Assembly (NCBI GenBank): GCA_014190295.1
Contig: BJGF01000003.1
Span: 1 to 51,795 of the forward strand
Reading direction: 5' to 3'
DNA length: 51,795 nt
Origin: Actinomycetes bacterium
Lineage (GTDB): Bacteria; Actinomycetota; Acidimicrobiia; Acidimicrobiales; Ilumatobacteraceae
Made by a program: the position numbers and the translations under genes. Each line of letters opens with the position of its first letter. Positions within the stretch are counted from its first letter, which is position 1. Of this stretch, positions 1 through 51,795 are shown one piece after another. The notes under the pieces are model-generated. The model was given only the letters and a program-made list of their open reading frames with translations. It did no database searches and was not told the DNA's origin.

Positions 1-556
1 CAATTGCAACCGCATGGACATTCGGCGCCATAACCGTTGTCATCTGCCGACGTTGCACATCACTGACCCGATTATTTGGGTACAACATTACGATGTCGAC
101 ATTGCGACAAGATGCGACACCGTCAAATGCTGCGCCACCTGTGTCACCACTCGTGGCGCCGACGATCATTACTCGTTCATTGCGTTGTGCCAACACATGA
201 TCGAACAACTTGCCGACTAGTTGAAGCGCAATATCTTTGAACGCCAATGTCGGGCCGTGAAATAACTCAAGCAAATACTCATTTGGGCCGATTTCTACAA
301 GTGGGGCGACATCTGGATGTCTGAATGTTGAATAAGCATCGACACACAGTTGATGAAAAACTCTTGAGTCAATTTCGTCGCCAACAAACGGCGCCATAAT
401 GCTTGCTGCGCGGTTTGCATAATTTGCATTCGGCGTCTTATCAAGTGCCGGCCAAGTTTCTGGCACATACAACCCACCGTCACGAGCCAAACCAGCCAGC
501 AACACATCACAGAAACCGAGCACTGGCGCATTGCCGCGTGTCGAGCTATATCGCAT
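1..556 (-). CDS. thrC: Threonine synthase, N-terminal part (runs off left edge)
   Basis: Reading the minus strand from the ATG at 556 gives an open frame to the window edge, about 185 residues. It begins MRYSSTRG and contains GLARDGGLYVPE, then FHGPTLAFKD, whose lysine is the pyridoxal-phosphate lysine of the family, and GATSGDTGGAA, the phosphate-binding loop. These are the diagnostic N-terminal motifs of threonine synthase, which converts O-phosphohomoserine to threonine. The start lies 5 bases after the hom stop, so it is the distal gene of the argS-lysA-hom-thrC run. The C-terminal half is outside the window. The identification is firm; only the length is unknown. Confidence 0.93.
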   Translation of the reverse strand, partial: MRYSSTRGNAPVLGFCDVLLAGLARDGGLYVPETWPALDKTPNANYANRAASIMAPFVGDEIDSRVFHQLCVDAYSTFRHPDVAPLVEIGPNEYLLELFHGPTLAFKDIALQLVGKLFDHVLAQRNERVMIVGATSGDTGGAAFDGVASCRNVDIVMLYPNNRVSDVQRRQMTTVMAPNVHAVAI

Positions 557-561
557 TATTT

Positions 562-1860
562 CTAGCCAGCAACAACGCGCAACAGCGCGCCAACGTGCTT
601 GACAACATCTAAAGATTTAAATTCAGCAAGACAACTTTGCACAGATGACTCTTTGGCGTCATGAGTTAAGAAAACAAGTCGTGCATCAGAACCAATGCCA
701 TCTTGCTCGGCAGCACGAATGCTGACGCTATTTCGAGCAAACACCCCGGTAACTGCGTGCAACACACCAGGTTTATCAGCCACTTCAAGACCGATCATAT
801 ATTCGCAATGAATCTCGCTGATCGGCAATAACTTTGCGTCAGTAAATGTTCCAAGCGGAGCGTGCGTGCCTTTGCGCAAATTAATCGCAGCGTCGATCAC
901 ATCTCCGAGAACGGCAGATGCAGTTGGTTCGCCGCCAGCCCCACGACCATAAAACATCAAAGAGCCAGATGCTCGTCCATCAACGACAACGGCATTAAAA
1001 CTTTCTCGCACAGCAGCCAACGGATTATTGAGCGGCACAAGCGCCGGGTGCACGCGAACCGAAAGCTTTGAACTTGCTGCGTCCAACTCGGCGACTCCAA
1101 GAAGTTTTACTGCGTAGCCAAACTTACGAGCAATCGTGATGTCAGCCGCCGTAATTTTTGTAATACCTTCTGAGTAAACGTCAGCGGCGCGAACCGTCGA
1201 CCCAAACGCAATGCTCGCAATAATCGCAATCTTTGCGGCTGCATCATGTCCTTGCACATCTGCTGTCGGGTCAGCCTCAGCAAAACCAAGTTGCTGTGCT
1301 TGTGCAAGCGCGACTTGGTAATCAGCCCCGAGTTCGCTCATTTTGGTGAGAATAAAGTTTGTCGTGCCGTTTACGATTCCCATTACACGAGTGATTGGTT
1401 CGCCACGCAAACTTTCGCGTAACGGCCTAATTAATGGAATGCCACCACAAACGGCCGCCTCAAACAGCAAGTCGGTGCCAGATAGATCGGCAGCACTAAA
1501 CAGTTCTGCGCCATGACGCGCAAGCAAAGCCTTGTTCGCCGTTACGACTGGCTTGTGGTTTTTAAGCGCTATAAAAATAAGTTCTGAGGCTGGATCGATG
1601 CCGCCCATTAATTCAACAACAAGATCAACATCTGATGACTGCACAAGTTCTTGAGGGTTGCTGACGAGCGTTACCCCTTTCGGCAAGATGTGCTTCTTAG
1701 TTGTGTCGCGAATGCAAACCTTGGTTACCTCGAGTCGCACACCGCTACGTGCCAAAATATCCTCGGCTTGTTGAGTAACCAACGAAACGAATGCCGAGCC
1801 AACTACACCGTGGCCGAGCACGCCGAGGCGAACAACATGTGCGCTGGGGTGTGGCGACAT
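562..1860 (-). CDS. hom: Homoserine dehydrogenase with C-terminal ACT domain
   Basis: This 432-residue enzyme reduces aspartate semialdehyde to homoserine, the branch point to threonine and methionine. The Rossmann loop GVLGHGVVGSAF is at residues 13-24. The catalytic-domain motif GIVNGTTNFILTKM lies near residue 160, followed by the GFAEADPTADVQGHDAAAK stretch that carries substrate- and metal-binding residues. The last 80 residues (IGLEVADKPGVLHAVTGVFA) form an ACT domain, which in this family gives threonine feedback. Length matches the monofunctional actinobacterial enzyme. The ATG at 1860 follows the lysA stop by 2 bases, so translation is probably coupled. Confidence 0.97.
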   Translation of the reverse strand: MSPHPSAHVVRLGVLGHGVVGSAFVSLVTQQAEDILARSGVRLEVTKVCIRDTTKKHILPKGVTLVSNPQELVQSSDVDLVVELMGGIDPASELIFIALKNHKPVVTANKALLARHGAELFSAADLSGTDLLFEAAVCGGIPLIRPLRESLRGEPITRVMGIVNGTTNFILTKMSELGADYQVALAQAQQLGFAEADPTADVQGHDAAAKIAIIASIAFGSTVRAADVYSEGITKITAADITIARKFGYAVKLLGVAELDAASSKLSVRVHPALVPLNNPLAAVRESFNAVVVDGRASGSLMFYGRGAGGEPTASAVLGDVIDAAINLRKGTHAPLGTFTDAKLLPISEIHCEYMIGLEVADKPGVLHAVTGVFARNSVSIRAAEQDGIGSDARLVFLTHDAKESSVQSCLAEFKSLDVVKHVGALLRVVAG

Positions 1861-1862
1861 AT

Positions 1863-3146
1863 TTATACGCTATCTGCGACGTCGAGGTTCACAAGATCAT
1901 TAAATGTTTCACGACGCACCACTAATCGTGCAACACCGTCACGCACAAAAACGACCGGCGGTCGCGTCACTTTGTTGTAGTTCGAACCCATGCTGTGTCC
2001 GTATGCACCAGTAACCGGTGTCGCGACTATGTCACCAACTTTATAGTTCTTCGGAAGCAATGCGTCGTCAATCAAAACGTCACCGCTCTCACAATGTTTG
2101 CCAACAACTCGAGCATGTTCGGTGCGGTCGTCATTAACTCGTGCTGGCAAAAATGCTTCGTATCCAGAGTCATACAAAACTGGTCTTGGGTTGTCGCTCA
2201 TGCCACCATCTACTGCAACATAAGTTCTGATGTTGGGCAGGTGTTTAATCGAACCAATGCGATACAAAGTAACTGCTGCTGATGCGACGATTGCGCGACC
2301 AGGCTCAACGAATACTTTTGTTCCTGCACGCAACTTTGCAATAGCGGGTGCCAGCGCTTGACCCCACTGGGTAATTGTCGGAGCATGCTCGCTTTCTACA
2401 TAGGCAACACCAAGACCACCACCCAAAGTCAGTTCGGCAACTTCTAATTGATTGGCGAAGTTGACCATGATTTCGGCAGCCTGTTCGAAGTTTTCTGCGG
2501 CAAAAACATTTGAGCCAATATGGCAATGAATGCCCACGAATTCGACGCTTTTAGATGACCTAACTCGATCGACTGCGCGTTGTGCATCACCATTACGCAG
2601 GTTAAAACCAAACTTTGAGTCATCTTGACCAGTTGAGACAAACTCGTGCGTGTGCACTGCCACACCTGGCGTAATTCGCAGCTGAACTCTGGCACGAGGC
2701 AAGCCCTGGTTATGCAATTCATCTAAGCGATCTAACTCATCAAAATTGTCAACAACGATGTGATGCACTTTTGCTTCAAGCGCCATCTTGAGTTCGTCAA
2801 GACTCTTATTGTTGCCGTGCAAAACACAAGCACTACCCGGCACGCCAGCATTTAATGCAACAAACAACTCACCGCCAGTGGCAACATCTAACAACAATCC
2901 TTCTTCGTGTGCCAGACGCGCCATCGCCCCACACAAAAATGCTTTTGTTGCATAGACGACCTGATGCCTACCAAAAACTTTTACTGCTTCTGCACAACGA
3001 GCTCGAAGATGTGCCTCGTCGTAAACAAAAACTGGTGTACCAAATTGTTCAGCAATCGCGACAAGATCGCAACTACCAACTTCTAGATGACCTAATTTAT
3101 TCTCTAATGCCGTGTCTGGCAGCAAGTGCTTGGCGATGCGACTCAC
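1863..3146 (-). CDS. lysA: Diaminopimelate decarboxylase
   Basis: This 427-residue enzyme performs the last step of lysine synthesis, decarboxylating meso-diaminopimelate. The fold-III alanine-racemase-like barrel carries the PLP lysine at Lys68 in YATKAF. HCHIGSN and the glycine-rich ELTLGGGLGV phosphate-binding loop follow. GKHCESGDVL holds the catalytic cysteine and substrate carboxylate contacts from the dimer partner, and DGGMSDNPRP is present near residue 315. The start is a GTG that overlaps the argS stop (GTGA), so the two genes are read as a coupled unit. Confidence 0.97.
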   Translation of the reverse strand: MSRIAKHLLPDTALENKLGHLEVGSCDLVAIAEQFGTPVFVYDEAHLRARCAEAVKVFGRHQVVYATKAFLCGAMARLAHEEGLLLDVATGGELFVALNAGVPGSACVLHGNNKSLDELKMALEAKVHHIVVDNFDELDRLDELHNQGLPRARVQLRITPGVAVHTHEFVSTGQDDSKFGFNLRNGDAQRAVDRVRSSKSVEFVGIHCHIGSNVFAAENFEQAAEIMVNFANQLEVAELTLGGGLGVAYVESEHAPTITQWGQALAPAIAKLRAGTKVFVEPGRAIVASAAVTLYRIGSIKHLPNIRTYVAVDGGMSDNPRPVLYDSGYEAFLPARVNDDRTEHARVVGKHCESGDVLIDDALLPKNYKVGDIVATPVTGAYGHSMGSNYNKVTRPPVVFVRDGVARLVVRRETFNDLVNLDVADSV

Positions 3147-4882
3147 ATCTGCTCCGGAGCTTCGATACCCAGCACGTCGAGACCCGCCTGCATTACTCGT
3201 GCAGTTAAGTCACAAAGCATCAAACGGCTGCTGCGCTGGTCATCAGTGTCGGCTTTGAGCACCGAGCATTGTTCGTAGAACGACGAAAAGCTTGATGCCA
3301 AGTCATAGAGATATGTGCACAAACGATGCGGGCTGTATTTTTCGATTGTGTCCCAAAGTGCCGAGTCAAATTGCAACACACGCATCGCCAGTTCGCGTTC
3401 TGCCTTGTGTTCAATTTTTGGAATTACTTTGCGCACGCTGGCACGATCGACATTTGCCCGACGGAAGATGCTGCAGATTCGTGCGTGGGCATATTGTAAA
3501 TACGGCGAAGTATTGCCATCGAACGAGAGCATCCTTTCCCAATCAAATGTGTAATCCTTGATGCGATCAGTTGAAAGATCTGCATATTTAACGGCACCAA
3601 TACCCACGATGCGTGAAATCTCGTTTCGCGTATCTGCCGACAACTCTGGATTCTTTTCTGCAACTGCCGCAGCAGCACGTTCAACAGCCTCAGTCAACAA
3701 TGCATCAAGTTTGATCGTGTCACCACTGCGAGTCTTCAACATTTTGCGATCAGCGCCTAAAACGTTTCCGAATGCGACGTGCACCATTTCTCGCGGTGAC
3801 TGCAGCCAACCCGCTTGTTTTGCCACGGCCGCAACCATCTGCAAATGCTGCGCCTGTGGTGCGCCGACAACATACAGCAACAGCGACGAATCAAGTCTTT
3901 CAACGCGGTCGATCACACATGCGAGATCACTCGTCGCATAGTTGTACCCGCCGTCAGTTTTACGAATGATCAGCGGCAACGGTTGATTTTCGCGATTTGT
4001 AAAACCTTCCGGAAATACGACATCGGCACCGTCACTATTTGTTAACAACCCCAAATCAGATAGTCGTTGTGCAACTTGTGGCAGTAGCGCGTTGTATGCA
4101 CTTTCGCCCATCACGTCTGAATCTTGCAACAGCACACCGAGAGTTTCATAAATTGTTTGAAAATATCTAGTGCTCTCGGCGACTAATAGTTTCCAGAGTC
4201 TCAGCGTTTCGGCGTCGCCACTCTGCAATGCAACTACGCGAGTGCGCGCTCGAATTTGAAACTCTTCGGAGCCGTCAAACTTTTTTCGTGCTCCGCGATA
4301 AAACGAATCTAGGTCTCCGACCGAAAGTTCTTCGGCGGCGTTCGTTTCTCCGAGATCAACTAGGTGCTCAATCAACATTCCAAACGGAGTGCCCCAGTCA
4401 CCTACATGGTTTTCGCGCACAACCGTATTGCCAACAAACATCAACATTCGCACGAGTGCATCGCCGATCACCGTCGAGCGCAAATGACCAACATGCATTT
4501 CTTTTGCCACGTTTGGCGCCGAATAATCGATCACGACGCGACGTGAAGACGCAACTTTGCGCACACCAAGTTTTTCACTGGTGCTCGCAACAACCAGTTC
4601 GCGAGCGAGAAAGTCATTAGCAAAAGTCAAATTAATAAATCCAGGTCCAGCAACTTCTGCAGAACTGCAAACATCTTTTAACTCAGCAACTTCAAGAATT
4701 TTTATTGCAATATCGCGCGGTGTAGCACCCATCGCCTTGGCTAATGCCAACGAACCATTTACTTGTGCGTCAGCGCGATCGCTTTGGCGTACCGCCGTGT
4801 CGATGCCGTCGGCTAGCGATCCGCCAACTTTGGCGAAAGCAACGGCCATGCGTTGGGCAACATAAACGATCGGATCTGCCAC
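3143..4882 (-). CDS. argS: Arginyl-tRNA synthetase
   Basis: This 579-residue class Ia synthetase charges tRNA-Arg. The N-terminal Arg-tRNA additional domain spans about 1-110. The HIGH signature appears as HVGH at residues 130-133 within SAPNVAKEMHVGHLRST. The catalytic core continues through YATSDLACVIDR and MLKTRSGDTIKLDALL. The C-terminal DALR anticodon-binding domain ends in LGIEAPEQM, close to the usual C terminus of ArgS. The start used is a GTG directly after GAAAGG, a Shine-Dalgarno-like stretch that sits unusually close, so a few residues of uncertainty remain. First gene of the argS-lysA-hom-thrC run. Confidence 0.97.
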   Translation of the reverse strand: MADPIVYVAQRMAVAFAKVGGSLADGIDTAVRQSDRADAQVNGSLALAKAMGATPRDIAIKILEVAELKDVCSSAEVAGPGFINLTFANDFLARELVVASTSEKLGVRKVASSRRVVIDYSAPNVAKEMHVGHLRSTVIGDALVRMLMFVGNTVVRENHVGDWGTPFGMLIEHLVDLGETNAAEELSVGDLDSFYRGARKKFDGSEEFQIRARTRVVALQSGDAETLRLWKLLVAESTRYFQTIYETLGVLLQDSDVMGESAYNALLPQVAQRLSDLGLLTNSDGADVVFPEGFTNRENQPLPLIIRKTDGGYNYATSDLACVIDRVERLDSSLLLYVVGAPQAQHLQMVAAVAKQAGWLQSPREMVHVAFGNVLGADRKMLKTRSGDTIKLDALLTEAVERAAAAVAEKNPELSADTRNEISRIVGIGAVKYADLSTDRIKDYTFDWERMLSFDGNTSPYLQYAHARICSIFRRANVDRASVRKVIPKIEHKAERELAMRVLQFDSALWDTIEKYSPHRLCTYLYDLASSFSSFYEQCSVLKADTDDQRSSRLMLCDLTARVMQAGLDVLGIEAPEQM

Positions 4883-4950
4883 CCTTTCATTGTTGCCGAG
4901 ATCGCCCTACAAAATGCGCCGTATTTGACCCGACCCCTAATTAACTGCGC

Positions 4951-5880
4951 TTACCGCTGTGGGCAGGCACGAATGGCGTCGACGATAATCGCAAAGGCTG
5001 CATCAGCATCAATGGTTTCTAAAACTCGCGTGTTGGCCTTGGTGCGCGACAAAACATGGCGGTCATCGATAACTGTCATACCACGAGTATGTGCACCGTC
5101 AATCTCGACTACTACATGTTTTTCGCTCGCCGTGAACAATTCTGGGTGAGTAAGAGCCAACACGGCACAAACATCGTGAAGTGGCGCACCTGCAAAATCG
5201 TCGTGCAGAGATTTATACATCTTGCTGAAAAATTCAAGCAATCCAGCCAACATTGGACCGACGGTTTTATGTGCGCCACGAACCATTTCAATGCGTTTTG
5301 GTGTTGCCATAATCTGATGAGTTAAATGCAAACCGCTCATAATAATTTTTGCACCAGAATCAAAAACCGCCGCTGCGGCCTCTGGGTCGCACCAAATATT
5401 AAATTCGGCCGTCGCAGTGCGATTGCCAAATCTTCCACCACCCATGATTGAGATTCCAGCAATTTTGTCGACCAAATCGGGCGCGGTACGCAATGCCAGA
5501 GCGATATTCGTTAGCGGGCCAGTCGGCACCAACCACAAACCCTTATTCGACCGAACTGTGTCGATAATAAAATGAACTGCATCAGTGCCATCAGCAGGGC
5601 GCGACGGTTCTGGCAACTTTGCGCCATCCATCCCACTTTCGCCGTGCACATATGCCGCATGTATCGGCTGCGCAACTAATGGCCGACTGGCACCAGAGTG
5701 CAACGGCACACTCGAACCGCAAAGATCAAGAACTATCCGCGCATTTTTGGTTGTAAGCGACAACGGTGCATTACCCGCAACTGTTGTAACACCGAGTACA
5801 TCAGCAAATTTCGATGCAACGATTAACGCAAAAGCATCGTCATGGCCCGGATCGCAATCAAGAATGATCTGCAAAATCAA
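4951..5880 (-). CDS. Inosine/uridine-preferring nucleoside hydrolase family protein
   Basis: This 309-residue protein starts with IILDCDPGHDDAFAL; Asp8, Asp10, Asp14 and Asp15 form the calcium-binding aspartate cluster that defines the family. The mid-region has LVPTGPLTNIALAL and the later part TATAEFNIWCDPEAAAAVF, both typical. The enzyme cleaves the N-glycosidic bond of ribonucleosides to a base and ribose. The TTG start at 5880 lies 3 bases after the stop of the transporter ATPase gene, so it is probably co-transcribed with the importer. A second in-frame TTG at 5874 has a better-spaced AAGG. This linkage suggests that the imported substrate is nucleoside-containing; that is inference. 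Confidence 0.93.
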   Translation of the reverse strand: MILQIILDCDPGHDDAFALIVASKFADVLGVTTVAGNAPLSLTTKNARIVLDLCGSSVPLHSGASRPLVAQPIHAAYVHGESGMDGAKLPEPSRPADGTDAVHFIIDTVRSNKGLWLVPTGPLTNIALALRTAPDLVDKIAGISIMGGGRFGNRTATAEFNIWCDPEAAAAVFDSGAKIIMSGLHLTHQIMATPKRIEMVRGAHKTVGPMLAGLLEFFSKMYKSLHDDFAGAPLHDVCAVLALTHPELFTASEKHVVVEIDGAHTRGMTVIDDRHVLSRTKANTRVLETIDADAAFAIIVDAIRACPQR

Positions 5881-5883
5881 ACC

Positions 5884-6873
5884 TTAAATTATTGGATGAT
5901 GGCAAGCCACAAATTGTCCTGGCGAAACTTCGCGCAACTGTGGCTCCTCCTGTGTGCAAAGCACCGATGATGCTGCACAACGCGTTCTGAAACGACAACC
6001 AGTGGGTGGGTTCATCGGTGACGGTGGTTCACCTTGCAATAACTCGGTTCTCGTCTGTCTCGTCGGGTCAGGAATTGGCACCGAGTTAAGCAGCGCTCGT
6101 GTGTAGTGGTGCGCGGGTTTTGCATAAAGAATCTCTGGTGGTGCAACTTCGCAGATCTTGCCAAGGTACATAACCATCACACGATTACTGATTGCCTTAA
6201 CAACCGCCAAGTCGTGTGAAATAAAAATTATTGACAAGCCATAGCGATCGTGCATGTCTTGTAGCAAGTTGATTATCTGCGCTTGAATGCTCACGTCAAG
6301 TGCAGAAACAGGTTCGTCACAGATCAACATTCTCGGGTCAAGTGCTAACGCACGCGCAATGCTGATTCGCTGGCATTGACCACCAGAAAATTCATACGCA
6401 TGTCGATCAAGAACAAGCTCTGAATCAAGACCGACGTTGTTAAGAAGTTCGTTGATTCTGACCGAACGCTCTTGCTCGTCACCGCGTTGCCAAATCTCAA
6501 GTGGCTCATCAATAAGTTGTTTGACGGTCATTCGAGGGTCAAGTGAAGAGATTGGATCTTGAAAAATCATCTGGATTGCAGTTCGCGCAGACCTTAGGTT
6601 CTCTTTTGGCAACTGTGTTAAATCTGTGCCTTCGAAAATAACTTCACCAGAATTTGGTGGTGGCAACTGCAAGATTGCTCTACCAAGTGTCGTCTTTCCA
6701 CAACCTGACTCACCAACTATTGCGAGTACTTCTCCTTTGACAACGTCAAAACTCAAACCCGAAACAGCCCTGACAACTCGGTCTTTGCCCAAACGAAATT
6801 CAACAACTAAATCACGAACAGTCAATACGACGTCAGTGCTATTGCGCATGTGTGCGATACCCGACCCAGCCAT
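5884..6873 (-). CDS. oppF: OppF/DppF-type ABC transporter ATP-binding protein
   Basis: Cytoplasmic ATPase of a peptide/nickel-type importer, 329 residues from the chosen start. Walker A is GESGCGKTTLG. The signature is FSGGQCQRISIARALALDP, Walker B is MLICDEPVSALD, and the switch histidine is in FISHDLAVV. The C-terminal oligopeptide-transporter extension is present, with CRFRTRC as the cysteine pair typical of the OppD/F tail. The frame extends upstream to 6903, but the ATG at 6873 overlaps the upstream ATPase stop by one base (TAATG), the usual coupled arrangement, so it is preferred. An ATG at 6849 (MRNSTD) is a further option. Confidence 0.93.
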   Translation of the reverse strand: MAGSGIAHMRNSTDVVLTVRDLVVEFRLGKDRVVRAVSGLSFDVVKGEVLAIVGESGCGKTTLGRAILQLPPPNSGEVIFEGTDLTQLPKENLRSARTAIQMIFQDPISSLDPRMTVKQLIDEPLEIWQRGDEQERSVRINELLNNVGLDSELVLDRHAYEFSGGQCQRISIARALALDPRMLICDEPVSALDVSIQAQIINLLQDMHDRYGLSIIFISHDLAVVKAISNRVMVMYLGKICEVAPPEILYAKPAHHYTRALLNSVPIPDPTRQTRTELLQGEPPSPMNPPTGCRFRTRCAASSVLCTQEEPQLREVSPGQFVACHHPII

Positions 6874-7850
6874 TAAAGCGCTTCTCCAATCGGAAATAAA
6901 CAACGGTACAAATGGCCGTCTGGGTCTGTTTTCAAGGTTGGACTCTCTTCAAGGCACTTGGCCTGAGAGTACCTGCAACGCGGAGCAAATGAACAACCAG
7001 AGCCACGATCAGTTGGGTCGGGCAGTCGACCAGCGATCGCCAAAAGCCTTTTGCCCGCAGGGTGGTCAATTTTAGGAATTGATTCAAGAAGTGCTTCGGT
7101 ATACGGCATGCGCATATCAGCAAACAATTTCGTAGTTGGTGAAAATTCAACGACTTGACCTGCATACATCACCGCAACATAATCTGTATTGCCTGCCACG
7201 ACACCCAAGTCGTGGGTCACCAAAACCATTGCCATCCCCAGATCTTCGCGCAGTTCACGCAACAACTGCAAGATCTGTGCTTGCACTGTCACATCAAGTG
7301 CAGTTGTCGGTTCATCGGCAAATAAAAGTTTTGGATTACATGAGATTGCGATTGCAATCATCACACGCTGGCGCATGCCGCCCGAAAGTTGGTACGGAAA
7401 CTTGCGCAACATCGATTTTGCATCTGGTATTCGAACGAGCTGAAGTAGTTCAAGACTGCGTTTCAGCGCGTCTTTCTTACTCATTCCAAGCCGAAAGATC
7501 AAACTCTCTGAAATTTGTGCGCCAATGCGACGAACCGGGTTTAGCGCCGTCATTGGGTCTTGAAAGATCATCGCCATGCCAGTGCCAAAATGACTGCGCA
7601 CTTCTGGGCGAGTCATCGCGGTTAATTCATGACCATCGAAAACCACTGTGCCAGTTCGGTGCACATTGCTACCTTGCAATAGTCCCATTGCCGCTCGCGA
7701 CAGAACTGTTTTGCCTGAGCCAGATTCGCCAACAATGCCGACGCTCATTCCGGCTGCAATTTCAATATCGACATTGCGCACGGCCTCAAGCATTCCGCGC
7801 GGTGTATCGAAACTTACATTGAGATCTTTGATACTTAGTAGTGAGTTCAT
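6873..7850 (-). CDS. oppD: OppD/DppD-type ABC transporter ATP-binding protein
   Basis: Second ATPase of the importer, 325 residues. Walker A is GESGSGKTVLSRA and the signature is YQLSGGMRQRVMIAIAI. Walker B is LLFADEPTTALDV and the H-loop is LVTHDLGVVAG. The C-terminal extension has GCSFAPRCRYSQAKC, the cysteine-containing tail of OppD/DppD. The frame is open to 7892, but the ATG at 7850 (MNSLLSIKD) starts 7 bases after the permease stop and is preceded by AGGTC, so it is taken as the true start. Confidence 0.93.
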   Translation of the reverse strand: MNSLLSIKDLNVSFDTPRGMLEAVRNVDIEIAAGMSVGIVGESGSGKTVLSRAAMGLLQGSNVHRTGTVVFDGHELTAMTRPEVRSHFGTGMAMIFQDPMTALNPVRRIGAQISESLIFRLGMSKKDALKRSLELLQLVRIPDAKSMLRKFPYQLSGGMRQRVMIAIAISCNPKLLFADEPTTALDVTVQAQILQLLRELREDLGMAMVLVTHDLGVVAGNTDYVAVMYAGQVVEFSPTTKLFADMRMPYTEALLESIPKIDHPAGKRLLAIAGRLPDPTDRGSGCSFAPRCRYSQAKCLEESPTLKTDPDGHLYRCLFPIGEAL

Positions 7851-7857
7851 CGTTATT

Positions 7858-8718
7858 TCAGACCTTCGACTCACGACGATCAAGGCTCGCACGAATTACA
7901 TCGCCAAGATGGTTCGTTGAGATCACGGTGATTGCAAGAACAATGATCGGAATGTAAAGCACGTGCGGTGAGTACTCGAGATCATTGCGACCACGAGCGA
8001 TCATGCCACCCCAACTTGCACCATCAGGAATGCCAACGCCAAGAATTGACAAGGACGCCTCGGCAATAATTACGACCCCGACAGCAAGAAACGCAACTGC
8101 GATCAGGGCTGGCAACACATTTGGCACAATATGCTTCATAATTATTTTGCGGTCACGCATCCCCATACTGCGGGCCGCTGTTACAAAATCACGGCCAGAC
8201 CATGAAAGCGTCGCTCCTCGGGCAATGCGACCCAAAATTGGAATCAGCACAATCGTCAGCGAGATAATTAGAACCATGACTCTGCGCCAGGTCGGCACCG
8301 CTTGATTTATATCAACATTCGTTGCCAAAACCGAGACGAGAGCCAAAGCAAGCACCAAGTTCGGAACTGCGAGGCCAACATTAAACACAGTTGACATCAC
8401 GGTGTCAACCTTTCCTCGCACAAACGCTGCAGTGATTCCAAGTGCGCTACCAATTAATCCACCCAAACTAACCGCTGTTATCGCAATGAAAACCGACATG
8501 CGAGTGCCAGCGACAAGCGATACCAGCAGGTCATAGCCATTATTATCGGTGCCGAGAATATGGCCTGGCGAAAAAGGGACTACGCCAAGATCGTTCTCAT
8601 AGACAAACTTCCAAGATTTAAAAGGCAACAGCGAACCAAAGACCGCCAGAAAAAGCATCAGCCCGAGCCATGAAACAGAAAGCCAAGTTGGTTTAGTGAA
8701 TTTCGAAATATTAAACAT
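7858..8718 (-). CDS. oppC: OppC/DppC-type ABC transporter permease
   Basis: A 286-residue inner-membrane permease. There is one N-terminal membrane segment (WLGLMLFLAVFGSLLP), then the OppC-specific stretch GHILGTDNNGYDLLVSLVAGTRMS, in which the core GTDxxGxD is diagnostic. At least four further hydrophobic segments follow. The EAA loop that contacts the ATPases is seen as ARSMGMRDRKIIMKHIVPN, and EASLSILGVGIPDGASWGGMI closes the family signature. Its start overlaps the preceding permease gene by 8 bases. Confidence 0.95.
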   Translation of the reverse strand: MFNISKFTKPTWLSVSWLGLMLFLAVFGSLLPFKSWKFVYENDLGVVPFSPGHILGTDNNGYDLLVSLVAGTRMSVFIAITAVSLGGLIGSALGITAAFVRGKVDTVMSTVFNVGLAVPNLVLALALVSVLATNVDINQAVPTWRRVMVLIISLTIVLIPILGRIARGATLSWSGRDFVTAARSMGMRDRKIIMKHIVPNVLPALIAVAFLAVGVVIIAEASLSILGVGIPDGASWGGMIARGRNDLEYSPHVLYIPIIVLAITVISTNHLGDVIRASLDRRESKV

Positions 8719-9697
8719 TTACTCTCCGGTCACGAGTGCGAGGATCAACAAAACCTGAACCAATATCAACAATCAAGTTAAAGAAAACATAAAATAAAGC
8801 GATTACCGCAACGCATGACTGTAACGAAATATATTGTCTACCAGCAATCGCCACGAATATCTCAAAGCCGACACCATAAGTCGCAAAGATGCTTTCAATA
8901 ACGATTGCCCCACCGATTAGACCACCCATGCTTAATGCTGCAGAAGTAAACAGAGTGATACTTGATGGCCGAAATACATGTTTCCATAGAATTCTTCGGT
9001 CACTTAAACCTTTCGACATCGCCATCGTCACATAATCTTCACGAAGTGAAGCGATCATGTCGGCACGCAACAATCGCGTGTAAGTAGCAATTAATCCGAA
9101 ACTTAAACTTAACACTGGCATCAGCATGTGTTTGAAATGCTCCCAGATGCCTTCAGAATAAGTTGCATAACCAAGAGTTGGTAGCCAGGCTAATTTTACC
9201 CCAACGACAATAATCAGAATCAATGCGATGGCAAACCCAGGTATTGAAGACATTACAAATAAAACATTGCTGATAATTCGATCAGTGCGACGACCAGCGC
9301 GATAGGCCGAAATTACACCAAGTGGTATCGCAACACTCAGAGCAAGGACCTGCGTGTAAGCCATTAAAAGTAATGACCGAGGCATCGCTTTTGCTAGGTG
9401 CCCCGAAACAGTTTCAGTTCCACCTGAGAAATAAATTTTCCCTAAGTCACCGTGCACGAAGTTGCCAAGCCACTGGAGGTAATAACCAATAGGTCCTTTA
9501 TTTAGACCGATTTCGGTTCGTAGAATTTCGCGTTCACTTTCGCTTCCGTTTGGGATCAAAATAGTTGCGAGGTCAACCGGAATTAGACGGAGCAAAAGTG
9601 AAGCCCCAAAAGTTACGAGCAGAAGCACAATAAGCACCTGCGTTACACGCTGCAACCAGAAACCAAACTTTGACACTGTTCCCCTAACGACAACCAA
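8711..9697 (-). CDS. oppB: OppB/DppB-type ABC transporter permease
   Basis: A 328-residue permease with a long first membrane segment (VLIVLLLVTFGASLLLRLIP) and the OppB-typical extracellular segment after it. Four to five more membrane spans follow. The EAA-type loop is AMSKGLSDRRILWKHVFRP, and the C-terminal part ESIFATYGVGFEIFVAI is typical. It is separated from the upstream binding-protein gene by about 125 bases that hold a strong hairpin, so its expression is probably lower than that of the binding protein. Confidence 0.95.
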   Translation of the reverse strand: MVVVRGTVSKFGFWLQRVTQVLIVLLLVTFGASLLLRLIPVDLATILIPNGSESEREILRTEIGLNKGPIGYYLQWLGNFVHGDLGKIYFSGGTETVSGHLAKAMPRSLLLMAYTQVLALSVAIPLGVISAYRAGRRTDRIISNVLFVMSSIPGFAIALILIIVVGVKLAWLPTLGYATYSEGIWEHFKHMLMPVLSLSFGLIATYTRLLRADMIASLREDYVTMAMSKGLSDRRILWKHVFRPSSITLFTSAALSMGGLIGGAIVIESIFATYGVGFEIFVAIAGRQYISLQSCVAVIALFYVFFNLIVDIGSGFVDPRTRDRRVNV

Positions 9698-9765
9698 CTA
9701 TTAAAATTTTCACTCCGACGTCACCCGTCTATTTTGCTAAGGCTAGATGACTGATGCCACAAACA

Positions 9766-9799
9766 GCAAGGCGACGGTGTTAAAACACCGCCGCCTTGC
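9766..9799 (-). terminator. Intergenic stem-loop between the binding-protein and permease genes
   Basis: The arms at 9766-9781 and 9784-9799 pair over 16 positions with a single mismatch around a tiny AA loop. On the transcribed minus strand it lies 24 bases after the substrate-binding protein stop. Only a weak T-rich tract follows (TGTTTGTGG), so it looks more like an attenuating or mRNA-stabilising hairpin than a full stop. Such hairpins commonly let binding proteins be made in excess of their permeases. Confidence 0.65.
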
Positions 9800-9822
9800 G
9801 TATTAGTGAATTACTTTATGAA

Positions 9823-11550
9823 TTATTTAGTTGACCAAACACCTGTCCAGTCAATGCCGAAGTTTGTCATCAAACGACGTTCTCCACCTGCGGCAAGTCC
9901 CAATTGTCCAACTCCACCCAAGTTCTTGTAAGTCAATGAATAGGCGAGCATCGAAATGTTCGTCATGTGAACTTCTTCTTGAAGTTGTTGTGTTGCCTGC
10001 TGATAGAGCTTCTTCTTCTTTGCCATATTTGATTCGGCACGGGCTGCGAACAACAAGTTTTCGCTGACTGTGTCCTTGAACGATGAAATGTTCAAGATTC
10101 CGAAATAAACAGGTAGTCCCTTAAGTGCAGGAACTGCCTGGGCAATTTGTGTGATGAAGTGTTTTGGGTTTCCACCAGACATGTCGCTCACTACGAACGG
10201 AACGATAAAGGCAGTACCTGTACCTTCCATCAACAGAAGCGGCAAGAGTTGGTATTGCATTGGGAATGCTTTTTGAATCGCCTCTGCTGTCGTTTGCGAC
10301 AAGAGATTCACTTTCATTCCGGCTGCTTGCCACATCTGCTGCAAGAGAACAGCGTTTGCAGTTGAGTCAGCAGACGCACTTACGTACGGCAAACTAAACT
10401 CAAGATCTTTGCCTGTTTCTGTCTTGTAGGCAACCACATCAGCTTTCGCTGCTGCGAGGTCAAATCCTGCGTAGCCCTTCTTGTTGTACATAATGTTGTT
10501 TGGTCCAACGATCGAGTCTGGAACCATGCCCAAACCTTTTTGACGAACCTTCAACCACTTAACACGGTCCATCGCATGAGAAACGGCGAGACGCGCGTTC
10601 TTGCTGCTGAATGGAGCGATCTTGTGGTTCAACCAAATTGTTGGATAGTAATCTGTTGGCGAAATAATCGTCGTCAGATTCTTGTTCTTTTGCAGGTCTT
10701 TGATCTGCTTGGCTTCTGAAGCTGACGAGAACATCGTTGCTGCGAGAGCACCACTCTTCACACCGCTGACGCGCGGTTGTGCATCTGGCAAAAATGTAAA
10801 GGTGATTCCGTCAAGGTATGGCAACTTGCCGCCATTGGCATCTTTGCGCCAATAGTCAGGATTGGCTGCAACAACAAGTTTTGTCAACTCGGTTGAAACC
10901 AACTTGAACGCGCCAGTACCAACTGGTTTTGTCGAACAATCTGCTCCAAGAATTTGACTTGGCGCACGGGCAAAGAAACGACCAGATGCGTAAAGCGATT
11001 CTGGATAATCAGACTCTGCTTGATACAAAGTTATTTGCACCGACATCGCACCAACTGCAACGACATCTTGAATGTTTGCAGTGAAACCTACTGCGGTACC
11101 AAGTTTGCCGGTGCTCTTTGGAGACTTGCCAAGCAAGCCGTTGATGTAGAGCGCTCCGCGCAAAGCCTGGAGGTTTAGCAACAATGCTGTTGCGTTGACA
11201 TCAGTGCCGTCATGGAACTTGATGCCATCTCGAATTGTCAGCAACCAAGTTTTGTAGTCTGCGCTGTGCTCGAATGATTTGAGCAGGTATGGAACAATTT
11301 TGCCGTCGGCTCGTTGCTCAACCCATGTCTCATAAATAGTACGACCGGCCATTAGCGAAGAGTTCGCCAAGTTGTCTGCCATGCAATAGCCAGGGAACGA
11401 GTCAAAAATACCAACTGTGATATTTCCGCCGCGCTTTGGAGTATCTGCACCAGCAGCACCGCTGGTTGCTACCTGACTGAGTGAAGCAACAAGTGCGATT
11501 GCCATAACGGCAGCAACCTTGCGACGACCTCCTGTGAATATTTTCTTCAT
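9823..11550 (-). CDS. Peptide/nickel-type ABC transporter substrate-binding protein (SBP family 5)
   Basis: A 575-residue exported binding protein. The N-terminus has a basic n-region (MKKIFTGGRRK), a hydrophobic core and an alanine-rich cleavage zone (TSGAAGADTPKRGG). There is no lipobox cysteine, which is unusual for a Gram-positive-type importer. RADGKIVPYLLKSFEHSADYKTWLL, where the YKTW element matches family 5, leads into IRDGIKFHDGTDVNATALLLNL, the classic SBP_bac_5 signature. Translation starts at an ATG behind GGGGGA, a good Shine-Dalgarno. It heads the importer operon. Substrate is not readable from sequence; peptides are typical, and the linked nucleoside hydrolase hints at nucleosides. 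Confidence 0.93.
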   Translation of the reverse strand: MKKIFTGGRRKVAAVMAIALVASLSQVATSGAAGADTPKRGGNITVGIFDSFPGYCMADNLANSSLMAGRTIYETWVEQRADGKIVPYLLKSFEHSADYKTWLLTIRDGIKFHDGTDVNATALLLNLQALRGALYINGLLGKSPKSTGKLGTAVGFTANIQDVVAVGAMSVQITLYQAESDYPESLYASGRFFARAPSQILGADCSTKPVGTGAFKLVSTELTKLVVAANPDYWRKDANGGKLPYLDGITFTFLPDAQPRVSGVKSGALAATMFSSASEAKQIKDLQKNKNLTTIISPTDYYPTIWLNHKIAPFSSKNARLAVSHAMDRVKWLKVRQKGLGMVPDSIVGPNNIMYNKKGYAGFDLAAAKADVVAYKTETGKDLEFSLPYVSASADSTANAVLLQQMWQAAGMKVNLLSQTTAEAIQKAFPMQYQLLPLLLMEGTGTAFIVPFVVSDMSGGNPKHFITQIAQAVPALKGLPVYFGILNISSFKDTVSENLLFAARAESNMAKKKKLYQQATQQLQEEVHMTNISMLAYSLTYKNLGGVGQLGLAAGGERRLMTNFGIDWTGVWSTK

Positions 11551-11591
11551 TATCTTTTCCCCCTTCGGAAAATGGCTTTATGCCTGTCCTA

Positions 11592-11621
11592 ACCCTACAC
11601 AACAAGACTGAACTAAGTCAA
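11592..11621 (-). promoter_or_regulatory. Putative promoter of the ABC importer operon
   Basis: On the minus strand TTGACT (11616-11621) is followed after 18 bases by TAGGGT (11592-11597). This resembles a sigma-70-type promoter about 40 bases upstream of the binding-protein ATG. The -35 box overlaps the end of the yqeY coding region. Both hexamers fit the consensus moderately. Confidence 0.5.
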
Positions 11622-12082
11622 AATGTGAGTCGGGACTTCACCAAATTGGCGATTTTTGCGCCATCGGCGCCTGCGCCAGCCCTATTGCGTACGGCTTTGA
11701 CTACCGCACCCATGGCTTTGGGGCCAGTTAAACCTTGTGATGTAGCCGCCGCCACCTCTTGATCCACAATCTGTTCCAGATCGGCATCGCTCATTGCAGC
11801 CGGCAAATAACGCTCGAGGATTGCTAATTCTGAGCGTTCGGCGGTCTCGGCCTCAGTGCGACCTGCGTCCTTATATATGTCTGCAGATTCAGCCCGTTTT
11901 TTAGCCTCAGCTCGCACGACTTCTTGAACCTGCTCGTTCGTTAGTTCTTTTGCTTCATCGCCCGCTACCTCAGCGTTCATAATCGCTGCAAGCGTCATTC
12001 TTAAAGTGGATGTCTCGACTTCGATGCGTGCTTTCATTGACGCTGTCAAATCTGCTCTGAGTTGGTCTTTTAAATTCGTCAT
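11618..12082 (-). CDS. GatB/YqeY domain-containing protein
   Basis: A 154-residue YqeY-type protein. LKDQLRADLTASMKAR at the N-terminus and the LRMTLAAIMNAEV stretch are the typical helical start. ERSELAILERYLPAAMSD followed by DLEQIVDQEV is the GatB tail-like helical domain, and GPKAMGAVVKAV is the conserved C-terminal motif. The domain is shared with the tRNA-binding end of the GatB amidotransferase subunit; the role of stand-alone YqeY is not established. The frame is open to 12103, but the ATG at 12082 has GGAG ten bases upstream and matches the usual N-terminus. Confidence 0.93.
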   Translation of the reverse strand: MTNLKDQLRADLTASMKARIEVETSTLRMTLAAIMNAEVAGDEAKELTNEQVQEVVRAEAKKRAESADIYKDAGRTEAETAERSELAILERYLPAAMSDADLEQIVDQEVAAATSQGLTGPKAMGAVVKAVRNRAGAGADGAKIANLVKSRLTF

Positions 12083-12118
12083 TTTAAGGTCGCTCCGGTT
12101 CAATTATCAAGTTCATTC

Positions 12119-12673
12119 GTGAATCACTCTCTGGCAATTAGCGTAGTACGCACGATGAACAACAAAGTGTTTGAACTCTTCTTTGCCATGCTCAGTCTGG
12201 GTGTGCTTGGTCTGAGCATCACGGTGATAGTTGCGCGGTTAACCAAGTCAAAAGGTTTTATTGCTGAAGTTCAAAAAATTGCTTTACCATTCGCCGCGCT
12301 GATTACTACTACTGCGATGTTTGGCAGTTTATATTTTTCGGAAATCGTGCACTACGTGCCATGCCGATTGTGTTGGCTACAAAGATTTGCCATGTACCCG
12401 CTTGCAATATTTTTAATAATCGCAAACTTCAAAAAATTTAAATTCACAAGGCACATTGCCGTAGTGCTCGCATTCGCAGGTGGCTCTGTTTCGGCCTATC
12501 ACTGGTTTCTTGAACGCTTCCCAAATTTAGACGCAGGTGTTTGTGATGCAAAGTTGCCGTGTGAATTTATTTGGTTTGAGAATTTTGGTTTCGTAACTTT
12601 GTCATTTATGGCTTTAACTGCATTTTTTTCAACAATCATTTTAGTTACACTTCCTCAACTGGAGAAAAAATGA
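12119..12673 (+). CDS. DsbB/BdbC-like disulfide bond formation membrane protein
   Basis: A protein of up to 184 residues with four hydrophobic segments. HYVPCRLCWLQRFAMYPL (CxxC at about residues 82-85) matches the first cysteine pair and following helix of DsbB/BdbC. A second pair with five residues between the cysteines lies in GVCDAKLPCEF in the second extracytoplasmic loop. These enzymes reoxidise an extracytoplasmic thiol oxidoreductase and pass electrons to quinone. The GTG at 12119 gives the longest reading; an ATG at 12155 (MNNKVFELFF) begins right at the first membrane segment and may be the true start. It overlaps the next gene by 4 bases (ATGA), the likely redox partner. Confidence 0.88.
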   Translation: MNHSLAISVVRTMNNKVFELFFAMLSLGVLGLSITVIVARLTKSKGFIAEVQKIALPFAALITTTAMFGSLYFSEIVHYVPCRLCWLQRFAMYPLAIFLIIANFKKFKFTRHIAVVLAFAGGSVSAYHWFLERFPNLDAGVCDAKLPCEFIWFENFGFVTLSFMALTAFFSTIILVTLPQLEKK

Positions 12674-13311
12674 ACACAAAAAATAACGAAGCATCATCAA
12701 GCAAGACTTTCTGGCTCGTAGGTTCAATTGTCGCTGCGATAGCAATCGCCGCGGTGATCGCAGTTTCAACTTCGTCCAGCAGCAAGAAGGTTGCAGAGGG
12801 CATCGATGAGTTTCATGCCGTAGAAGTTTCTGGGAATGCGCTTCCTGAATATTCTGCCGACGTCGCCGATGCTGCAGTTGGCATGATTGCCCCAGTGCTG
12901 ACCGGTCAAGGTTTCACTGGCAACAAAATAACGACAACGCCTGGCACACCGACACTGCTCGTGTTTCTCGCCCACTGGTGCCCTCACTGTCAACGCGAAG
13001 TGCCATTGCTCGTGCAATGGAACCGCGATGGTCTGGTGCCAAGTGGAATCGACGTAATCGCCGTTGCCACATCTAGTGACCCCGCATCACCAAACTTTCC
13101 ACCGTCGCAGTGGTTGGCTCGCGAAGAGTTTCCAGCACTCTGGCCAGTCATGACTGATAGCGGCGAAAAAACAGCAGCGGCCGCAATGGGTGTTACTGGG
13201 TTTCCGTTTTTCGTATTGCTTGACTCAAATGGCAAAGTCGTATTTCGAGGAAGTGGCGAGATCGAAATGAAGGTACTCACCGAAAGTATCAATAAAGCAC
13301 TCGGCGTCTAG
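12670..13311 (+). CDS. Membrane-anchored thioredoxin-like protein with CPHC active site
   Basis: A 213-residue protein with one N-terminal membrane segment (FWLVGSIVAAIAIAAVIAV) and an extracytoplasmic thioredoxin fold. The active site is in LAHWCPHCQREVP. CPHC is the motif of oxidising DsbA, but the surrounding fold and length look like TlpA/redoxin proteins. The cis-proline loop is GVTGFPFFVLLD. Its translational overlap with the DsbB/BdbC-like gene suggests the pair forms an oxidative folding system outside the membrane. Direction of the redox reaction cannot be proved from sequence. Confidence 0.9.
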   Translation: MNTKNNEASSSKTFWLVGSIVAAIAIAAVIAVSTSSSSKKVAEGIDEFHAVEVSGNALPEYSADVADAAVGMIAPVLTGQGFTGNKITTTPGTPTLLVFLAHWCPHCQREVPLLVQWNRDGLVPSGIDVIAVATSSDPASPNFPPSQWLAREEFPALWPVMTDSGEKTAAAAMGVTGFPFFVLLDSNGKVVFRGSGEIEMKVLTESINKALGV

Positions 13312-13406
13312 TCACTGCAAAAGCTACAACTGCAATATCTGACGCCTCAGTCGCCAGAACTTTGAATAACGAATAAAACCTTTCGATAACAATCCTGCTT
13401 CAAGTA

Positions 13407-13427
13407 TAATGGGAATGGTTCTCATTA
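13407..13427. promoter_or_regulatory. Fur-family (Zur-like) operator palindrome
   Basis: The arms TAATGGGAA and TTCTCATTA flank a TGG centre and pair with one mismatch. The AATGRGAA-N3-TTCTCATT pattern resembles Fur/Zur-type boxes. It lies directly upstream of a -10 box and covers the expected -35 position of the metal-transporter permease gene, as expected for a repressor site. Whether zinc, manganese or iron is sensed cannot be told from this site alone. Confidence 0.65.
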
Positions 13428-13431
13428 CTGC

Positions 13432-13437
13432 TACACT
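13432..13437 (+). promoter_or_regulatory. -10 box for leaderless transcript of the metal permease
   Basis: TACACT ends 6 bases before the GTG start at 13444. There is no Shine-Dalgarno before that GTG, so the mRNA probably begins at the start codon. Confidence 0.55.
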
Positions 13438-13443
13438 TAAAAG

Positions 13444-14319
13444 GTGAATAAAATTTTTTTCGCACCATTCGTTGATCACGAGTACATGCGTTTGGCTTTA
13501 CTGGCCAGCATCCTTGTGGCAATCACTTGCGCTATCGCCGGCACATTCGTCGTTCTGCGAGGTTTAGCTTTTGTAGGAGACGCATTAAGCCATGGAGTTT
13601 TACCTGGCATCGCGACTGCATTAATTTTCGGTGTTTCTGGAATCATTGGTGCAGCAGTTGGCGCGGTCGTAATGATGAGCGGTGTCAATTTGATCACTCG
13701 CAGATACAAGCTTTCTGGAGACACAGCGATCGGACTTTTATTCGTTGGAATGCTGGCACTAGGCGTGATGATCACATCTCGATCATCTAATTTTGAAGAA
13801 GACCTAGACCACATTTTGTTTGGCGAAACATTATCGGTTAAGCCCAATGACCTTCTTTGGCAAAGTCTCGCGCTAGTGATCGTTCTTCTTACCGGAATTT
13901 TTGCGAGGCGACCGTTCTTGCTGATGTCGGTTGATGAAGGGCTTGCCCGTACATCCGGATTTAATGTGACACTTTTTCAAAATCTAATGCTGGCGATTGT
14001 CGGGTTAACAGTGATCGCTAGTTTTCAAACTGTTGGTACATTGCTGGTGCTCGGAATGCTCATCGCCCCAGCCGCTACTGGCGTGTTATTTGCAAGACGC
14101 ATTTCGTCGATGATGATAATTGCAAGCATGATTGGCTGCATTGCCAGTTATGCAGGGCTTTTAATTAGCTTCCATTTTGAACTGGCTGCTAGCGCAAGCA
14201 TCGTGCTTGTTGCTGTATCAATTTTTGCAATCGGTGCTATCGCCACCGAGATAAAACGAAATCGCAATTCATTACAAGACGAAATGCCCCACCAGCACGA
14301 GCACAACCATGCCCACTAA
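13444..14319 (+). CDS. znuB: Zinc/manganese-type metal ABC transporter permease (ZnuB family)
   Basis: A 291-residue ABC-3 family permease with about eight hydrophobic segments. TFVVLRGLAFVGDALSHGVLPG is the family signature (core VGDALSHGVLPG). TVGTLLVLGMLIAPAATG is the conserved stretch that contacts the ATPase. The C-terminal tail is histidine-rich (MPHQHEHNHAH) and may bind metal on the cytoplasmic side. The start is a GTG behind a Fur-family palindrome and -10 box. It overlaps the ATPase gene by 11 bases. No binding-protein gene is present nearby, so the third component must be elsewhere. Confidence 0.92.
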   Translation: MNKIFFAPFVDHEYMRLALLASILVAITCAIAGTFVVLRGLAFVGDALSHGVLPGIATALIFGVSGIIGAAVGAVVMMSGVNLITRRYKLSGDTAIGLLFVGMLALGVMITSRSSNFEEDLDHILFGETLSVKPNDLLWQSLALVIVLLTGIFARRPFLLMSVDEGLARTSGFNVTLFQNLMLAIVGLTVIASFQTVGTLLVLGMLIAPAATGVLFARRISSMMIIASMIGCIASYAGLLISFHFELAASASIVLVAVSIFAIGAIATEIKRNRNSLQDEMPHQHEHNHAH

Positions 14320-15028
14320 AACAATCTCGGCGTCTCATCTTTCGATCGGGTTCGGGCGACATACAGTTGTTGCAGAAATCGAACTCACAACTTCACCAGG
14401 TGCACTGGTCGTTTTAATCGGCACAAACGGTTCTGGCAAGTCAACTTTTTTAAAAACCTTGGCAGGAATGCTCGCACCTATCTCCGGTCAAGTCACCATT
14501 CTTGGTGATGAACCTGGCAAATCTCCGCGTCGAGTTGCATATTTGCCGCAACATCCAATTTCTTCTCACACGCTTCCACTTCGTGCTCGTGATGTCGTAG
14601 CGATGGGAAGATTTGCTCATCTTGGATTATTCGGTCGTGAAACAGCTGAAGACCGAAAGATTTCGCAGTCATCACTTGAACTAACTGGCGCCATTGAATT
14701 CGCAGATAAACCACTGCGAGATCTGTCAAGTGGTCAGCAACAGCGAACTCATTTGGCACAAGTTCTAACTCGTCAAGCAGAGATCTTGCTGCTTGACGAA
14801 CCAACGGCAGGTCTTGACATCAACGGCCGCAAACTCGTTGCAGATCTAATCGCAAGCGAACGGGCTCGCGGCGTAACCGTCGTGATGGCGACACATGAAT
14901 TGCAAGATGCAGACAATGCAAACACCGTGATGCTGCTTGCCCAACGAGTTGTTTCTATCGGCCCACCAGATGTTGCGTTGCGAGACGAGTATCTACGCGA
15001 GTGCTTCGGTTTTACTCAACCGCACTAG
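14309..15028 (+). CDS. znuC: Zinc/manganese-type metal ABC transporter ATP-binding protein (ZnuC family)
   Basis: A 239-residue ATPase. Walker A is GTNGSGKSTFLKT, the Q-loop is in YLPQHP, the signature is DLSSGQQQRTHLAQVL, Walker B is ILLLDEPTAGLD, and the switch histidine is in MATHELQDAD. RVVSIGPPDVAL near the end is a typical closing element of metal-type ATPases. Its coupling to the ABC-3 permease upstream sets the class; the metal is inferred as zinc or manganese. The stop overlaps the end of the convergent ogt gene by 4 bases. Confidence 0.9.
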   Translation: MPTKTISASHLSIGFGRHTVVAEIELTTSPGALVVLIGTNGSGKSTFLKTLAGMLAPISGQVTILGDEPGKSPRRVAYLPQHPISSHTLPLRARDVVAMGRFAHLGLFGRETAEDRKISQSSLELTGAIEFADKPLRDLSSGQQQRTHLAQVLTRQAEILLLDEPTAGLDINGRKLVADLIASERARGVTVVMATHELQDADNANTVMLLAQRVVSIGPPDVALRDEYLRECFGFTQPH

Positions 15029-15528
15029 AAGCTTTTTTCGAGTGCGAGAAGTTTGCGCTTGATAGCCAGCCCACCGCCATAACCACCAAGTGTGCCGTCA
15101 GAAGCAACGACGCGATGACACGGCAACACAATCGCCACCGGATTTTTACCGTTTGCCGAGCCCACTGCACGAAACGCTTTTGGTTTTCGCACCAACTTTG
15201 CTTGCTGTGCATATGAAATAGTTTGACCATACGGAATCGTCGCTAGCGAACGCCACGCAGCAGTTTGAAACTTGGTGCCCGAGATATCGAGTTTGATCGA
15301 AAACTTTTTGCGCTTGCCGGCAAAGTATTCTTGCAACTGTTTTTCGGCGAGACTTAAGTTTCTTTTCGTAAGCACCGAAACTTTTTTATTTTTAACAACT
15401 TTCTTTGCGCCAAAAATAATCTCGCACAGACCTGATTGTGAAGCCACGAGTGTTAGTTTGCCAATCGGCGTAGAAATGACACGAGATTCAGTCACCCTTG
15501 GCACAGATGTTTGTGGCGTAACCTTCAC
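15025..15528 (-). CDS. ogt: Methylated-DNA--protein-cysteine methyltransferase
   Basis: A 167-residue suicide repair protein that moves the methyl group from O6-methylguanine to its own cysteine. The active site is IVLPCHRVVASDGTLGGYGGG. TAAWRSLATIPYGQTISYAQQA is the recognition helix region (core IPYGQTISYAQ), with FRAVGSANGKNP following. The N-terminal domain has ISTPIGKLTLVAS. The GTG start is supported by GGAGGT five bases upstream (15534-15539). That Shine-Dalgarno sits inside the first codons of the divergent mgsA gene. Confidence 0.95.
   Translation of the reverse strand: MKVTPQTSVPRVTESRVISTPIGKLTLVASQSGLCEIIFGAKKVVKNKKVSVLTKRNLSLAEKQLQEYFAGKRKKFSIKLDISGTKFQTAAWRSLATIPYGQTISYAQQAKLVRKPKAFRAVGSANGKNPVAIVLPCHRVVASDGTLGGYGGGLAIKRKLLALEKSF
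15519..15524 (+). promoter_or_regulatory. -10 box for leaderless mgsA transcript
   Basis: TAACCT ends 6 bases before the mgsA ATG at 15531. It lies within the first codons of ogt on the other strand. No Shine-Dalgarno is seen for mgsA. Confidence 0.5.
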
Positions 15529-15530
15529 TT

Positions 15531-15971
15531 ATGACCTCCATTGAAATGACGAATATTGAAAGCCCTGCCATAAAACGTATCGCACTTGTGGCTCACGACA
15601 ATATGAAACGCGAAATGCTTGAATGGGCAACCGAGCACAAAGAAGAACTCAGGCGGCACGTGTTAATCGCCACGGGCTCGACTGGCAAACTGGTCGCCGA
15701 CAGCACGGGGTTGACTCTCGAACGCATGCGCAGTGGACCACTGGGTGGCGATCAACAAATCGGCGCACGAATCTCTGACGGTGGCATTGATGTGTTGTTA
15801 TTTTTTTGGGATCCATTAGAGCCACAACCACACGACCCAGATATTCGCGCATTGTTGCGCATCGCCGTGGTTTGGAATATCCCGGTGGCTTGCAATCGTG
15901 CCAGCGCTGACTTTATTTTGAGTTCGCCTCTGATCGGCTCGCCGTATCAGCGGCGCGTGCCGAAATATTAA
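15531..15971 (+). CDS. mgsA: Methylglyoxal synthase
   Basis: A 146-residue enzyme converting dihydroxyacetone phosphate to methylglyoxal and phosphate, a bypass of lower glycolysis under phosphate stress. IALVAHDNMKREMLEWA holds the N-terminal His-Asp-Lys active-site elements. IATGSTGKLVAD is the phosphate loop, and RMRSGPLGGDQQIGA contains the catalytic aspartate. FFWDPLEPQPHDPDIRALLRIA is the conserved closing motif with the second aspartate and histidine. The ATG at 15531 with a -10 box upstream suggests a leaderless mRNA; an ATG at 15546 is an alternative. Confidence 0.95.
   Translation: MTSIEMTNIESPAIKRIALVAHDNMKREMLEWATEHKEELRRHVLIATGSTGKLVADSTGLTLERMRSGPLGGDQQIGARISDGGIDVLLFFWDPLEPQPHDPDIRALLRIAVVWNIPVACNRASADFILSSPLIGSPYQRRVPKY
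15534..15539 (-). promoter_or_regulatory. Shine-Dalgarno of ogt, inside mgsA
   Basis: The minus strand reads GGAGGT five bases before the ogt GTG. It fixes that start, and it means the ogt leader is antisense to the 5' end of mgsA. Confidence 0.7.
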
Positions 15972-15974
15972 AAA

Positions 15975-16295
15975 CTAAATCTTTGGCGGCGGCGGCGGCC
16001 CAAAACGATTCTCACCAGAATCACCAGAACGCAACGCAAATACCAAGTTAACAATTGGCGCGAAAATCCACCAGCCACGATGATCGGTGTCATGAATTCG
16101 TCGCACAGCAACTGCGATTGACGGCAACAAAGTCACCAACTGCGCCAAGTTGCCAATTGAAGAATGAATTGACGAACCAACCAGGCCAAGAACCACCGTG
16201 AATAACGCCCACCACCAATATTCGGCGCGCGAAGCACGACCCTTGAAGTTGGCATAATTCTGAAAGCCTGAACGAATCGCAGTTTGAAAGTTCAT
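15975..16295 (-). CDS. DUF805 family small membrane protein
   Basis: A 106-residue membrane protein starting MNFQTAIRSGFQNYANFKGR. FKGRASRAEYWWWALF is the DUF805 hallmark, and VAVRRIHDTDHRGWW is its second conserved motif. Two or three hydrophobic segments are visible. The tail is GENRFGPPPPPKI. Function is unknown for the family (YhaH-like). It converges with mgsA with 3 bases between stops. Confidence 0.9.
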   Translation of the reverse strand: MNFQTAIRSGFQNYANFKGRASRAEYWWWALFTVVLGLVGSSIHSSIGNLAQLVTLLPSIAVAVRRIHDTDHRGWWIFAPIVNLVFALRSGDSGENRFGPPPPPKI

Positions 16296-16311
16296 GGCGC
16301 TTTAATGCTAG

Positions 16312-17553
16312 TTACTCGCCGCCAGCAGGTTTTGGTTCTTTTGGCAATGCCAGCACTCGCTCGCCGACGATGTTGCGCTGAATCTGACTGGTGCCACCCC
16401 AAATTGTTTCTGAACGCGAGAAAAAGAAACTCGACATCATCGGCGATGCCGGATAACTGGCGCGTCGCTTATCGCGCAACGCACCTGGCCAAGTGCCTGA
16501 TGCCGGGCCGGTGTCAACGAGCATCGAATATGGGCCGTAAATATCCAGCCCGAGTTCCATTGCGCTTTGGTGCATCTCTGACCAGAACATTTTATTGCTC
16601 GCACCCAGCGCCATCACGCCGAAATCTTTGGTGCCAGCAAGCGTCGAACTCAACGAGCGCAAACCATTGAACCGTAAAATTTGAATCTTCTCGTAATACT
16701 TCATCAGTCTTTGGCGAATCGAAGCATCGTTGATTTTGCCGTTTGCTTTCGCCTCCGCGACAAACAATTTATATTCTTCTTCAAATCGGCGATAGCCAGT
16801 TGTCGCACTCATGCCGCGTTCGAAAGCAAGCGTGCTATTGGCGACTTTCCAGCCGTTATTTACTCCACCAACCACGTTGTCTTTTGGGCAACGCGCGTCA
16901 GTGAAGAACACCTCGCAGAACTCTGCTGTGCCGTCTGGTTGTGTGATGCCACGTACTTCAATGCCCGGCTGCTTCATCGGCACCAACAAATATGAAATGC
17001 CTTTGTGTTTCGGCGAATCTTTATCGGTGCGAGTTAGCAAGAAGCAATAATCTGCGTGATGACCCTGTGTCGTCCAAACTTTTTGTCCGTTAATAATCCA
17101 TTCATCACCGTCGAGTACTGCAGATGTTTTGACACTGGCCAGATCACTGCCACTATTTGGCTCGCTGAAACCTTGACACCAACTCATTTTGCCACTCAGA
17201 ATTTTTGGCAGAAACTCTTGCTTTTGTTCTTCGGTGCCCCACTGCAACAATGTCGGGCCAACAAGTGTGTCGCCAAAAAAATCGGCGCGCATCGGTGCAC
17301 CAGCGTTGGCAAATTCTTCAGCCAAGACAACACCCTCTAACGTGCTCAAACCTTTGCCGCCATACTCTTTTGGCCACGTTGCACAAATCCATCCGCCAGC
17401 AAATAATTTGTCGGGCCATGAGGCGTTGAATTCTTTTCGCTCAGCCAATGTCATCTCGTGGTCTTTGTCGAACCACTTCGGTGGAAGGTTGTCTTTGAGC
17501 CAGGCACGAATTTCTTCTCGTCGGGCTTGGGCTTCTGGGGTGTAGGTCAACAT
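16312..17553 (-). CDS. Acyl-CoA dehydrogenase family protein
   Basis: A 413-residue FAD enzyme starting MLTYTPEAQARREEIRAWL. CQGFSEPNSGSDLASVKTSA is the family signature 1 region (core SEPNSGSD). WTTQGHHADYCFLLTRTD follows, and GGTSQIQRNIVGERVLALP is the C-terminal signature. The position of the glutamate base of MCAD-type enzymes (YEGT) is glycine here (IWGGT), so the base must lie elsewhere or the protein is a subunit of a heteromer, as in some actinobacterial steroid-side-chain enzymes. The same frame stays open far upstream, but that part is antisense to the antiporter gene and not family sequence. ATG 17553 is chosen; a GTG at 17559 is possible. Confidence 0.9.
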   Translation of the reverse strand: MLTYTPEAQARREEIRAWLKDNLPPKWFDKDHEMTLAERKEFNASWPDKLFAGGWICATWPKEYGGKGLSTLEGVVLAEEFANAGAPMRADFFGDTLVGPTLLQWGTEEQKQEFLPKILSGKMSWCQGFSEPNSGSDLASVKTSAVLDGDEWIINGQKVWTTQGHHADYCFLLTRTDKDSPKHKGISYLLVPMKQPGIEVRGITQPDGTAEFCEVFFTDARCPKDNVVGGVNNGWKVANSTLAFERGMSATTGYRRFEEEYKLFVAEAKANGKINDASIRQRLMKYYEKIQILRFNGLRSLSSTLAGTKDFGVMALGASNKMFWSEMHQSAMELGLDIYGPYSMLVDTGPASGTWPGALRDKRRASYPASPMMSSFFFSRSETIWGGTSQIQRNIVGERVLALPKEPKPAGGE

Positions 17554-17680
17554 CTCCACAGTCTTACTGGTTTTGAACCATCGAGTCCATCCGCAAACAT
17601 GTGACAAATCGCAATCTGCTCGCAATTTACACACACTGTTAAAACGCCCGCAACATAAGGCTTGTAGCGTTGTGTGAATT

Positions 17681-20350
17681 GTGAAAGCCGACTTTGTTTC
17701 TTTACTTGGCAATACTGCAGCCGCTGGTGGCGTTGACATCAGCCAAGTTTTGCTTGACTTGGCAATTATTTTGATCGTCGCCAAATTCGCCGCCGAAATC
17801 TCAGACCGATTGGCGATACCCGCGGTAATCGGTGAAATTCTGGCCGGAATATTGATCGGCAATTCGGTTCTTGGCTTAGTAAGTACGAATGAGATTTTGT
17901 ATGTAATGTCCGAACTGGGTGTAATTATTTTATTGCTGCAAGTTGGTCTTGAAACTGACGTAATCGAATTAAAAAATGTTGGTCGTGCTTCGTTAATTGT
18001 CGGGATAATCGGTGTCGTTGCGCCGATGATTCTCGGCGTTGGTACTGGAGTGTTATTTGGTAACGAAATTATGCCGTCACTATTTTTGGGCGCCGCATTA
18101 ACTGCCACAAGCATTGGCATCACCGCCAGAGTTTTCGGCGACTTGCGCGCACTGGCAACAGTTGAAGCACGCATTGTTCTTGGCGCGGCTGTGGCAGACG
18201 ATGTCTTGGGTTTAATAATTTTGACGGTAATCACACGCATCGTTGAACGCGGATCAGTTGGCATCGGCACAATCGTTTCGACAACAGCACTCGCGATCGT
18301 GTTTCTGGTTATCACCAGCACAATCGGGCTCACAATATTTCCGGCTCTGTTTTCGAGAATTGCAAAACTCAGTAAATCATCTGCGACGATTCCGGTTGTC
18401 GCAATCGGCATCACGCTGGGCTTTGCTGTTCTGGCCGACGCTGCGAATCTTGCACCAATAATCGGAGCCTTCGTAGCCGGGTTTTCGCTGCGTCGAATTG
18501 TCGCACACGAACGCGTTGAGCGCGATGTCAACTCACTGGGTCAAATTTTCATCCCAATATTTTTTCTAAATATCGGTATCAACACGGATATCTCGAGCAT
18601 GGCCAACACGAAGGTTCTCGGCATCGCCGCTGCGCTTAGCGCAGTTGCTATTTTTGGCAAACTAATTTCATCAGTTGGAGCATTCGGTGTGAGAGCCGAC
18701 AAATTAGCAATCGGTGTTGGTATGTTGCCCCGCGGTGAAGTCGGTTTAATTTTTGCCACGATCGGTTTGCGCACTGGAGTTCTTGATGAAGATTTATATG
18801 GTGCACTTTTGGTTGTAGTGCTTGTAACAACACTGATTGCCCCACCACTTTTGCGTTGGCGCCTTGGCAAAGAACAATCTGCAACTGATGATTCTGATTT
18901 AGTTTCTCAACAACCTGCGAACGGATGGCTCTCGGTAAGCGACGGGGTCATATCCCTAAATGGCACGCCACCTGTGCAACTGCTCGTTGAACTCGGTCTC
19001 GATACTGCACTGCTTGTTTCTGATGCGCGACCAAATGACAAAATGCTCGACTGGTTCGCGCTTCATCGAAATGCAACTCTAAGTTGGAGCACTCAAGCGA
19101 CAATTGGTTTGCTTCGCGTCCTGCGTTATGGCTCGGCTCGATCGTGGCGATTTCTTGACACTATTGGTTTGATTTCTCGGGCATTGCCAGAAGTTGCCAG
19201 CGCAATGTCGGCGCGATCAAGTGATGCCACCGAACTCGATCCAACACATGCGCTTCGGTTTGCCACGGTTGATGCAATTTGTTCAAACGCATCACTTGCA
19301 ACGACCGAATCAGACGAAATAGTTCTTGCCGCTTTTGCCAAAGATATTAATGATGCCGGCGCCAATTGGTCACAGGCCGTGCATCGTTTGGGGTTAGATC
19401 TTGCGACTACTTCTGAAATTAGTCTGCTGGTTGAAGGCAGCGCAATGCTCCACTCAATCTCTCAGACTGAACCATTGCAAATAACAAGTCGATTAGTTAC
19501 TCAGATCGCAAATCATCTGAAAAACCCAAAGACTGTCGAACAATGTAGACAATTGTTGATCGCCCGCGACAACATCAGCGAAACACAACATCTTGCATTG
19601 ATCGAAATAATTACCAGCGTTCAAGAAGTTCTCGCACATCCTGATCTGATTGATTCAAGTTCTAATGATCCACTTGAAGTGCGAATGCAGGCCGCCCAAG
19701 CGCTGGTAACTGACACCAATATTCATGCACGAATTTCAAATTCACCTGCAAGCTATGTGCTGACTCATTCGCCAGAAGAACTAGTTCGTCACGCAGAGCT
19801 TGTCGAGCCACTTCCGCGCCCTGGACAGGCTCGGGTTGCAGTTCGCGAAATGGCAAACAATGAACACGAATGGATGGTAAACATTGCGACCAAAGACCGA
19901 TCGGCATTGTTGGCGCGATTATCTGGTGCGCTTGCGTCTCTTGAATTGAATGTAATCAATGCCGACATTGCGACTTGGCCTGACGGCGCGGTAATTGACA
20001 CATTTATTGTGCGCAGTGCACAAAAACCAAACCTACTCGCGCTCGAAGGCGCGGTTAGAGACTCGTTGCGTGGGCGTATTGCAAATGTGCAACGTGGATC
20101 GCTGAATCTTTCGGTGACGATTGACCAAAGTGCGCATCCATGGCATTCGATCGTTCGCATTGAAGGCGCCGACCGCCAAGGATTGTTGCGTGATATCACC
20201 GCGGGCTTGGCACGAAGCAAAGTAATTATCCACCATGCCAAAATCTCAACTATTAATGCGCAAGTGCACAACGAGTTCGAGGTTTCAGATCGTCTCGGGC
20301 GAAAAATTTCGCTTCAAGCCTGCGAACGAGTTAGGCGCGCGCTTCGTTAA
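17681..20350 (+). CDS. CPA2 cation:proton antiporter fused to a degenerate GlnD-like HD-ACT-ACT module
   Basis: A single 889-residue frame. Residues 20-395 form a CPA2 (KefB/Nha-type) exchanger with about 12 hydrophobic segments, including IPAVIGEILAGILIG and the Asp-Asp of GAAVADDVLGLI near residue 173, the likely ion-binding pair. GMLPRGEVGLIFA is a further family motif. Residues about 470-700 match the central and HD part of GlnD: FLDTIGLISRALPEV, DPTHALRFATVD, and ASYVLTHSPEELVRHAEL. The catalytic HD of GlnD (LLHDIGK) reads AFAKDIND here, so hydrolase activity is probably lost. Two ACT domains follow at about 731-800 (ATKDRSALLARLSGALASL) and 820-889 (GADRQGLLRDITAGLARS). There is no nucleotidyltransferase domain. 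Starts at a GTG; divergent from the acyl-CoA dehydrogenase gene. Confidence 0.88.
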   Translation: MKADFVSLLGNTAAAGGVDISQVLLDLAIILIVAKFAAEISDRLAIPAVIGEILAGILIGNSVLGLVSTNEILYVMSELGVIILLLQVGLETDVIELKNVGRASLIVGIIGVVAPMILGVGTGVLFGNEIMPSLFLGAALTATSIGITARVFGDLRALATVEARIVLGAAVADDVLGLIILTVITRIVERGSVGIGTIVSTTALAIVFLVITSTIGLTIFPALFSRIAKLSKSSATIPVVAIGITLGFAVLADAANLAPIIGAFVAGFSLRRIVAHERVERDVNSLGQIFIPIFFLNIGINTDISSMANTKVLGIAAALSAVAIFGKLISSVGAFGVRADKLAIGVGMLPRGEVGLIFATIGLRTGVLDEDLYGALLVVVLVTTLIAPPLLRWRLGKEQSATDDSDLVSQQPANGWLSVSDGVISLNGTPPVQLLVELGLDTALLVSDARPNDKMLDWFALHRNATLSWSTQATIGLLRVLRYGSARSWRFLDTIGLISRALPEVASAMSARSSDATELDPTHALRFATVDAICSNASLATTESDEIVLAAFAKDINDAGANWSQAVHRLGLDLATTSEISLLVEGSAMLHSISQTEPLQITSRLVTQIANHLKNPKTVEQCRQLLIARDNISETQHLALIEIITSVQEVLAHPDLIDSSSNDPLEVRMQAAQALVTDTNIHARISNSPASYVLTHSPEELVRHAELVEPLPRPGQARVAVREMANNEHEWMVNIATKDRSALLARLSGALASLELNVINADIATWPDGAVIDTFIVRSAQKPNLLALEGAVRDSLRGRIANVQRGSLNLSVTIDQSAHPWHSIVRIEGADRQGLLRDITAGLARSKVIIHHAKISTINAQVHNEFEVSDRLGRKISLQACERVRRALR

Positions 20351-20387
20351 GTTTTGCTTCATTAGGGGCAGAGCCTGCTCGACAGCC

Positions 20388-20393
20388 TAAAGT
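20388..20393 (+). promoter_or_regulatory. -10 box for leaderless FrhB-like transcript
   Basis: TAAAGT ends 6 bases before the ATG at 20400, with no Shine-Dalgarno in between. Confidence 0.45.
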
Positions 20394-20399
20394 TCAAGC

Positions 20400-21590
20400 A
20401 TGACTTTGACAGATAACCCACCGGCCGCAACTGAGCGCTGGACATATCAATGGAAAGAACTTTACGAAGAAGTAATCAACACTGGATTATGCACGGGGTG
20501 TGCTGCTTGCGTTATTTCTTGTCCGCATGATGTGATCGGTTACGAACATGAAGAAGGAAAGTACAAACCATTTCATCTAGAAGAAGATCTTGGTCTTGAC
20601 AATTGCGGTCACGGTGAAAAAGGTTGCACAAGTTGCACACGAGCATGCCCACGGTTTCGCGCATGGGAGCCAGAGGCCGACATGCATTTGTTCGGTCGCG
20701 AACGCAAAGACGAAGAGATGTATGGGCAGTACAAGCAACTTCTTATGGTGCGTGCCGCCGACGAGCAGACTCACAAAAAAGGTCAAGACGGTGGATTCGT
20801 TGGTGCGATGTTGATCTGGTTGTTGAAAAATGACTACATCGACGCGGCGTTGACAAGTTTTGTTGAAGGTGATGGTTCATCATGGAAGGCATTACCTGGT
20901 CTTGCTCGCACGCCCGAAGAAGTGCTTGCATCTTCAGGAAGTCGCTATACATATTCGGCGAATACTTTGGCGATTCGTGATGCACAAAAAGAAGGGCTGA
21001 ATCGTCTTGCACTCGTAGGAATGAGTTGTCAGTCATCAGCACTGCCAATTATGTGGAAGCGCAAAGCCGGAAAGATTGGTAAGCCGTTTTTGTTCAACAT
21101 CGGTTTGCTGTGTTCAAAAACTTTTGATGATGCAATTTTTGAAGAATTGTTCTTGGCGAAATACGGTTTGAAAAAAGAAGAAATGGTCAAGATGAATATC
21201 AAGGGCGTGTTTCAGATTTGGATGCGCGACGGCTCGTACCACGAGATAGATCTAAAAGAGTGTCACAAATGGACACGCGAGGGTTGCAAGATGTGTCCAG
21301 ACTTCGCCGCCGAGCACGCAGATATTTCAACTGGCGGTATCGGCGAAGACAACGACTGGACCCTTTGCGTGGTGCGAACCGAACTTGGCGAAGAAGTAAT
21401 GAATCGAATGATCAAAGACGGATCAATAATCGCCCGTCCGGCAGAAACAGATGCCACGGCGATGAAACTGTTGCGACTCTTAAGCATCGTCAGTCGTCGA
21501 CGCTGGCCAGAGTTCGCCGACAAGGCTGTCAGCGTTGGTGTGCCACCACCCAAGAAAAAAGCCGATGGCACTTTGCCTGCGGCACATTAA
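20400..21590 (+). CDS. Coenzyme F420 hydrogenase/dehydrogenase beta-subunit (FrhB/FdhB) family protein
   Basis: A 396-residue cytosolic iron-sulfur flavoprotein. GLCTGCAACVISCPHDVIG (Cys31, 34, 37, 41) is a [4Fe-4S] ferredoxin motif, and a second cysteine set follows in NCGHGEKGCTSCTRACPRF. The central FrhB N-domain appears as KGQDGGFVGAMLIWLLKN, and the C-domain includes ALVGMSCQSSALP, GLLCSKTF and CKMCPDFAAEHADISTGGIG. In this family electrons pass between ferredoxin-like clusters, FAD and F420. The substrate partner is not shown; no hydrogenase or F420 enzyme is adjacent. It implies an F420-using host. Confidence 0.9.
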   Translation: MTLTDNPPAATERWTYQWKELYEEVINTGLCTGCAACVISCPHDVIGYEHEEGKYKPFHLEEDLGLDNCGHGEKGCTSCTRACPRFRAWEPEADMHLFGRERKDEEMYGQYKQLLMVRAADEQTHKKGQDGGFVGAMLIWLLKNDYIDAALTSFVEGDGSSWKALPGLARTPEEVLASSGSRYTYSANTLAIRDAQKEGLNRLALVGMSCQSSALPIMWKRKAGKIGKPFLFNIGLLCSKTFDDAIFEELFLAKYGLKKEEMVKMNIKGVFQIWMRDGSYHEIDLKECHKWTREGCKMCPDFAAEHADISTGGIGEDNDWTLCVVRTELGEEVMNRMIKDGSIIARPAETDATAMKLLRLLSIVSRRRWPEFADKAVSVGVPPPKKKADGTLPAAH

Positions 21591-21614
21591 CGAGCTTTAA
21601 CAGGCTCTAATTTT

Positions 21615-22397
21615 ATGGACGCTGGCTTTTTTAGAGATGTCTTAACGCTTGTTGCGGGCGTCGTAACCGGAATCATGTCTGGCACATTCGGTGTAGGCGG
21701 TGCAGTTATTTCAACTCCAGCGATTCGAGCACTTGGTTGTTCAGCCGCGTTGGCAGTCGGCACAACACTGCCTTCAATTCTGCCTGGGGCTGTAACAGGC
21801 TCTTGGCGTTATCGCCAAGGCGAACTAATTCGCTGGAGAGTGATTATGTTCACTTCGCCGGCGGGTGTCGTTTCTGCCGTTGTTGGAGCGTGGATTTCGC
21901 CACGCGTGCCGGGTAACGGTCACTTGCTAATGGTGTTGACTGCATTGCTTTTGATGTGGAGCGCGATCAACATGATTCGCGTTGTCGCACCGAAAAATTT
22001 AACTGACGAACATGTCATAACTGAAAAATCACAAAATACTTTGGCGATACTCACTGGCATATTTGCTGGCGGATTATCTGGTCTGCTGGGACTAGGTGGC
22101 GGAATCATCATGGTGCCTCTGTTTCGGCGGTGGCTTGGTTTGCCTATCAAAAACGCAGTTGCTACTTCACTGATTTGTGTAGGTTGTTTTGCAATACCCG
22201 GCACGATCACTCATGCGCTCGAAAATGGGATCGATTGGAGATTCGCACTTTGGCTCACCGCTGGTGTTGTAGTCGGTGCGCCGCTTGGTTCGAAGATGGC
22301 ACTCAAAATGAGCGACAAAAAGTTGCAACGCGTGTTTGGACTATTTTTAGCCGTAATTTCTATCGTCTACGGATTTGGCGAACTTCTGGCTTTATAA
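21615..22397 (+). CDS. TauE/SafE family sulfite/anion exporter-like permease
   Basis: A 260-residue membrane protein with about eight hydrophobic segments in two homologous halves. Each half starts with a glycine-rich loop, GIMSGTFGVGGAVISTPA and GGLSGLLGLGGGIIMVPL, the hallmark of the family. The protein is predicted to move sulfite, sulfoacetate or related anions. The substrate is unknown here. It ends 2 bases before the stop of the convergent UdgB gene. Confidence 0.92.
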   Translation: MDAGFFRDVLTLVAGVVTGIMSGTFGVGGAVISTPAIRALGCSAALAVGTTLPSILPGAVTGSWRYRQGELIRWRVIMFTSPAGVVSAVVGAWISPRVPGNGHLLMVLTALLLMWSAINMIRVVAPKNLTDEHVITEKSQNTLAILTGIFAGGLSGLLGLGGGIIMVPLFRRWLGLPIKNAVATSLICVGCFAIPGTITHALENGIDWRFALWLTAGVVVGAPLGSKMALKMSDKKLQRVFGLFLAVISIVYGFGELLAL

Positions 22398-22399
22398 TT

Positions 22400-23077
22400 T
22401 CAGCGCACTAGTTTTAGTGCCGTTTTGAAAATATCGTCAAACATTTTCTCGGTAAGTTTTCCGGTGAAAGTATTTTGTTGACTTGGATGATATGAACAGA
22501 CGATTTTATATTTTGCGTGATTAACGACAACTCCGTGACCAAACTTAGGTCTTGGACGAATCTTTAATTCGTCACAAACCGCCTGAAACGAAAATAAGCC
22601 CAGGCAGATGATTACTTTTGCGTTGGTTAACATCTCAAGTTCGCGCGTCAAAAAAGAAGAACATTTTTTGCGTTCACCAGGAGTTGGTTTATTTGCAGGT
22701 GGCGCACAACGCACAGCAGAGGTGACCCACGCATTTTGCAAAGCAAGGCCGTCATCGACCGAAACAGAGTCGGGTTGCGAAGCCAATCCTGCCTTGTGCA
22801 TCGCCCTGTACAACCAGTCGCCACTGCGATCACCGGTGAATACTCGGCCAGTGCGATTTGCCCCGTGCGCTCCAGGTGCAAGACCCAAAACTATTATTTT
22901 CGCTCGCTTATCCCCGAAACCAACGATTGGTTTACCCCAATAATTTTCTGTCACATACGAAGCACGCTTTTCGACAGCTACTTTCTCGCGCCATTTCACT
23001 AAACGTGGGCACTTGTGGCAGTCAATTATTTCAACAGCCAATTTATCCAAGCCGTCCAAATTTTTTTGTTTGCGCAC
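22400..23077 (-). CDS. udgB: Type-5 uracil-DNA glycosylase (UdgB)
   Basis: A 225-residue base-excision repair enzyme. IVLGLAPGAHGANRTGRVFTG is the motif 1 region, where type-5 enzymes lack the polar catalytic residue of other uracil glycosylases. GDRSGDWLYRAMHKAGLA follows and is typical of actinobacterial UdgB. AVRCAPPANKPTP and CSYHPSQQNTFTG are the later family motifs, the second carrying the catalytic-loop histidine. Cysteines in CHKCPRL plus AVRC and later cysteines form the [4Fe-4S] cluster. The family removes uracil and other deaminated bases. Confidence 0.93.
   Translation of the reverse strand: MRKQKNLDGLDKLAVEIIDCHKCPRLVKWREKVAVEKRASYVTENYWGKPIVGFGDKRAKIIVLGLAPGAHGANRTGRVFTGDRSGDWLYRAMHKAGLASQPDSVSVDDGLALQNAWVTSAVRCAPPANKPTPGERKKCSSFLTRELEMLTNAKVIICLGLFSFQAVCDELKIRPRPKFGHGVVVNHAKYKIVCSYHPSQQNTFTGKLTEKMFDDIFKTALKLVR
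22405..22420 (+). terminator. Short hairpin after the TauE gene
   Basis: GCACTA and TAGTGC pair perfectly around GTTT, followed by CGTTTT. It lies 8 bases after the tauE-like stop and inside the 3' end of the convergent UdgB gene. The stem is short, so efficiency is uncertain. Confidence 0.4.
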
Positions 23078-23120
23078 AAGACGAGATTATGCGGTACGCC
23101 GATAGTTTGAAGATCTAACA

Positions 23121-23771
23121 ATGAACAGCAAAAAGTCTCATCTCCCAAAGTCGACGCTGATAATCATGGTGCGGCACGGCAAAACGCCGAGTACGGGCAA
23201 GTTGCTGCCTGGTAGGGCCGCGGGACTGCACCTAAGTGATACAGGCAAGCAAGAGGCCCTAGATGTCGCTGGGCGCCTGAGCAAACTAAAAAATGTCTCT
23301 GCTATCTATGCTTCACCTTTAGAGCGTGCGCGCGAAACAGCCGCTCCCACGGCCAAAATTCTTAACCAGAAAGTATTAATAAACAAAGGTCTGCTTGAAT
23401 GCGATTTCGGAGACTGGACCGGCAAAGAATTAAGTAAGTTGATGAAACTTCCTGAGTGGTCGACTGTTCAACGTGCCCCAAGTACATTTCGCTTTCCAAA
23501 TGGCGAGAGTTTCACCGAGATGCAAACTCGAATGACCACGACACTCGATGATTTGAGATCAAAACACAAAGGTGGTGTTGTGATTTGCTTCTCGCATGCC
23601 GACCCGATCAAAGCAGCAGTCACTCATGCCATGGGCACACATCTTGATTTGTTTCAACGCATCGTGATTAGCACTTGTTCGGTTAGCGCTGTTTCATATT
23701 CGGCCTATGGGCCAGTAGTACTGACTGTCAATTCAACTGGTGGCGAACTATCCGAATTGCGCATGTCATGA
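23121..23771 (+). CDS. Histidine phosphatase family protein (MSMEG_4193-type putative phosphomutase)
   Basis: A 216-residue phosphoglycerate-mutase-like protein. The catalytic RHG motif is in MVRHGKTPSTGKLLPGRA, and IYASPLERARETA, LLECDFGDWTGKEL and CFSHADPIKAAV complete the family pattern. The insertion after RHG and its coupling to DUF3090 and SCO1664 genes mark it as the actinobacterial subfamily often found near mycothiol biosynthesis genes. No mshC is seen in this window. It overlaps the DUF3090 gene by 4 bases (ATGA). The substrate is unknown. Confidence 0.9.
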   Translation: MNSKKSHLPKSTLIIMVRHGKTPSTGKLLPGRAAGLHLSDTGKQEALDVAGRLSKLKNVSAIYASPLERARETAAPTAKILNQKVLINKGLLECDFGDWTGKELSKLMKLPEWSTVQRAPSTFRFPNGESFTEMQTRMTTTLDDLRSKHKGGVVICFSHADPIKAAVTHAMGTHLDLFQRIVISTCSVSAVSYSAYGPVVLTVNSTGGELSELRMS

Positions 23772-24283
23772 GTTTGTATTTTGAATTTGATGCAACAGAC
23801 GCATTTACGACTGGTGCACTCGGTGAACCTGGTCAGCGAACTTTTGTTTTGCAAGTTCGTGCAGAAGGACAACGCATCTCAATAAAGTGCGAAAAAGAAC
23901 AAGTTGCAGCAATGTCTGAATACCTGCGCAAACTGCTCGCAGATGCTCCGGATGTTTCGCAACGACCAATTGAAGATGCGATGCAACTTTCAATGCCTGT
24001 TGAACCAGAATTCGTACTTGGCACGGTTGGCTTGGCCTATGACTCGATTAGTGACCGACTAGTCATCCAATTAGATGAAATTGCGATAGCGACCGATGGT
24101 CAAGACTCAGATGATAATGCCGTCTCACTAGACGTTTCACGAATTCGTGCGAACATCACCCGCGGTCAGGCTGCGGCATTTTGTGAACACGCGGACGATG
24201 TTGTTGCTTCAGGTCGACCCACTTGTATCTTCTGTGGTCGACCAATTAATAAAGATGGCCATTTGTGTCCACGAATGAATTAA
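23768..24283 (+). CDS. DUF3090 family protein with C-terminal zinc ribbon
   Basis: A 171-residue cytosolic protein. GEPGQRTFVLQVRAEGQ and FVLGTVGLAYDSISDRLVI are the core DUF3090 motifs. RGQAAAFCEHADDVVASGRP leads into CIFCGRPINKDGHLCPRMN, a short three-cysteine ribbon with a nearby histidine. The family is restricted to Actinobacteria and has no known activity. It is always seen with the phosphomutase and SCO1664 genes, as here. Confidence 0.92.
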   Translation: MSLYFEFDATDAFTTGALGEPGQRTFVLQVRAEGQRISIKCEKEQVAAMSEYLRKLLADAPDVSQRPIEDAMQLSMPVEPEFVLGTVGLAYDSISDRLVIQLDEIAIATDGQDSDDNAVSLDVSRIRANITRGQAAAFCEHADDVVASGRPTCIFCGRPINKDGHLCPRMN

Positions 24284-24984
24284 ATAATTCATCAGCAATA
24301 ATCAGTCACTTGCTTCGCGGCGAGATGCAAATCGAGATGCGCATGCCATATAGCAGTAACGCGACATTTCTTGTCTCGATAACGCTGCAAGACAAAACCG
24401 TAAAAGCGATTTATAAACCAATGCGTGGAGAAAAACCATTATGGGACTTCGCGCCAGGATTACATCGACGCGAAGTAGCCGCCTATCGACTATCTGAAGC
24501 AATGGGATTGAACTGTGTGCCACCAACTGTGTTGCGTGACGGCCCAAATGGAGAAGGCTCGGTGCAGTTGTTGATTGAAGCAAACCCAGACGAACATTAC
24601 TTCACCCTGTTTGAACAGCGTCAAGATTTGCATGATCAATTTCGTGCAATGTGCGCACTCGACATTGTTGCCAATAACACTGACCGCAAGTCAGGACACG
24701 TCTTAGTTGACAAAGACCAACATGTATGGGGAATTGATCACGGATTGTGCTTTGCTGAAGATTTCAAAATTCGAACGGTGATCTGGGAGTTTGGCGGCGA
24801 GGTGTTACCAGAATCTATTCGCCAGGCTGTCGAACCACTGATTACAAATGTGCCACTTGAAGTGGCGACTTTATTGACCGCGCAAGAAGTGATGGCGATT
24901 AGTGAACGAGCCAAATGGCTATTTGACGGTGCGCAGTTTCCGGTTGATCCAAGTGGTCGCCACTATCCGTGGCCACTCGTCTAA
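24265..24984 (+). CDS. SCO1664 family protein, atypical PI3/4-kinase-like fold
   Basis: A 239-residue protein starting at a GTG that overlaps the DUF3090 gene by 19 bases. KAIYKPMRGEKPLWDFAPGL has the putative ATP-binding lysine. CALDIVANNTDRKSGHVLVD resembles a catalytic loop (D-x4-N-x-D-R), and WGIDHGLCF resembles the metal-binding DHG motif. These are shared with phosphatidylinositol 3/4-kinase-like proteins and HipA-like kinases. The actual substrate is unknown. The three-gene set probably works together. Confidence 0.9.
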   Translation: MSTNELNNSSAIISHLLRGEMQIEMRMPYSSNATFLVSITLQDKTVKAIYKPMRGEKPLWDFAPGLHRREVAAYRLSEAMGLNCVPPTVLRDGPNGEGSVQLLIEANPDEHYFTLFEQRQDLHDQFRAMCALDIVANNTDRKSGHVLVDKDQHVWGIDHGLCFAEDFKIRTVIWEFGGEVLPESIRQAVEPLITNVPLEVATLLTAQEVMAISERAKWLFDGAQFPVDPSGRHYPWPLV

Positions 24985-24988
24985 CTAG

Positions 24989-25957
24989 TTAAGCGCGAGC
25001 TTTAAGGGCTTCGATAAGTTTTGGCAAAACTTTGTGAACGTCACCGACGATGCCCAGATCGGCAATACCAAAAATTGGTGCTTCTTTGTCTTTGTTGATC
25101 GCGATGATGTTCTTTGAACCCTTCATCCCGACCATGTGTTGCGTCGCTCCAGAGATGCCTGCAGCGATGTAAACACTTGGCTTCACGACTTTGCCCGTCT
25201 GACCAACTTGATATGAGTACGGCACCCATCCGGCATCAACAATTGCCCGTGATGCGCCAGGTGCACCCTTCAAAAGCTTTGCAAGATCTTCAATCAACGA
25301 ATAGTTCGCTGCTTCCCCAAGACCTCGACCACCCGAAACGACAATTGCTGCTTCGTCAAGTTTTGGTCCGGTTGTTTGCTCGGTGTGAGTCGCCACTACG
25401 CGTGCACCACCTTGCGTGCCCAAATCAGGAATCGCTGCAGCGACTACTTCGGGCGCGCCACCAGATGCAGACTCGGCGACAAAACTTTTTGGGCGAAACG
25501 AAACCAAATGTGGCCCTGGTCCACTGAACGCAGTGGTAACCAAAATGTTTCCGCCAAAGACTGGAGTCGTCGCAACGACACCATCAGCCGCATCGGCAAG
25601 ATCAATATTGTTTGTAAGTACCGTGCGATTTAATTTGACCGACAATCGTGCCATTGTGTCGCGACCTTCGTAGTTTTGCGGAAACATAATCACGTCTGGA
25701 GAATCTCCGCCGTCGATAATCGACTTCATTGCAGCAGCAAGTGCCACACCTGGCAATTTTCCGGCAAGATCGCCGGTTGCATAAACCTTTGTTGCACCGT
25801 GCTCACCAAGTGACGCCGCGAATGCGCTTGCATCTCCGCCGACAAAGGCGGTGACTTTGCTCGAAAGAGAGCGAGCCTTAGTCAGCAACTCGAGCGTGCC
25901 TGTTGTTGCGACGCCATTTGAACCTTGAGCGAAAACCCAAATATTATTGATACCCAT
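24989..25957 (-). CDS. etfA: Electron transfer flavoprotein alpha subunit
   Basis: A 322-residue subunit that carries the FAD of the ETF dimer, which takes electrons from acyl-CoA dehydrogenases. The C-terminal FAD domain shows [15 protein letters not shown], then [36 protein letters not shown], in which [13 protein letters not shown] is the family signature. The N-terminal domain begins IWVFAQGS. It is 19 bases downstream of etfB. The acyl-CoA dehydrogenase at 16312-17553 is a plausible partner. Confidence 0.97.
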
Positions 25958-25976
25958 AAGTTTTACCGTGTCGCTT

Positions 25977-26762
25977 TCAGATCAACTTTAAATTTTCAAG
26001 AAACGCAACTATTTTGCCAAACGCTTCACCATCGTCTTCGATTACTTCGCCGGCCTTACGCGCTTCGGCTTGCGTGACGTTGACAATTTTTTGACCAGCA
26101 CCGGCCCAGCCAGTTGGAGTCACAGCAAGATCGCTGGCAGTCACGACATCAAGCGGCTTCTTCTTGGCGTCCATGATTCCTTTGAAACTTGGATAACGAG
26201 GTTCAACGACGCCTGCGGTAACACTGATCACGGCTGGCAGTGTGCACTCAACTTCGTCGTAACCAGATTCGCTTTGACGGTCGACTTTCAAAACCGAACC
26301 TTCAATTTTTACTTTTTTAGCAAAAGTTACTGATGGTAATCCGAGAACTTCGGCAATTTGCTCTGGCACAGTGCCGGTGTAACCGTCTGAAGATTCAGTT
26401 GCAGCGATCACAAGATCTGCGCCACCAAGTTTCGTAATTGCCGCGGCTAAAACTTTTGCAGTAGTTAATGCATCAGAACCTGCGAGCGCCGGATCACTTA
26501 CAAGCAAACCTTTCGCCGCGCCCATCGCCAGTGCAGTTCGCATTCCGGATGTTTCACCATTTGGTGCCATCGAAACAATATTTACTTCTCCGCCACCAGC
26601 CGTTGCGACAAGTTGCAACGCCATCTCAACGCCGTAGGCATCTGACTCATCAAGAATTAATTTGCCTTCACGTTTCAATGCATGTGTCGAGGCGTCTAGG
26701 GCACCTGGGCTGGCTGGGTCTGGGATTTGCTTTACACACACGACGATATTCATGACCTCCAT
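25977..26762 (-). CDS. etfB: Electron transfer flavoprotein beta subunit
   Basis: A 261-residue subunit with the AMP-binding fold. MNIVVCVKQIPDPASPG is the expected N-terminus, DESDAYGVEMALQL follows, and VIAATESSDGYTGTVPEQIAEVLGLP plus VEPRYPSFKGIMDAKKKPL are family motifs. Two starts are possible. The ATG at 26762 has AGGT five bases upstream, while the ATG at 26753 follows GGAGGT too closely. It is divergent from the diacylglycerol kinase-like gene, with only 56 bases between starts. Confidence 0.96.
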   Translation of the reverse strand: MEVMNIVVCVKQIPDPASPGALDASTHALKREGKLILDESDAYGVEMALQLVATAGGGEVNIVSMAPNGETSGMRTALAMGAAKGLLVSDPALAGSDALTTAKVLAAAITKLGGADLVIAATESSDGYTGTVPEQIAEVLGLPSVTFAKKVKIEGSVLKVDRQSESGYDEVECTLPAVISVTAGVVEPRYPSFKGIMDAKKKPLDVVTASDLAVTPTGWAGAGQKIVNVTQAEARKAGEVIEDDGEAFGKIVAFLENLKLI

Positions 26763-26818
26763 TGTTACCTAGAACACATCAACTATCCCAACGTAAACCG
26801 CTGATACCGTAAAAGATC

Positions 26819-27736
26819 TTGCAGATCTTGCTCATTGTGAACTCGTTCGCATCCTCGGTGAATCCACGAAACACCGTGGCGGTGCACCAATACCTCGCTC
26901 GCCACCACAGCGTTCAGGTTGTTGAGACGAACGAACGCGGTCATGCCACGAGATTTGCCCAAGACGCCGCACAAAGGGGCATGGACGCAGTGGTCGCGTT
27001 TGGTGGCGATGGCACCCTTAACGAGGTCGCGACTGGTTTGGCCGGAAGTAACACAGCGCTAGCGATGTTGCCCGGCGGATCAACAAATGTTTTTGTGCGC
27101 AGCCTCGGCGCGTCTCATGATCCAATTGTTGCACTGCAGCAAATCGGCGCCGGGCTCAGTCATGACAACATTCACACAATCAGTTTGGGTCGGGCCAACG
27201 GTCGCTATTTTTGTTTTCATGCAGGCATCGGGTACGACGCTGCTGTTGTCGAACTCGTTGAGCGACGAGCATCGTTGAAACGGATTGTTGGTCAGCCATT
27301 GTTTGCTATTTCGGCACTGCAAGCCTGGTATGCAACTTATAACCGCAAATATCCGCACTTCAATGTTGAAATTGATGGACGAAAAATTCCAAACGGTTAC
27401 TTCACGATTGTCCTCAACTCGAACCCATACACGTACATCGGCAAAAAGGCTGTGAACTTGTCGGCTGCCGCATCATTAGATAAAAAACTCGTGGCGGTGA
27501 CTTTCAGAAAACTAACTACTCCGTTAATGATCCGAACAATTCTTCAAGCAATTCGAACTGATGGCATCAGCGTTTCGTCCGGGGTAGATATTCGAACCGA
27601 TGTTGAAGATATCAAAATTACTTTTCCTGCGCCGTTTCCGTATCAACTAGACGGCGATTATCTCGGCGAGCAAACTTCTCTGCACATTGAGCACTGCCAA
27701 GATGCCTTGCGACTCGTCAGACCAATAATCGTTTAG
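26819..27736 (+). CDS. Diacylglycerol/lipid kinase family protein (DgkB/YegS type)
   Basis: A 305-residue lipid kinase. ILLIVNSFAS starts the first strand, VVAFGGDGTLNEVATGLAGS holds the GGDGT nucleotide motif, and LAMLPGGSTNVFVRSLG matches the PxGTxND region. The second domain ends in FPYQLDGDYLGEQTSLHIE, the typical C-terminal element. It phosphorylates diacylglycerol or a related lipid. The start is a TTG with TACCGT eight bases upstream and no Shine-Dalgarno, consistent with leaderless initiation. It converges on gdpD, so lipid turnover genes sit together. Confidence 0.9.
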   Translation: MQILLIVNSFASSVNPRNTVAVHQYLARHHSVQVVETNERGHATRFAQDAAQRGMDAVVAFGGDGTLNEVATGLAGSNTALAMLPGGSTNVFVRSLGASHDPIVALQQIGAGLSHDNIHTISLGRANGRYFCFHAGIGYDAAVVELVERRASLKRIVGQPLFAISALQAWYATYNRKYPHFNVEIDGRKIPNGYFTIVLNSNPYTYIGKKAVNLSAAASLDKKLVAVTFRKLTTPLMIRTILQAIRTDGISVSSGVDIRTDVEDIKITFPAPFPYQLDGDYLGEQTSLHIEHCQDALRLVRPIIV

Positions 27737-27746
27737 TTTTTTAATT

Positions 27747-28439
27747 TCAGTTGGCGGCAATGACTGCGAGGGCCACATCGGGCACGTTCGTGCAGATGCC
27801 ATCAACTCCCCAACTGATTAGTTCTTTCATTCGCAACGGGTTGTTACATGTCCAAGTATTGATTTTTAATCCATGCTTGTGAAAAGTAACAACAAGTTGT
27901 TCGGTTAGCGATTTAACCCAAGGATGCAAAGCGTGATGACCCTGCTCCCCCATTTGTTTGGCGATTCGCTCAAATTCGTGACTATCAAGGGTCATTACTA
28001 GCCATGCTGTTTTCAGTTCTGGCATAATTTCTCGCACTGCATCCACTGTTTCGCGTCGAAATGAAGAGATAAGCCAGCGTTCAATGGATCCTCGTTGTTT
28101 TAAGAAATCAACCACATCGCGCGTTATCTGCTCGGTTGGATCGAAATCTGGTTCTCCAGAATCGTTTTTGATCTCAATATTCACCCACATCGAACCGCAG
28201 GCGTCTAAAGCCTCGGCCAGCGTTGGAATGTAACTTGGCAGATCTGTTTTTCTGACCTGAATAATCGTGCGGCCGTCACTCAGTTTTGCGTCATGGTGCA
28301 CGATTAATTCGCCTGTGGCACAACGGCGAACGTCTAGTTCTACTGCGTTTGCGCCCATTTCAAGAGCACGGCTGAATGCCATCGTTGTATTTTCGACCTC
28401 GACCTTAGAAGCACCGCGATGAGCCATAACTTGGGTCAC
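27747..28439 (-). CDS. Glycerophosphodiester phosphodiesterase family protein
   Basis: A 230-residue TIM-barrel enzyme without signal peptide. MAHRGASKVEVENTTMAFSRAL contains the catalytic His and the metal Glu, and AVELDVRRCATGELIVHHDAKL the metal Glu-Asp and second His. WVNIEIKND and NTWTCNNPLRMKELISWGVDGICTN complete the barrel signature. It hydrolyses glycerophosphodiesters to glycerol-3-phosphate and an alcohol. Confidence 0.95.
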   Translation of the reverse strand: MTQVMAHRGASKVEVENTTMAFSRALEMGANAVELDVRRCATGELIVHHDAKLSDGRTIIQVRKTDLPSYIPTLAEALDACGSMWVNIEIKNDSGEPDFDPTEQITRDVVDFLKQRGSIERWLISSFRRETVDAVREIMPELKTAWLVMTLDSHEFERIAKQMGEQGHHALHPWVKSLTEQLVVTFHKHGLKINTWTCNNPLRMKELISWGVDGICTNVPDVALAVIAAN

Positions 28440-28508
28440 GCCCGCAGGCTACAAGAATAAAACTCCCAGAACGACGAAATAAAAACAAAATAAAATTTCT
28501 TTTATCTA

Positions 28509-28537
28509 TTGTGAACTGAACAATTGTTCTCTAGTGT
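28509..28537 (+). promoter_or_regulatory. Putative whiB promoter
   Basis: TTGTGA (28509-28514) and TAGTGT (28532-28537) are separated by exactly 17 bases. The predicted transcript start is about 45 bases upstream of the whiB ATG, which has a good AGGGAG Shine-Dalgarno, so this mRNA has a leader. Confidence 0.6.
28518..28529. promoter_or_regulatory. Perfect palindrome in the whiB promoter spacer (LexA-like core)
   Basis: GAACAATTGTTC is a perfect 12-base palindrome wholly inside the -35/-10 spacer. Its GAAC-N4-GTTC core equals the core of the actinobacterial LexA/SOS box, but the flanking C and G of the full consensus are T here. The position fits a repressor site. The binding protein is unproven. 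Confidence 0.5.
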
Positions 28538-28587
28538 GAGCGACAGACAACCGCCGAATTGTAAACATCAATAACAGGGAGTAATTA

Positions 28588-28890
28588 ATGTCTTTTCTCG
28601 CAACAAGCCTTGCCCTTGGAACCGCAGACTATTCATGGAGGCGAGAGGCTTCTTGTAAAGACACCGATCCAGAATTGTTTTTTCCTGTTGGCTCAACTGG
28701 TCAAGCATTAGTTCAGATTTCAGAAGCCAAAGTTGTATGCGATGAATGTTTAGTTCGCGGAAAGTGTTTAGATTTCGCACTAGAGACAAACCAAGATTGG
28801 GGAATCTGGGGCGGCATGTCAGAAGAAGAGCGACGCGATATTCGCCGCCGTCGAGCAGCCGAGCGCAGAAGTTCGCGTTTACTCGCCTAA
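28588..28890 (+). CDS. WhiB family Fe-S transcriptional regulator (WhiB1-like)
   Basis: A 100-residue WhiB protein. The four cluster cysteines are in REASCKDTDPELFFP, VVCDECLVRGKCLDFAL (C-x2-C-x5-C). The turn GIWGGMSEEERRDI and a basic tail (RRRRAAERR) follow, the DNA- and sigma-factor-contacting part. WhiB proteins bind a [4Fe-4S] cluster sensitive to O2 and NO and regulate through the housekeeping sigma factor. Convergent pdtaS next door repeats the whiB1/pdtaS order of mycobacteria, so this is probably the whiB1 orthologue. Confidence 0.94.
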   Translation: MSFLATSLALGTADYSWRREASCKDTDPELFFPVGSTGQALVQISEAKVVCDECLVRGKCLDFALETNQDWGIWGGMSEEERRDIRRRRAAERRSSRLLA

Positions 28891-28899
28891 ACAAAAAGC

Positions 28900-28921
28900 G
28901 AGAATAAATTAATTTATTCTC
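28900..28921. terminator. Perfect 22-base palindrome between convergent whiB and pdtaS
   Basis: GAGAATAAATT is followed directly by its exact reverse complement. It starts 9 bases after the whiB stop and includes the pdtaS stop codon. As RNA it could form a 9-pair hairpin from either direction, so a bidirectional terminator is likely, although it is AT-rich and has no clear U-tract. Confidence 0.5.
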
Positions 28922-30413
28922 CAGTAAACGGAATCTTTAAGTCAACAACAGTTCCGGCTCCGTTGCTATTGACAACAAGATCGCCATGCGAGTCGCTAAC
29001 TTGGGCCGGTCGCATCTGAATCGTTCCAGCAAGTTCGGTAGTCACGAGTGTTCGCACGATTGACAAACCCAAACCAGTGGCCATGCTGATATTGAAATCA
29101 GTGGGCAGTCCACGACCATTGTCGGTGACTCGAATATTTAGTGACTTGTCGTCGTGTCTCAACGTGACAAGCACAGCGCCGCCAGCACTGCCTTCAGGAA
29201 ACCCGTGATCCACTGCATTTTGTAAAAGTTCAAGAATCACAACCGACAACGGCGTAGCAATTGTGGCAGGCAAGCGACCACCATCGCCGAGCACGTTGAA
29301 CTTAACCGGACGGTCAGCAGATTGAAGACCTTCTTCGACAAGTCGCAATAACGGACGAACAATTTCGACAAACGAAATGTCTTCGCCTGCTTCATGTGAA
29401 AGAGTTTCATGCACCAAGGCAATCGTTCGTATTCGTCTGACCGATTCGGCAATCGCAGATATGGCTTCTTCACTTTTAAGCCGACGCGCTTGCAAACGCA
29501 ACAGCGAAGAGATCGTCTGAAGGTTATTTTTTACACGATGGTGAATCTCGCGAATCGTCGCATCTTTAGTAAGCAAAAGTCGGTCACGACGTCGCAACTC
29601 TGAAACGTCACGCAACAACACCACGCCTCCGGTTACGACTACATCTCGACCAACACGCTTGAGTGTTGGAATAGTGCGAGTCAGCAGCGTTACTTCAGAT
29701 GTCTGCTCAAACTCTTCGACTACTGGCTCGCGGCGCTCGTAGGCATTTCTTGCGGCAGTCTGAGCAACACCAAGTTCGGCCAAACTCTGCCCTACTGCGT
29801 TTGTGCTGACTCCAACTCGGTGCATCGCCGAAACAGCATTTGGTGATGCGTAACGAACTCGTGCGTCTGCATCTAAAACAATTACACCATCACCAACTCT
29901 CGGCGCAACAGTTGCATCGGCGACACGGCCTTCAAACGGAAACAAACCAGTCGAAATCATTTTCGAGAAATCATCAAAAATTGATAAATAGGTTCGTTCA
30001 AGTTGCCCAGGCTTTCGACCACTGCGTGTTGACCATTCGCGAGTCAACACAGCGACTACACGATCATCACACCGCACCGGAATCGCCATCAGACTTACGG
30101 CTTCAGGTTGTGACTCAACTCGAATTTCGCCGGTCACAACTTTTTGTGAAGCGAACGCCTGATCAATCATCGTGCGCTCGACTAAATCGGCTGATACTCC
30201 AACAAGGTCGGTGTCGTAAAGAGTTTGACCAGTTGCGGCACGAACCTGCGCCGCAACAATCCATTTTTTGTCGGCGGTTGGCAAATACAGAAGCATGTCG
30301 GCAAAACAAAAATCAGCGAGCATCCCCCACTCAGAGAGAAGTGCACTTAGGTGTTCAATAGCCCGTTCGTCGGTATTGCCATGTTCATGAGCAATTTCGA
30401 CAAGCGTTGGCAT
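28914..30413 (-). CDS. pdtaS: PdtaS-type sensor histidine kinase
   Basis: A 499-residue soluble kinase. An N-terminal GAF-like domain (about 1-150) precedes a PAS-like domain (about 165-270, DGVIVLDADARVRYASPNAV). The HisKA_2 phosphoacceptor is TIREIHHRVKNNLQTISSLL near residue 290. The HATPase domain follows, with ELLQNAVDHGFPEG as N-box and VTDNGRGLPTDF plus ATGLGLSIVRTLV as G-boxes. This matches mycobacterial PdtaS, which signals to the antiterminator PdtaR. PdtaR is not in the window. It is the second gene after DUF3107, 15 bases apart. Confidence 0.94.
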   Translation of the reverse strand: MPTLVEIAHEHGNTDERAIEHLSALLSEWGMLADFCFADMLLYLPTADKKWIVAAQVRAATGQTLYDTDLVGVSADLVERTMIDQAFASQKVVTGEIRVESQPEAVSLMAIPVRCDDRVVAVLTREWSTRSGRKPGQLERTYLSIFDDFSKMISTGLFPFEGRVADATVAPRVGDGVIVLDADARVRYASPNAVSAMHRVGVSTNAVGQSLAELGVAQTAARNAYERREPVVEEFEQTSEVTLLTRTIPTLKRVGRDVVVTGGVVLLRDVSELRRRDRLLLTKDATIREIHHRVKNNLQTISSLLRLQARRLKSEEAISAIAESVRRIRTIALVHETLSHEAGEDISFVEIVRPLLRLVEEGLQSADRPVKFNVLGDGGRLPATIATPLSVVILELLQNAVDHGFPEGSAGGAVLVTLRHDDKSLNIRVTDNGRGLPTDFNISMATGLGLSIVRTLVTTELAGTIQMRPAQVSDSHGDLVVNSNGAGTVVDLKIPFTGE

Positions 30414-30428
30414 AAAGAATCTGCGTTA

Positions 30429-30665
30429 CTAGCTGCCGAAGCCCATCTTGCGATCACCATTCGGCGCGCCAAATTCGACAAACGCAATTTTCTCAGATTG
30501 AATCGCGGTTTCTTTGCCACGCTTATCGGTCAACCATAGAACTGCAGATTTGCCTTCAAGTGCCGCTTCAACCGCCGCGCGAGTTTTTGCGTGTGATTTT
30601 TCGTCGTCAGGCATTTCAAGAGAAATTTCTCTGGGTGCATGTTGTACGCCAATTCGAATGTCCAC
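30429..30665 (-). CDS. DUF3107 family small protein
   Basis: A 78-residue actinobacterial protein. MDIRIGVQHAPREISLEM and AVLWLTDKRGKETAIQSEKIAFVEFG fit the DUF3107 pattern, ending RKMGFGS. The frame is open to a GTG at 30707, but the GTG at 30665 gives the family's normal N-terminus and has GAAG upstream. Function unknown. It is upstream of pdtaS in the same direction. Confidence 0.88.
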   Translation of the reverse strand: MDIRIGVQHAPREISLEMPDDEKSHAKTRAAVEAALEGKSAVLWLTDKRGKETAIQSEKIAFVEFGAPNGDRKMGFGS

Positions 30666-30734
30666 TAGTTGCTTCTTTCTTTTGTTGAATGCTTCGTCAT
30701 CCACCACACTAGGCGTAGAGCAGAAACAATTTAG

Positions 30735-31883
30735 TTAATTAACCTTTAGCGCGGCGCTGAACACTTTCTTTGGCTTCATATCTTCGGCAATTCGTTTAGC
30801 AAGTTGTGCAAAGATAAGCCCGACTTCTGACTCGGGCGCGACTGCCGAAATTGGTCGACCAGTGTCACCACCTTCGCGAAGTTGTTCAATCAGCGGAATC
30901 TGGGCCAACAACGGCACTTTCAACTCGTCGGCCAATAACTGTCCACCGCCTGAACCAAATAATTCATATCGTTTTTTATCTTCGCCGATGAACCAGGACA
31001 TATTTTCAATAATTCCGCGCACAGGAAGATTGACTTTTACCGCCATCGCTGCCGACAATCGAGCAACTTTTTGGGCTGCCAATTGCGGAGTGGTCACGAC
31101 AAGAACTTCTGCACGTGGCAAATATTGACTGAGGCTCAATGCGATGTCACCCGTGCCTGGTGGCATGTCGATCAGCAAAAAATCTGGTTCGTCCCAATAA
31201 ACATCTGTGAGAAATTGTTCAAGTGCTTTATGCAACATTGGCCCGCGCCAAACAACGGCCTGACCTTCAGGAACAAAATATCCAATTGAGATACATCGCA
31301 CACCCCAGGCTTCCGGCGGCAACAACATATTGTCGATCACAACTGGGTCGCGATCAGTGCCGAGCATTCTTGGAATCGAATATCCGTAGATGTCTGCATC
31401 TACGACGCCAACTTTGTAACCGGCAGTTGCAAGTGCGACTGCGAGATTTGTCGTGACGCTGCTTTTTCCGACGCCACCTTTACCCGATGAAATCAAAATT
31501 GGTCGGGTCTTAGAACCAGGTTGTGCAAATGAAATCGTGCGACCTTGTGAATGTCCTTGCGCTGGTGTGCTGCCAGCCGTTGCCGCAGGGTCACCATGAA
31601 CAAGTTCGCGTACTTTGGCTCGCTCAGCATCAGTCATCACGCCAAAGTTGAGCGCTACATCTTTTACACCCTCAAGAGCACGCAACGCAGTATTGACACG
31701 CTGTTGAATTTCATTTCGTAGCGGACAACCAGAAATTGTCAATACAACCGTCAGCGAAACTGCGCCCGATGAATTAATTTCAACATCGCGGACCATTCCG
31801 AGGTCGACAATTGAGCGATGCAACTCGGGGTCTTGCACTGGTCGAAGTGCATCAATTAGATGTTCAATACTTGGCAAAGACAT
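30735..31883 (-). CDS. mrp: Mrp/NBP35 family iron-sulfur cluster carrier ATPase
   Basis: A 382-residue protein. The N-terminal MIP18-like domain (DUF59) spans about 1-90 (VQDPELHRSIVDLGMVRDV, with a conserved ISGCPLR cysteine). The P-loop ATPase has ISSGKGGVGKSSVTTNLAVAL, VGVVDADIYGYSIPRMLG and DFLLIDMPPGTGDIALSL. The CxxC that bridges the cluster in many Mrp/ApbC proteins is absent; that site reads ENMSWFIGEDKKRYELFG. ATG 31883 matches the family start; the frame is open to a TTG at 31904. It is divergent from a SufR-like Fe-S regulator. Confidence 0.93.
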   Translation of the reverse strand: MSLPSIEHLIDALRPVQDPELHRSIVDLGMVRDVEINSSGAVSLTVVLTISGCPLRNEIQQRVNTALRALEGVKDVALNFGVMTDAERAKVRELVHGDPAATAGSTPAQGHSQGRTISFAQPGSKTRPILISSGKGGVGKSSVTTNLAVALATAGYKVGVVDADIYGYSIPRMLGTDRDPVVIDNMLLPPEAWGVRCISIGYFVPEGQAVVWRGPMLHKALEQFLTDVYWDEPDFLLIDMPPGTGDIALSLSQYLPRAEVLVVTTPQLAAQKVARLSAAMAVKVNLPVRGIIENMSWFIGEDKKRYELFGSGGGQLLADELKVPLLAQIPLIEQLREGGDTGRPISAVAPESEVGLIFAQLAKRIAEDMKPKKVFSAALKVN

Positions 31884-31936
31884 GGTGGGTTGGGTTCCGA
31901 TCAAATGGCGCTAAAAATTAACACTACGGCCATAGG

Positions 31937-31942
31937 TAGAAT
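31937..31942 (+). promoter_or_regulatory. -10 box for leaderless SufR-like transcript
   Basis: TAGAAT ends 7 bases before the GTG at 31950, with no Shine-Dalgarno. It supports this start over upstream in-frame codons that would run into mrp. Confidence 0.55.
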
Positions 31943-31949
31943 ATCCTTT

Positions 31950-32687
31950 GTGAACCGTAAACCGCCGAGCGGAACCAAAGAACTGAATAATGGCGATTTC
32001 ACGGCGACCGTGTCAGCAATCACATCGGCATTTGGTGATCCAACACGACGAGCGATCTATTTATTCACTCGAGAAGCAAAAAACGGTGTTACAGCAAGCG
32101 AAGTTGCCGAGAAATTTGAGCTGCATTCAAATGTGGCGCGACACCATCTAGACAAACTCGCAGCCGGTGGATACGTCGAGGTCGAGGTATCGCGAAACGA
32201 TGGAGCAGGCGCAGGTCGACCTTCAAAGCACTATCGGGCCACTAACCCAAACCAATCTTTAGAGTTTCCAGTTCGAAGCGATGATCTAGTGCTGTCGCTG
32301 CTCGGTAAAGCATTAACTCTGCTTTCGCCAGAAGATGCAACTGTGATGGCCGAAGAAGTCGGGCAACAATATGGTCGTGCGATGGCGACAAGTTTGACTG
32401 GCTACGACGTGAATACAACACAGAGATCTTTGCGTTCTGCATTACAAGCCGTGGCAGACGCACTAACTGCACATGGTTTCGCCGCTCACACTGATCAGCG
32501 CAACAACCAACTTCGAATCGTTAACAATCACTGCCCGTTCGGCGAACTCGCGATTGAGCATCCGGTCATCTGCGCTGTTGACCGTGGAATGGTAAAAGGA
32601 ATGTTGACCGCGCTTTACGGAGATACAAACCCCGAACTCTCGTCTTCACTGCCGATGGGTGACACTTTTTGCGCGACAACTATTTAA
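31950..32687 (+). CDS. SufR-like winged-helix regulator with C-terminal Fe-S cysteines
   Basis: A 245-residue regulator. The N-terminal winged helix spans about 18-100 (AFGDPTRRAIYLF, VARHHLDKLAAGGYVEVEV). The C-terminal part carries NNHCPFGELAIEHPVICAVDRGM, with Cys195 and Cys208 spaced C-x12-C as in SufR, and Cys241 near the end in GDTFCATT. SufR proteins sense Fe-S status through a cluster bound by these cysteines and repress suf genes. No suf genes are visible here; the divergent neighbour mrp is an Fe-S carrier. The GTG start at 31950 follows a -10 box by 7 bases. Confidence 0.82.
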   Translation: MNRKPPSGTKELNNGDFTATVSAITSAFGDPTRRAIYLFTREAKNGVTASEVAEKFELHSNVARHHLDKLAAGGYVEVEVSRNDGAGAGRPSKHYRATNPNQSLEFPVRSDDLVLSLLGKALTLLSPEDATVMAEEVGQQYGRAMATSLTGYDVNTTQRSLRSALQAVADALTAHGFAAHTDQRNNQLRIVNNHCPFGELAIEHPVICAVDRGMVKGMLTALYGDTNPELSSSLPMGDTFCATTI

Positions 32688-32697
32688 TTAGTTGAAA

Positions 32698-33309
32698 CTA
32701 GTCACCCCAGAATCGTTGTTCTAGAAACGGATCACCGTACATGTGATATCCGTTTTGCTCCCAAAAACCTGGAGAATCAGCATCACAAACCTCTAATCGG
32801 CGTAACCACTTGGGTGATTTCCAAAAATACAACCGTGGCACCAACAGACGAACTGGTCCCCCGTGAATCGGCTCAATATCTTCACCTTCATATGCATAAA
32901 CAACCAGTGAATCATCGCGCATGATGTCTTCGAGCGGCACGTTTGCGGTGTAACCATATTCGGCGTGACCCATCACATGGGTTGCATTGCTTGAAATTTT
33001 TGCTTTCTCAAACAAATCACGCACACGCACACCTGCCCAAGTCGTGTCAAATTTCGACCATTTGGTCACGCAGTGAATATCTGTTTTGAGTTTCGTTGCC
33101 GGTAGTGCTCGCAACTCATCAAACGACAATGTGAAAGGTTTTTCAACCAAGCCATCAATAGTTAGGTTCCATTCGCCTGGTTTATAAGTTGGCACATCGC
33201 CAACATGAAGTACCGGAAACCGATCGGTCAGATATTGTCCGGGTGGCAGACGTGATTCGTCAAATCCTTTGGCTGCTAATTCATCGCGATTTCGATCAAA
33301 GAATCCCAC
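32698..33309 (-). CDS. Sulfite oxidase-like molybdopterin oxidoreductase
   Basis: About 203 residues. RLPPGQYLTDRFPVLHVGDVP, where GQYLTxxFPVL is typical, and WNLTIDGLVEKPFTLSFDEL open the fold. KTDIHCVTKWSKFDTTWAGV contains the cysteine that ligates molybdenum. GGPVRLLVPRLYFWKSPKWL is the closing motif. There is no haem domain and no Tat signal, so this is a cytosolic stand-alone Mo domain like those common in Actinobacteria. The frame is open to 33399, but residues upstream of the GTG at 33309 do not look like family sequence and would overlap the divergent sixA promoter. Substrate unknown. Confidence 0.88.
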   Translation of the reverse strand: MGFFDRNRDELAAKGFDESRLPPGQYLTDRFPVLHVGDVPTYKPGEWNLTIDGLVEKPFTLSFDELRALPATKLKTDIHCVTKWSKFDTTWAGVRVRDLFEKAKISSNATHVMGHAEYGYTANVPLEDIMRDDSLVVYAYEGEDIEPIHGGPVRLLVPRLYFWKSPKWLRRLEVCDADSPGFWEQNGYHMYGDPFLEQRFWGD

Positions 33310-33363
33310 AGAGCAATTGTGCCTTAAAAACCTCAACAATGCATCAATCAAGTAATTGCGGGT

Positions 33364-33369
33364 TACATT
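33364..33369 (+). promoter_or_regulatory. -10 box for leaderless sixA transcript
   Basis: TACATT ends 6 bases before the GTG at 33376; no Shine-Dalgarno is present. Confidence 0.45.
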
Positions 33370-33375
33370 TTTCAC

Positions 33376-33834
33376 GTGACTCTTTACATAGTTCGCCACG
33401 CCAAAGCCGGAAAGCGCAGCGAATGGGATGGCCCTGATGAATTACGACCCCTCAGCGATAGAGGCTGGGAACAGGCACGAATGCTCGCCGAAAAACTTAA
33501 ATTAATTTCACCAACAAATTTAATTTCGAGTCCAGCCACCAGGTGTAAACAAACTCTTGAGCCGCTCAGTAAAGCAACAAATATCAAAATTGTTTCTGAT
33601 CAGCGATTATTTGAACATGGTGATATTGCAAAAACTCTGGAAGTGCTCGAAGAAGTCGAAGATTCAACTGTGATTTCAAGTCATGGCGACATGATTCCTG
33701 AAGTAATTAAATTGCTTGAGCGTCGCGGAATGGAAATCGGGTCTAAGCCAGATTGGCGAAAAGCCTCGGTCTGGGTCGTTGAGCGCACAAATCGTGGATT
33801 CGAATCGGCAGTTGCATGGGCGCCGCCGCAATAA
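33376..33834 (+). CDS. sixA: SixA-like phosphohistidine phosphatase
   Basis: A 152-residue histidine phosphatase. LYIVRHAKAGKRSEWDGPD holds the RHA catalytic motif, RPLSDRGWEQARMLAEKL and LISSPATRCKQTL give the second arginine, and VISSHGDMIPEVI the second histidine. Small size and the RHA form point to SixA rather than phosphoglycerate mutase. In enterobacteria SixA acts on PtsO/NPr; the target here is unknown. The GTG start appears leaderless. Confidence 0.88.
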   Translation: MTLYIVRHAKAGKRSEWDGPDELRPLSDRGWEQARMLAEKLKLISPTNLISSPATRCKQTLEPLSKATNIKIVSDQRLFEHGDIAKTLEVLEEVEDSTVISSHGDMIPEVIKLLERRGMEIGSKPDWRKASVWVVERTNRGFESAVAWAPPQ

Positions 33835-33863
33835 CGTCGCCGCCGCAAATCGAAGATTAAAAC

Positions 33864-34610
33864 TCAGCCGGCGATAACTGCATCAACTTCGGCAACAATC
33901 GAATCAACAAAACTTTTAACCTCAGCAGGTGGATTTTGTGATTCACAAATTGTTAATTGCTCGCGAGCCCCAACAGCGTCAGCCGCTAGACGAAAACGAA
34001 CGATACCAAGAAAGCAATGTGCATCCGGATAACTTGCGTCGAGAGATATCGCTCGTTCAAGATCGCTTGATGCAGAAAGAAATGCAAGTTGCTTAATTTC
34101 ATCACCAGCACTACGAGCAATAAGCGCCAGCAACCACGCGCGATATGTGAGCGCTTCAAGATTGTCTGGGTCAAGACCCAGAACTTGAGAATACAACTCA
34201 ATTGCCGCTTGTGGGTCTATGAAATTTGTGGCTCGGGCTCGAGACAGAATCGAAGCAGTTGAATCTTCGATACCACCAGAAAGTGACTGCCCTGACAAAC
34301 GTTGACCAGACTGACGAGCCACCAACCAACCTGTGCCCGCTGCGACCACGACAACGACCAGCACTGTGAAGCATGTCCGACGCAACCTGCTTGCTTGCTT
34401 ATTGATTTCACCAGCAACGCCTGCCGATTGGGGTAATTCAATTTGTTTAATTATTTCTGCCGTGCGGGCGACATAATCTGAGCGCAAAGCCTGATAGTCA
34501 TCTGAATCTATGTCTCCAACTGCGAACTCGGCATCGAGATCGCGCAAAGAGTTCAATAAAAACTTTCGCTGCTCAACCAGACTCTCAAGATCTTCGTCAG
34601 ACCTGGTCAC
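33864..34610 (-). CDS. CcmI-like membrane TPR protein of cytochrome c maturation
   Basis: A 248-residue protein. An N-terminal cytoplasmic helix pair (LVEQRKFLLNSLRDLDAEFAVGDIDSDDY, typical of CcmI/CycH starts) precedes one membrane segment (VLVVVVVAAGTGWLVA) and TPR-like repeats (AIELYSQVLGLDPDNLEALTYRAW, AISLDASYPDAHCFLGIV). CcmI presents apocytochrome c to the haem ligation complex. Its position directly after ccmH, 5 bases apart, supports the role. It is shorter than proteobacterial CcmI. It is the last gene of the ccm operon. Confidence 0.82.
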   Translation of the reverse strand: MTRSDEDLESLVEQRKFLLNSLRDLDAEFAVGDIDSDDYQALRSDYVARTAEIIKQIELPQSAGVAGEINKQASRLRRTCFTVLVVVVVAAGTGWLVARQSGQRLSGQSLSGGIEDSTASILSRARATNFIDPQAAIELYSQVLGLDPDNLEALTYRAWLLALIARSAGDEIKQLAFLSASSDLERAISLDASYPDAHCFLGIVRFRLAADAVGAREQLTICESQNPPAEVKSFVDSIVAEVDAVIAG

Positions 34611-34615
34611 AAAAA

Positions 34616-35095
34616 TTAACCTTTACTCTGGTCATCAGAAACTTGAGCGAGAGCTTGTTCGACAAGTTTCTCGTCTTGGGCACTTGGTGCACCCGGCTTG
34701 TTGCGACTCCAGCGAGCAAAAGCACCAACTAATAACGAGATCGCAATAATCAAAGCCGCAACCGGAAGAGACCAGACCAGTGAATCCAAACCTGTTGCTC
34801 GTGGCACTAATAAAACCTGTCCACCAAATCGTTGTTCGATATAGCTAATAATCTCATCGTCAGAGCGCAAACCTGCACCAACTTGACGAGCCACCTCAGT
34901 GCGAATCGCCTGCGCCGCTGGCGCCCGAGAAACAAAAACGCTCTCACCCGAACAAGTTGGACATGCAAGATGCGATGTAAGCGAGTCAATACGGTCTTGT
35001 TGAGTCAGCGGAGAACCTGAGCGCGTAACGCCAATCGCCAAAAGTACGCCCGTCAACAACAACATTGCGATCCAAATTAGTTTTTTTGTTTTCAT
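34616..35095 (-). CDS. ccmH: Cytochrome c-type biogenesis protein CcmH
   Basis: A 159-residue membrane protein. An N-terminal hydrophobic segment is followed by SHLACPTCSGESVFVS with the redox pair Cys45/Cys48, matching LRCPxCQxxS of CcmH. LRSDDEIISYIEQRFGGQVLLVPR is the conserved three-helix domain. A C-terminal membrane span ends in FARWSRNK. It keeps apocytochrome c cysteines reduced for haem ligation. It overlaps ccmG by 4 bases. Confidence 0.94.
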   Translation of the reverse strand: MKTKKLIWIAMLLLTGVLLAIGVTRSGSPLTQQDRIDSLTSHLACPTCSGESVFVSRAPAAQAIRTEVARQVGAGLRSDDEIISYIEQRFGGQVLLVPRATGLDSLVWSLPVAALIIAISLLVGAFARWSRNKPGAPSAQDEKLVEQALAQVSDDQSKG

Positions 35096-35652
35096 GACGT
35101 GAACTCTTCACGCAATTTATCAAGTTGTGCTTCGAGCAAACCCTTGCTCAACTCACCAGTAACTCTGAGTCGCACTAATCCATTTGGGTCGATGATCCAA
35201 GTTTCTGGAACACGGGCAACACCAAACGCCACGGCGATTGCGCCATTATCGTCTTTCAACTTTGTCCAAGATCCACCATTCTTAGAAAAGAATTCACGAA
35301 CTGCGATGTCACTATCGTCATTCACAACTGTGTATAACTCGGCCCTGTTCACATTTTCAAATTCGCGGTTGGCAAAATCAACCAACAACGGGTGCTCATT
35401 GATACACGGAACACAAGTTGAATTGAAGAAATTTAAAACGACCCACGAACCCTTTCTTCGCTCTAAAACAAACGGTTGATCGTCAATAGTTGACGCAACG
35501 ATTGATGGTGCCGGCTGACCAAGAAGTGGCGAGCGCGCAACTTGTCCGTCACTTGGTTTAGAAATAATTAAAACCCAAAGCAACAACACAAGAACAAATG
35601 CAACGACACCCGAAACGACTTTGACGAGATATTTAGAGAACATATTTATCAA
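35092..35652 (-). CDS. ccmG: Thiol:disulfide interchange protein CcmG/DsbE
   Basis: A 186-residue membrane-anchored thioredoxin. One N-terminal membrane segment (VVAFVLVLLLWVLII) precedes the thioredoxin fold with FFNSTCVPCINEHPLL as active site, where CVPC at about residue 80 replaces the more usual CxPC variants WCxxC. The cis-Pro region is VARVPETWIIDPNGLV, close to the GVPETFLID motif of CcmG. It reduces CcmH or apocytochrome c. It overlaps ccmF and ccmH. Confidence 0.92.
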   Translation of the reverse strand: MINMFSKYLVKVVSGVVAFVLVLLLWVLIISKPSDGQVARSPLLGQPAPSIVASTIDDQPFVLERRKGSWVVLNFFNSTCVPCINEHPLLVDFANREFENVNRAELYTVVNDDSDIAVREFFSKNGGSWTKLKDDNGAIAVAFGVARVPETWIIDPNGLVRLRVTGELSKGLLEAQLDKLREEFTS

Positions 35653-37619
35653 GCGCTCTTGTTGGCAACTAAAACTGGTGCACTAGTTGCGTCTGTCGGT
35701 CGGCGACGACGACCCGGAAAGGCTGCAAGAAAAGTGCCGATCGCCATCAAACCAGTACCAATCCAAAGCCACGAGATCATTGGTTTGATGAATATTTTGA
35801 TTCGTGCCGTATTTGAATCTTGACGCACAGGTGGCTCGAGGGTCAAATAGATATCGCTCGTCAGAGATGTTTTAACCGAAGGAGTTCCGACGTTCATCCC
35901 AATGCGGGTGTATTTCGTGATCGCTGGCTCATAAGTTTTGCCGCCGTCGACGATTACGAGTGCTTTGACACTTACACTTCTGTCATCACGGACTTCAATT
36001 ACGTCGGTTAATTCAAAACTGTGACCGGCGAAAGTTGCCGGCACGCCCGCGACCAATGAAAGTTCTTGACTCTTGCTATAACTATTTGATGCGCCAAGTG
36101 CGACTGCAATAAGAATTACGCCGAGATGCACGATCATTCCGCCATTGGCTCGGCCCACAAGACCGCGAAATCCTTGACGACGTGTGGCGAGCACGACTTG
36201 ACGCAAAGCCGCGCCAGAAGAAACTCCTCCGAGTGTGAAGGTCAATAACGGGGCCAAACCATATGCGCCAGATGCAAGGCTCGCAACGAGAGCCGCAATG
36301 CCACACCATGCCGGCCAAAATAATCTCGTCTGCAAAGTTTCAGCCGATGCTTTGCGCCACGGCAACACTGGAGCAATCGACATCAATGTAAGTAACGCGA
36401 TACCAATTGGCACGGTAAGTCGATCAAAAAACGGTGCTCCAACAGCGATCTGACGATTTTGTAACGCCTCAATAATTAATGGAAACACTGTGCCAAGCAG
36501 AACTACAAACGCGAACACGGCGAACAGAACATTGTTCGCCAAGAACGCCGCCTCGCGCGACAGCGGCGAGTCGATCACTCCTGGACTTCGCAACTTGTCA
36601 CCACGCCATCCGATTAGAAAAACTGAAACTACTAATACGACTGCAAAAAATGAAAGGAACCAAGCACCGATACCGCTCTCACTAAAAGCATGCACACTAT
36701 TTAATACTCCCGAGCGTGTTAAAAAAGTTCCAAGAATCGTCAAACTAAACGTGGCTACTAATAACGAAATGTTCCAGACCCGCAACATTCCGCGACGCTC
36801 TTGCACTAAGACCGAATGAATGTAGGCCGTGCCCGTTATCCACGGAAGCAAGGACGCATTCTCAACTGGATCCCATGCCCAAACTCCACTCCATCCAAGA
36901 ACTTCATAACTCCACCAACTGCCGAGTGCAATACCAAATGTTAAAAAACCCCATGCAAACAACGACCAGCGACGAGTTGCCAACAACCAACCCTCACCTA
37001 CCCGTCCCGTGACTAACGCAGCGATCGCAAATGCAAACGGCACCGTGACGCCGACATAACCGAGATACAAAATTGGTGGATGAAACATCACCAGAATGTG
37101 ATTTTGCAGTAACGGATTAGGTCCTGGGCCATCTAAAACTCCGGGTGCACCATTTGCAAATGGATTTGCGGGGAAAAAAGAAACCAGGAAAAAGAACGCC
37201 AGCACAATCATCATCACCGCCATTGCCCATGCAGCAAGTGATTCGTTCATCCGCTTGCGCATCCAAAAACAAACTGCCAGGGTGTAACCAGAAAGAATCA
37301 ATACCCACATCAAGATTGATCCTTCGAGCGCGCTCCATACAGCGGCGAAATTGTAGAGCGCCGGTGTTGACCAAGAACCAACTTTCTGCACATAAGCCAG
37401 CGAGAAATCGCGCGTGATCATCGCATACTCCATGACCGCAAATGCGCCGAGTGCTGCAGCAAACGCCAGCACCGCGAAACGCGAAACTAAGCGGATCACT
37501 CGTGGTTCGTTGTTTCGCACGCCAGTTATCGCGGCGAATGCGCCGAAAACAGAGCCGACAAAACCGACCAGCAATAAAGCGCGACCGATCGTGCCGATTA
37601 TCCCTGCACTTGCGAGCAT
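35649..37619 (-). CDS. ccmF: Haem lyase CcmF
   Basis: A 656-residue polytopic membrane protein with about 14-15 hydrophobic segments. The haem-handling WWD domain is SGVWAWDPVENASLLPW, preceded by GSWWSYEVLGW. HPPILYLGYVG contains a conserved haem-ligand histidine, and LTRSGVLNSVHAFSE another. A periplasmic domain near the C-terminus is followed by a last membrane span. It attaches haem from CcmE to the CXXCH cysteines of apocytochrome c. The start overlaps ccmE by 22 bases. Confidence 0.96.
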   Translation of the reverse strand: MLASAGIIGTIGRALLLVGFVGSVFGAFAAITGVRNNEPRVIRLVSRFAVLAFAAALGAFAVMEYAMITRDFSLAYVQKVGSWSTPALYNFAAVWSALEGSILMWVLILSGYTLAVCFWMRKRMNESLAAWAMAVMMIVLAFFFLVSFFPANPFANGAPGVLDGPGPNPLLQNHILVMFHPPILYLGYVGVTVPFAFAIAALVTGRVGEGWLLATRRWSLFAWGFLTFGIALGSWWSYEVLGWSGVWAWDPVENASLLPWITGTAYIHSVLVQERRGMLRVWNISLLVATFSLTILGTFLTRSGVLNSVHAFSESGIGAWFLSFFAVVLVVSVFLIGWRGDKLRSPGVIDSPLSREAAFLANNVLFAVFAFVVLLGTVFPLIIEALQNRQIAVGAPFFDRLTVPIGIALLTLMSIAPVLPWRKASAETLQTRLFWPAWCGIAALVASLASGAYGLAPLLTFTLGGVSSGAALRQVVLATRRQGFRGLVGRANGGMIVHLGVILIAVALGASNSYSKSQELSLVAGVPATFAGHSFELTDVIEVRDDRSVSVKALVIVDGGKTYEPAITKYTRIGMNVGTPSVKTSLTSDIYLTLEPPVRQDSNTARIKIFIKPMISWLWIGTGLMAIGTFLAAFPGRRRRPTDATSAPVLVANKSA

Positions 37620-38065
37620 GCCGCGCTCCCAGAGTTTTCTAGTCGATCCTTATTTTTTGCTTCATACTCGTTTGAATGTTTAACTTCAATTCGATTCGAT
37701 TCAAGCACACCATTCACAAGACGACCGTGTGCAACGACTGAAATGCATTCTTGAAAAACCCCGCCAGGGTCGCCCGAATAAACGACGTCCAGCGATTTTC
37801 CGTTAAATACAAGTTTGAATTCTGTTGTGTTATCACTTTTAGCCAACGAGCCTTGTTCGACCGTGCCCTGCACTCGTAATCTATTTGCAGTATCGCAACC
37901 AGAACGTACGCCGACCTCGTCGACGTTGCAGTAATAGTCAATTGCAGATGACAAGAACTGAGTAACAACGATGACGCCACCAATACCGACAAGAGATAAA
38001 ACAATGATTGGCATCCAGCGACGGCGCTTGGGCGAAATCGTTTCAGGTCGTGGTGTTAGATCCAT
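37598..38065 (-). CDS. ccmE: Haem chaperone CcmE
   Basis: A 155-residue protein with one N-terminal membrane segment and an OB-fold domain (RLRVQGTVEQGSL, VFNGKSLDVVYSGDPGGVFQEC, VVAHGRLVNGVLESNRIEVKH). His130 and Tyr134 form the HxxxY motif that binds haem covalently, as in proteobacterial CcmE and unlike the cysteine variant of some archaeal and bacterial CcmE. Two extra cysteines (YYCNVDEVGVRSGC) lie just after the membrane segment. It overlaps the ccmD-like gene by 10 bases. Confidence 0.94.
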   Translation of the reverse strand: MDLTPRPETISPKRRRWMPIIVLSLVGIGGVIVVTQFLSSAIDYYCNVDEVGVRSGCDTANRLRVQGTVEQGSLAKSDNTTEFKLVFNGKSLDVVYSGDPGGVFQECISVVAHGRLVNGVLESNRIEVKHSNEYEAKNKDRLENSGSAACSQVQG

Positions 38066-38190
38066 GGTTTGTTTTTATCTTCAACAAGTTTTGCTGATTC
38101 TTTAGCACGACGCAAAGTAACGACTGCAAATAATAAAATAGCCCCGATGGTCAAAACGTATGAAGCAAAAATAAACCCGGCGTTTTGCAT
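38056..38190 (-). CDS. ccmD: CcmD-like short membrane protein
   Basis: A 44-residue frame begins with the ATG immediately after the ccmC stop codon. It starts MQNAGFIFASYVLTIGAILLF, has a single membrane segment, and continues with VTLRRAKESAKLVEDK, a basic then charged tail. Size, topology and place between ccmC and ccmE match CcmD, which helps release haem-loaded CcmE from CcmABC. It overlaps ccmE by 10 bases. Sequence conservation of CcmD is weak, so assignment rests partly on position. Confidence 0.85.
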   Translation of the reverse strand: MQNAGFIFASYVLTIGAILLFAVVTLRRAKESAKLVEDKNKPWI

Positions 38191-38979
38191 CTAATTGCTC
38201 GCATTTTCGCTCTGACGCGCGAGAATCGCATTATCTAAGCCTCGTTCGTTGGAAAGATCACTGAGCAACATTGTGCGTTGACGATGCAGAACGAGCCACG
38301 CGAACACGAGAGTGAATGCAACCACGCCACTGAACAAAGTAAACAACATCAAGCCATCCATTTTTACGTCACCATTCGGATCCAAAATTGTTGCGCGCTG
38401 GTGCAAACTGCGCCAAAATACAACGCTGAAATGCACGAGTGGAATCTCAAGCACCGCAAGCAGAGCGATGACACCTGAACGTCTCGCACGCTGTTCGATT
38501 GAACCATCAAGACGACGCACGGCGAGATAGCCGATGTAAGTAACAAATAAAAACGCAGTCGTAGTCAGGCGTGGATCCCACTGCCAGAACTCTCCCCAAG
38601 TAAGTCGACCCCACAGGCTTCCGGTGATCAAAGTGATCGCCATGAACATCACACCTACCTCTGCAGACGCTCCGGCGACCCGATCAAAACCAAGTGAGTG
38701 ACGCTTGGCAAAAATATAAAAGGAAGATGCGATTGCAGTGACAATGAATGCGAGATACGCAATCCATGCAGATGGCACATGAACGTACATGATTCGAACC
38801 GACTCACCTTGCACGACATCGGCAGGAGTAAATACGAGCCCACTGATCACAACCCAAGCCATTACGACAATCGCAAGAACACCGATCACGCGAGTCGCCT
38901 GAGTGCCGGTGCTCGAAAACTTCTGCGATGATTGTGACATTTTTAAACTGACTCCTGTATTTACTTGACTGGCTTTCAT
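38191..38979 (-). CDS. ccmC: Haem exporter membrane protein CcmC
   Basis: About 262 residues with six hydrophobic segments. The WWD motif is GRLTWGEFWQWDPRLTT, and MYVHVPSAWIAYLAF carries one of the two flanking histidine ligands. CcmC loads haem onto CcmE. The frame is open to 39063, but the ATG at 38979 overlaps the ccmB stop (ATGA). A second ATG at 38940 (MSQSSQ) has AGGAG upstream and could be used instead. Confidence 0.94.
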   Translation of the reverse strand: MKASQVNTGVSLKMSQSSQKFSSTGTQATRVIGVLAIVVMAWVVISGLVFTPADVVQGESVRIMYVHVPSAWIAYLAFIVTAIASSFYIFAKRHSLGFDRVAGASAEVGVMFMAITLITGSLWGRLTWGEFWQWDPRLTTTAFLFVTYIGYLAVRRLDGSIEQRARRSGVIALLAVLEIPLVHFSVVFWRSLHQRATILDPNGDVKMDGLMLFTLFSGVVAFTLVFAWLVLHRQRTMLLSDLSNERGLDNAILARQSENASN

Positions 38980-39668
38980 TCGTCGATCAATGGTCCAAAA
39001 GCTAATGAGCCTCCGATACCGAACACCGCAGCAAAAATTGTTAGTAGACCAACCCACGCCCAACCTTCAGAAGTTGCTGCTCCACCGCTACCAAAAGCCG
39101 CTTCCGTGGCTCGTGTGGCAGCAATAAGAACTGGTGCCACAACAGGTAACAACAACAATGGAAGCAAAGTTTCGCGACCAGTTGTGCCCGCAGTGAGACC
39201 GCCATAAAGCGTACCCACGAAGCCCAATCCAGTTGTAGCGCAGATCACACAAGTGACTAACAGCACTAAACCGGCAGCCGAAACTTGTACTTGATAGAGC
39301 AAAAACGCGGCGGCGATAAGCACCACATCTAGTGCGATCAATTGCAAAGTCAAGGCGATCGCCTTGCCTAAAAATACGGCCGAAAGATCAATACCTGCCA
39401 CACGCAACGAATCGAGTGCCGAATCAGATGTATCAATCGCAAACGACCGTTGCACAATCACGAATAGCGAAAAAATTGTTGCGAGCCAAATCAAACCACC
39501 AGCAACTCGTTGCAAGACATCGTCATTGTCAAGTGCAAAAGCGAACATGATCATGATCAGGCCGGCAAATGGCAGCACTTGATTTGTCACGACTCGACTG
39601 CGAGCTTCGATTCGCAGATCTTTGGTCAGAACAGCGCTGACGACACGACTTCTAGGGGTTTGATTCAT
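38976..39668 (-). CDS. ccmB: Haem exporter permease CcmB
   Basis: A 230-residue permease with six hydrophobic segments. AVLTKDLRIEARSRVVTNQVLPFA is the conserved CcmB start (core KDLRIEARSR). RSFAIDTSDSALDSLRVAGI follows and matches the usual loop after the first span pair. ATTGLGFVGTLYGGLTAGTTGRETLLPLLLLP is the conserved late region. It pairs with CcmA and overlaps it by 4 bases. Confidence 0.93.
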   Translation of the reverse strand: MNQTPRSRVVSAVLTKDLRIEARSRVVTNQVLPFAGLIMIMFAFALDNDDVLQRVAGGLIWLATIFSLFVIVQRSFAIDTSDSALDSLRVAGIDLSAVFLGKAIALTLQLIALDVVLIAAAFLLYQVQVSAAGLVLLVTCVICATTGLGFVGTLYGGLTAGTTGRETLLPLLLLPVVAPVLIAATRATEAAFGSGGAATSEGWAWVGLLTIFAAVFGIGGSLAFGPLIDE

Positions 39669-40312
39669 GCTGGCTTCACCATTCCCGTTGTAACCATCAA
39701 ACTGCGTGTCGCCAATGAGCGTGCACGTTCAATTTCGTGTGACGCAAAAATTACCGTTGCGCCTGAGTCTCGCGCCGCACGAAGTGTTCGATCAAGCTCA
39801 TCACGACCCTGCGTGTCGAGCCCTGCATGCGGCTCATCTAACAACCACAACTGCGCGCGACGAACAATCAATGATGCAAGAGCACAACGACGACGTTGAC
39901 CCGCAGAAAGTTTCGCAACTTGCGTCTCGCCTAGACGACCAGAAATACCCATTGCAATCATTGCTTGATCTACGTCTTGGCGCGTCGCCCCAACCAAACG
40001 AGACCAGAACAACATATTTTCCAAAACTGTGAGATCTTGAAATAATCCGTTCGCATGACCCAGCAAACCAACTCTTGACCGAACAGCTACTCGGTTGGTG
40101 CTTAAATCGCAACCTAAAACGTTTGCAGTGCCACGAGCAATCGGCAACAGACCAGCGCATGCTCGCAACAAAGTTGTTTTGCCCGCCCCGTTGGGCCCCT
40201 GCAATAAAACGATTTCTCCCTTGTCAACCGAAAATGTTGCACCAGCCACAGCCGGAAAATTGTCATACACAATTACAACATCTTTGAAGTCAACTACTTT
40301 TTCGCTGGGCAT
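39665..40312 (-). CDS. ccmA: Haem exporter ATP-binding protein CcmA
   Basis: A 215-residue ABC ATPase. Walker A is LLQGPNGAGKTTLLRACAGLL, the typical CcmA form. The signature is VAKLSAGQRRRCALASL, Walker B is LWLLDEPHAGLDTQGR, and the H-loop is IFASHEIERA. It drives release of haem-CcmE from the CcmABCD complex. The start follows the stop of the crotonase gene without a gap (TAG-ATG). Confidence 0.94.
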   Translation of the reverse strand: MPSEKVVDFKDVVIVYDNFPAVAGATFSVDKGEIVLLQGPNGAGKTTLLRACAGLLPIARGTANVLGCDLSTNRVAVRSRVGLLGHANGLFQDLTVLENMLFWSRLVGATRQDVDQAMIAMGISGRLGETQVAKLSAGQRRRCALASLIVRRAQLWLLDEPHAGLDTQGRDELDRTLRAARDSGATVIFASHEIERARSLATRSLMVTTGMVKPA

Positions 40313-41044
40313 CTACTCGCCTTTAAACTTTGCCGAACGCTTTTCGATAAACGCACTGCGACCCTCTTCAACATCATTGCTTGCCCACGCTCGGTCTCGT
40401 GCCGACTGCACGAGTTGATCGATTTCTGGTGCGGGTGATGACGCGTTGAGCGCTGCTTTGTGTCCGGCGATCGACAATGGCGCGAGCAATGCAATTTCAT
40501 TTGCCCAATTGATTGCGTCTTCAAGTTCGCCAATGCGCTGCACTGCACCAAGATTTGCCAACTCAGCACCAGAATAATTTCGTGCGGCAAGCAACATCGC
40601 CCGTGCAACCGGCCAAGAACACTCGCGTGCGAGACGCTCAACAGTCCAATGATTTACAACTAGTCCAAGTCGAGCAGCAGGAACACCGATGATGCTTTGC
40701 GCGGTTGCAACTCGAAGGTCACATGACATCGCGATTTGTGCACCTGCGCCAAGTGCGGGGCCAGAAATTGCGGCAATCGTTACGCTCGGCAGTGTCGCAA
40801 GTTGAATCAGAAATTTATGCAGCGCATCAGTGAACTCTGTTTCGCGAACTCCAGAAAGATCTGCCCCGGCACAAAACGCTGGTGCTGAACCAGTTATCAC
40901 GACCACACGTATTTTTTGCCGACTCGATTCGTCTAGTGCACTTGCGAGTTCAAACAAAGTCTGTTGATCGACCGCATTTCTGCGCTCAGGGCGATCAATT
41001 GTCGCCACCAGCACCGAATCGCCCCAGCTCAGCTTCACTGACAT
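40313..41044 (-). CDS. EchA6-like crotonase-fold protein, probably without hydratase activity
   Basis: A 243-residue crotonase-fold protein. RPERRNAVDQQTLFELASAL, PAFCAGADLSGV and ISGPALGAGAQIAMSCDLRV give the CoA-binding and oxyanion-hole elements. The catalytic glutamates of enoyl-CoA hydratase are not in place: the PE-x-x-x-G site reads GVPAARLGLVVNHWTVERLA. That sequence, AMLLAARNYSGAELANLGAVQRIG and the ending EKRSAKFKGE resemble mycobacterial EchA6, which binds acyl-CoA without turnover. The frame is open to 41092; ATG 41044 with GGACGG upstream is chosen. It is first in the ccm operon. Confidence 0.85.
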   Translation of the reverse strand: MSVKLSWGDSVLVATIDRPERRNAVDQQTLFELASALDESSRQKIRVVVITGSAPAFCAGADLSGVRETEFTDALHKFLIQLATLPSVTIAAISGPALGAGAQIAMSCDLRVATAQSIIGVPAARLGLVVNHWTVERLARECSWPVARAMLLAARNYSGAELANLGAVQRIGELEDAINWANEIALLAPLSIAGHKAALNASSPAPEIDQLVQSARDRAWASNDVEEGRSAFIEKRSAKFKGE

Positions 41045-41076
41045 TGATAACCGTCCCGTAACATAAACACAACGGT

Positions 41077-41370
41077 ATGGATTCTCGCACACAACACAAC
41101 AAAATTAACAACGAAATAATTAGTGATCCCGTTCTCGTTAAACGAGCGTTGATTTCTAATTGGGCCAAGCGCGCCAGCCGATTGGGCTACTCATTGTTTG
41201 GTGTGTCAATAGTCGCAGTTATTTGGGGATTGACAGTTGACTTCACACCAGGTGCCAGCCGTGTTGCGTCTGCAGGCTTGATCGCTGGGTGTGTTGTTTT
41301 GGCGCCGGCAATCCTCGTGCAATATTCGGTCAAGGCAGCGGTACGCGACGAGCGAGAACGTGGACTTTAG
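41077..41370 (+). CDS. Small membrane protein of unknown function
   Basis: A 97-residue protein from the ATG at 41077. A polar, charged N-terminal 35 residues (VLVKRALISNWAKRASRLGY) precede two hydrophobic segments, SLFGVSIVAVIWGLTV and VASAGLIAGCVVLAPAILV, and a charged tail RDERERGL. No family was recognised. It is divergent from the EchA6-like gene by 32 bases and lies 51 bases upstream of a lipoprotein gene in the same direction. Confidence 0.7.
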   Translation: MDSRTQHNKINNEIISDPVLVKRALISNWAKRASRLGYSLFGVSIVAVIWGLTVDFTPGASRVASAGLIAGCVVLAPAILVQYSVKAAVRDERERGL

Positions 41371-41421
41371 TCACTGCATAATTCCGCGCGCGACTCAAGA
41401 GATAGCGTTTTGTTGAATCCA

Positions 41422-41859
41422 ATGAGCTCTTCAATTAAAAACACTGGTCGCTATTTAGCAATTTTTATTTTTAGCGCGCCGTTTTTGAGTGGTTGCGCTA
41501 CAACGATTAATCAATCGGTGGTCACCGTCGTTTCAACTGGTTCAGAAACAACACCAGCAACAATCAACAGTCAATTGACAACTGATGAATTGCTAAGCGA
41601 ATTGTTGCTAGCCATCGATGACCTGAGTAAATCGATGCAAAAAGCTGAACGTCGACAAGTTACCCAGCAACTTGCGCAAGTGGTTTTGCTCAGCGATGCG
41701 ATTCGACCAAAAATATTGGCGTCGAGCGATCAACTAGCCTCTGATTTTGACCGTGTAATCAACTTGGCGAAAAGTTCTGTTGAACGCAACCGCCCGGCCG
41801 ACGCTGACAAAGCGTTGAGATTCTTGCCGTTAATTATCGAGGCTTTCGCAAAACTTTAA
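41422..41859 (+). CDS. Predicted small lipoprotein of unknown function
   Basis: A 145-residue protein. MSSSIKNTGRYLAIFIFSAPFLSGC is a lipoprotein signal with lipobox LSGC. The mature part has a threonine/serine-rich linker, then a helical charged segment (LLSELLLAIDDLSKSMQKAERRQVTQQLAQ). No catalytic motif or family was recognised. In-frame TTG codons lie at 41410 and 41413, but ATG 41422 starts the signal peptide cleanly. Confidence 0.72.
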   Translation: MSSSIKNTGRYLAIFIFSAPFLSGCATTINQSVVTVVSTGSETTPATINSQLTTDELLSELLLAIDDLSKSMQKAERRQVTQQLAQVVLLSDAIRPKILASSDQLASDFDRVINLAKSSVERNRPADADKALRFLPLIIEAFAKL

Positions 41860-41866
41860 ACAGAAG

Positions 41867-41884
41867 TAAAACTAATTGGTTTTA
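41867..41884. terminator. Weak hairpin between convergent lipoprotein and helicase genes
   Basis: TAAAAC and GTTTTA pair around a 6-base loop, 8 bases after the lipoprotein stop and overlapping the end of the convergent gene. It is AT-rich and short, so it is only a candidate. Confidence 0.3.
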
Positions 41885-44007
41885 TCCAGCATTGCGCTTG
41901 GCAACGGCTCACTGTGAATCACAGTTAGTTGTTTCGTAGACCGCGTGAGAGCAACATAAAGTGCGCGCAAACCGTGCATCTGCGCGGCAACAATCTTGGC
42001 TGGTTCAATGACGATCACTCCGTCAAGTTCAAGACCTTTAACCACACTTACTGGCACAACTGTAAGCCCCGCTTCAATGCCAGAAACCCCAGCGCGACCA
42101 TGAGTGATTTGCGCCGCGTCAAGTGCGGCTGAAATATTTTCAGACATCGAATCTGGACAAACAATCGCGACGTTGCCGCTACTTAATTCGGCGGTCATCC
42201 GTTTAGTTTCTGTAATCAGTTCTTCAAATAGCCCACCAGCAGTCGCAGCGATAATTTTTGGTGTCTCTTCGCCTTCACGAACCGAAACTGGCGAAGTTTG
42301 TGACGGCGCAGCGGCTTTCAAGACTCGAGTAGCGAGCTCCATTATTTGATGCGGAATTCGATATCCGACAGTCAGCCCAATTATTCGTGATGGATTTTTT
42401 TTTGGCAAATGTGCCAAGACTTCCTTCCAAGATGCCGGAGCATGTGCCGAAGTCGCTTGTGCAATATCGCCGACTATCGTCATCGCACCATTGAGTGATC
42501 GCCGCGAAATCATTCGCAGTTGCATCGGTGAAAGATCTTGTACTTCGTCAATCACAATGTGACCATAGGTACGAACCTCATCAGCATCGTTGATCCGACC
42601 ACTTCTTCGGGGTTTTGGCCCGAGCAACGAAAGCGCTTCATCAAGTACGGCGACGTCAGCATCACTAAATTTTGCCTCGGCTAAAGATTCTGCGCGTTGA
42701 CGATGCAGCGACTCGTATTCTGTCGGCGTGCAAACCTTTTGAGCCGCGAGTCGCAACAGAGCCTTTGAAGAATAAAGATCATGCAACAATTCTGCGGCGC
42801 TGAGCACTGGCCACATGTAGTTGATTACTGCGCGAAACTCGGGCAGCTCGAGCAATGCAGCCCGCATTGTTTCGAGATCGGCATCAGGATTTCGACTTGA
42901 CGCGATCAATGCAGCAACAAGTTCTGTTTCGACCCAATGATACGCCGCATTGTGTCGACGAAAACGACGACGTCCTTCGCTAACAAGTGTCTTTGACTGA
43001 TTAACGGTTAGTCGCAAATACCCGGCGCCGAATGCAATTTCTACGTCTTTGCGAATTGGTCGTTGTCGATCATGAATCGCATTTGCAATAATTCGCGACA
43101 TTCTTAGGTCGCCCTTGATTCGCGAAACTGGCTCGCTGTCTTTTGCTGTGTAGTTGTGTCCGCGTACAAGATCGGCCATCACGACTTGTTCAACACCGGC
43201 TTCACCAAGTGAAGGCAAGACACGCTCGATGTAACGCAAGAAAACGCGATTCGGTCCGACAACAAGTACACCTTGATCTTCTAATGGAAATCTAAATGTG
43301 TAAAGCAAATATGCGGCGCGATGTAGCGCCACGACCGTCTTGCCAGTTCCTGGTCCGCCTTCGACAACTAACACACCTTGTTGTGGAGACCGAATAATTT
43401 CGTCTTGCTCAGCTTGAATCGTCGCCACGATGTCACCTAGTTGGCCAGTGCGACCGCGCGACAAGACACTCAACAACGTGCTGTATCCGCGAAGAGTCGG
43501 AGTGCTTGACGCAGGCTCGCCGTCAAGACCTTCGTCGTGACCCACACCAAGATGGCCTGCACCAAAAAGTTCGTCTTCAATACCGAGCAATTCTCGACCT
43601 TGAACTTCAAAATGGCGACGACGAGCAAGACCCATCGGTTCACGACCAGTAGCACGATAAAACGGTTCAGCAACTGGCGCTCGCCAATCAACAACGACTG
43701 GCTCTCGAGCCGGGTCGGCAACGGCGATTCGTCCGATATGAAAACTCTCGAACGCATCAGGCGACTCGGTCAGACGATCGATTCGACCGAAGACTAGTGC
43801 TGAATCGCCAAGATCAAGTTGTGTAAGTCTGCCGACGAGAACTTCATCGAATGCATTGCGCTCAAAACGCGCTTGAAAAGTTCCACCCATTGACGCTTCG
43901 TTCATTTCGCGAATCTTCCAAGCATCGGTCTTGGTTATTTCAAGACACTCATAGGCATGGTCGATGAACTTCTGTTCGTCGTCAAACTCGGGGTGTTGTT
44001 TGGTCAT
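41872..44007 (-). CDS. HelD/HelR-type UvrD-like ATPase acting on RNA polymerase
   Basis: A 711-residue superfamily-1 ATPase. The N-terminal helical arm region (about 1-180) has REPVVVDWRAPVAEPFYRATGREPMGLARRR, which is specific for HelD-like proteins. Walker A is VVEGGPGTGKTVVALHRAAYLL at about residue 215, and the DEVQDLSPMQLRM motif II is near residue 490. KGLELDGVIVIEP and LYVALTRSTKQLTVIH are motifs V and VI. HelD proteins remove RNA polymerase from stalled complexes; actinobacterial HelR also displaces rifampicin. The N-terminal length is that of the actinobacterial class. Confidence 0.9.
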   Translation of the reverse strand: MTKQHPEFDDEQKFIDHAYECLEITKTDAWKIREMNEASMGGTFQARFERNAFDEVLVGRLTQLDLGDSALVFGRIDRLTESPDAFESFHIGRIAVADPAREPVVVDWRAPVAEPFYRATGREPMGLARRRHFEVQGRELLGIEDELFGAGHLGVGHDEGLDGEPASSTPTLRGYSTLLSVLSRGRTGQLGDIVATIQAEQDEIIRSPQQGVLVVEGGPGTGKTVVALHRAAYLLYTFRFPLEDQGVLVVGPNRVFLRYIERVLPSLGEAGVEQVVMADLVRGHNYTAKDSEPVSRIKGDLRMSRIIANAIHDRQRPIRKDVEIAFGAGYLRLTVNQSKTLVSEGRRRFRRHNAAYHWVETELVAALIASSRNPDADLETMRAALLELPEFRAVINYMWPVLSAAELLHDLYSSKALLRLAAQKVCTPTEYESLHRQRAESLAEAKFSDADVAVLDEALSLLGPKPRRSGRINDADEVRTYGHIVIDEVQDLSPMQLRMISRRSLNGAMTIVGDIAQATSAHAPASWKEVLAHLPKKNPSRIIGLTVGYRIPHQIMELATRVLKAAAPSQTSPVSVREGEETPKIIAATAGGLFEELITETKRMTAELSSGNVAIVCPDSMSENISAALDAAQITHGRAGVSGIEAGLTVVPVSVVKGLELDGVIVIEPAKIVAAQMHGLRALYVALTRSTKQLTVIHSEPLPSAMLDKTN

Positions 44008-44168
44008 GGTTTTGGCCGCAGGTCTCAGAAATTAGGGTTTGTCAATTCTACCGACCTGCTGCTGGTTTATTGTCAGTGATTTTTATGACATTGCTGTAAT
44101 TAGGTGCAGGGTTTCACCTTGCCGCACACATCACGGGCACACTGCCTTGTTGGCACTCTCGGGGGCTC

Positions 44169-44795
44169 ATGCTTGATCTTGATCATAAAATCTCACAAAG
44201 TTTCAAGAACTTATTGCTTATAAGCGGATTAGTGCTGCTGGTTGGTTGTTCTTCACCGCCAAAATTGAGCCTCGTTGTTGCTACTACTGCTACTCCTTAT
44301 TTGAGTGTCACGACGGCACTTGCATCGACTACTTCATCAACAATTGCATTAAATACGACCCAGGTAGAAGTCGACCGCGATCAACTAGTCAAGCCACAAT
44401 TTGAAGAGTTATTGCAATGGCAAGACAAGTGCTACCAAAAGCCAAGCATTTGCCGAGTTGAAGAATTCACGATTGTCGGCACAAAATATCATCAGGCATT
44501 AGCAGAGCAAATAAGTCTCTTCGCCAAGAACAATATTAATAGTCGCCTAGGCAATGGCAAGCGTGAAGTGAAAATCGAATTAATTTCGCTTGATGATGCA
44601 TCTTTGGTTGCCCATGTTGATGCCTGTATTTACGACACCGTCATCATGTATATGGATGGTTTTATTTTTAACGACTATGTAACATCCGCTCACACCCAAT
44701 GGACGTTGCAATGGGACAACGAACGGTGGCGATGGATCGACTATCAAATTCTTCGCCGTGAGTACAACACAAATATTTGTCAGCACCTGCCATGA
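44169..44795 (+). CDS. Predicted lipoprotein of unknown function
   Basis: A 208-residue protein. The signal ends in LLLISGLVLLVGC, a lipobox LVGC. A Ser/Thr/Ala-rich linker of about 40 residues follows, then a compact domain (FEELLQWQDKCYQKPSICRVEEF, VDACIYDTVIMYMDGFIFNDY, WTLQWDNERWRWIDYQILRREY). The end looks like the NTF2/Tim44-like accessory folds seen in many actinobacterial lipoproteins, but this is only an impression. GGGGG lies just before the ATG. It overlaps the next gene by 4 bases. Confidence 0.75.
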   Translation: MLDLDHKISQSFKNLLLISGLVLLVGCSSPPKLSLVVATTATPYLSVTTALASTTSSTIALNTTQVEVDRDQLVKPQFEELLQWQDKCYQKPSICRVEEFTIVGTKYHQALAEQISLFAKNNINSRLGNGKREVKIELISLDDASLVAHVDACIYDTVIMYMDGFIFNDYVTSAHTQWTLQWDNERWRWIDYQILRREYNTNICQHLP

Positions 44796-45628
44796 AATTT
44801 CGAACCATTTTCTTTGCGATAACGGCAATATTTTTCAGTTTCAACTCAACTGCCGATGCTGATCAAAACGGGCCAGTCGTCGTAATTGACGAATTTGGTT
44901 CGGTCGTCGACAGAACAATTATCGCCGGAATATTTGTTCAGCAAAATGACACAAACAGCGGAGCAGACACTTGCGAATGGTCGGCCTCTGTGCCGCGTGA
45001 TTCTGGCCAAGGTCAAGGTGCGGGAACCGAAGTCACAAAAGAAATCGGATCAGTAAGTTTTCGACTTTATGATCGCGCGTGCGCTGGTGAAATTACGACT
45101 TACTACTGGATTCCAGAAGTCTCGTCCGAACAAGTCGCTCGTTCTGCGGCGAGCGTTGTTTACGATTCGATTCCTGCTCCGTTCGGTGACTTTGCTCCAC
45201 CTGCTCGTCAAGGATTAATAAATGTTGGTACATGGTTTTGGGTTCAACCAGCAGTTTGGCAACCAAAATCTGTTACAGCATGGATTCCAACTCCCGAAGG
45301 GCCGATAACTGTTACGACAACTGCGACGCCAATAAAACTTATATTTAATCCAGGTGATGGATTTCGCGGATCTGGAAACAAAACATGTATCGGTCCTGGT
45401 GTCCGATGGACCGAATTAATCGGCGACCACTTGCCGTCGCCATGCATGTATACGTATCGGCACTCATCTGCAGTAAATTCGAGCGGTTTGTTTTCGGCAA
45501 GTGTCTCGATAGTTTGGCGAGTCACTTGGCGCTCAAGCACCGGAGCAACAGGAACGTTGCCAAATGTGACGACATCATCATCACATCAAATGAATATCCG
45601 CGAGTTTCAGGCCCTCGTCACTTCGTAA
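44792..45628 (+). CDS. Predicted secreted protein of unknown function
   Basis: A 278-residue protein from the ATG that overlaps the preceding stop (ATGA). MKFRTIFFAITAIFFSFNSTADA is a Sec signal peptide with an ADA cleavage site. The mature part is rich in beta-prone and aromatic residues (YYWIPEVSSEQVARSAAS, GTWFWVQPAVWQPKSVTAWIP, IVWRVTWRSSTGATGTLP) and has cysteine pairs (DTCEW, RACAGE, NKTCIGPG, SPCMYTY). No family was recognised. Actinobacterial secreted proteins of similar layout occur next to SAF or DUF-type exporters, but none is here. Confidence 0.75.
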   Translation: MKFRTIFFAITAIFFSFNSTADADQNGPVVVIDEFGSVVDRTIIAGIFVQQNDTNSGADTCEWSASVPRDSGQGQGAGTEVTKEIGSVSFRLYDRACAGEITTYYWIPEVSSEQVARSAASVVYDSIPAPFGDFAPPARQGLINVGTWFWVQPAVWQPKSVTAWIPTPEGPITVTTTATPIKLIFNPGDGFRGSGNKTCIGPGVRWTELIGDHLPSPCMYTYRHSSAVNSSGLFSASVSIVWRVTWRSSTGATGTLPNVTTSSSHQMNIREFQALVTS

Positions 45629-45820
45629 ACCCATACCGTTAAAGGGCAAGAGCGGTGGGGCCTCGAATAATTATGGCGAATTTTGGCTCGTACAAAGTTC
45701 CGATATCCGTATATCCGTATAACCAGAATATTAGGAATACTCGTTTTGAGTTGCTACCCTTATTGAAGCGCTTTCGATCATGGAAGTGCAATTCAAATAA
45801 CAAGAAAGAAGTACATAGCT
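45629..45820. other. 192-base intergenic leader region upstream of the cold-shock gene
   Basis: This AT-richer stretch contains a tandem ATATCCGT-type repeat near 45702-45720. Long 5' leaders are usual for csp genes and often fold with temperature. No convincing promoter hexamer pair, riboswitch or small gene was found. A weak purine stretch (AAGAAAGAAG) lies about 13 bases before the csp ATG. Confidence 0.35.
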
Positions 45821-46024
45821 ATGCCAACCGGTACCGTGAAATTTTTCAATGACGAAAAGGGTTACGGATTTATCTCGCGCTCTGATGGAGAACCAGATAT
45901 TTTCGTGCATTTCTCAAACATTGAAGGCACCGGGCGTCGCACCCTTGTTGCAGGCCAAGAAGTCGAGTTTGAACTCGGCCAAGGTCGCAAGGGCACCGAA
46001 GCCAACAACGTCCGCGCTATCTGA
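45821..46024 (+). CDS. Cold-shock protein, CspA family
   Basis: A 67-residue single cold-shock domain. MPTGTVKFFNDEKGYGFISR has RNP1 (KGYGFI), and DIFVHFSNIEG has RNP2. It binds single-stranded nucleic acid and melts mRNA structure. Length and motifs are standard. Confidence 0.97.
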   Translation: MPTGTVKFFNDEKGYGFISRSDGEPDIFVHFSNIEGTGRRTLVAGQEVEFELGQGRKGTEANNVRAI

Positions 46025-46051
46025 GCACCGCGCTTTAGCGCTCTTCGTAAT

Positions 46052-46068
46052 CGCCGAATTTTTCGGCG
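46052..46068 (+). terminator. Hairpin downstream of csp
   Basis: CGCCGAA and TTCGGCG pair perfectly around TTT, 28 bases after the csp stop. A smaller GCGCT/AGCGC hairpin precedes it at 46030-46041. No long T-tract follows, so termination may be partial. Confidence 0.5.
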
Positions 46069-46134
46069 TGCGCGTTTCGTCTCAATAGTTAGGTTCACCG
46101 CCAATTAATGGTGCGTGTATTCGTTCGTCCCCGC

Positions 46135-46140
46135 TAGAGT
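46135..46140 (+). promoter_or_regulatory. -10 box for leaderless transcript of the unknown gene at 46148
   Basis: TAGAGT ends 7 bases before the GTG at 46148. Confidence 0.45.
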
Positions 46141-46147
46141 TCGGGGC

Positions 46148-46747
46148 GTGTCAACATCAAAAGAACAGATCCTTATCGACCGTCGCTACGCGGCAGTCTT
46201 GTCAACAATTTCAGACGACTCACTCGCCGCACTGGCTGGTGAACTTCCAGATAAGTTGCGGGATCCATTTGCTAAAGTCGCTGGCCTACCGGCCGGCGCA
46301 CTTAGTACTAAGGCTGGCCTCGGCGCCAAAATTCGTGCAGGCTTCATCTCGCGCAAGTCATATATCGATGTCGGTGTATTGCTCAGCGAACCTTGCACCG
46401 AGCACTGCATCGAAGCACTCGGCAGTGCCGCTGATGATCCAAACATCGAACATTTGCGCTCGACTTTGCCTGAGGCGATTGAAAAGTTCGGACTAGATGC
46501 AACTCGTTTGATGGCGATTCAATATTCGGCAAGTTTGAACGGTTTCAAACAATTGATTATGCAAGATGAGCGATTCATGATTCCTAAAATTGGGTCACCA
46601 CTTGCCGCACAAACATTGCTTGCAGCAAAACCAGACAATGCCGAAAATCAAGAAAAGCGTCGCGTTCGCCGAGAACGACAAGAAAAAGAACGTGAGACAA
46701 AACGTGTCGCCGATCTTCAGCGACGAATAGCCCGTAACCGCGTTTAG
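46148..46747 (+). CDS. Unknown cytosolic protein with basic coiled-coil tail
   Basis: A 199-residue protein from the GTG at 46148 (the frame is open to 46115). There is no signal or membrane segment. Residues 1-150 are mixed helical, with SEPCTEHCIEALGSAADDPN carrying a Cys-x3-Cys. The last 35 residues (EKRRVRRERQEKERETKRVADLQRRIARNRV region) are highly charged and probably a coiled coil that could bind nucleic acid. No family was recognised. It lies 6 bases upstream of the fumarylacetoacetase-like gene, so they may be co-transcribed. Confidence 0.7.
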   Translation: MSTSKEQILIDRRYAAVLSTISDDSLAALAGELPDKLRDPFAKVAGLPAGALSTKAGLGAKIRAGFISRKSYIDVGVLLSEPCTEHCIEALGSAADDPNIEHLRSTLPEAIEKFGLDATRLMAIQYSASLNGFKQLIMQDERFMIPKIGSPLAAQTLLAAKPDNAENQEKRRVRRERQEKERETKRVADLQRRIARNRV

Positions 46748-46753
46748 ATCACG

Positions 46754-47611
46754 ATGGTTTCGATCCGCTTTGGTTCTATTGGCGGTCGTGCGGTTTTTAT
46801 AACTAATTCTCTGACAAAATTTCTAGATGTTGAACGCGCCAGCGGCGGAAGTTTGCCGAGCGATCCGATGCAGTGTTTATCTCGATGGGTTGAAGTTTGC
46901 AAAGTTGCCAGCAAGTTAACCGAGCATGACGAAAGCTCTGGTGTCGCTCTAGACATGAGCAAACTTGACTGCCCAGTGCCACAACCGCGTCAGATATTTG
47001 CGATCGGTATCAATTACAAAGCGCATGCTGCCGAAATGAAAAACGCATTGCCAAAAGAACCTCTTGTATTTACCAAGTTTCCTAGTTCTTTGAATCGGCC
47101 ACATGGACAGATCAAACTCGTCGGCGAAAAATGTGATTACGAGGCAGAACTTGTGGCAGTAATGGCTAAAGGTGGCCGAGACATCGCAATTGCCGATGCC
47201 TGGGGCCACGTTGCTGGCTTGTGTGTTGGCCAAGATGTTTCAGATCGTGCGCTGCAATATGCAAACACTCCTCCACAATTCAGTTTGGGCAAGAGTCGAG
47301 CGGGTTTCACGCCAATTGGTCCATGGATAACCGATGCGGCATCACTTGCATCGCGCGGCAATCTTGAAATGACCTGTCGTGTCTCGGGCGAAATAATGCA
47401 GCACACACAAACTGACGACATGATTTTCGAAATTCCTGACATCATTTCTTATCTGTCGAGTATCTGCGAACTATTTGCCGGAGATGTTATTTATACAGGA
47501 ACTCCCTCGGGTGTCGGCGCAGGCCGAACACCCCCGAGGTTTTTGCGTGCCGATGACGTGATCGAAACAACGATCCAAGACCTCGGCACGCTCGTTAACA
47601 CTTGTATTTAA
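46754..47611 (+). CDS. Fumarylacetoacetate hydrolase family protein
   Basis: A 285-residue enzyme. IFAIGINYKAHAAEM opens the FAH fold. DYEAELVAVMAKGG gives two of the three carboxylate metal ligands, and GLCVGQDVSDRALQ the aspartate. FTPIGPWITDA and VIYTGTPSGVGAGRTPPRFL are the closing motifs. Members hydrolyse or isomerise acylpyruvates or 2-hydroxy-hepta-2,4-diene-1,7-dioate, or decarboxylate oxaloacetate. The substrate cannot be set. It converges with amtB with 3 bases between stops. Confidence 0.93.
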   Translation: MVSIRFGSIGGRAVFITNSLTKFLDVERASGGSLPSDPMQCLSRWVEVCKVASKLTEHDESSGVALDMSKLDCPVPQPRQIFAIGINYKAHAAEMKNALPKEPLVFTKFPSSLNRPHGQIKLVGEKCDYEAELVAVMAKGGRDIAIADAWGHVAGLCVGQDVSDRALQYANTPPQFSLGKSRAGFTPIGPWITDAASLASRGNLEMTCRVSGEIMQHTQTDDMIFEIPDIISYLSSICELFAGDVIYTGTPSGVGAGRTPPRFLRADDVIETTIQDLGTLVNTCI

Positions 47612-47614
47612 TTT

Positions 47615-48970
47615 CTATTTAATTAATTCAAATTCGGGATAGGCAGTGACGCCCATCTCAACATCTAGACCAGCAATTTCGTCTGCTGCCGAAGAACGAA
47701 TGCCACCGTTGGTCATACTGTTCTGAATTTTGAAGAATCCAAAAGCCAGAGCAAAGTTGACGACGAAAATTGTTAACCCACCTAGTGCCTGCGCGCCGAG
47801 TTGACCCCAATCACCTTTGATAATTCCGGCGATGCCAGTCGAATCAGAACCGTTCCAGCCTGCGCCATATGATCCGTTAGAAAAAATTCCAACAGCCAAA
47901 ACGCCGAAGAGACCGCAAACACCGTGCACGCTGATCGCGCCAACCGGATCATCAATTCGCAGTTTTCTCTCGACAAAAAATGACGACTCGATTACGAGTA
48001 CTGCAGCGATGATGCCGATAACTGCTGCTGCCCATGGCGCGACAAACGCACACGGTGCAGTAATTGCCACGAGCCCAGCCAGCATTCCGTTGATCATCAT
48101 TGATGGGTCTGGTTTGCCGGTGCGACGCGTGATCCAAAACATTGACGCAACAGCACCAAAAGCACCAGCAATCGCCGTGTTGGCAGCGACGGTTGCGAAC
48201 TGCACATCTGTTGCCGAAAGTGTTGATGCGGCATTAAACCCGAACCAACCGAACAACAAAATAAAAGTACCGAGCATCGCCATCGGAATATCGTGACCGG
48301 AGATCGTGATTGATTTTCCTTCTTTGGTGTACTTGCCGATTCGTGGCCCGAGAACTATCGCGCCCGCGAGTGCCGCAACGCCACCGACCATGTGCACAAC
48401 TCCAGAACCAGCGAAGTCAACATAGCCAGCACCCAGCGACATCGTCGCCCAAGTTTTGGCAAGCCATCCGCCGCCCCATGTCCATGCGGCGATTACTGGA
48501 TAATAAATTCCACCACAAAATAATCCCCAGACAACAAAACTTCCCCACTTCCAACGCTCGGCCATCGAACCAGTTGGAATAGTCGCCGTTGTGTCCATGA
48601 ATGCAGCCATGTACAAAAAGAATCCAAGCAAAGCAGGTGTGATGTTGCCACCAGAAAGTGCCCAACCACCACCCCATGCGAAAACCCAATTGCCCGAACC
48701 GATTAATGCTTCGCCGACCGGTGCATCTAGGCCAAACGCCGAATAGCTGAATCCGCCGAATGCGAGTGGAAAACCAACAAGAAAAAATCCGACGAAACCC
48801 AAGCCGAAAATTGCAAAGTTTGTGCTTACAACATGAGCGGCATGCTTCGCGCGACATAGGCCAGTTTCAACTAATGCGAAACCTGCCTGCATAAAAACGA
48901 CTAAGGCGGCTCCGATCACTACCCACAGCAGCGAAATTTGTGCCCCTAGAACTGTTACATCCGAATTCAC
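47615..48970 (-). CDS. amtB: Ammonium transporter AmtB
   Basis: A 451-residue membrane protein with 11 hydrophobic segments. FMQAGFALVETGLCRAKHAAHV is the family's first signature, and DFAGSGVVHMVGGVAALAGA contains the first twin histidine. GWFGFNAAS and ISVHGVCGLFGVLAVGIF (second histidine region) follow. The cytosolic tail GIRSSAADEIAGLDVEMGVTAYPEF is the GlnK-contacting form. No glnK/glnB follows. Starts at a GTG with GAGGAAG upstream; the promoter region carries two inverted repeats. Confidence 0.96.
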   Translation of the reverse strand: MNSDVTVLGAQISLLWVVIGAALVVFMQAGFALVETGLCRAKHAAHVVSTNFAIFGLGFVGFFLVGFPLAFGGFSYSAFGLDAPVGEALIGSGNWVFAWGGGWALSGGNITPALLGFFLYMAAFMDTTATIPTGSMAERWKWGSFVVWGLFCGGIYYPVIAAWTWGGGWLAKTWATMSLGAGYVDFAGSGVVHMVGGVAALAGAIVLGPRIGKYTKEGKSITISGHDIPMAMLGTFILLFGWFGFNAASTLSATDVQFATVAANTAIAGAFGAVASMFWITRRTGKPDPSMMINGMLAGLVAITAPCAFVAPWAAAVIGIIAAVLVIESSFFVERKLRIDDPVGAISVHGVCGLFGVLAVGIFSNGSYGAGWNGSDSTGIAGIIKGDWGQLGAQALGGLTIFVVNFALAFGFFKIQNSMTNGGIRSSAADEIAGLDVEMGVTAYPEFELIK

Positions 48971-48992
48971 TCTTCCTCGTTTCTATTGTTTG

Positions 48993-49007
48993 GATCTGTC
49001 TCAGATC
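48993..49007. promoter_or_regulatory. Inverted repeat upstream of amtB, proximal
   Basis: GATCTG and CAGATC flank TCT; the 6-base arms are perfect. It lies 23-37 bases before the amtB GTG, in the leader or over the -10 region. A regulator site is likely but not identified. Confidence 0.4.
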
Positions 49008-49024
49008 TGATTTTTATTGATGTG

Positions 49025-49048
49025 CTAGTTAACAAGCTCGTTAACTAG
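49025..49048. promoter_or_regulatory. Inverted repeat upstream of amtB, distal
   Basis: CTAGTTAAC and GTTAACTAG are perfect 9-base arms around AAGCTC. It sits 55-78 bases before amtB and about 130 bases before the divergent aminotransferase gene. Arm length and position suit a dimeric regulator. It does not cleanly match the GlnR consensus. Confidence 0.45.
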
Positions 49049-49167
49049 TGCACGACGCTGTGACTGGGAGATAACCTAGAACATCAATGTTTCGTAACTG
49101 TCTAAGAAATGTTTCGGGAGTATGGCTTTTCTCGAATCTGATTAACTTTTTGTATAACCCCACGAAT

Positions 49168-49173
49168 TAGGCT
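49168..49173 (+). promoter_or_regulatory. -10 box for leaderless aminotransferase transcript
   Basis: TAGGCT ends 6 bases before the ATG at 49180. It favours that ATG over the in-frame GTG at 49174. Confidence 0.45.
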
Positions 49174-49179
49174 GTGGAT

Positions 49180-50529
49180 ATGACAATTGAAGCGACAAAG
49201 ACCCAGGCCTATCTAGATGATCGTGCCCACGTGTTTCATTCGTGGTCAGCACAAGGAACACTCAACCCAACAGAAATCACGGGTGGTGAAGGTTCATATT
49301 TTTGGGATTCAACCGGAAAAAAATATCTTGACTTTACAAGTCAGTTGGTCAACTTAAATATCGGTCACCAACATCCAAAGTTGGTTGCCGCAATTCAAGA
49401 ACAAGCAGGCAAACTTTGCACAGTTGCCCCACCGTTTGCCAATGCTTCTCGAAGCGAGGCGGCGAGATTAATTACAGAACTTGCACCTGGCGATCTGAAC
49501 ATGGTGTTTTTCACAAATGGTGGTGCTGAGGCTGCCGAATATGCCACGCGCATGGCAAAACTTCATACTGGTCGTCACAAAATCCTCACGACGTATCGCT
49601 CGTATCACGGTTCAACATCAGGTGCGATTGCTTTAACTGGCGACCCACGTAGATGGGCAAACGAAACTGGTGCATCTGGTGCTGTGAAGTTTTGGGGACC
49701 GTACCCATACCGCTCAGCGTTTCACTCAACGAGTGACAAACAAGAATGCGAACGAGCGCTTGAACACCTTGAAAGTGTGTTGATGGTTGAAGGTCCACAA
49801 ACGGTGGCGATGATTGCACTTGAAACGGTGGTCGGCACCAATGGCATTTTGGTTCCACCTGATGGCTATCTGCAGGGCGTTCGAGATCTGTGTACAAAGC
49901 ACGGCATCGTGATGATGTGTGACGAAGTGATGGCAGGTTTTGGTCGCTGTGGCGAATGGTTCGCAGTCAATAAATGGAATGTGACGCCAGATCTGATCTG
50001 CTTCGCTAAAGGTGTCAACTCTGGTTATCTTCCACTTGGTGGCGTGGTCATCAGCCAAAAGATTGCCGACACTTTCAAAGACCGTGTGTTTCCTGGCGGG
50101 CTTACATACAGCGGTCATCCACTTGCATGTGCAGCAGCGGTTGCGTCGATCAATATTTTCAAAGAAGAAAAAATTGTTGAGCATGCACGAATGCTTGGCA
50201 AAGACATCATCGGGCCGGCGCTTGAAAAAATTAAGGCAAAACATCCAAGCGTGGGCGATGTGCGCGGACTTGGCGTATTTTGGGCAATTGAACTCGTCAA
50301 GAATCGCGAGACTCGTGAGCCGCTTGTTCCATTTAACGCGGCAGGTGCAGATGCCAAACCAATGCTTGAACTCGTTGCAGCATGCAAAGAGCGCAATCTT
50401 TGGCCGTTTACACATTTCAATCGCATACATGTTGTGCCGCCTTGCAATACGCCAGTTGAAGATGTCAAAGCTGGTCTCGCAATTATCGACGAAGTTCTTG
50501 ACCTCGCTGACAAGCACTGCAAAAAATAA
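49180..50529 (+). CDS. Class III (omega) aminotransferase
   Basis: About 449 residues, PLP-dependent. YLDFTSQLVNLNIGHQHPKL and FFTNGGAEAAEYATRMAKLHTGR are N-terminal motifs. IVMMCDEVMAGFGRCGEWFAV has the PLP-binding aspartate, LICFAKGVNSGYLPLGGVV the Schiff-base lysine, and GGLTYSGHPLACAAAVASI the conserved phosphate threonine. It resembles taurine- or beta-alanine-pyruvate transaminases more than ornithine or GABA ones, but the amino donor cannot be fixed. Divergent amtB suggests nitrogen scavenging. Confidence 0.92.
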   Translation: MTIEATKTQAYLDDRAHVFHSWSAQGTLNPTEITGGEGSYFWDSTGKKYLDFTSQLVNLNIGHQHPKLVAAIQEQAGKLCTVAPPFANASRSEAARLITELAPGDLNMVFFTNGGAEAAEYATRMAKLHTGRHKILTTYRSYHGSTSGAIALTGDPRRWANETGASGAVKFWGPYPYRSAFHSTSDKQECERALEHLESVLMVEGPQTVAMIALETVVGTNGILVPPDGYLQGVRDLCTKHGIVMMCDEVMAGFGRCGEWFAVNKWNVTPDLICFAKGVNSGYLPLGGVVISQKIADTFKDRVFPGGLTYSGHPLACAAAVASINIFKEEKIVEHARMLGKDIIGPALEKIKAKHPSVGDVRGLGVFWAIELVKNRETREPLVPFNAAGADAKPMLELVAACKERNLWPFTHFNRIHVVPPCNTPVEDVKAGLAIIDEVLDLADKHCKK

Positions 50530-50565
50530 CAAGCACCAAAAGACCTTAAAGAAAGCAAAGTTCAG

Positions 50566-51402
50566 TTGCGTATTGTCTCGTTATTGCCAAGTGCCACCGA
50601 AATGATTGGCGATCTGGGATTGATTGATCAATTAGTTGGTCGCTCATGTGAATGCAATTGGCCAACGTCTTCTATGAATCTGCCAATAGTTTCGCTAAGT
50701 CGAGTTGATTCGCTTGCTTTGTCTGGGCCAGCGATCGACGCTCAAGTGCGTGCTGCAGTAAATAACGGTGAACAACTTTACGCAATTGACGAAGACTTGT
50801 TGCGCGAGTTAGCCCCAGATGTGATTGTCACGCAAGATCTTTGTCGAGTTTGTGCAGTATCGAGTGAAGATGTTTGTGATGTTGGCGCACGCGTAATTTC
50901 ACTTGACCCCCACACAATCAGCGAAGTCGCTGAGTCAATCATCACGCTTGCTACGGCTCTTGGCGTCACGTCACGCGGTGAGCAAGTTGCTAAGCGAATG
51001 CTTGATCGTGTTGACAACGTGCGCAAGTCGGTTGCAGGCAAAACTCGTCCACGAGTTTTTATCGCCGAGTGGCTTGATCCGCCGTTTGCTAGCGGACATT
51101 GGATTCCAGAAATGGTTGAAGCAGCTGGTGGCATCGAAGTGCTGGGCAAACCAGGCGTGCCATCTGTGGCAACAACTTGGCAGGCAGTTCGCCAAGCACG
51201 GCCAGACATTGTGGTATTTGCGCCATGCGGGTTTGATGAACAGCGCGCCGCAAAAGAAGCGTCTGTACTCGCGCACGAGTTCGATCCAAAATGGCAAACT
51301 GCATGCGTCAACGCTGATCGATTTTTTGCTCGCCCTGCACCATCAATTGCTGACGGTGTCGAGCAACTCGCACAAATATTTCACAACACGAAAACTAACT
51401 AA
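50566..51402 (+). CDS. Cytosolic BtuF-like helical-backbone binding protein
   Basis: A 278-residue protein of the COG0614 (cobalamin/iron-siderophore binding) fold. RIVSLLPSATEMIGDLGL opens the first lobe, AIDEDLLRELAPDVIVTQDLCRVCAVSSEDV follows, and the second lobe has RPDIVVFAPCGFDEQRAA. There is no signal peptide or lipobox, so it is cytosolic, unlike a transport receptor. Conserved cysteines in DLCRVC and APCGF are typical of this soluble subgroup. The start is a TTG. A DUF5522 gene follows by 7 bases. The ligand is unknown; annotation as cobalamin-binding is by fold only. Confidence 0.85.
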   Translation: MRIVSLLPSATEMIGDLGLIDQLVGRSCECNWPTSSMNLPIVSLSRVDSLALSGPAIDAQVRAAVNNGEQLYAIDEDLLRELAPDVIVTQDLCRVCAVSSEDVCDVGARVISLDPHTISEVAESIITLATALGVTSRGEQVAKRMLDRVDNVRKSVAGKTRPRVFIAEWLDPPFASGHWIPEMVEAAGGIEVLGKPGVPSVATTWQAVRQARPDIVVFAPCGFDEQRAAKEASVLAHEFDPKWQTACVNADRFFARPAPSIADGVEQLAQIFHNTKTN

Positions 51403-51409
51403 TCAAATT

Positions 51410-51652
51410 ATGTCTAACGAAAACAAAATCACCAAACTCGCAGGTCGTCCGCTGAATGAGCCAAATGAGTCGCGTCTTTCACCAGATAGTCCGGGCTACC
51501 AAATGATTATCCTGGCCCACGAAGAAGCAATGGCTCGCGGTGCCGATGGATACACCGATCCGATCACATCACTTTTTGTAATCACTGCAACAGTCCATAA
51601 GGCCCGTGGGTTTTGCTGCCTTAACAACTGTCGCCATTGTCCGTATATCTAG
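51410..51652 (+). CDS. DUF5522 small cysteine-rich protein
   Basis: An 80-residue protein starting MSNENKITKLAGRPLNEPNE. The conserved C-terminal half has GYTDPITSLFVITATVHKARG and ends GFCCLNNCRHCPYI, the CCx3CRHCPY signature of DUF5522. Four cysteines and a histidine in 12 residues suggest a metal or Fe-S site. It lies 7 bases after the BtuF-like gene and is probably translated from the same mRNA. Function unknown. Confidence 0.88.
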   Translation: MSNENKITKLAGRPLNEPNESRLSPDSPGYQMIILAHEEAMARGADGYTDPITSLFVITATVHKARGFCCLNNCRHCPYI

Positions 51653-51678
51653 TTATTAAAAGTGTCGGCAAATAAAAA

Positions 51679-51704
51679 AGGCGGGCCGCCGAAGCGACCC
51701 GCCT
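51679..51704. terminator. Bidirectional rho-independent terminator
   Basis: An 11-pair stem with one mismatch (left arm AGGCGGGCCGC, right arm GCGACCCGCCT) closes on CGAA. It is preceded by an A-run and followed by ATTTTA, so it can work on both strands. It separates the DUF5522 gene from the convergent gene at the right edge. Confidence 0.85.
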
Positions 51705-51729
51705 ATTTTAATGAAATTAATTAGTTAAC

Positions 51730-51795
51730 TCAGTTACCAGCCTCAGCGAGGACAACAGTTTCTGGCATGTATGCCATACCTGTTGTGTCTACACC
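51730..51795 (-). CDS. C-terminal end of an unidentified protein (cut by right edge)
   Basis: On the minus strand a frame enters from the right edge and ends GMAYMPETVVLAEAGN then stop (TGA at 51730-51732). It is the 21-residue tail of a gene converging on the terminator. Too little is present to name it. Confidence 0.5.
   Translation of the reverse strand, partial: GVDTTGMAYMPETVVLAEAGN

Follow-up and report, generated by a model that had tools for sequence, protein, structure and literature searches.

An antiporter gene with a GlnD-like tail in Ilumatobacteraceae

We analyzed a stretch of 51,795 nucleotides (referred to throughout as the window) from an Actinomycetes bacterium of the Ilumatobacteraceae (assembly GCA_014190295.1, contig BJGF01000003.1, positions 1-51,795 of the forward strand). 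Positions 17681-20350 (+ strand) are occupied by a single gene with a GTG start, which encodes a protein of 889 amino acids consisting of a NapA-type CPA2 antiporter domain and a tail related to GlnD, the PII uridylyl/adenylyltransferase. It is flanked by a divergent acyl-CoA dehydrogenase gene (16312-17568, - strand; Pfam, synteny), which is kept in many relatives and thereby marks the locus as orthologous, and by a gene for an FrhB/FdhB-type coenzyme F420 dehydrogenase beta-like protein (20400-21590, + strand; Pfam, synteny). The window's ammonium transporter gene (PF00909; 47615-48970, - strand) lies ~27 kb from the fusion gene.

The initial annotation had described the 889-residue frame as unbroken, and full-length orthologues in other genomes confirm it. 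Across the 61 relatives' genomes searched, these orthologues show 90-95% identity within the genus and, outside it, 38-64% across various genera and families. Named genomes that were scanned yielded further copies at 40-90% identity, mostly in Acidimicrobiia and Ilumatobacteraceae, and the copies aligned to each other are 37-95% identical. Overall, ~24 of 296 genomes of the class carry the fusion, spanning ten families; four extra families from the search of relatives raise its range within the class to 14 families or more, and it is also present in two genomes (L183 and L184) of another class of the phylum. The antiporter profile and the tail profile match the same frame in most fusion loci. 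The possibility that the fusion is a frame or assembly artefact was therefore rejected as having a negligible probability: full-length orthologues occur in dozens of independently assembled genomes, and nothing was found in support of an artefact, frame breaks being known only in the G026 and L055 copies. The G026 copy (contig C115:12645-15328) is broken at around residue 816, which lies in the ACT2 region, owing to either sequencing error or decay, and the break in the L055 copy falls within the antiporter part.

The antiporter domain carries a NapA-type ion site

The antiporter domain covers residues 20-394 (17738-18862, + strand). Pfam family PF00999, the profile against which the N-terminal half was to be compared, matches residues 32-392 (E = 3.6e-62, profile positions 5-370 of 375), and the CPA2 model TIGR00932 (NCBIfam) also matches, in agreement with the original assignment of this half as a CPA2 exchanger. 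Among solved proteins, Thermus NapA is the closest (5bz2/4bwz, E = 1e-67), followed by KefC (E = 4e-11). An AlphaFold model of the whole protein (mean pLDDT 79.7) aligns with NapA with a TM-score of 0.91 by target length and 39% identity.

Alignment with NapA places the DD motif at D173 D174 (18197-18202, + strand; NapA D156 D157) and the TM10/11 lysine, the equivalent of NapA K305, at K327 (18659-18661, + strand); both are invariant in 22 fusions, as is E353. The unwound-helix ion-selectivity motif, at CPA positions 1-4 by the rule given in PMC6181914, reads A142 T143 S144 I145 (18104-18115, + strand), with the first three residues invariant in the 22 fusions and the non-polar fourth position occupied by I or V. 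Electrogenic CPA2 proteins are marked by an Asp at position 6 and a Lys at position 8, while Na+ selectivity goes with a non-polar fourth position in the TM4 motif, the corresponding residues in Kef being L-S-S-T (PMC6181914). In KefC, QD replaces DD (PMC11150392). Since the DD pair, the Lys and the non-polar position 4 are found here as in NapA, the antiporter part is predicted to be an electrogenic Na+(Li+)/H+ exchanger rather than a K+/H+ exchanger, with Na+ as the probable ion. Exchange of either K+ or Na+ had been proposed at the outset, and the NapA-type ion site favors the second of these over the first. A K+-selective antiporter of the Kef type is ruled out by the motif (DD and A-T-S-I/V versus QD and L-S-S-T) as well as by the tail, and no TrkA_N/RCK domain was found on the 889-residue protein in a Pfam search.

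The tail is colinear with GlnD and devoid of HD catalytic residues

Several GlnD models match the C-terminal half, among them TIGR01693 (NCBIfam; E = 1.7e-24, protein residues 566-888 to model positions 496-845 of 850) and PRK05092 (E = 3.4e-25). When 23 fusion tails were compared with the GlnD of locus L133 using hhalign, the alignment had a probability of 99.9% over 452 columns (query 34-491 to GlnD 353-849 of 871). As judged from this alignment, the protein follows GlnD colinearly over residues ~412-889, starting just past the nucleotidyltransferase domain and PF08335 of GlnD and continuing to its end; the GlnD likeness previously noted for residues 470-700 is genuine, but it begins at ~412 and not at 470. 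Neither the nucleotidyltransferase domain, whose absence had already been noticed, nor PF08335 has a Pfam match in the fusion, and GlnDs of the class have both. Among the profiles proposed for comparison, ACT matches, but PF08335 and Pfam HD stay below threshold, so that GlnD ancestry rests on the whole-length models and the profile alignment.

The tail starts with a helical segment (residues 412-512; 18914-19216, + strand), which follows PF08335 in GlnD and contains GWL, RSWRFL and ALPE motifs, and continues with a helical region that derives from HD and lacks its catalytic residues (residues 513-710; 19217-19810, + strand). It closes, as the initial annotation had it, with two ACT domains, which are recovered by Pfam, the AlphaFold model and the profile alignment: ACT1 at residues 718-797 (19832-20071, + strand; model and alignment) and ACT2 at residues 811-888 (20111-20344, + strand; PF01842/PF13291, alignment and model), the latter with conserved D831, G834, L835 and L836. 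The window copy, like some relatives, has Ala in place of the first-turn Gly of ACT1; ACT2 of the window copy retains its glycine.

Structural searches with the tail gave weak Foldseek matches to tandem ACT proteins (best E = 1.7e-3). With a second structural aligner, tail residues 15-265 matched the helical regions of CCA-adding enzymes and poly(A) polymerases (Z 13.9), although helical matches of this size may reflect a common arrangement, and the ACT pair matched aspartate kinase (Z 12.1), threonine deaminase (Z ~9) and the arginine sensors CASTOR1/2 (Z 7-9). No GlnD chain was among the structural matches of the tail obtained with this aligner; one GlnD compared by sequence with solved structures returned weak poly(A) polymerase matches alone.

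In place of the HD core LLHDIGKG, the window copy has AFAKDIND (19331-19354, + strand), as originally read. An alignment of 25 fusions with six GlnDs indicates that loss of metal ligands is family-wide: a single fusion keeps the HD histidine, the histidine of the GDH loop is gone in 25/25, and the first histidine and the Asp of 'ADARATG' are gone in all but at most one, versus retention of every HD metal ligand in all six GlnDs. The Asp of HD is mostly retained in the fusions, where it presumably serves structure. An active HD hydrolase is ruled out by the loss of these ligands. Within the window's genus, dN/dS was 0.03-0.07 in the antiporter, and in the tail it was 0.06-0.09 (helical/HD part), 0.04-0.14 (ACT1) and 0.02-0.15 (ACT2); the whole tail, both ACT domains included, is under purifying selection in this genus. 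Ligand loss, dN/dS and the AlphaFold model all support the suggestion that catalysis was lost and the ACT pair kept.

The fusion gene often lies next to amt and/or PII genes

An amt and/or PII gene is located within 1 kb of the fusion gene in 31 of the 45 loci with enough flank; the 45 include short forms and are not independent of each other in phylogenetic terms. By comparison, a single one of 47 unfused NapA-like antiporters, with flanks of up to 5 kb, sits beside amt and PII. Thirteen more unfused antiporters with short flanks had no amt/PII match. The link to nitrogen proposed from the protein is thus backed by genomic context. In most cases the amt and PII genes, whose families Pfam confirmed, come immediately after the fusion gene and share its strand, with amt sometimes upstream; in L055 and L062 they adjoin the fusion gene yet fall outside the 1-kb cut owing to the distance measure. 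Actinobacterial glnD is normally part of an amtB-glnK-glnD operon (PMC4285133). The fusion may have originated in such an operon, and its linkage may be partly inherited by descent; even so, arrangements vary, and the linkage persists over many families. Inspection by eye of the aligned promoter region upstream of the fusion yielded no convincing GlnR-like site. The single positive control comes from another phylum, Armatimonadetes (L076:3073-6524), where the gene for an unfused NapA-like antiporter of 403 amino acids is flanked by amt on one side and PII on the other, all three sharing one strand. The fusion gene has a bona fide GlnD gene 0.5-4 kb away in two genomes (L141:7446-12339 and L150:5995-12099).

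The gene order in relatives is the divergent acyl-CoA dehydrogenase, the fusion, the PII/amt block and the FrhB-like gene. This last gene, encoding an FrhB/FdhB-like iron-sulfur protein, follows glnK in relatives. In the window, as in its nearest relatives, it comes straight after the fusion, which indicates that the amt-PII block is missing there. Neither PII nor GlnD was found in the 29 genomes of the window's genus, many of which are incomplete, and both are absent from G032 too (98% complete). The fusion was found in 8 of the 29 genomes (the window's and seven others) and in G032. GlnD is also absent from the genomes of five further close-relative loci (L033-L037). The classical PII system has apparently been lost in this streamlined lineage, and the tail, intact and constrained where PII and GlnD are absent, must have a function that needs neither.

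Origin of the fusion and members without ACT domains

A tree built from 33 fusion tails and 27 GlnDs places all fusions on one side of a branch with support 100/100. Similarly, the antiporter domains of the fusions and their short kin form one group versus unfused antiporters (support 99). Both groupings indicate that the fusion is of single origin. The GlnDs of L133-L136 score best against the fusion profile; the tail tree has no outer root and so does not show which GlnD was the parent.

Several members lack ACT domains. A form of 593 amino acids (L057-L062, for example L057:4977-6755) has the antiporter and a weak helical/HD trace, and it nests within the fusion clade, which makes its ACT loss secondary. 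Two others, in L137 (133-2322, 730 amino acids) and L132 (1495-3450, 652 amino acids), end after the HD-derived region. Amt and PII genes still come after the short forms of L057-L062; these forms thus do without ACT sensing, which is not essential to every family member.

A putative nitrogen-gated antiporter

We consider it about an even bet that the protein is a NapA-type Na+/H+ antiporter gated, in the manner of KefC, by a dead GlnD tail that senses an amino acid, probably glutamine. Glutamine regulates GlnD through one site (PMC4285133), and homology to GlnD suggests that the tail, composed of a helical adaptor, an HD shell and two ACT domains, would bind an amino acid reporting nitrogen status, glutamine being the most natural candidate. 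The C-terminal ligand-binding domain of KefC can inhibit its NapA-like transporter through direct contact (PMC11150392); by analogy, the ligand-bound tail may open or close the antiporter allosterically, as RCK domains gate KefC. The purpose of such gating, we infer, would be to tune Na+/H+ exchange, and hence pH and sodium-motive force, to the uptake of ammonium and its assimilation. If true, the protein would couple nitrogen sensing, directly and physically, to ion/pH balance, two systems usually handled separately, and would give a clear case of a signaling enzyme that has become a transporter gate.

The same sensor could instead control a different ion. Some CPA2 members are reported to swap NH4+ for H+, for example AmhT of alkaliphilic Bacillus (no description of AmhT was found among the open-licence papers listed), and an NH4+/H+ antiporter in the immediate neighborhood of amt and PII could act as an overflow valve beside Amt, exporting ammonium at high glutamine. 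The ion-site motif is however that of the Na+-selective electrogenic NapA clade, and we regard ammonium export as unlikely, though, as the motif literature is silent on NH4+, it retains a modest probability. A tail that mainly docks PII/GlnK, the natural substrate of GlnD, so that PII regulates the antiporter alongside Amt, would fit the frequent position of PII as the next gene, the conservation of its T-loop tyrosine and the reduced HD-derived part that remains in ACT-less members by amt-PII. Yet the window's genus and G032 are without PII and the tail, including the ACT domains, is under purifying selection in that genus, which renders docking as its main role rather improbable.

Finally, the tail could be a relic or purely structural, with no metabolite gating, and the amt linkage could simply be a legacy of descent from glnD as it occurred in the amtB-glnK-glnD operon. 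The actinobacterial location of glnD (PMC4285133) and the loss of ACT domains on more than one occasion are in line with an inert tail, but both ACT domains are strongly constrained, and the tail is intact in at least 14 families and survives loss of the amt-PII block and of GlnD. We therefore judge inertness improbable.

Returning to the glutamine-sensing antiporter, a broader formulation falls, in our estimate, slightly short of an even chance. It would be a nitrogen-gated Na+/H+ (or NH4+/H+) antiporter that arose by grafting a dead PII-uridylyltransferase onto NapA in or near an amt-glnK locus, and that may act directly on ion exchange as the last GlnD-derived glutamine sensor in streamlined freshwater actinobacteria without PII and GlnD. 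This suggests how such bacteria could retain a glutamine signal after the loss of both. The fusion protein is single-chain and conserved, with well-defined domains, and ligand binding and gating are therefore directly testable.

Comparison with known systems

In the open-licence literature, we found no description of a GlnD/ACT-antiporter fusion or of its amt-PII linkage, which is weak evidence of absence. Gated CPA antiporters with C-terminal sensors (KefC, SLC9C1) and transporter-regulatory fusions (LacS) are already known. The antiporter fold, the DD motif, the Lys and the equivalent of E353 are common to the fusion and Thermus thermophilus NapA (4bwz, 5bz2), whose solved chains (385-394 residues) are without a sensor tail. 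SLC9C1, the cyclic-nucleotide-gated sperm exchanger, is also a Na+/H+ exchanger with a C-terminal ligand sensor and is among the full-length fold matches. It is an animal protein of the SLC9 family with a voltage sensor and a cyclic-nucleotide domain, and its tail is unrelated to that of the fusion. GlnD, colinear with the fusion tail from just after PF08335 and through both ACT domains, is a soluble protein with nucleotidyltransferase and PF08335 domains; the fusion lacks both, its HD site is destroyed and the remainder forms the tail of a membrane transporter. The glutathione-gated K+/H+ exchanger KefC (8bxg, 8by2) has a like plan, with a NapA-like dimeric transporter and a cytosolic C-terminal ligand-binding domain (PMC11150392), but it combines QD and K+ selectivity with a Rossmann RCK domain binding AMP/GSH, in contrast to the DD motif and GlnD-derived HD-ACT-ACT tail of the fusion. 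LacS similarly joins a transporter to a nutrient-signaling, EIIA-Glc-like domain (PMC10710835); unlike the fusion, it is a sugar transporter that belongs to another signaling system and is regulated by phosphorylation.
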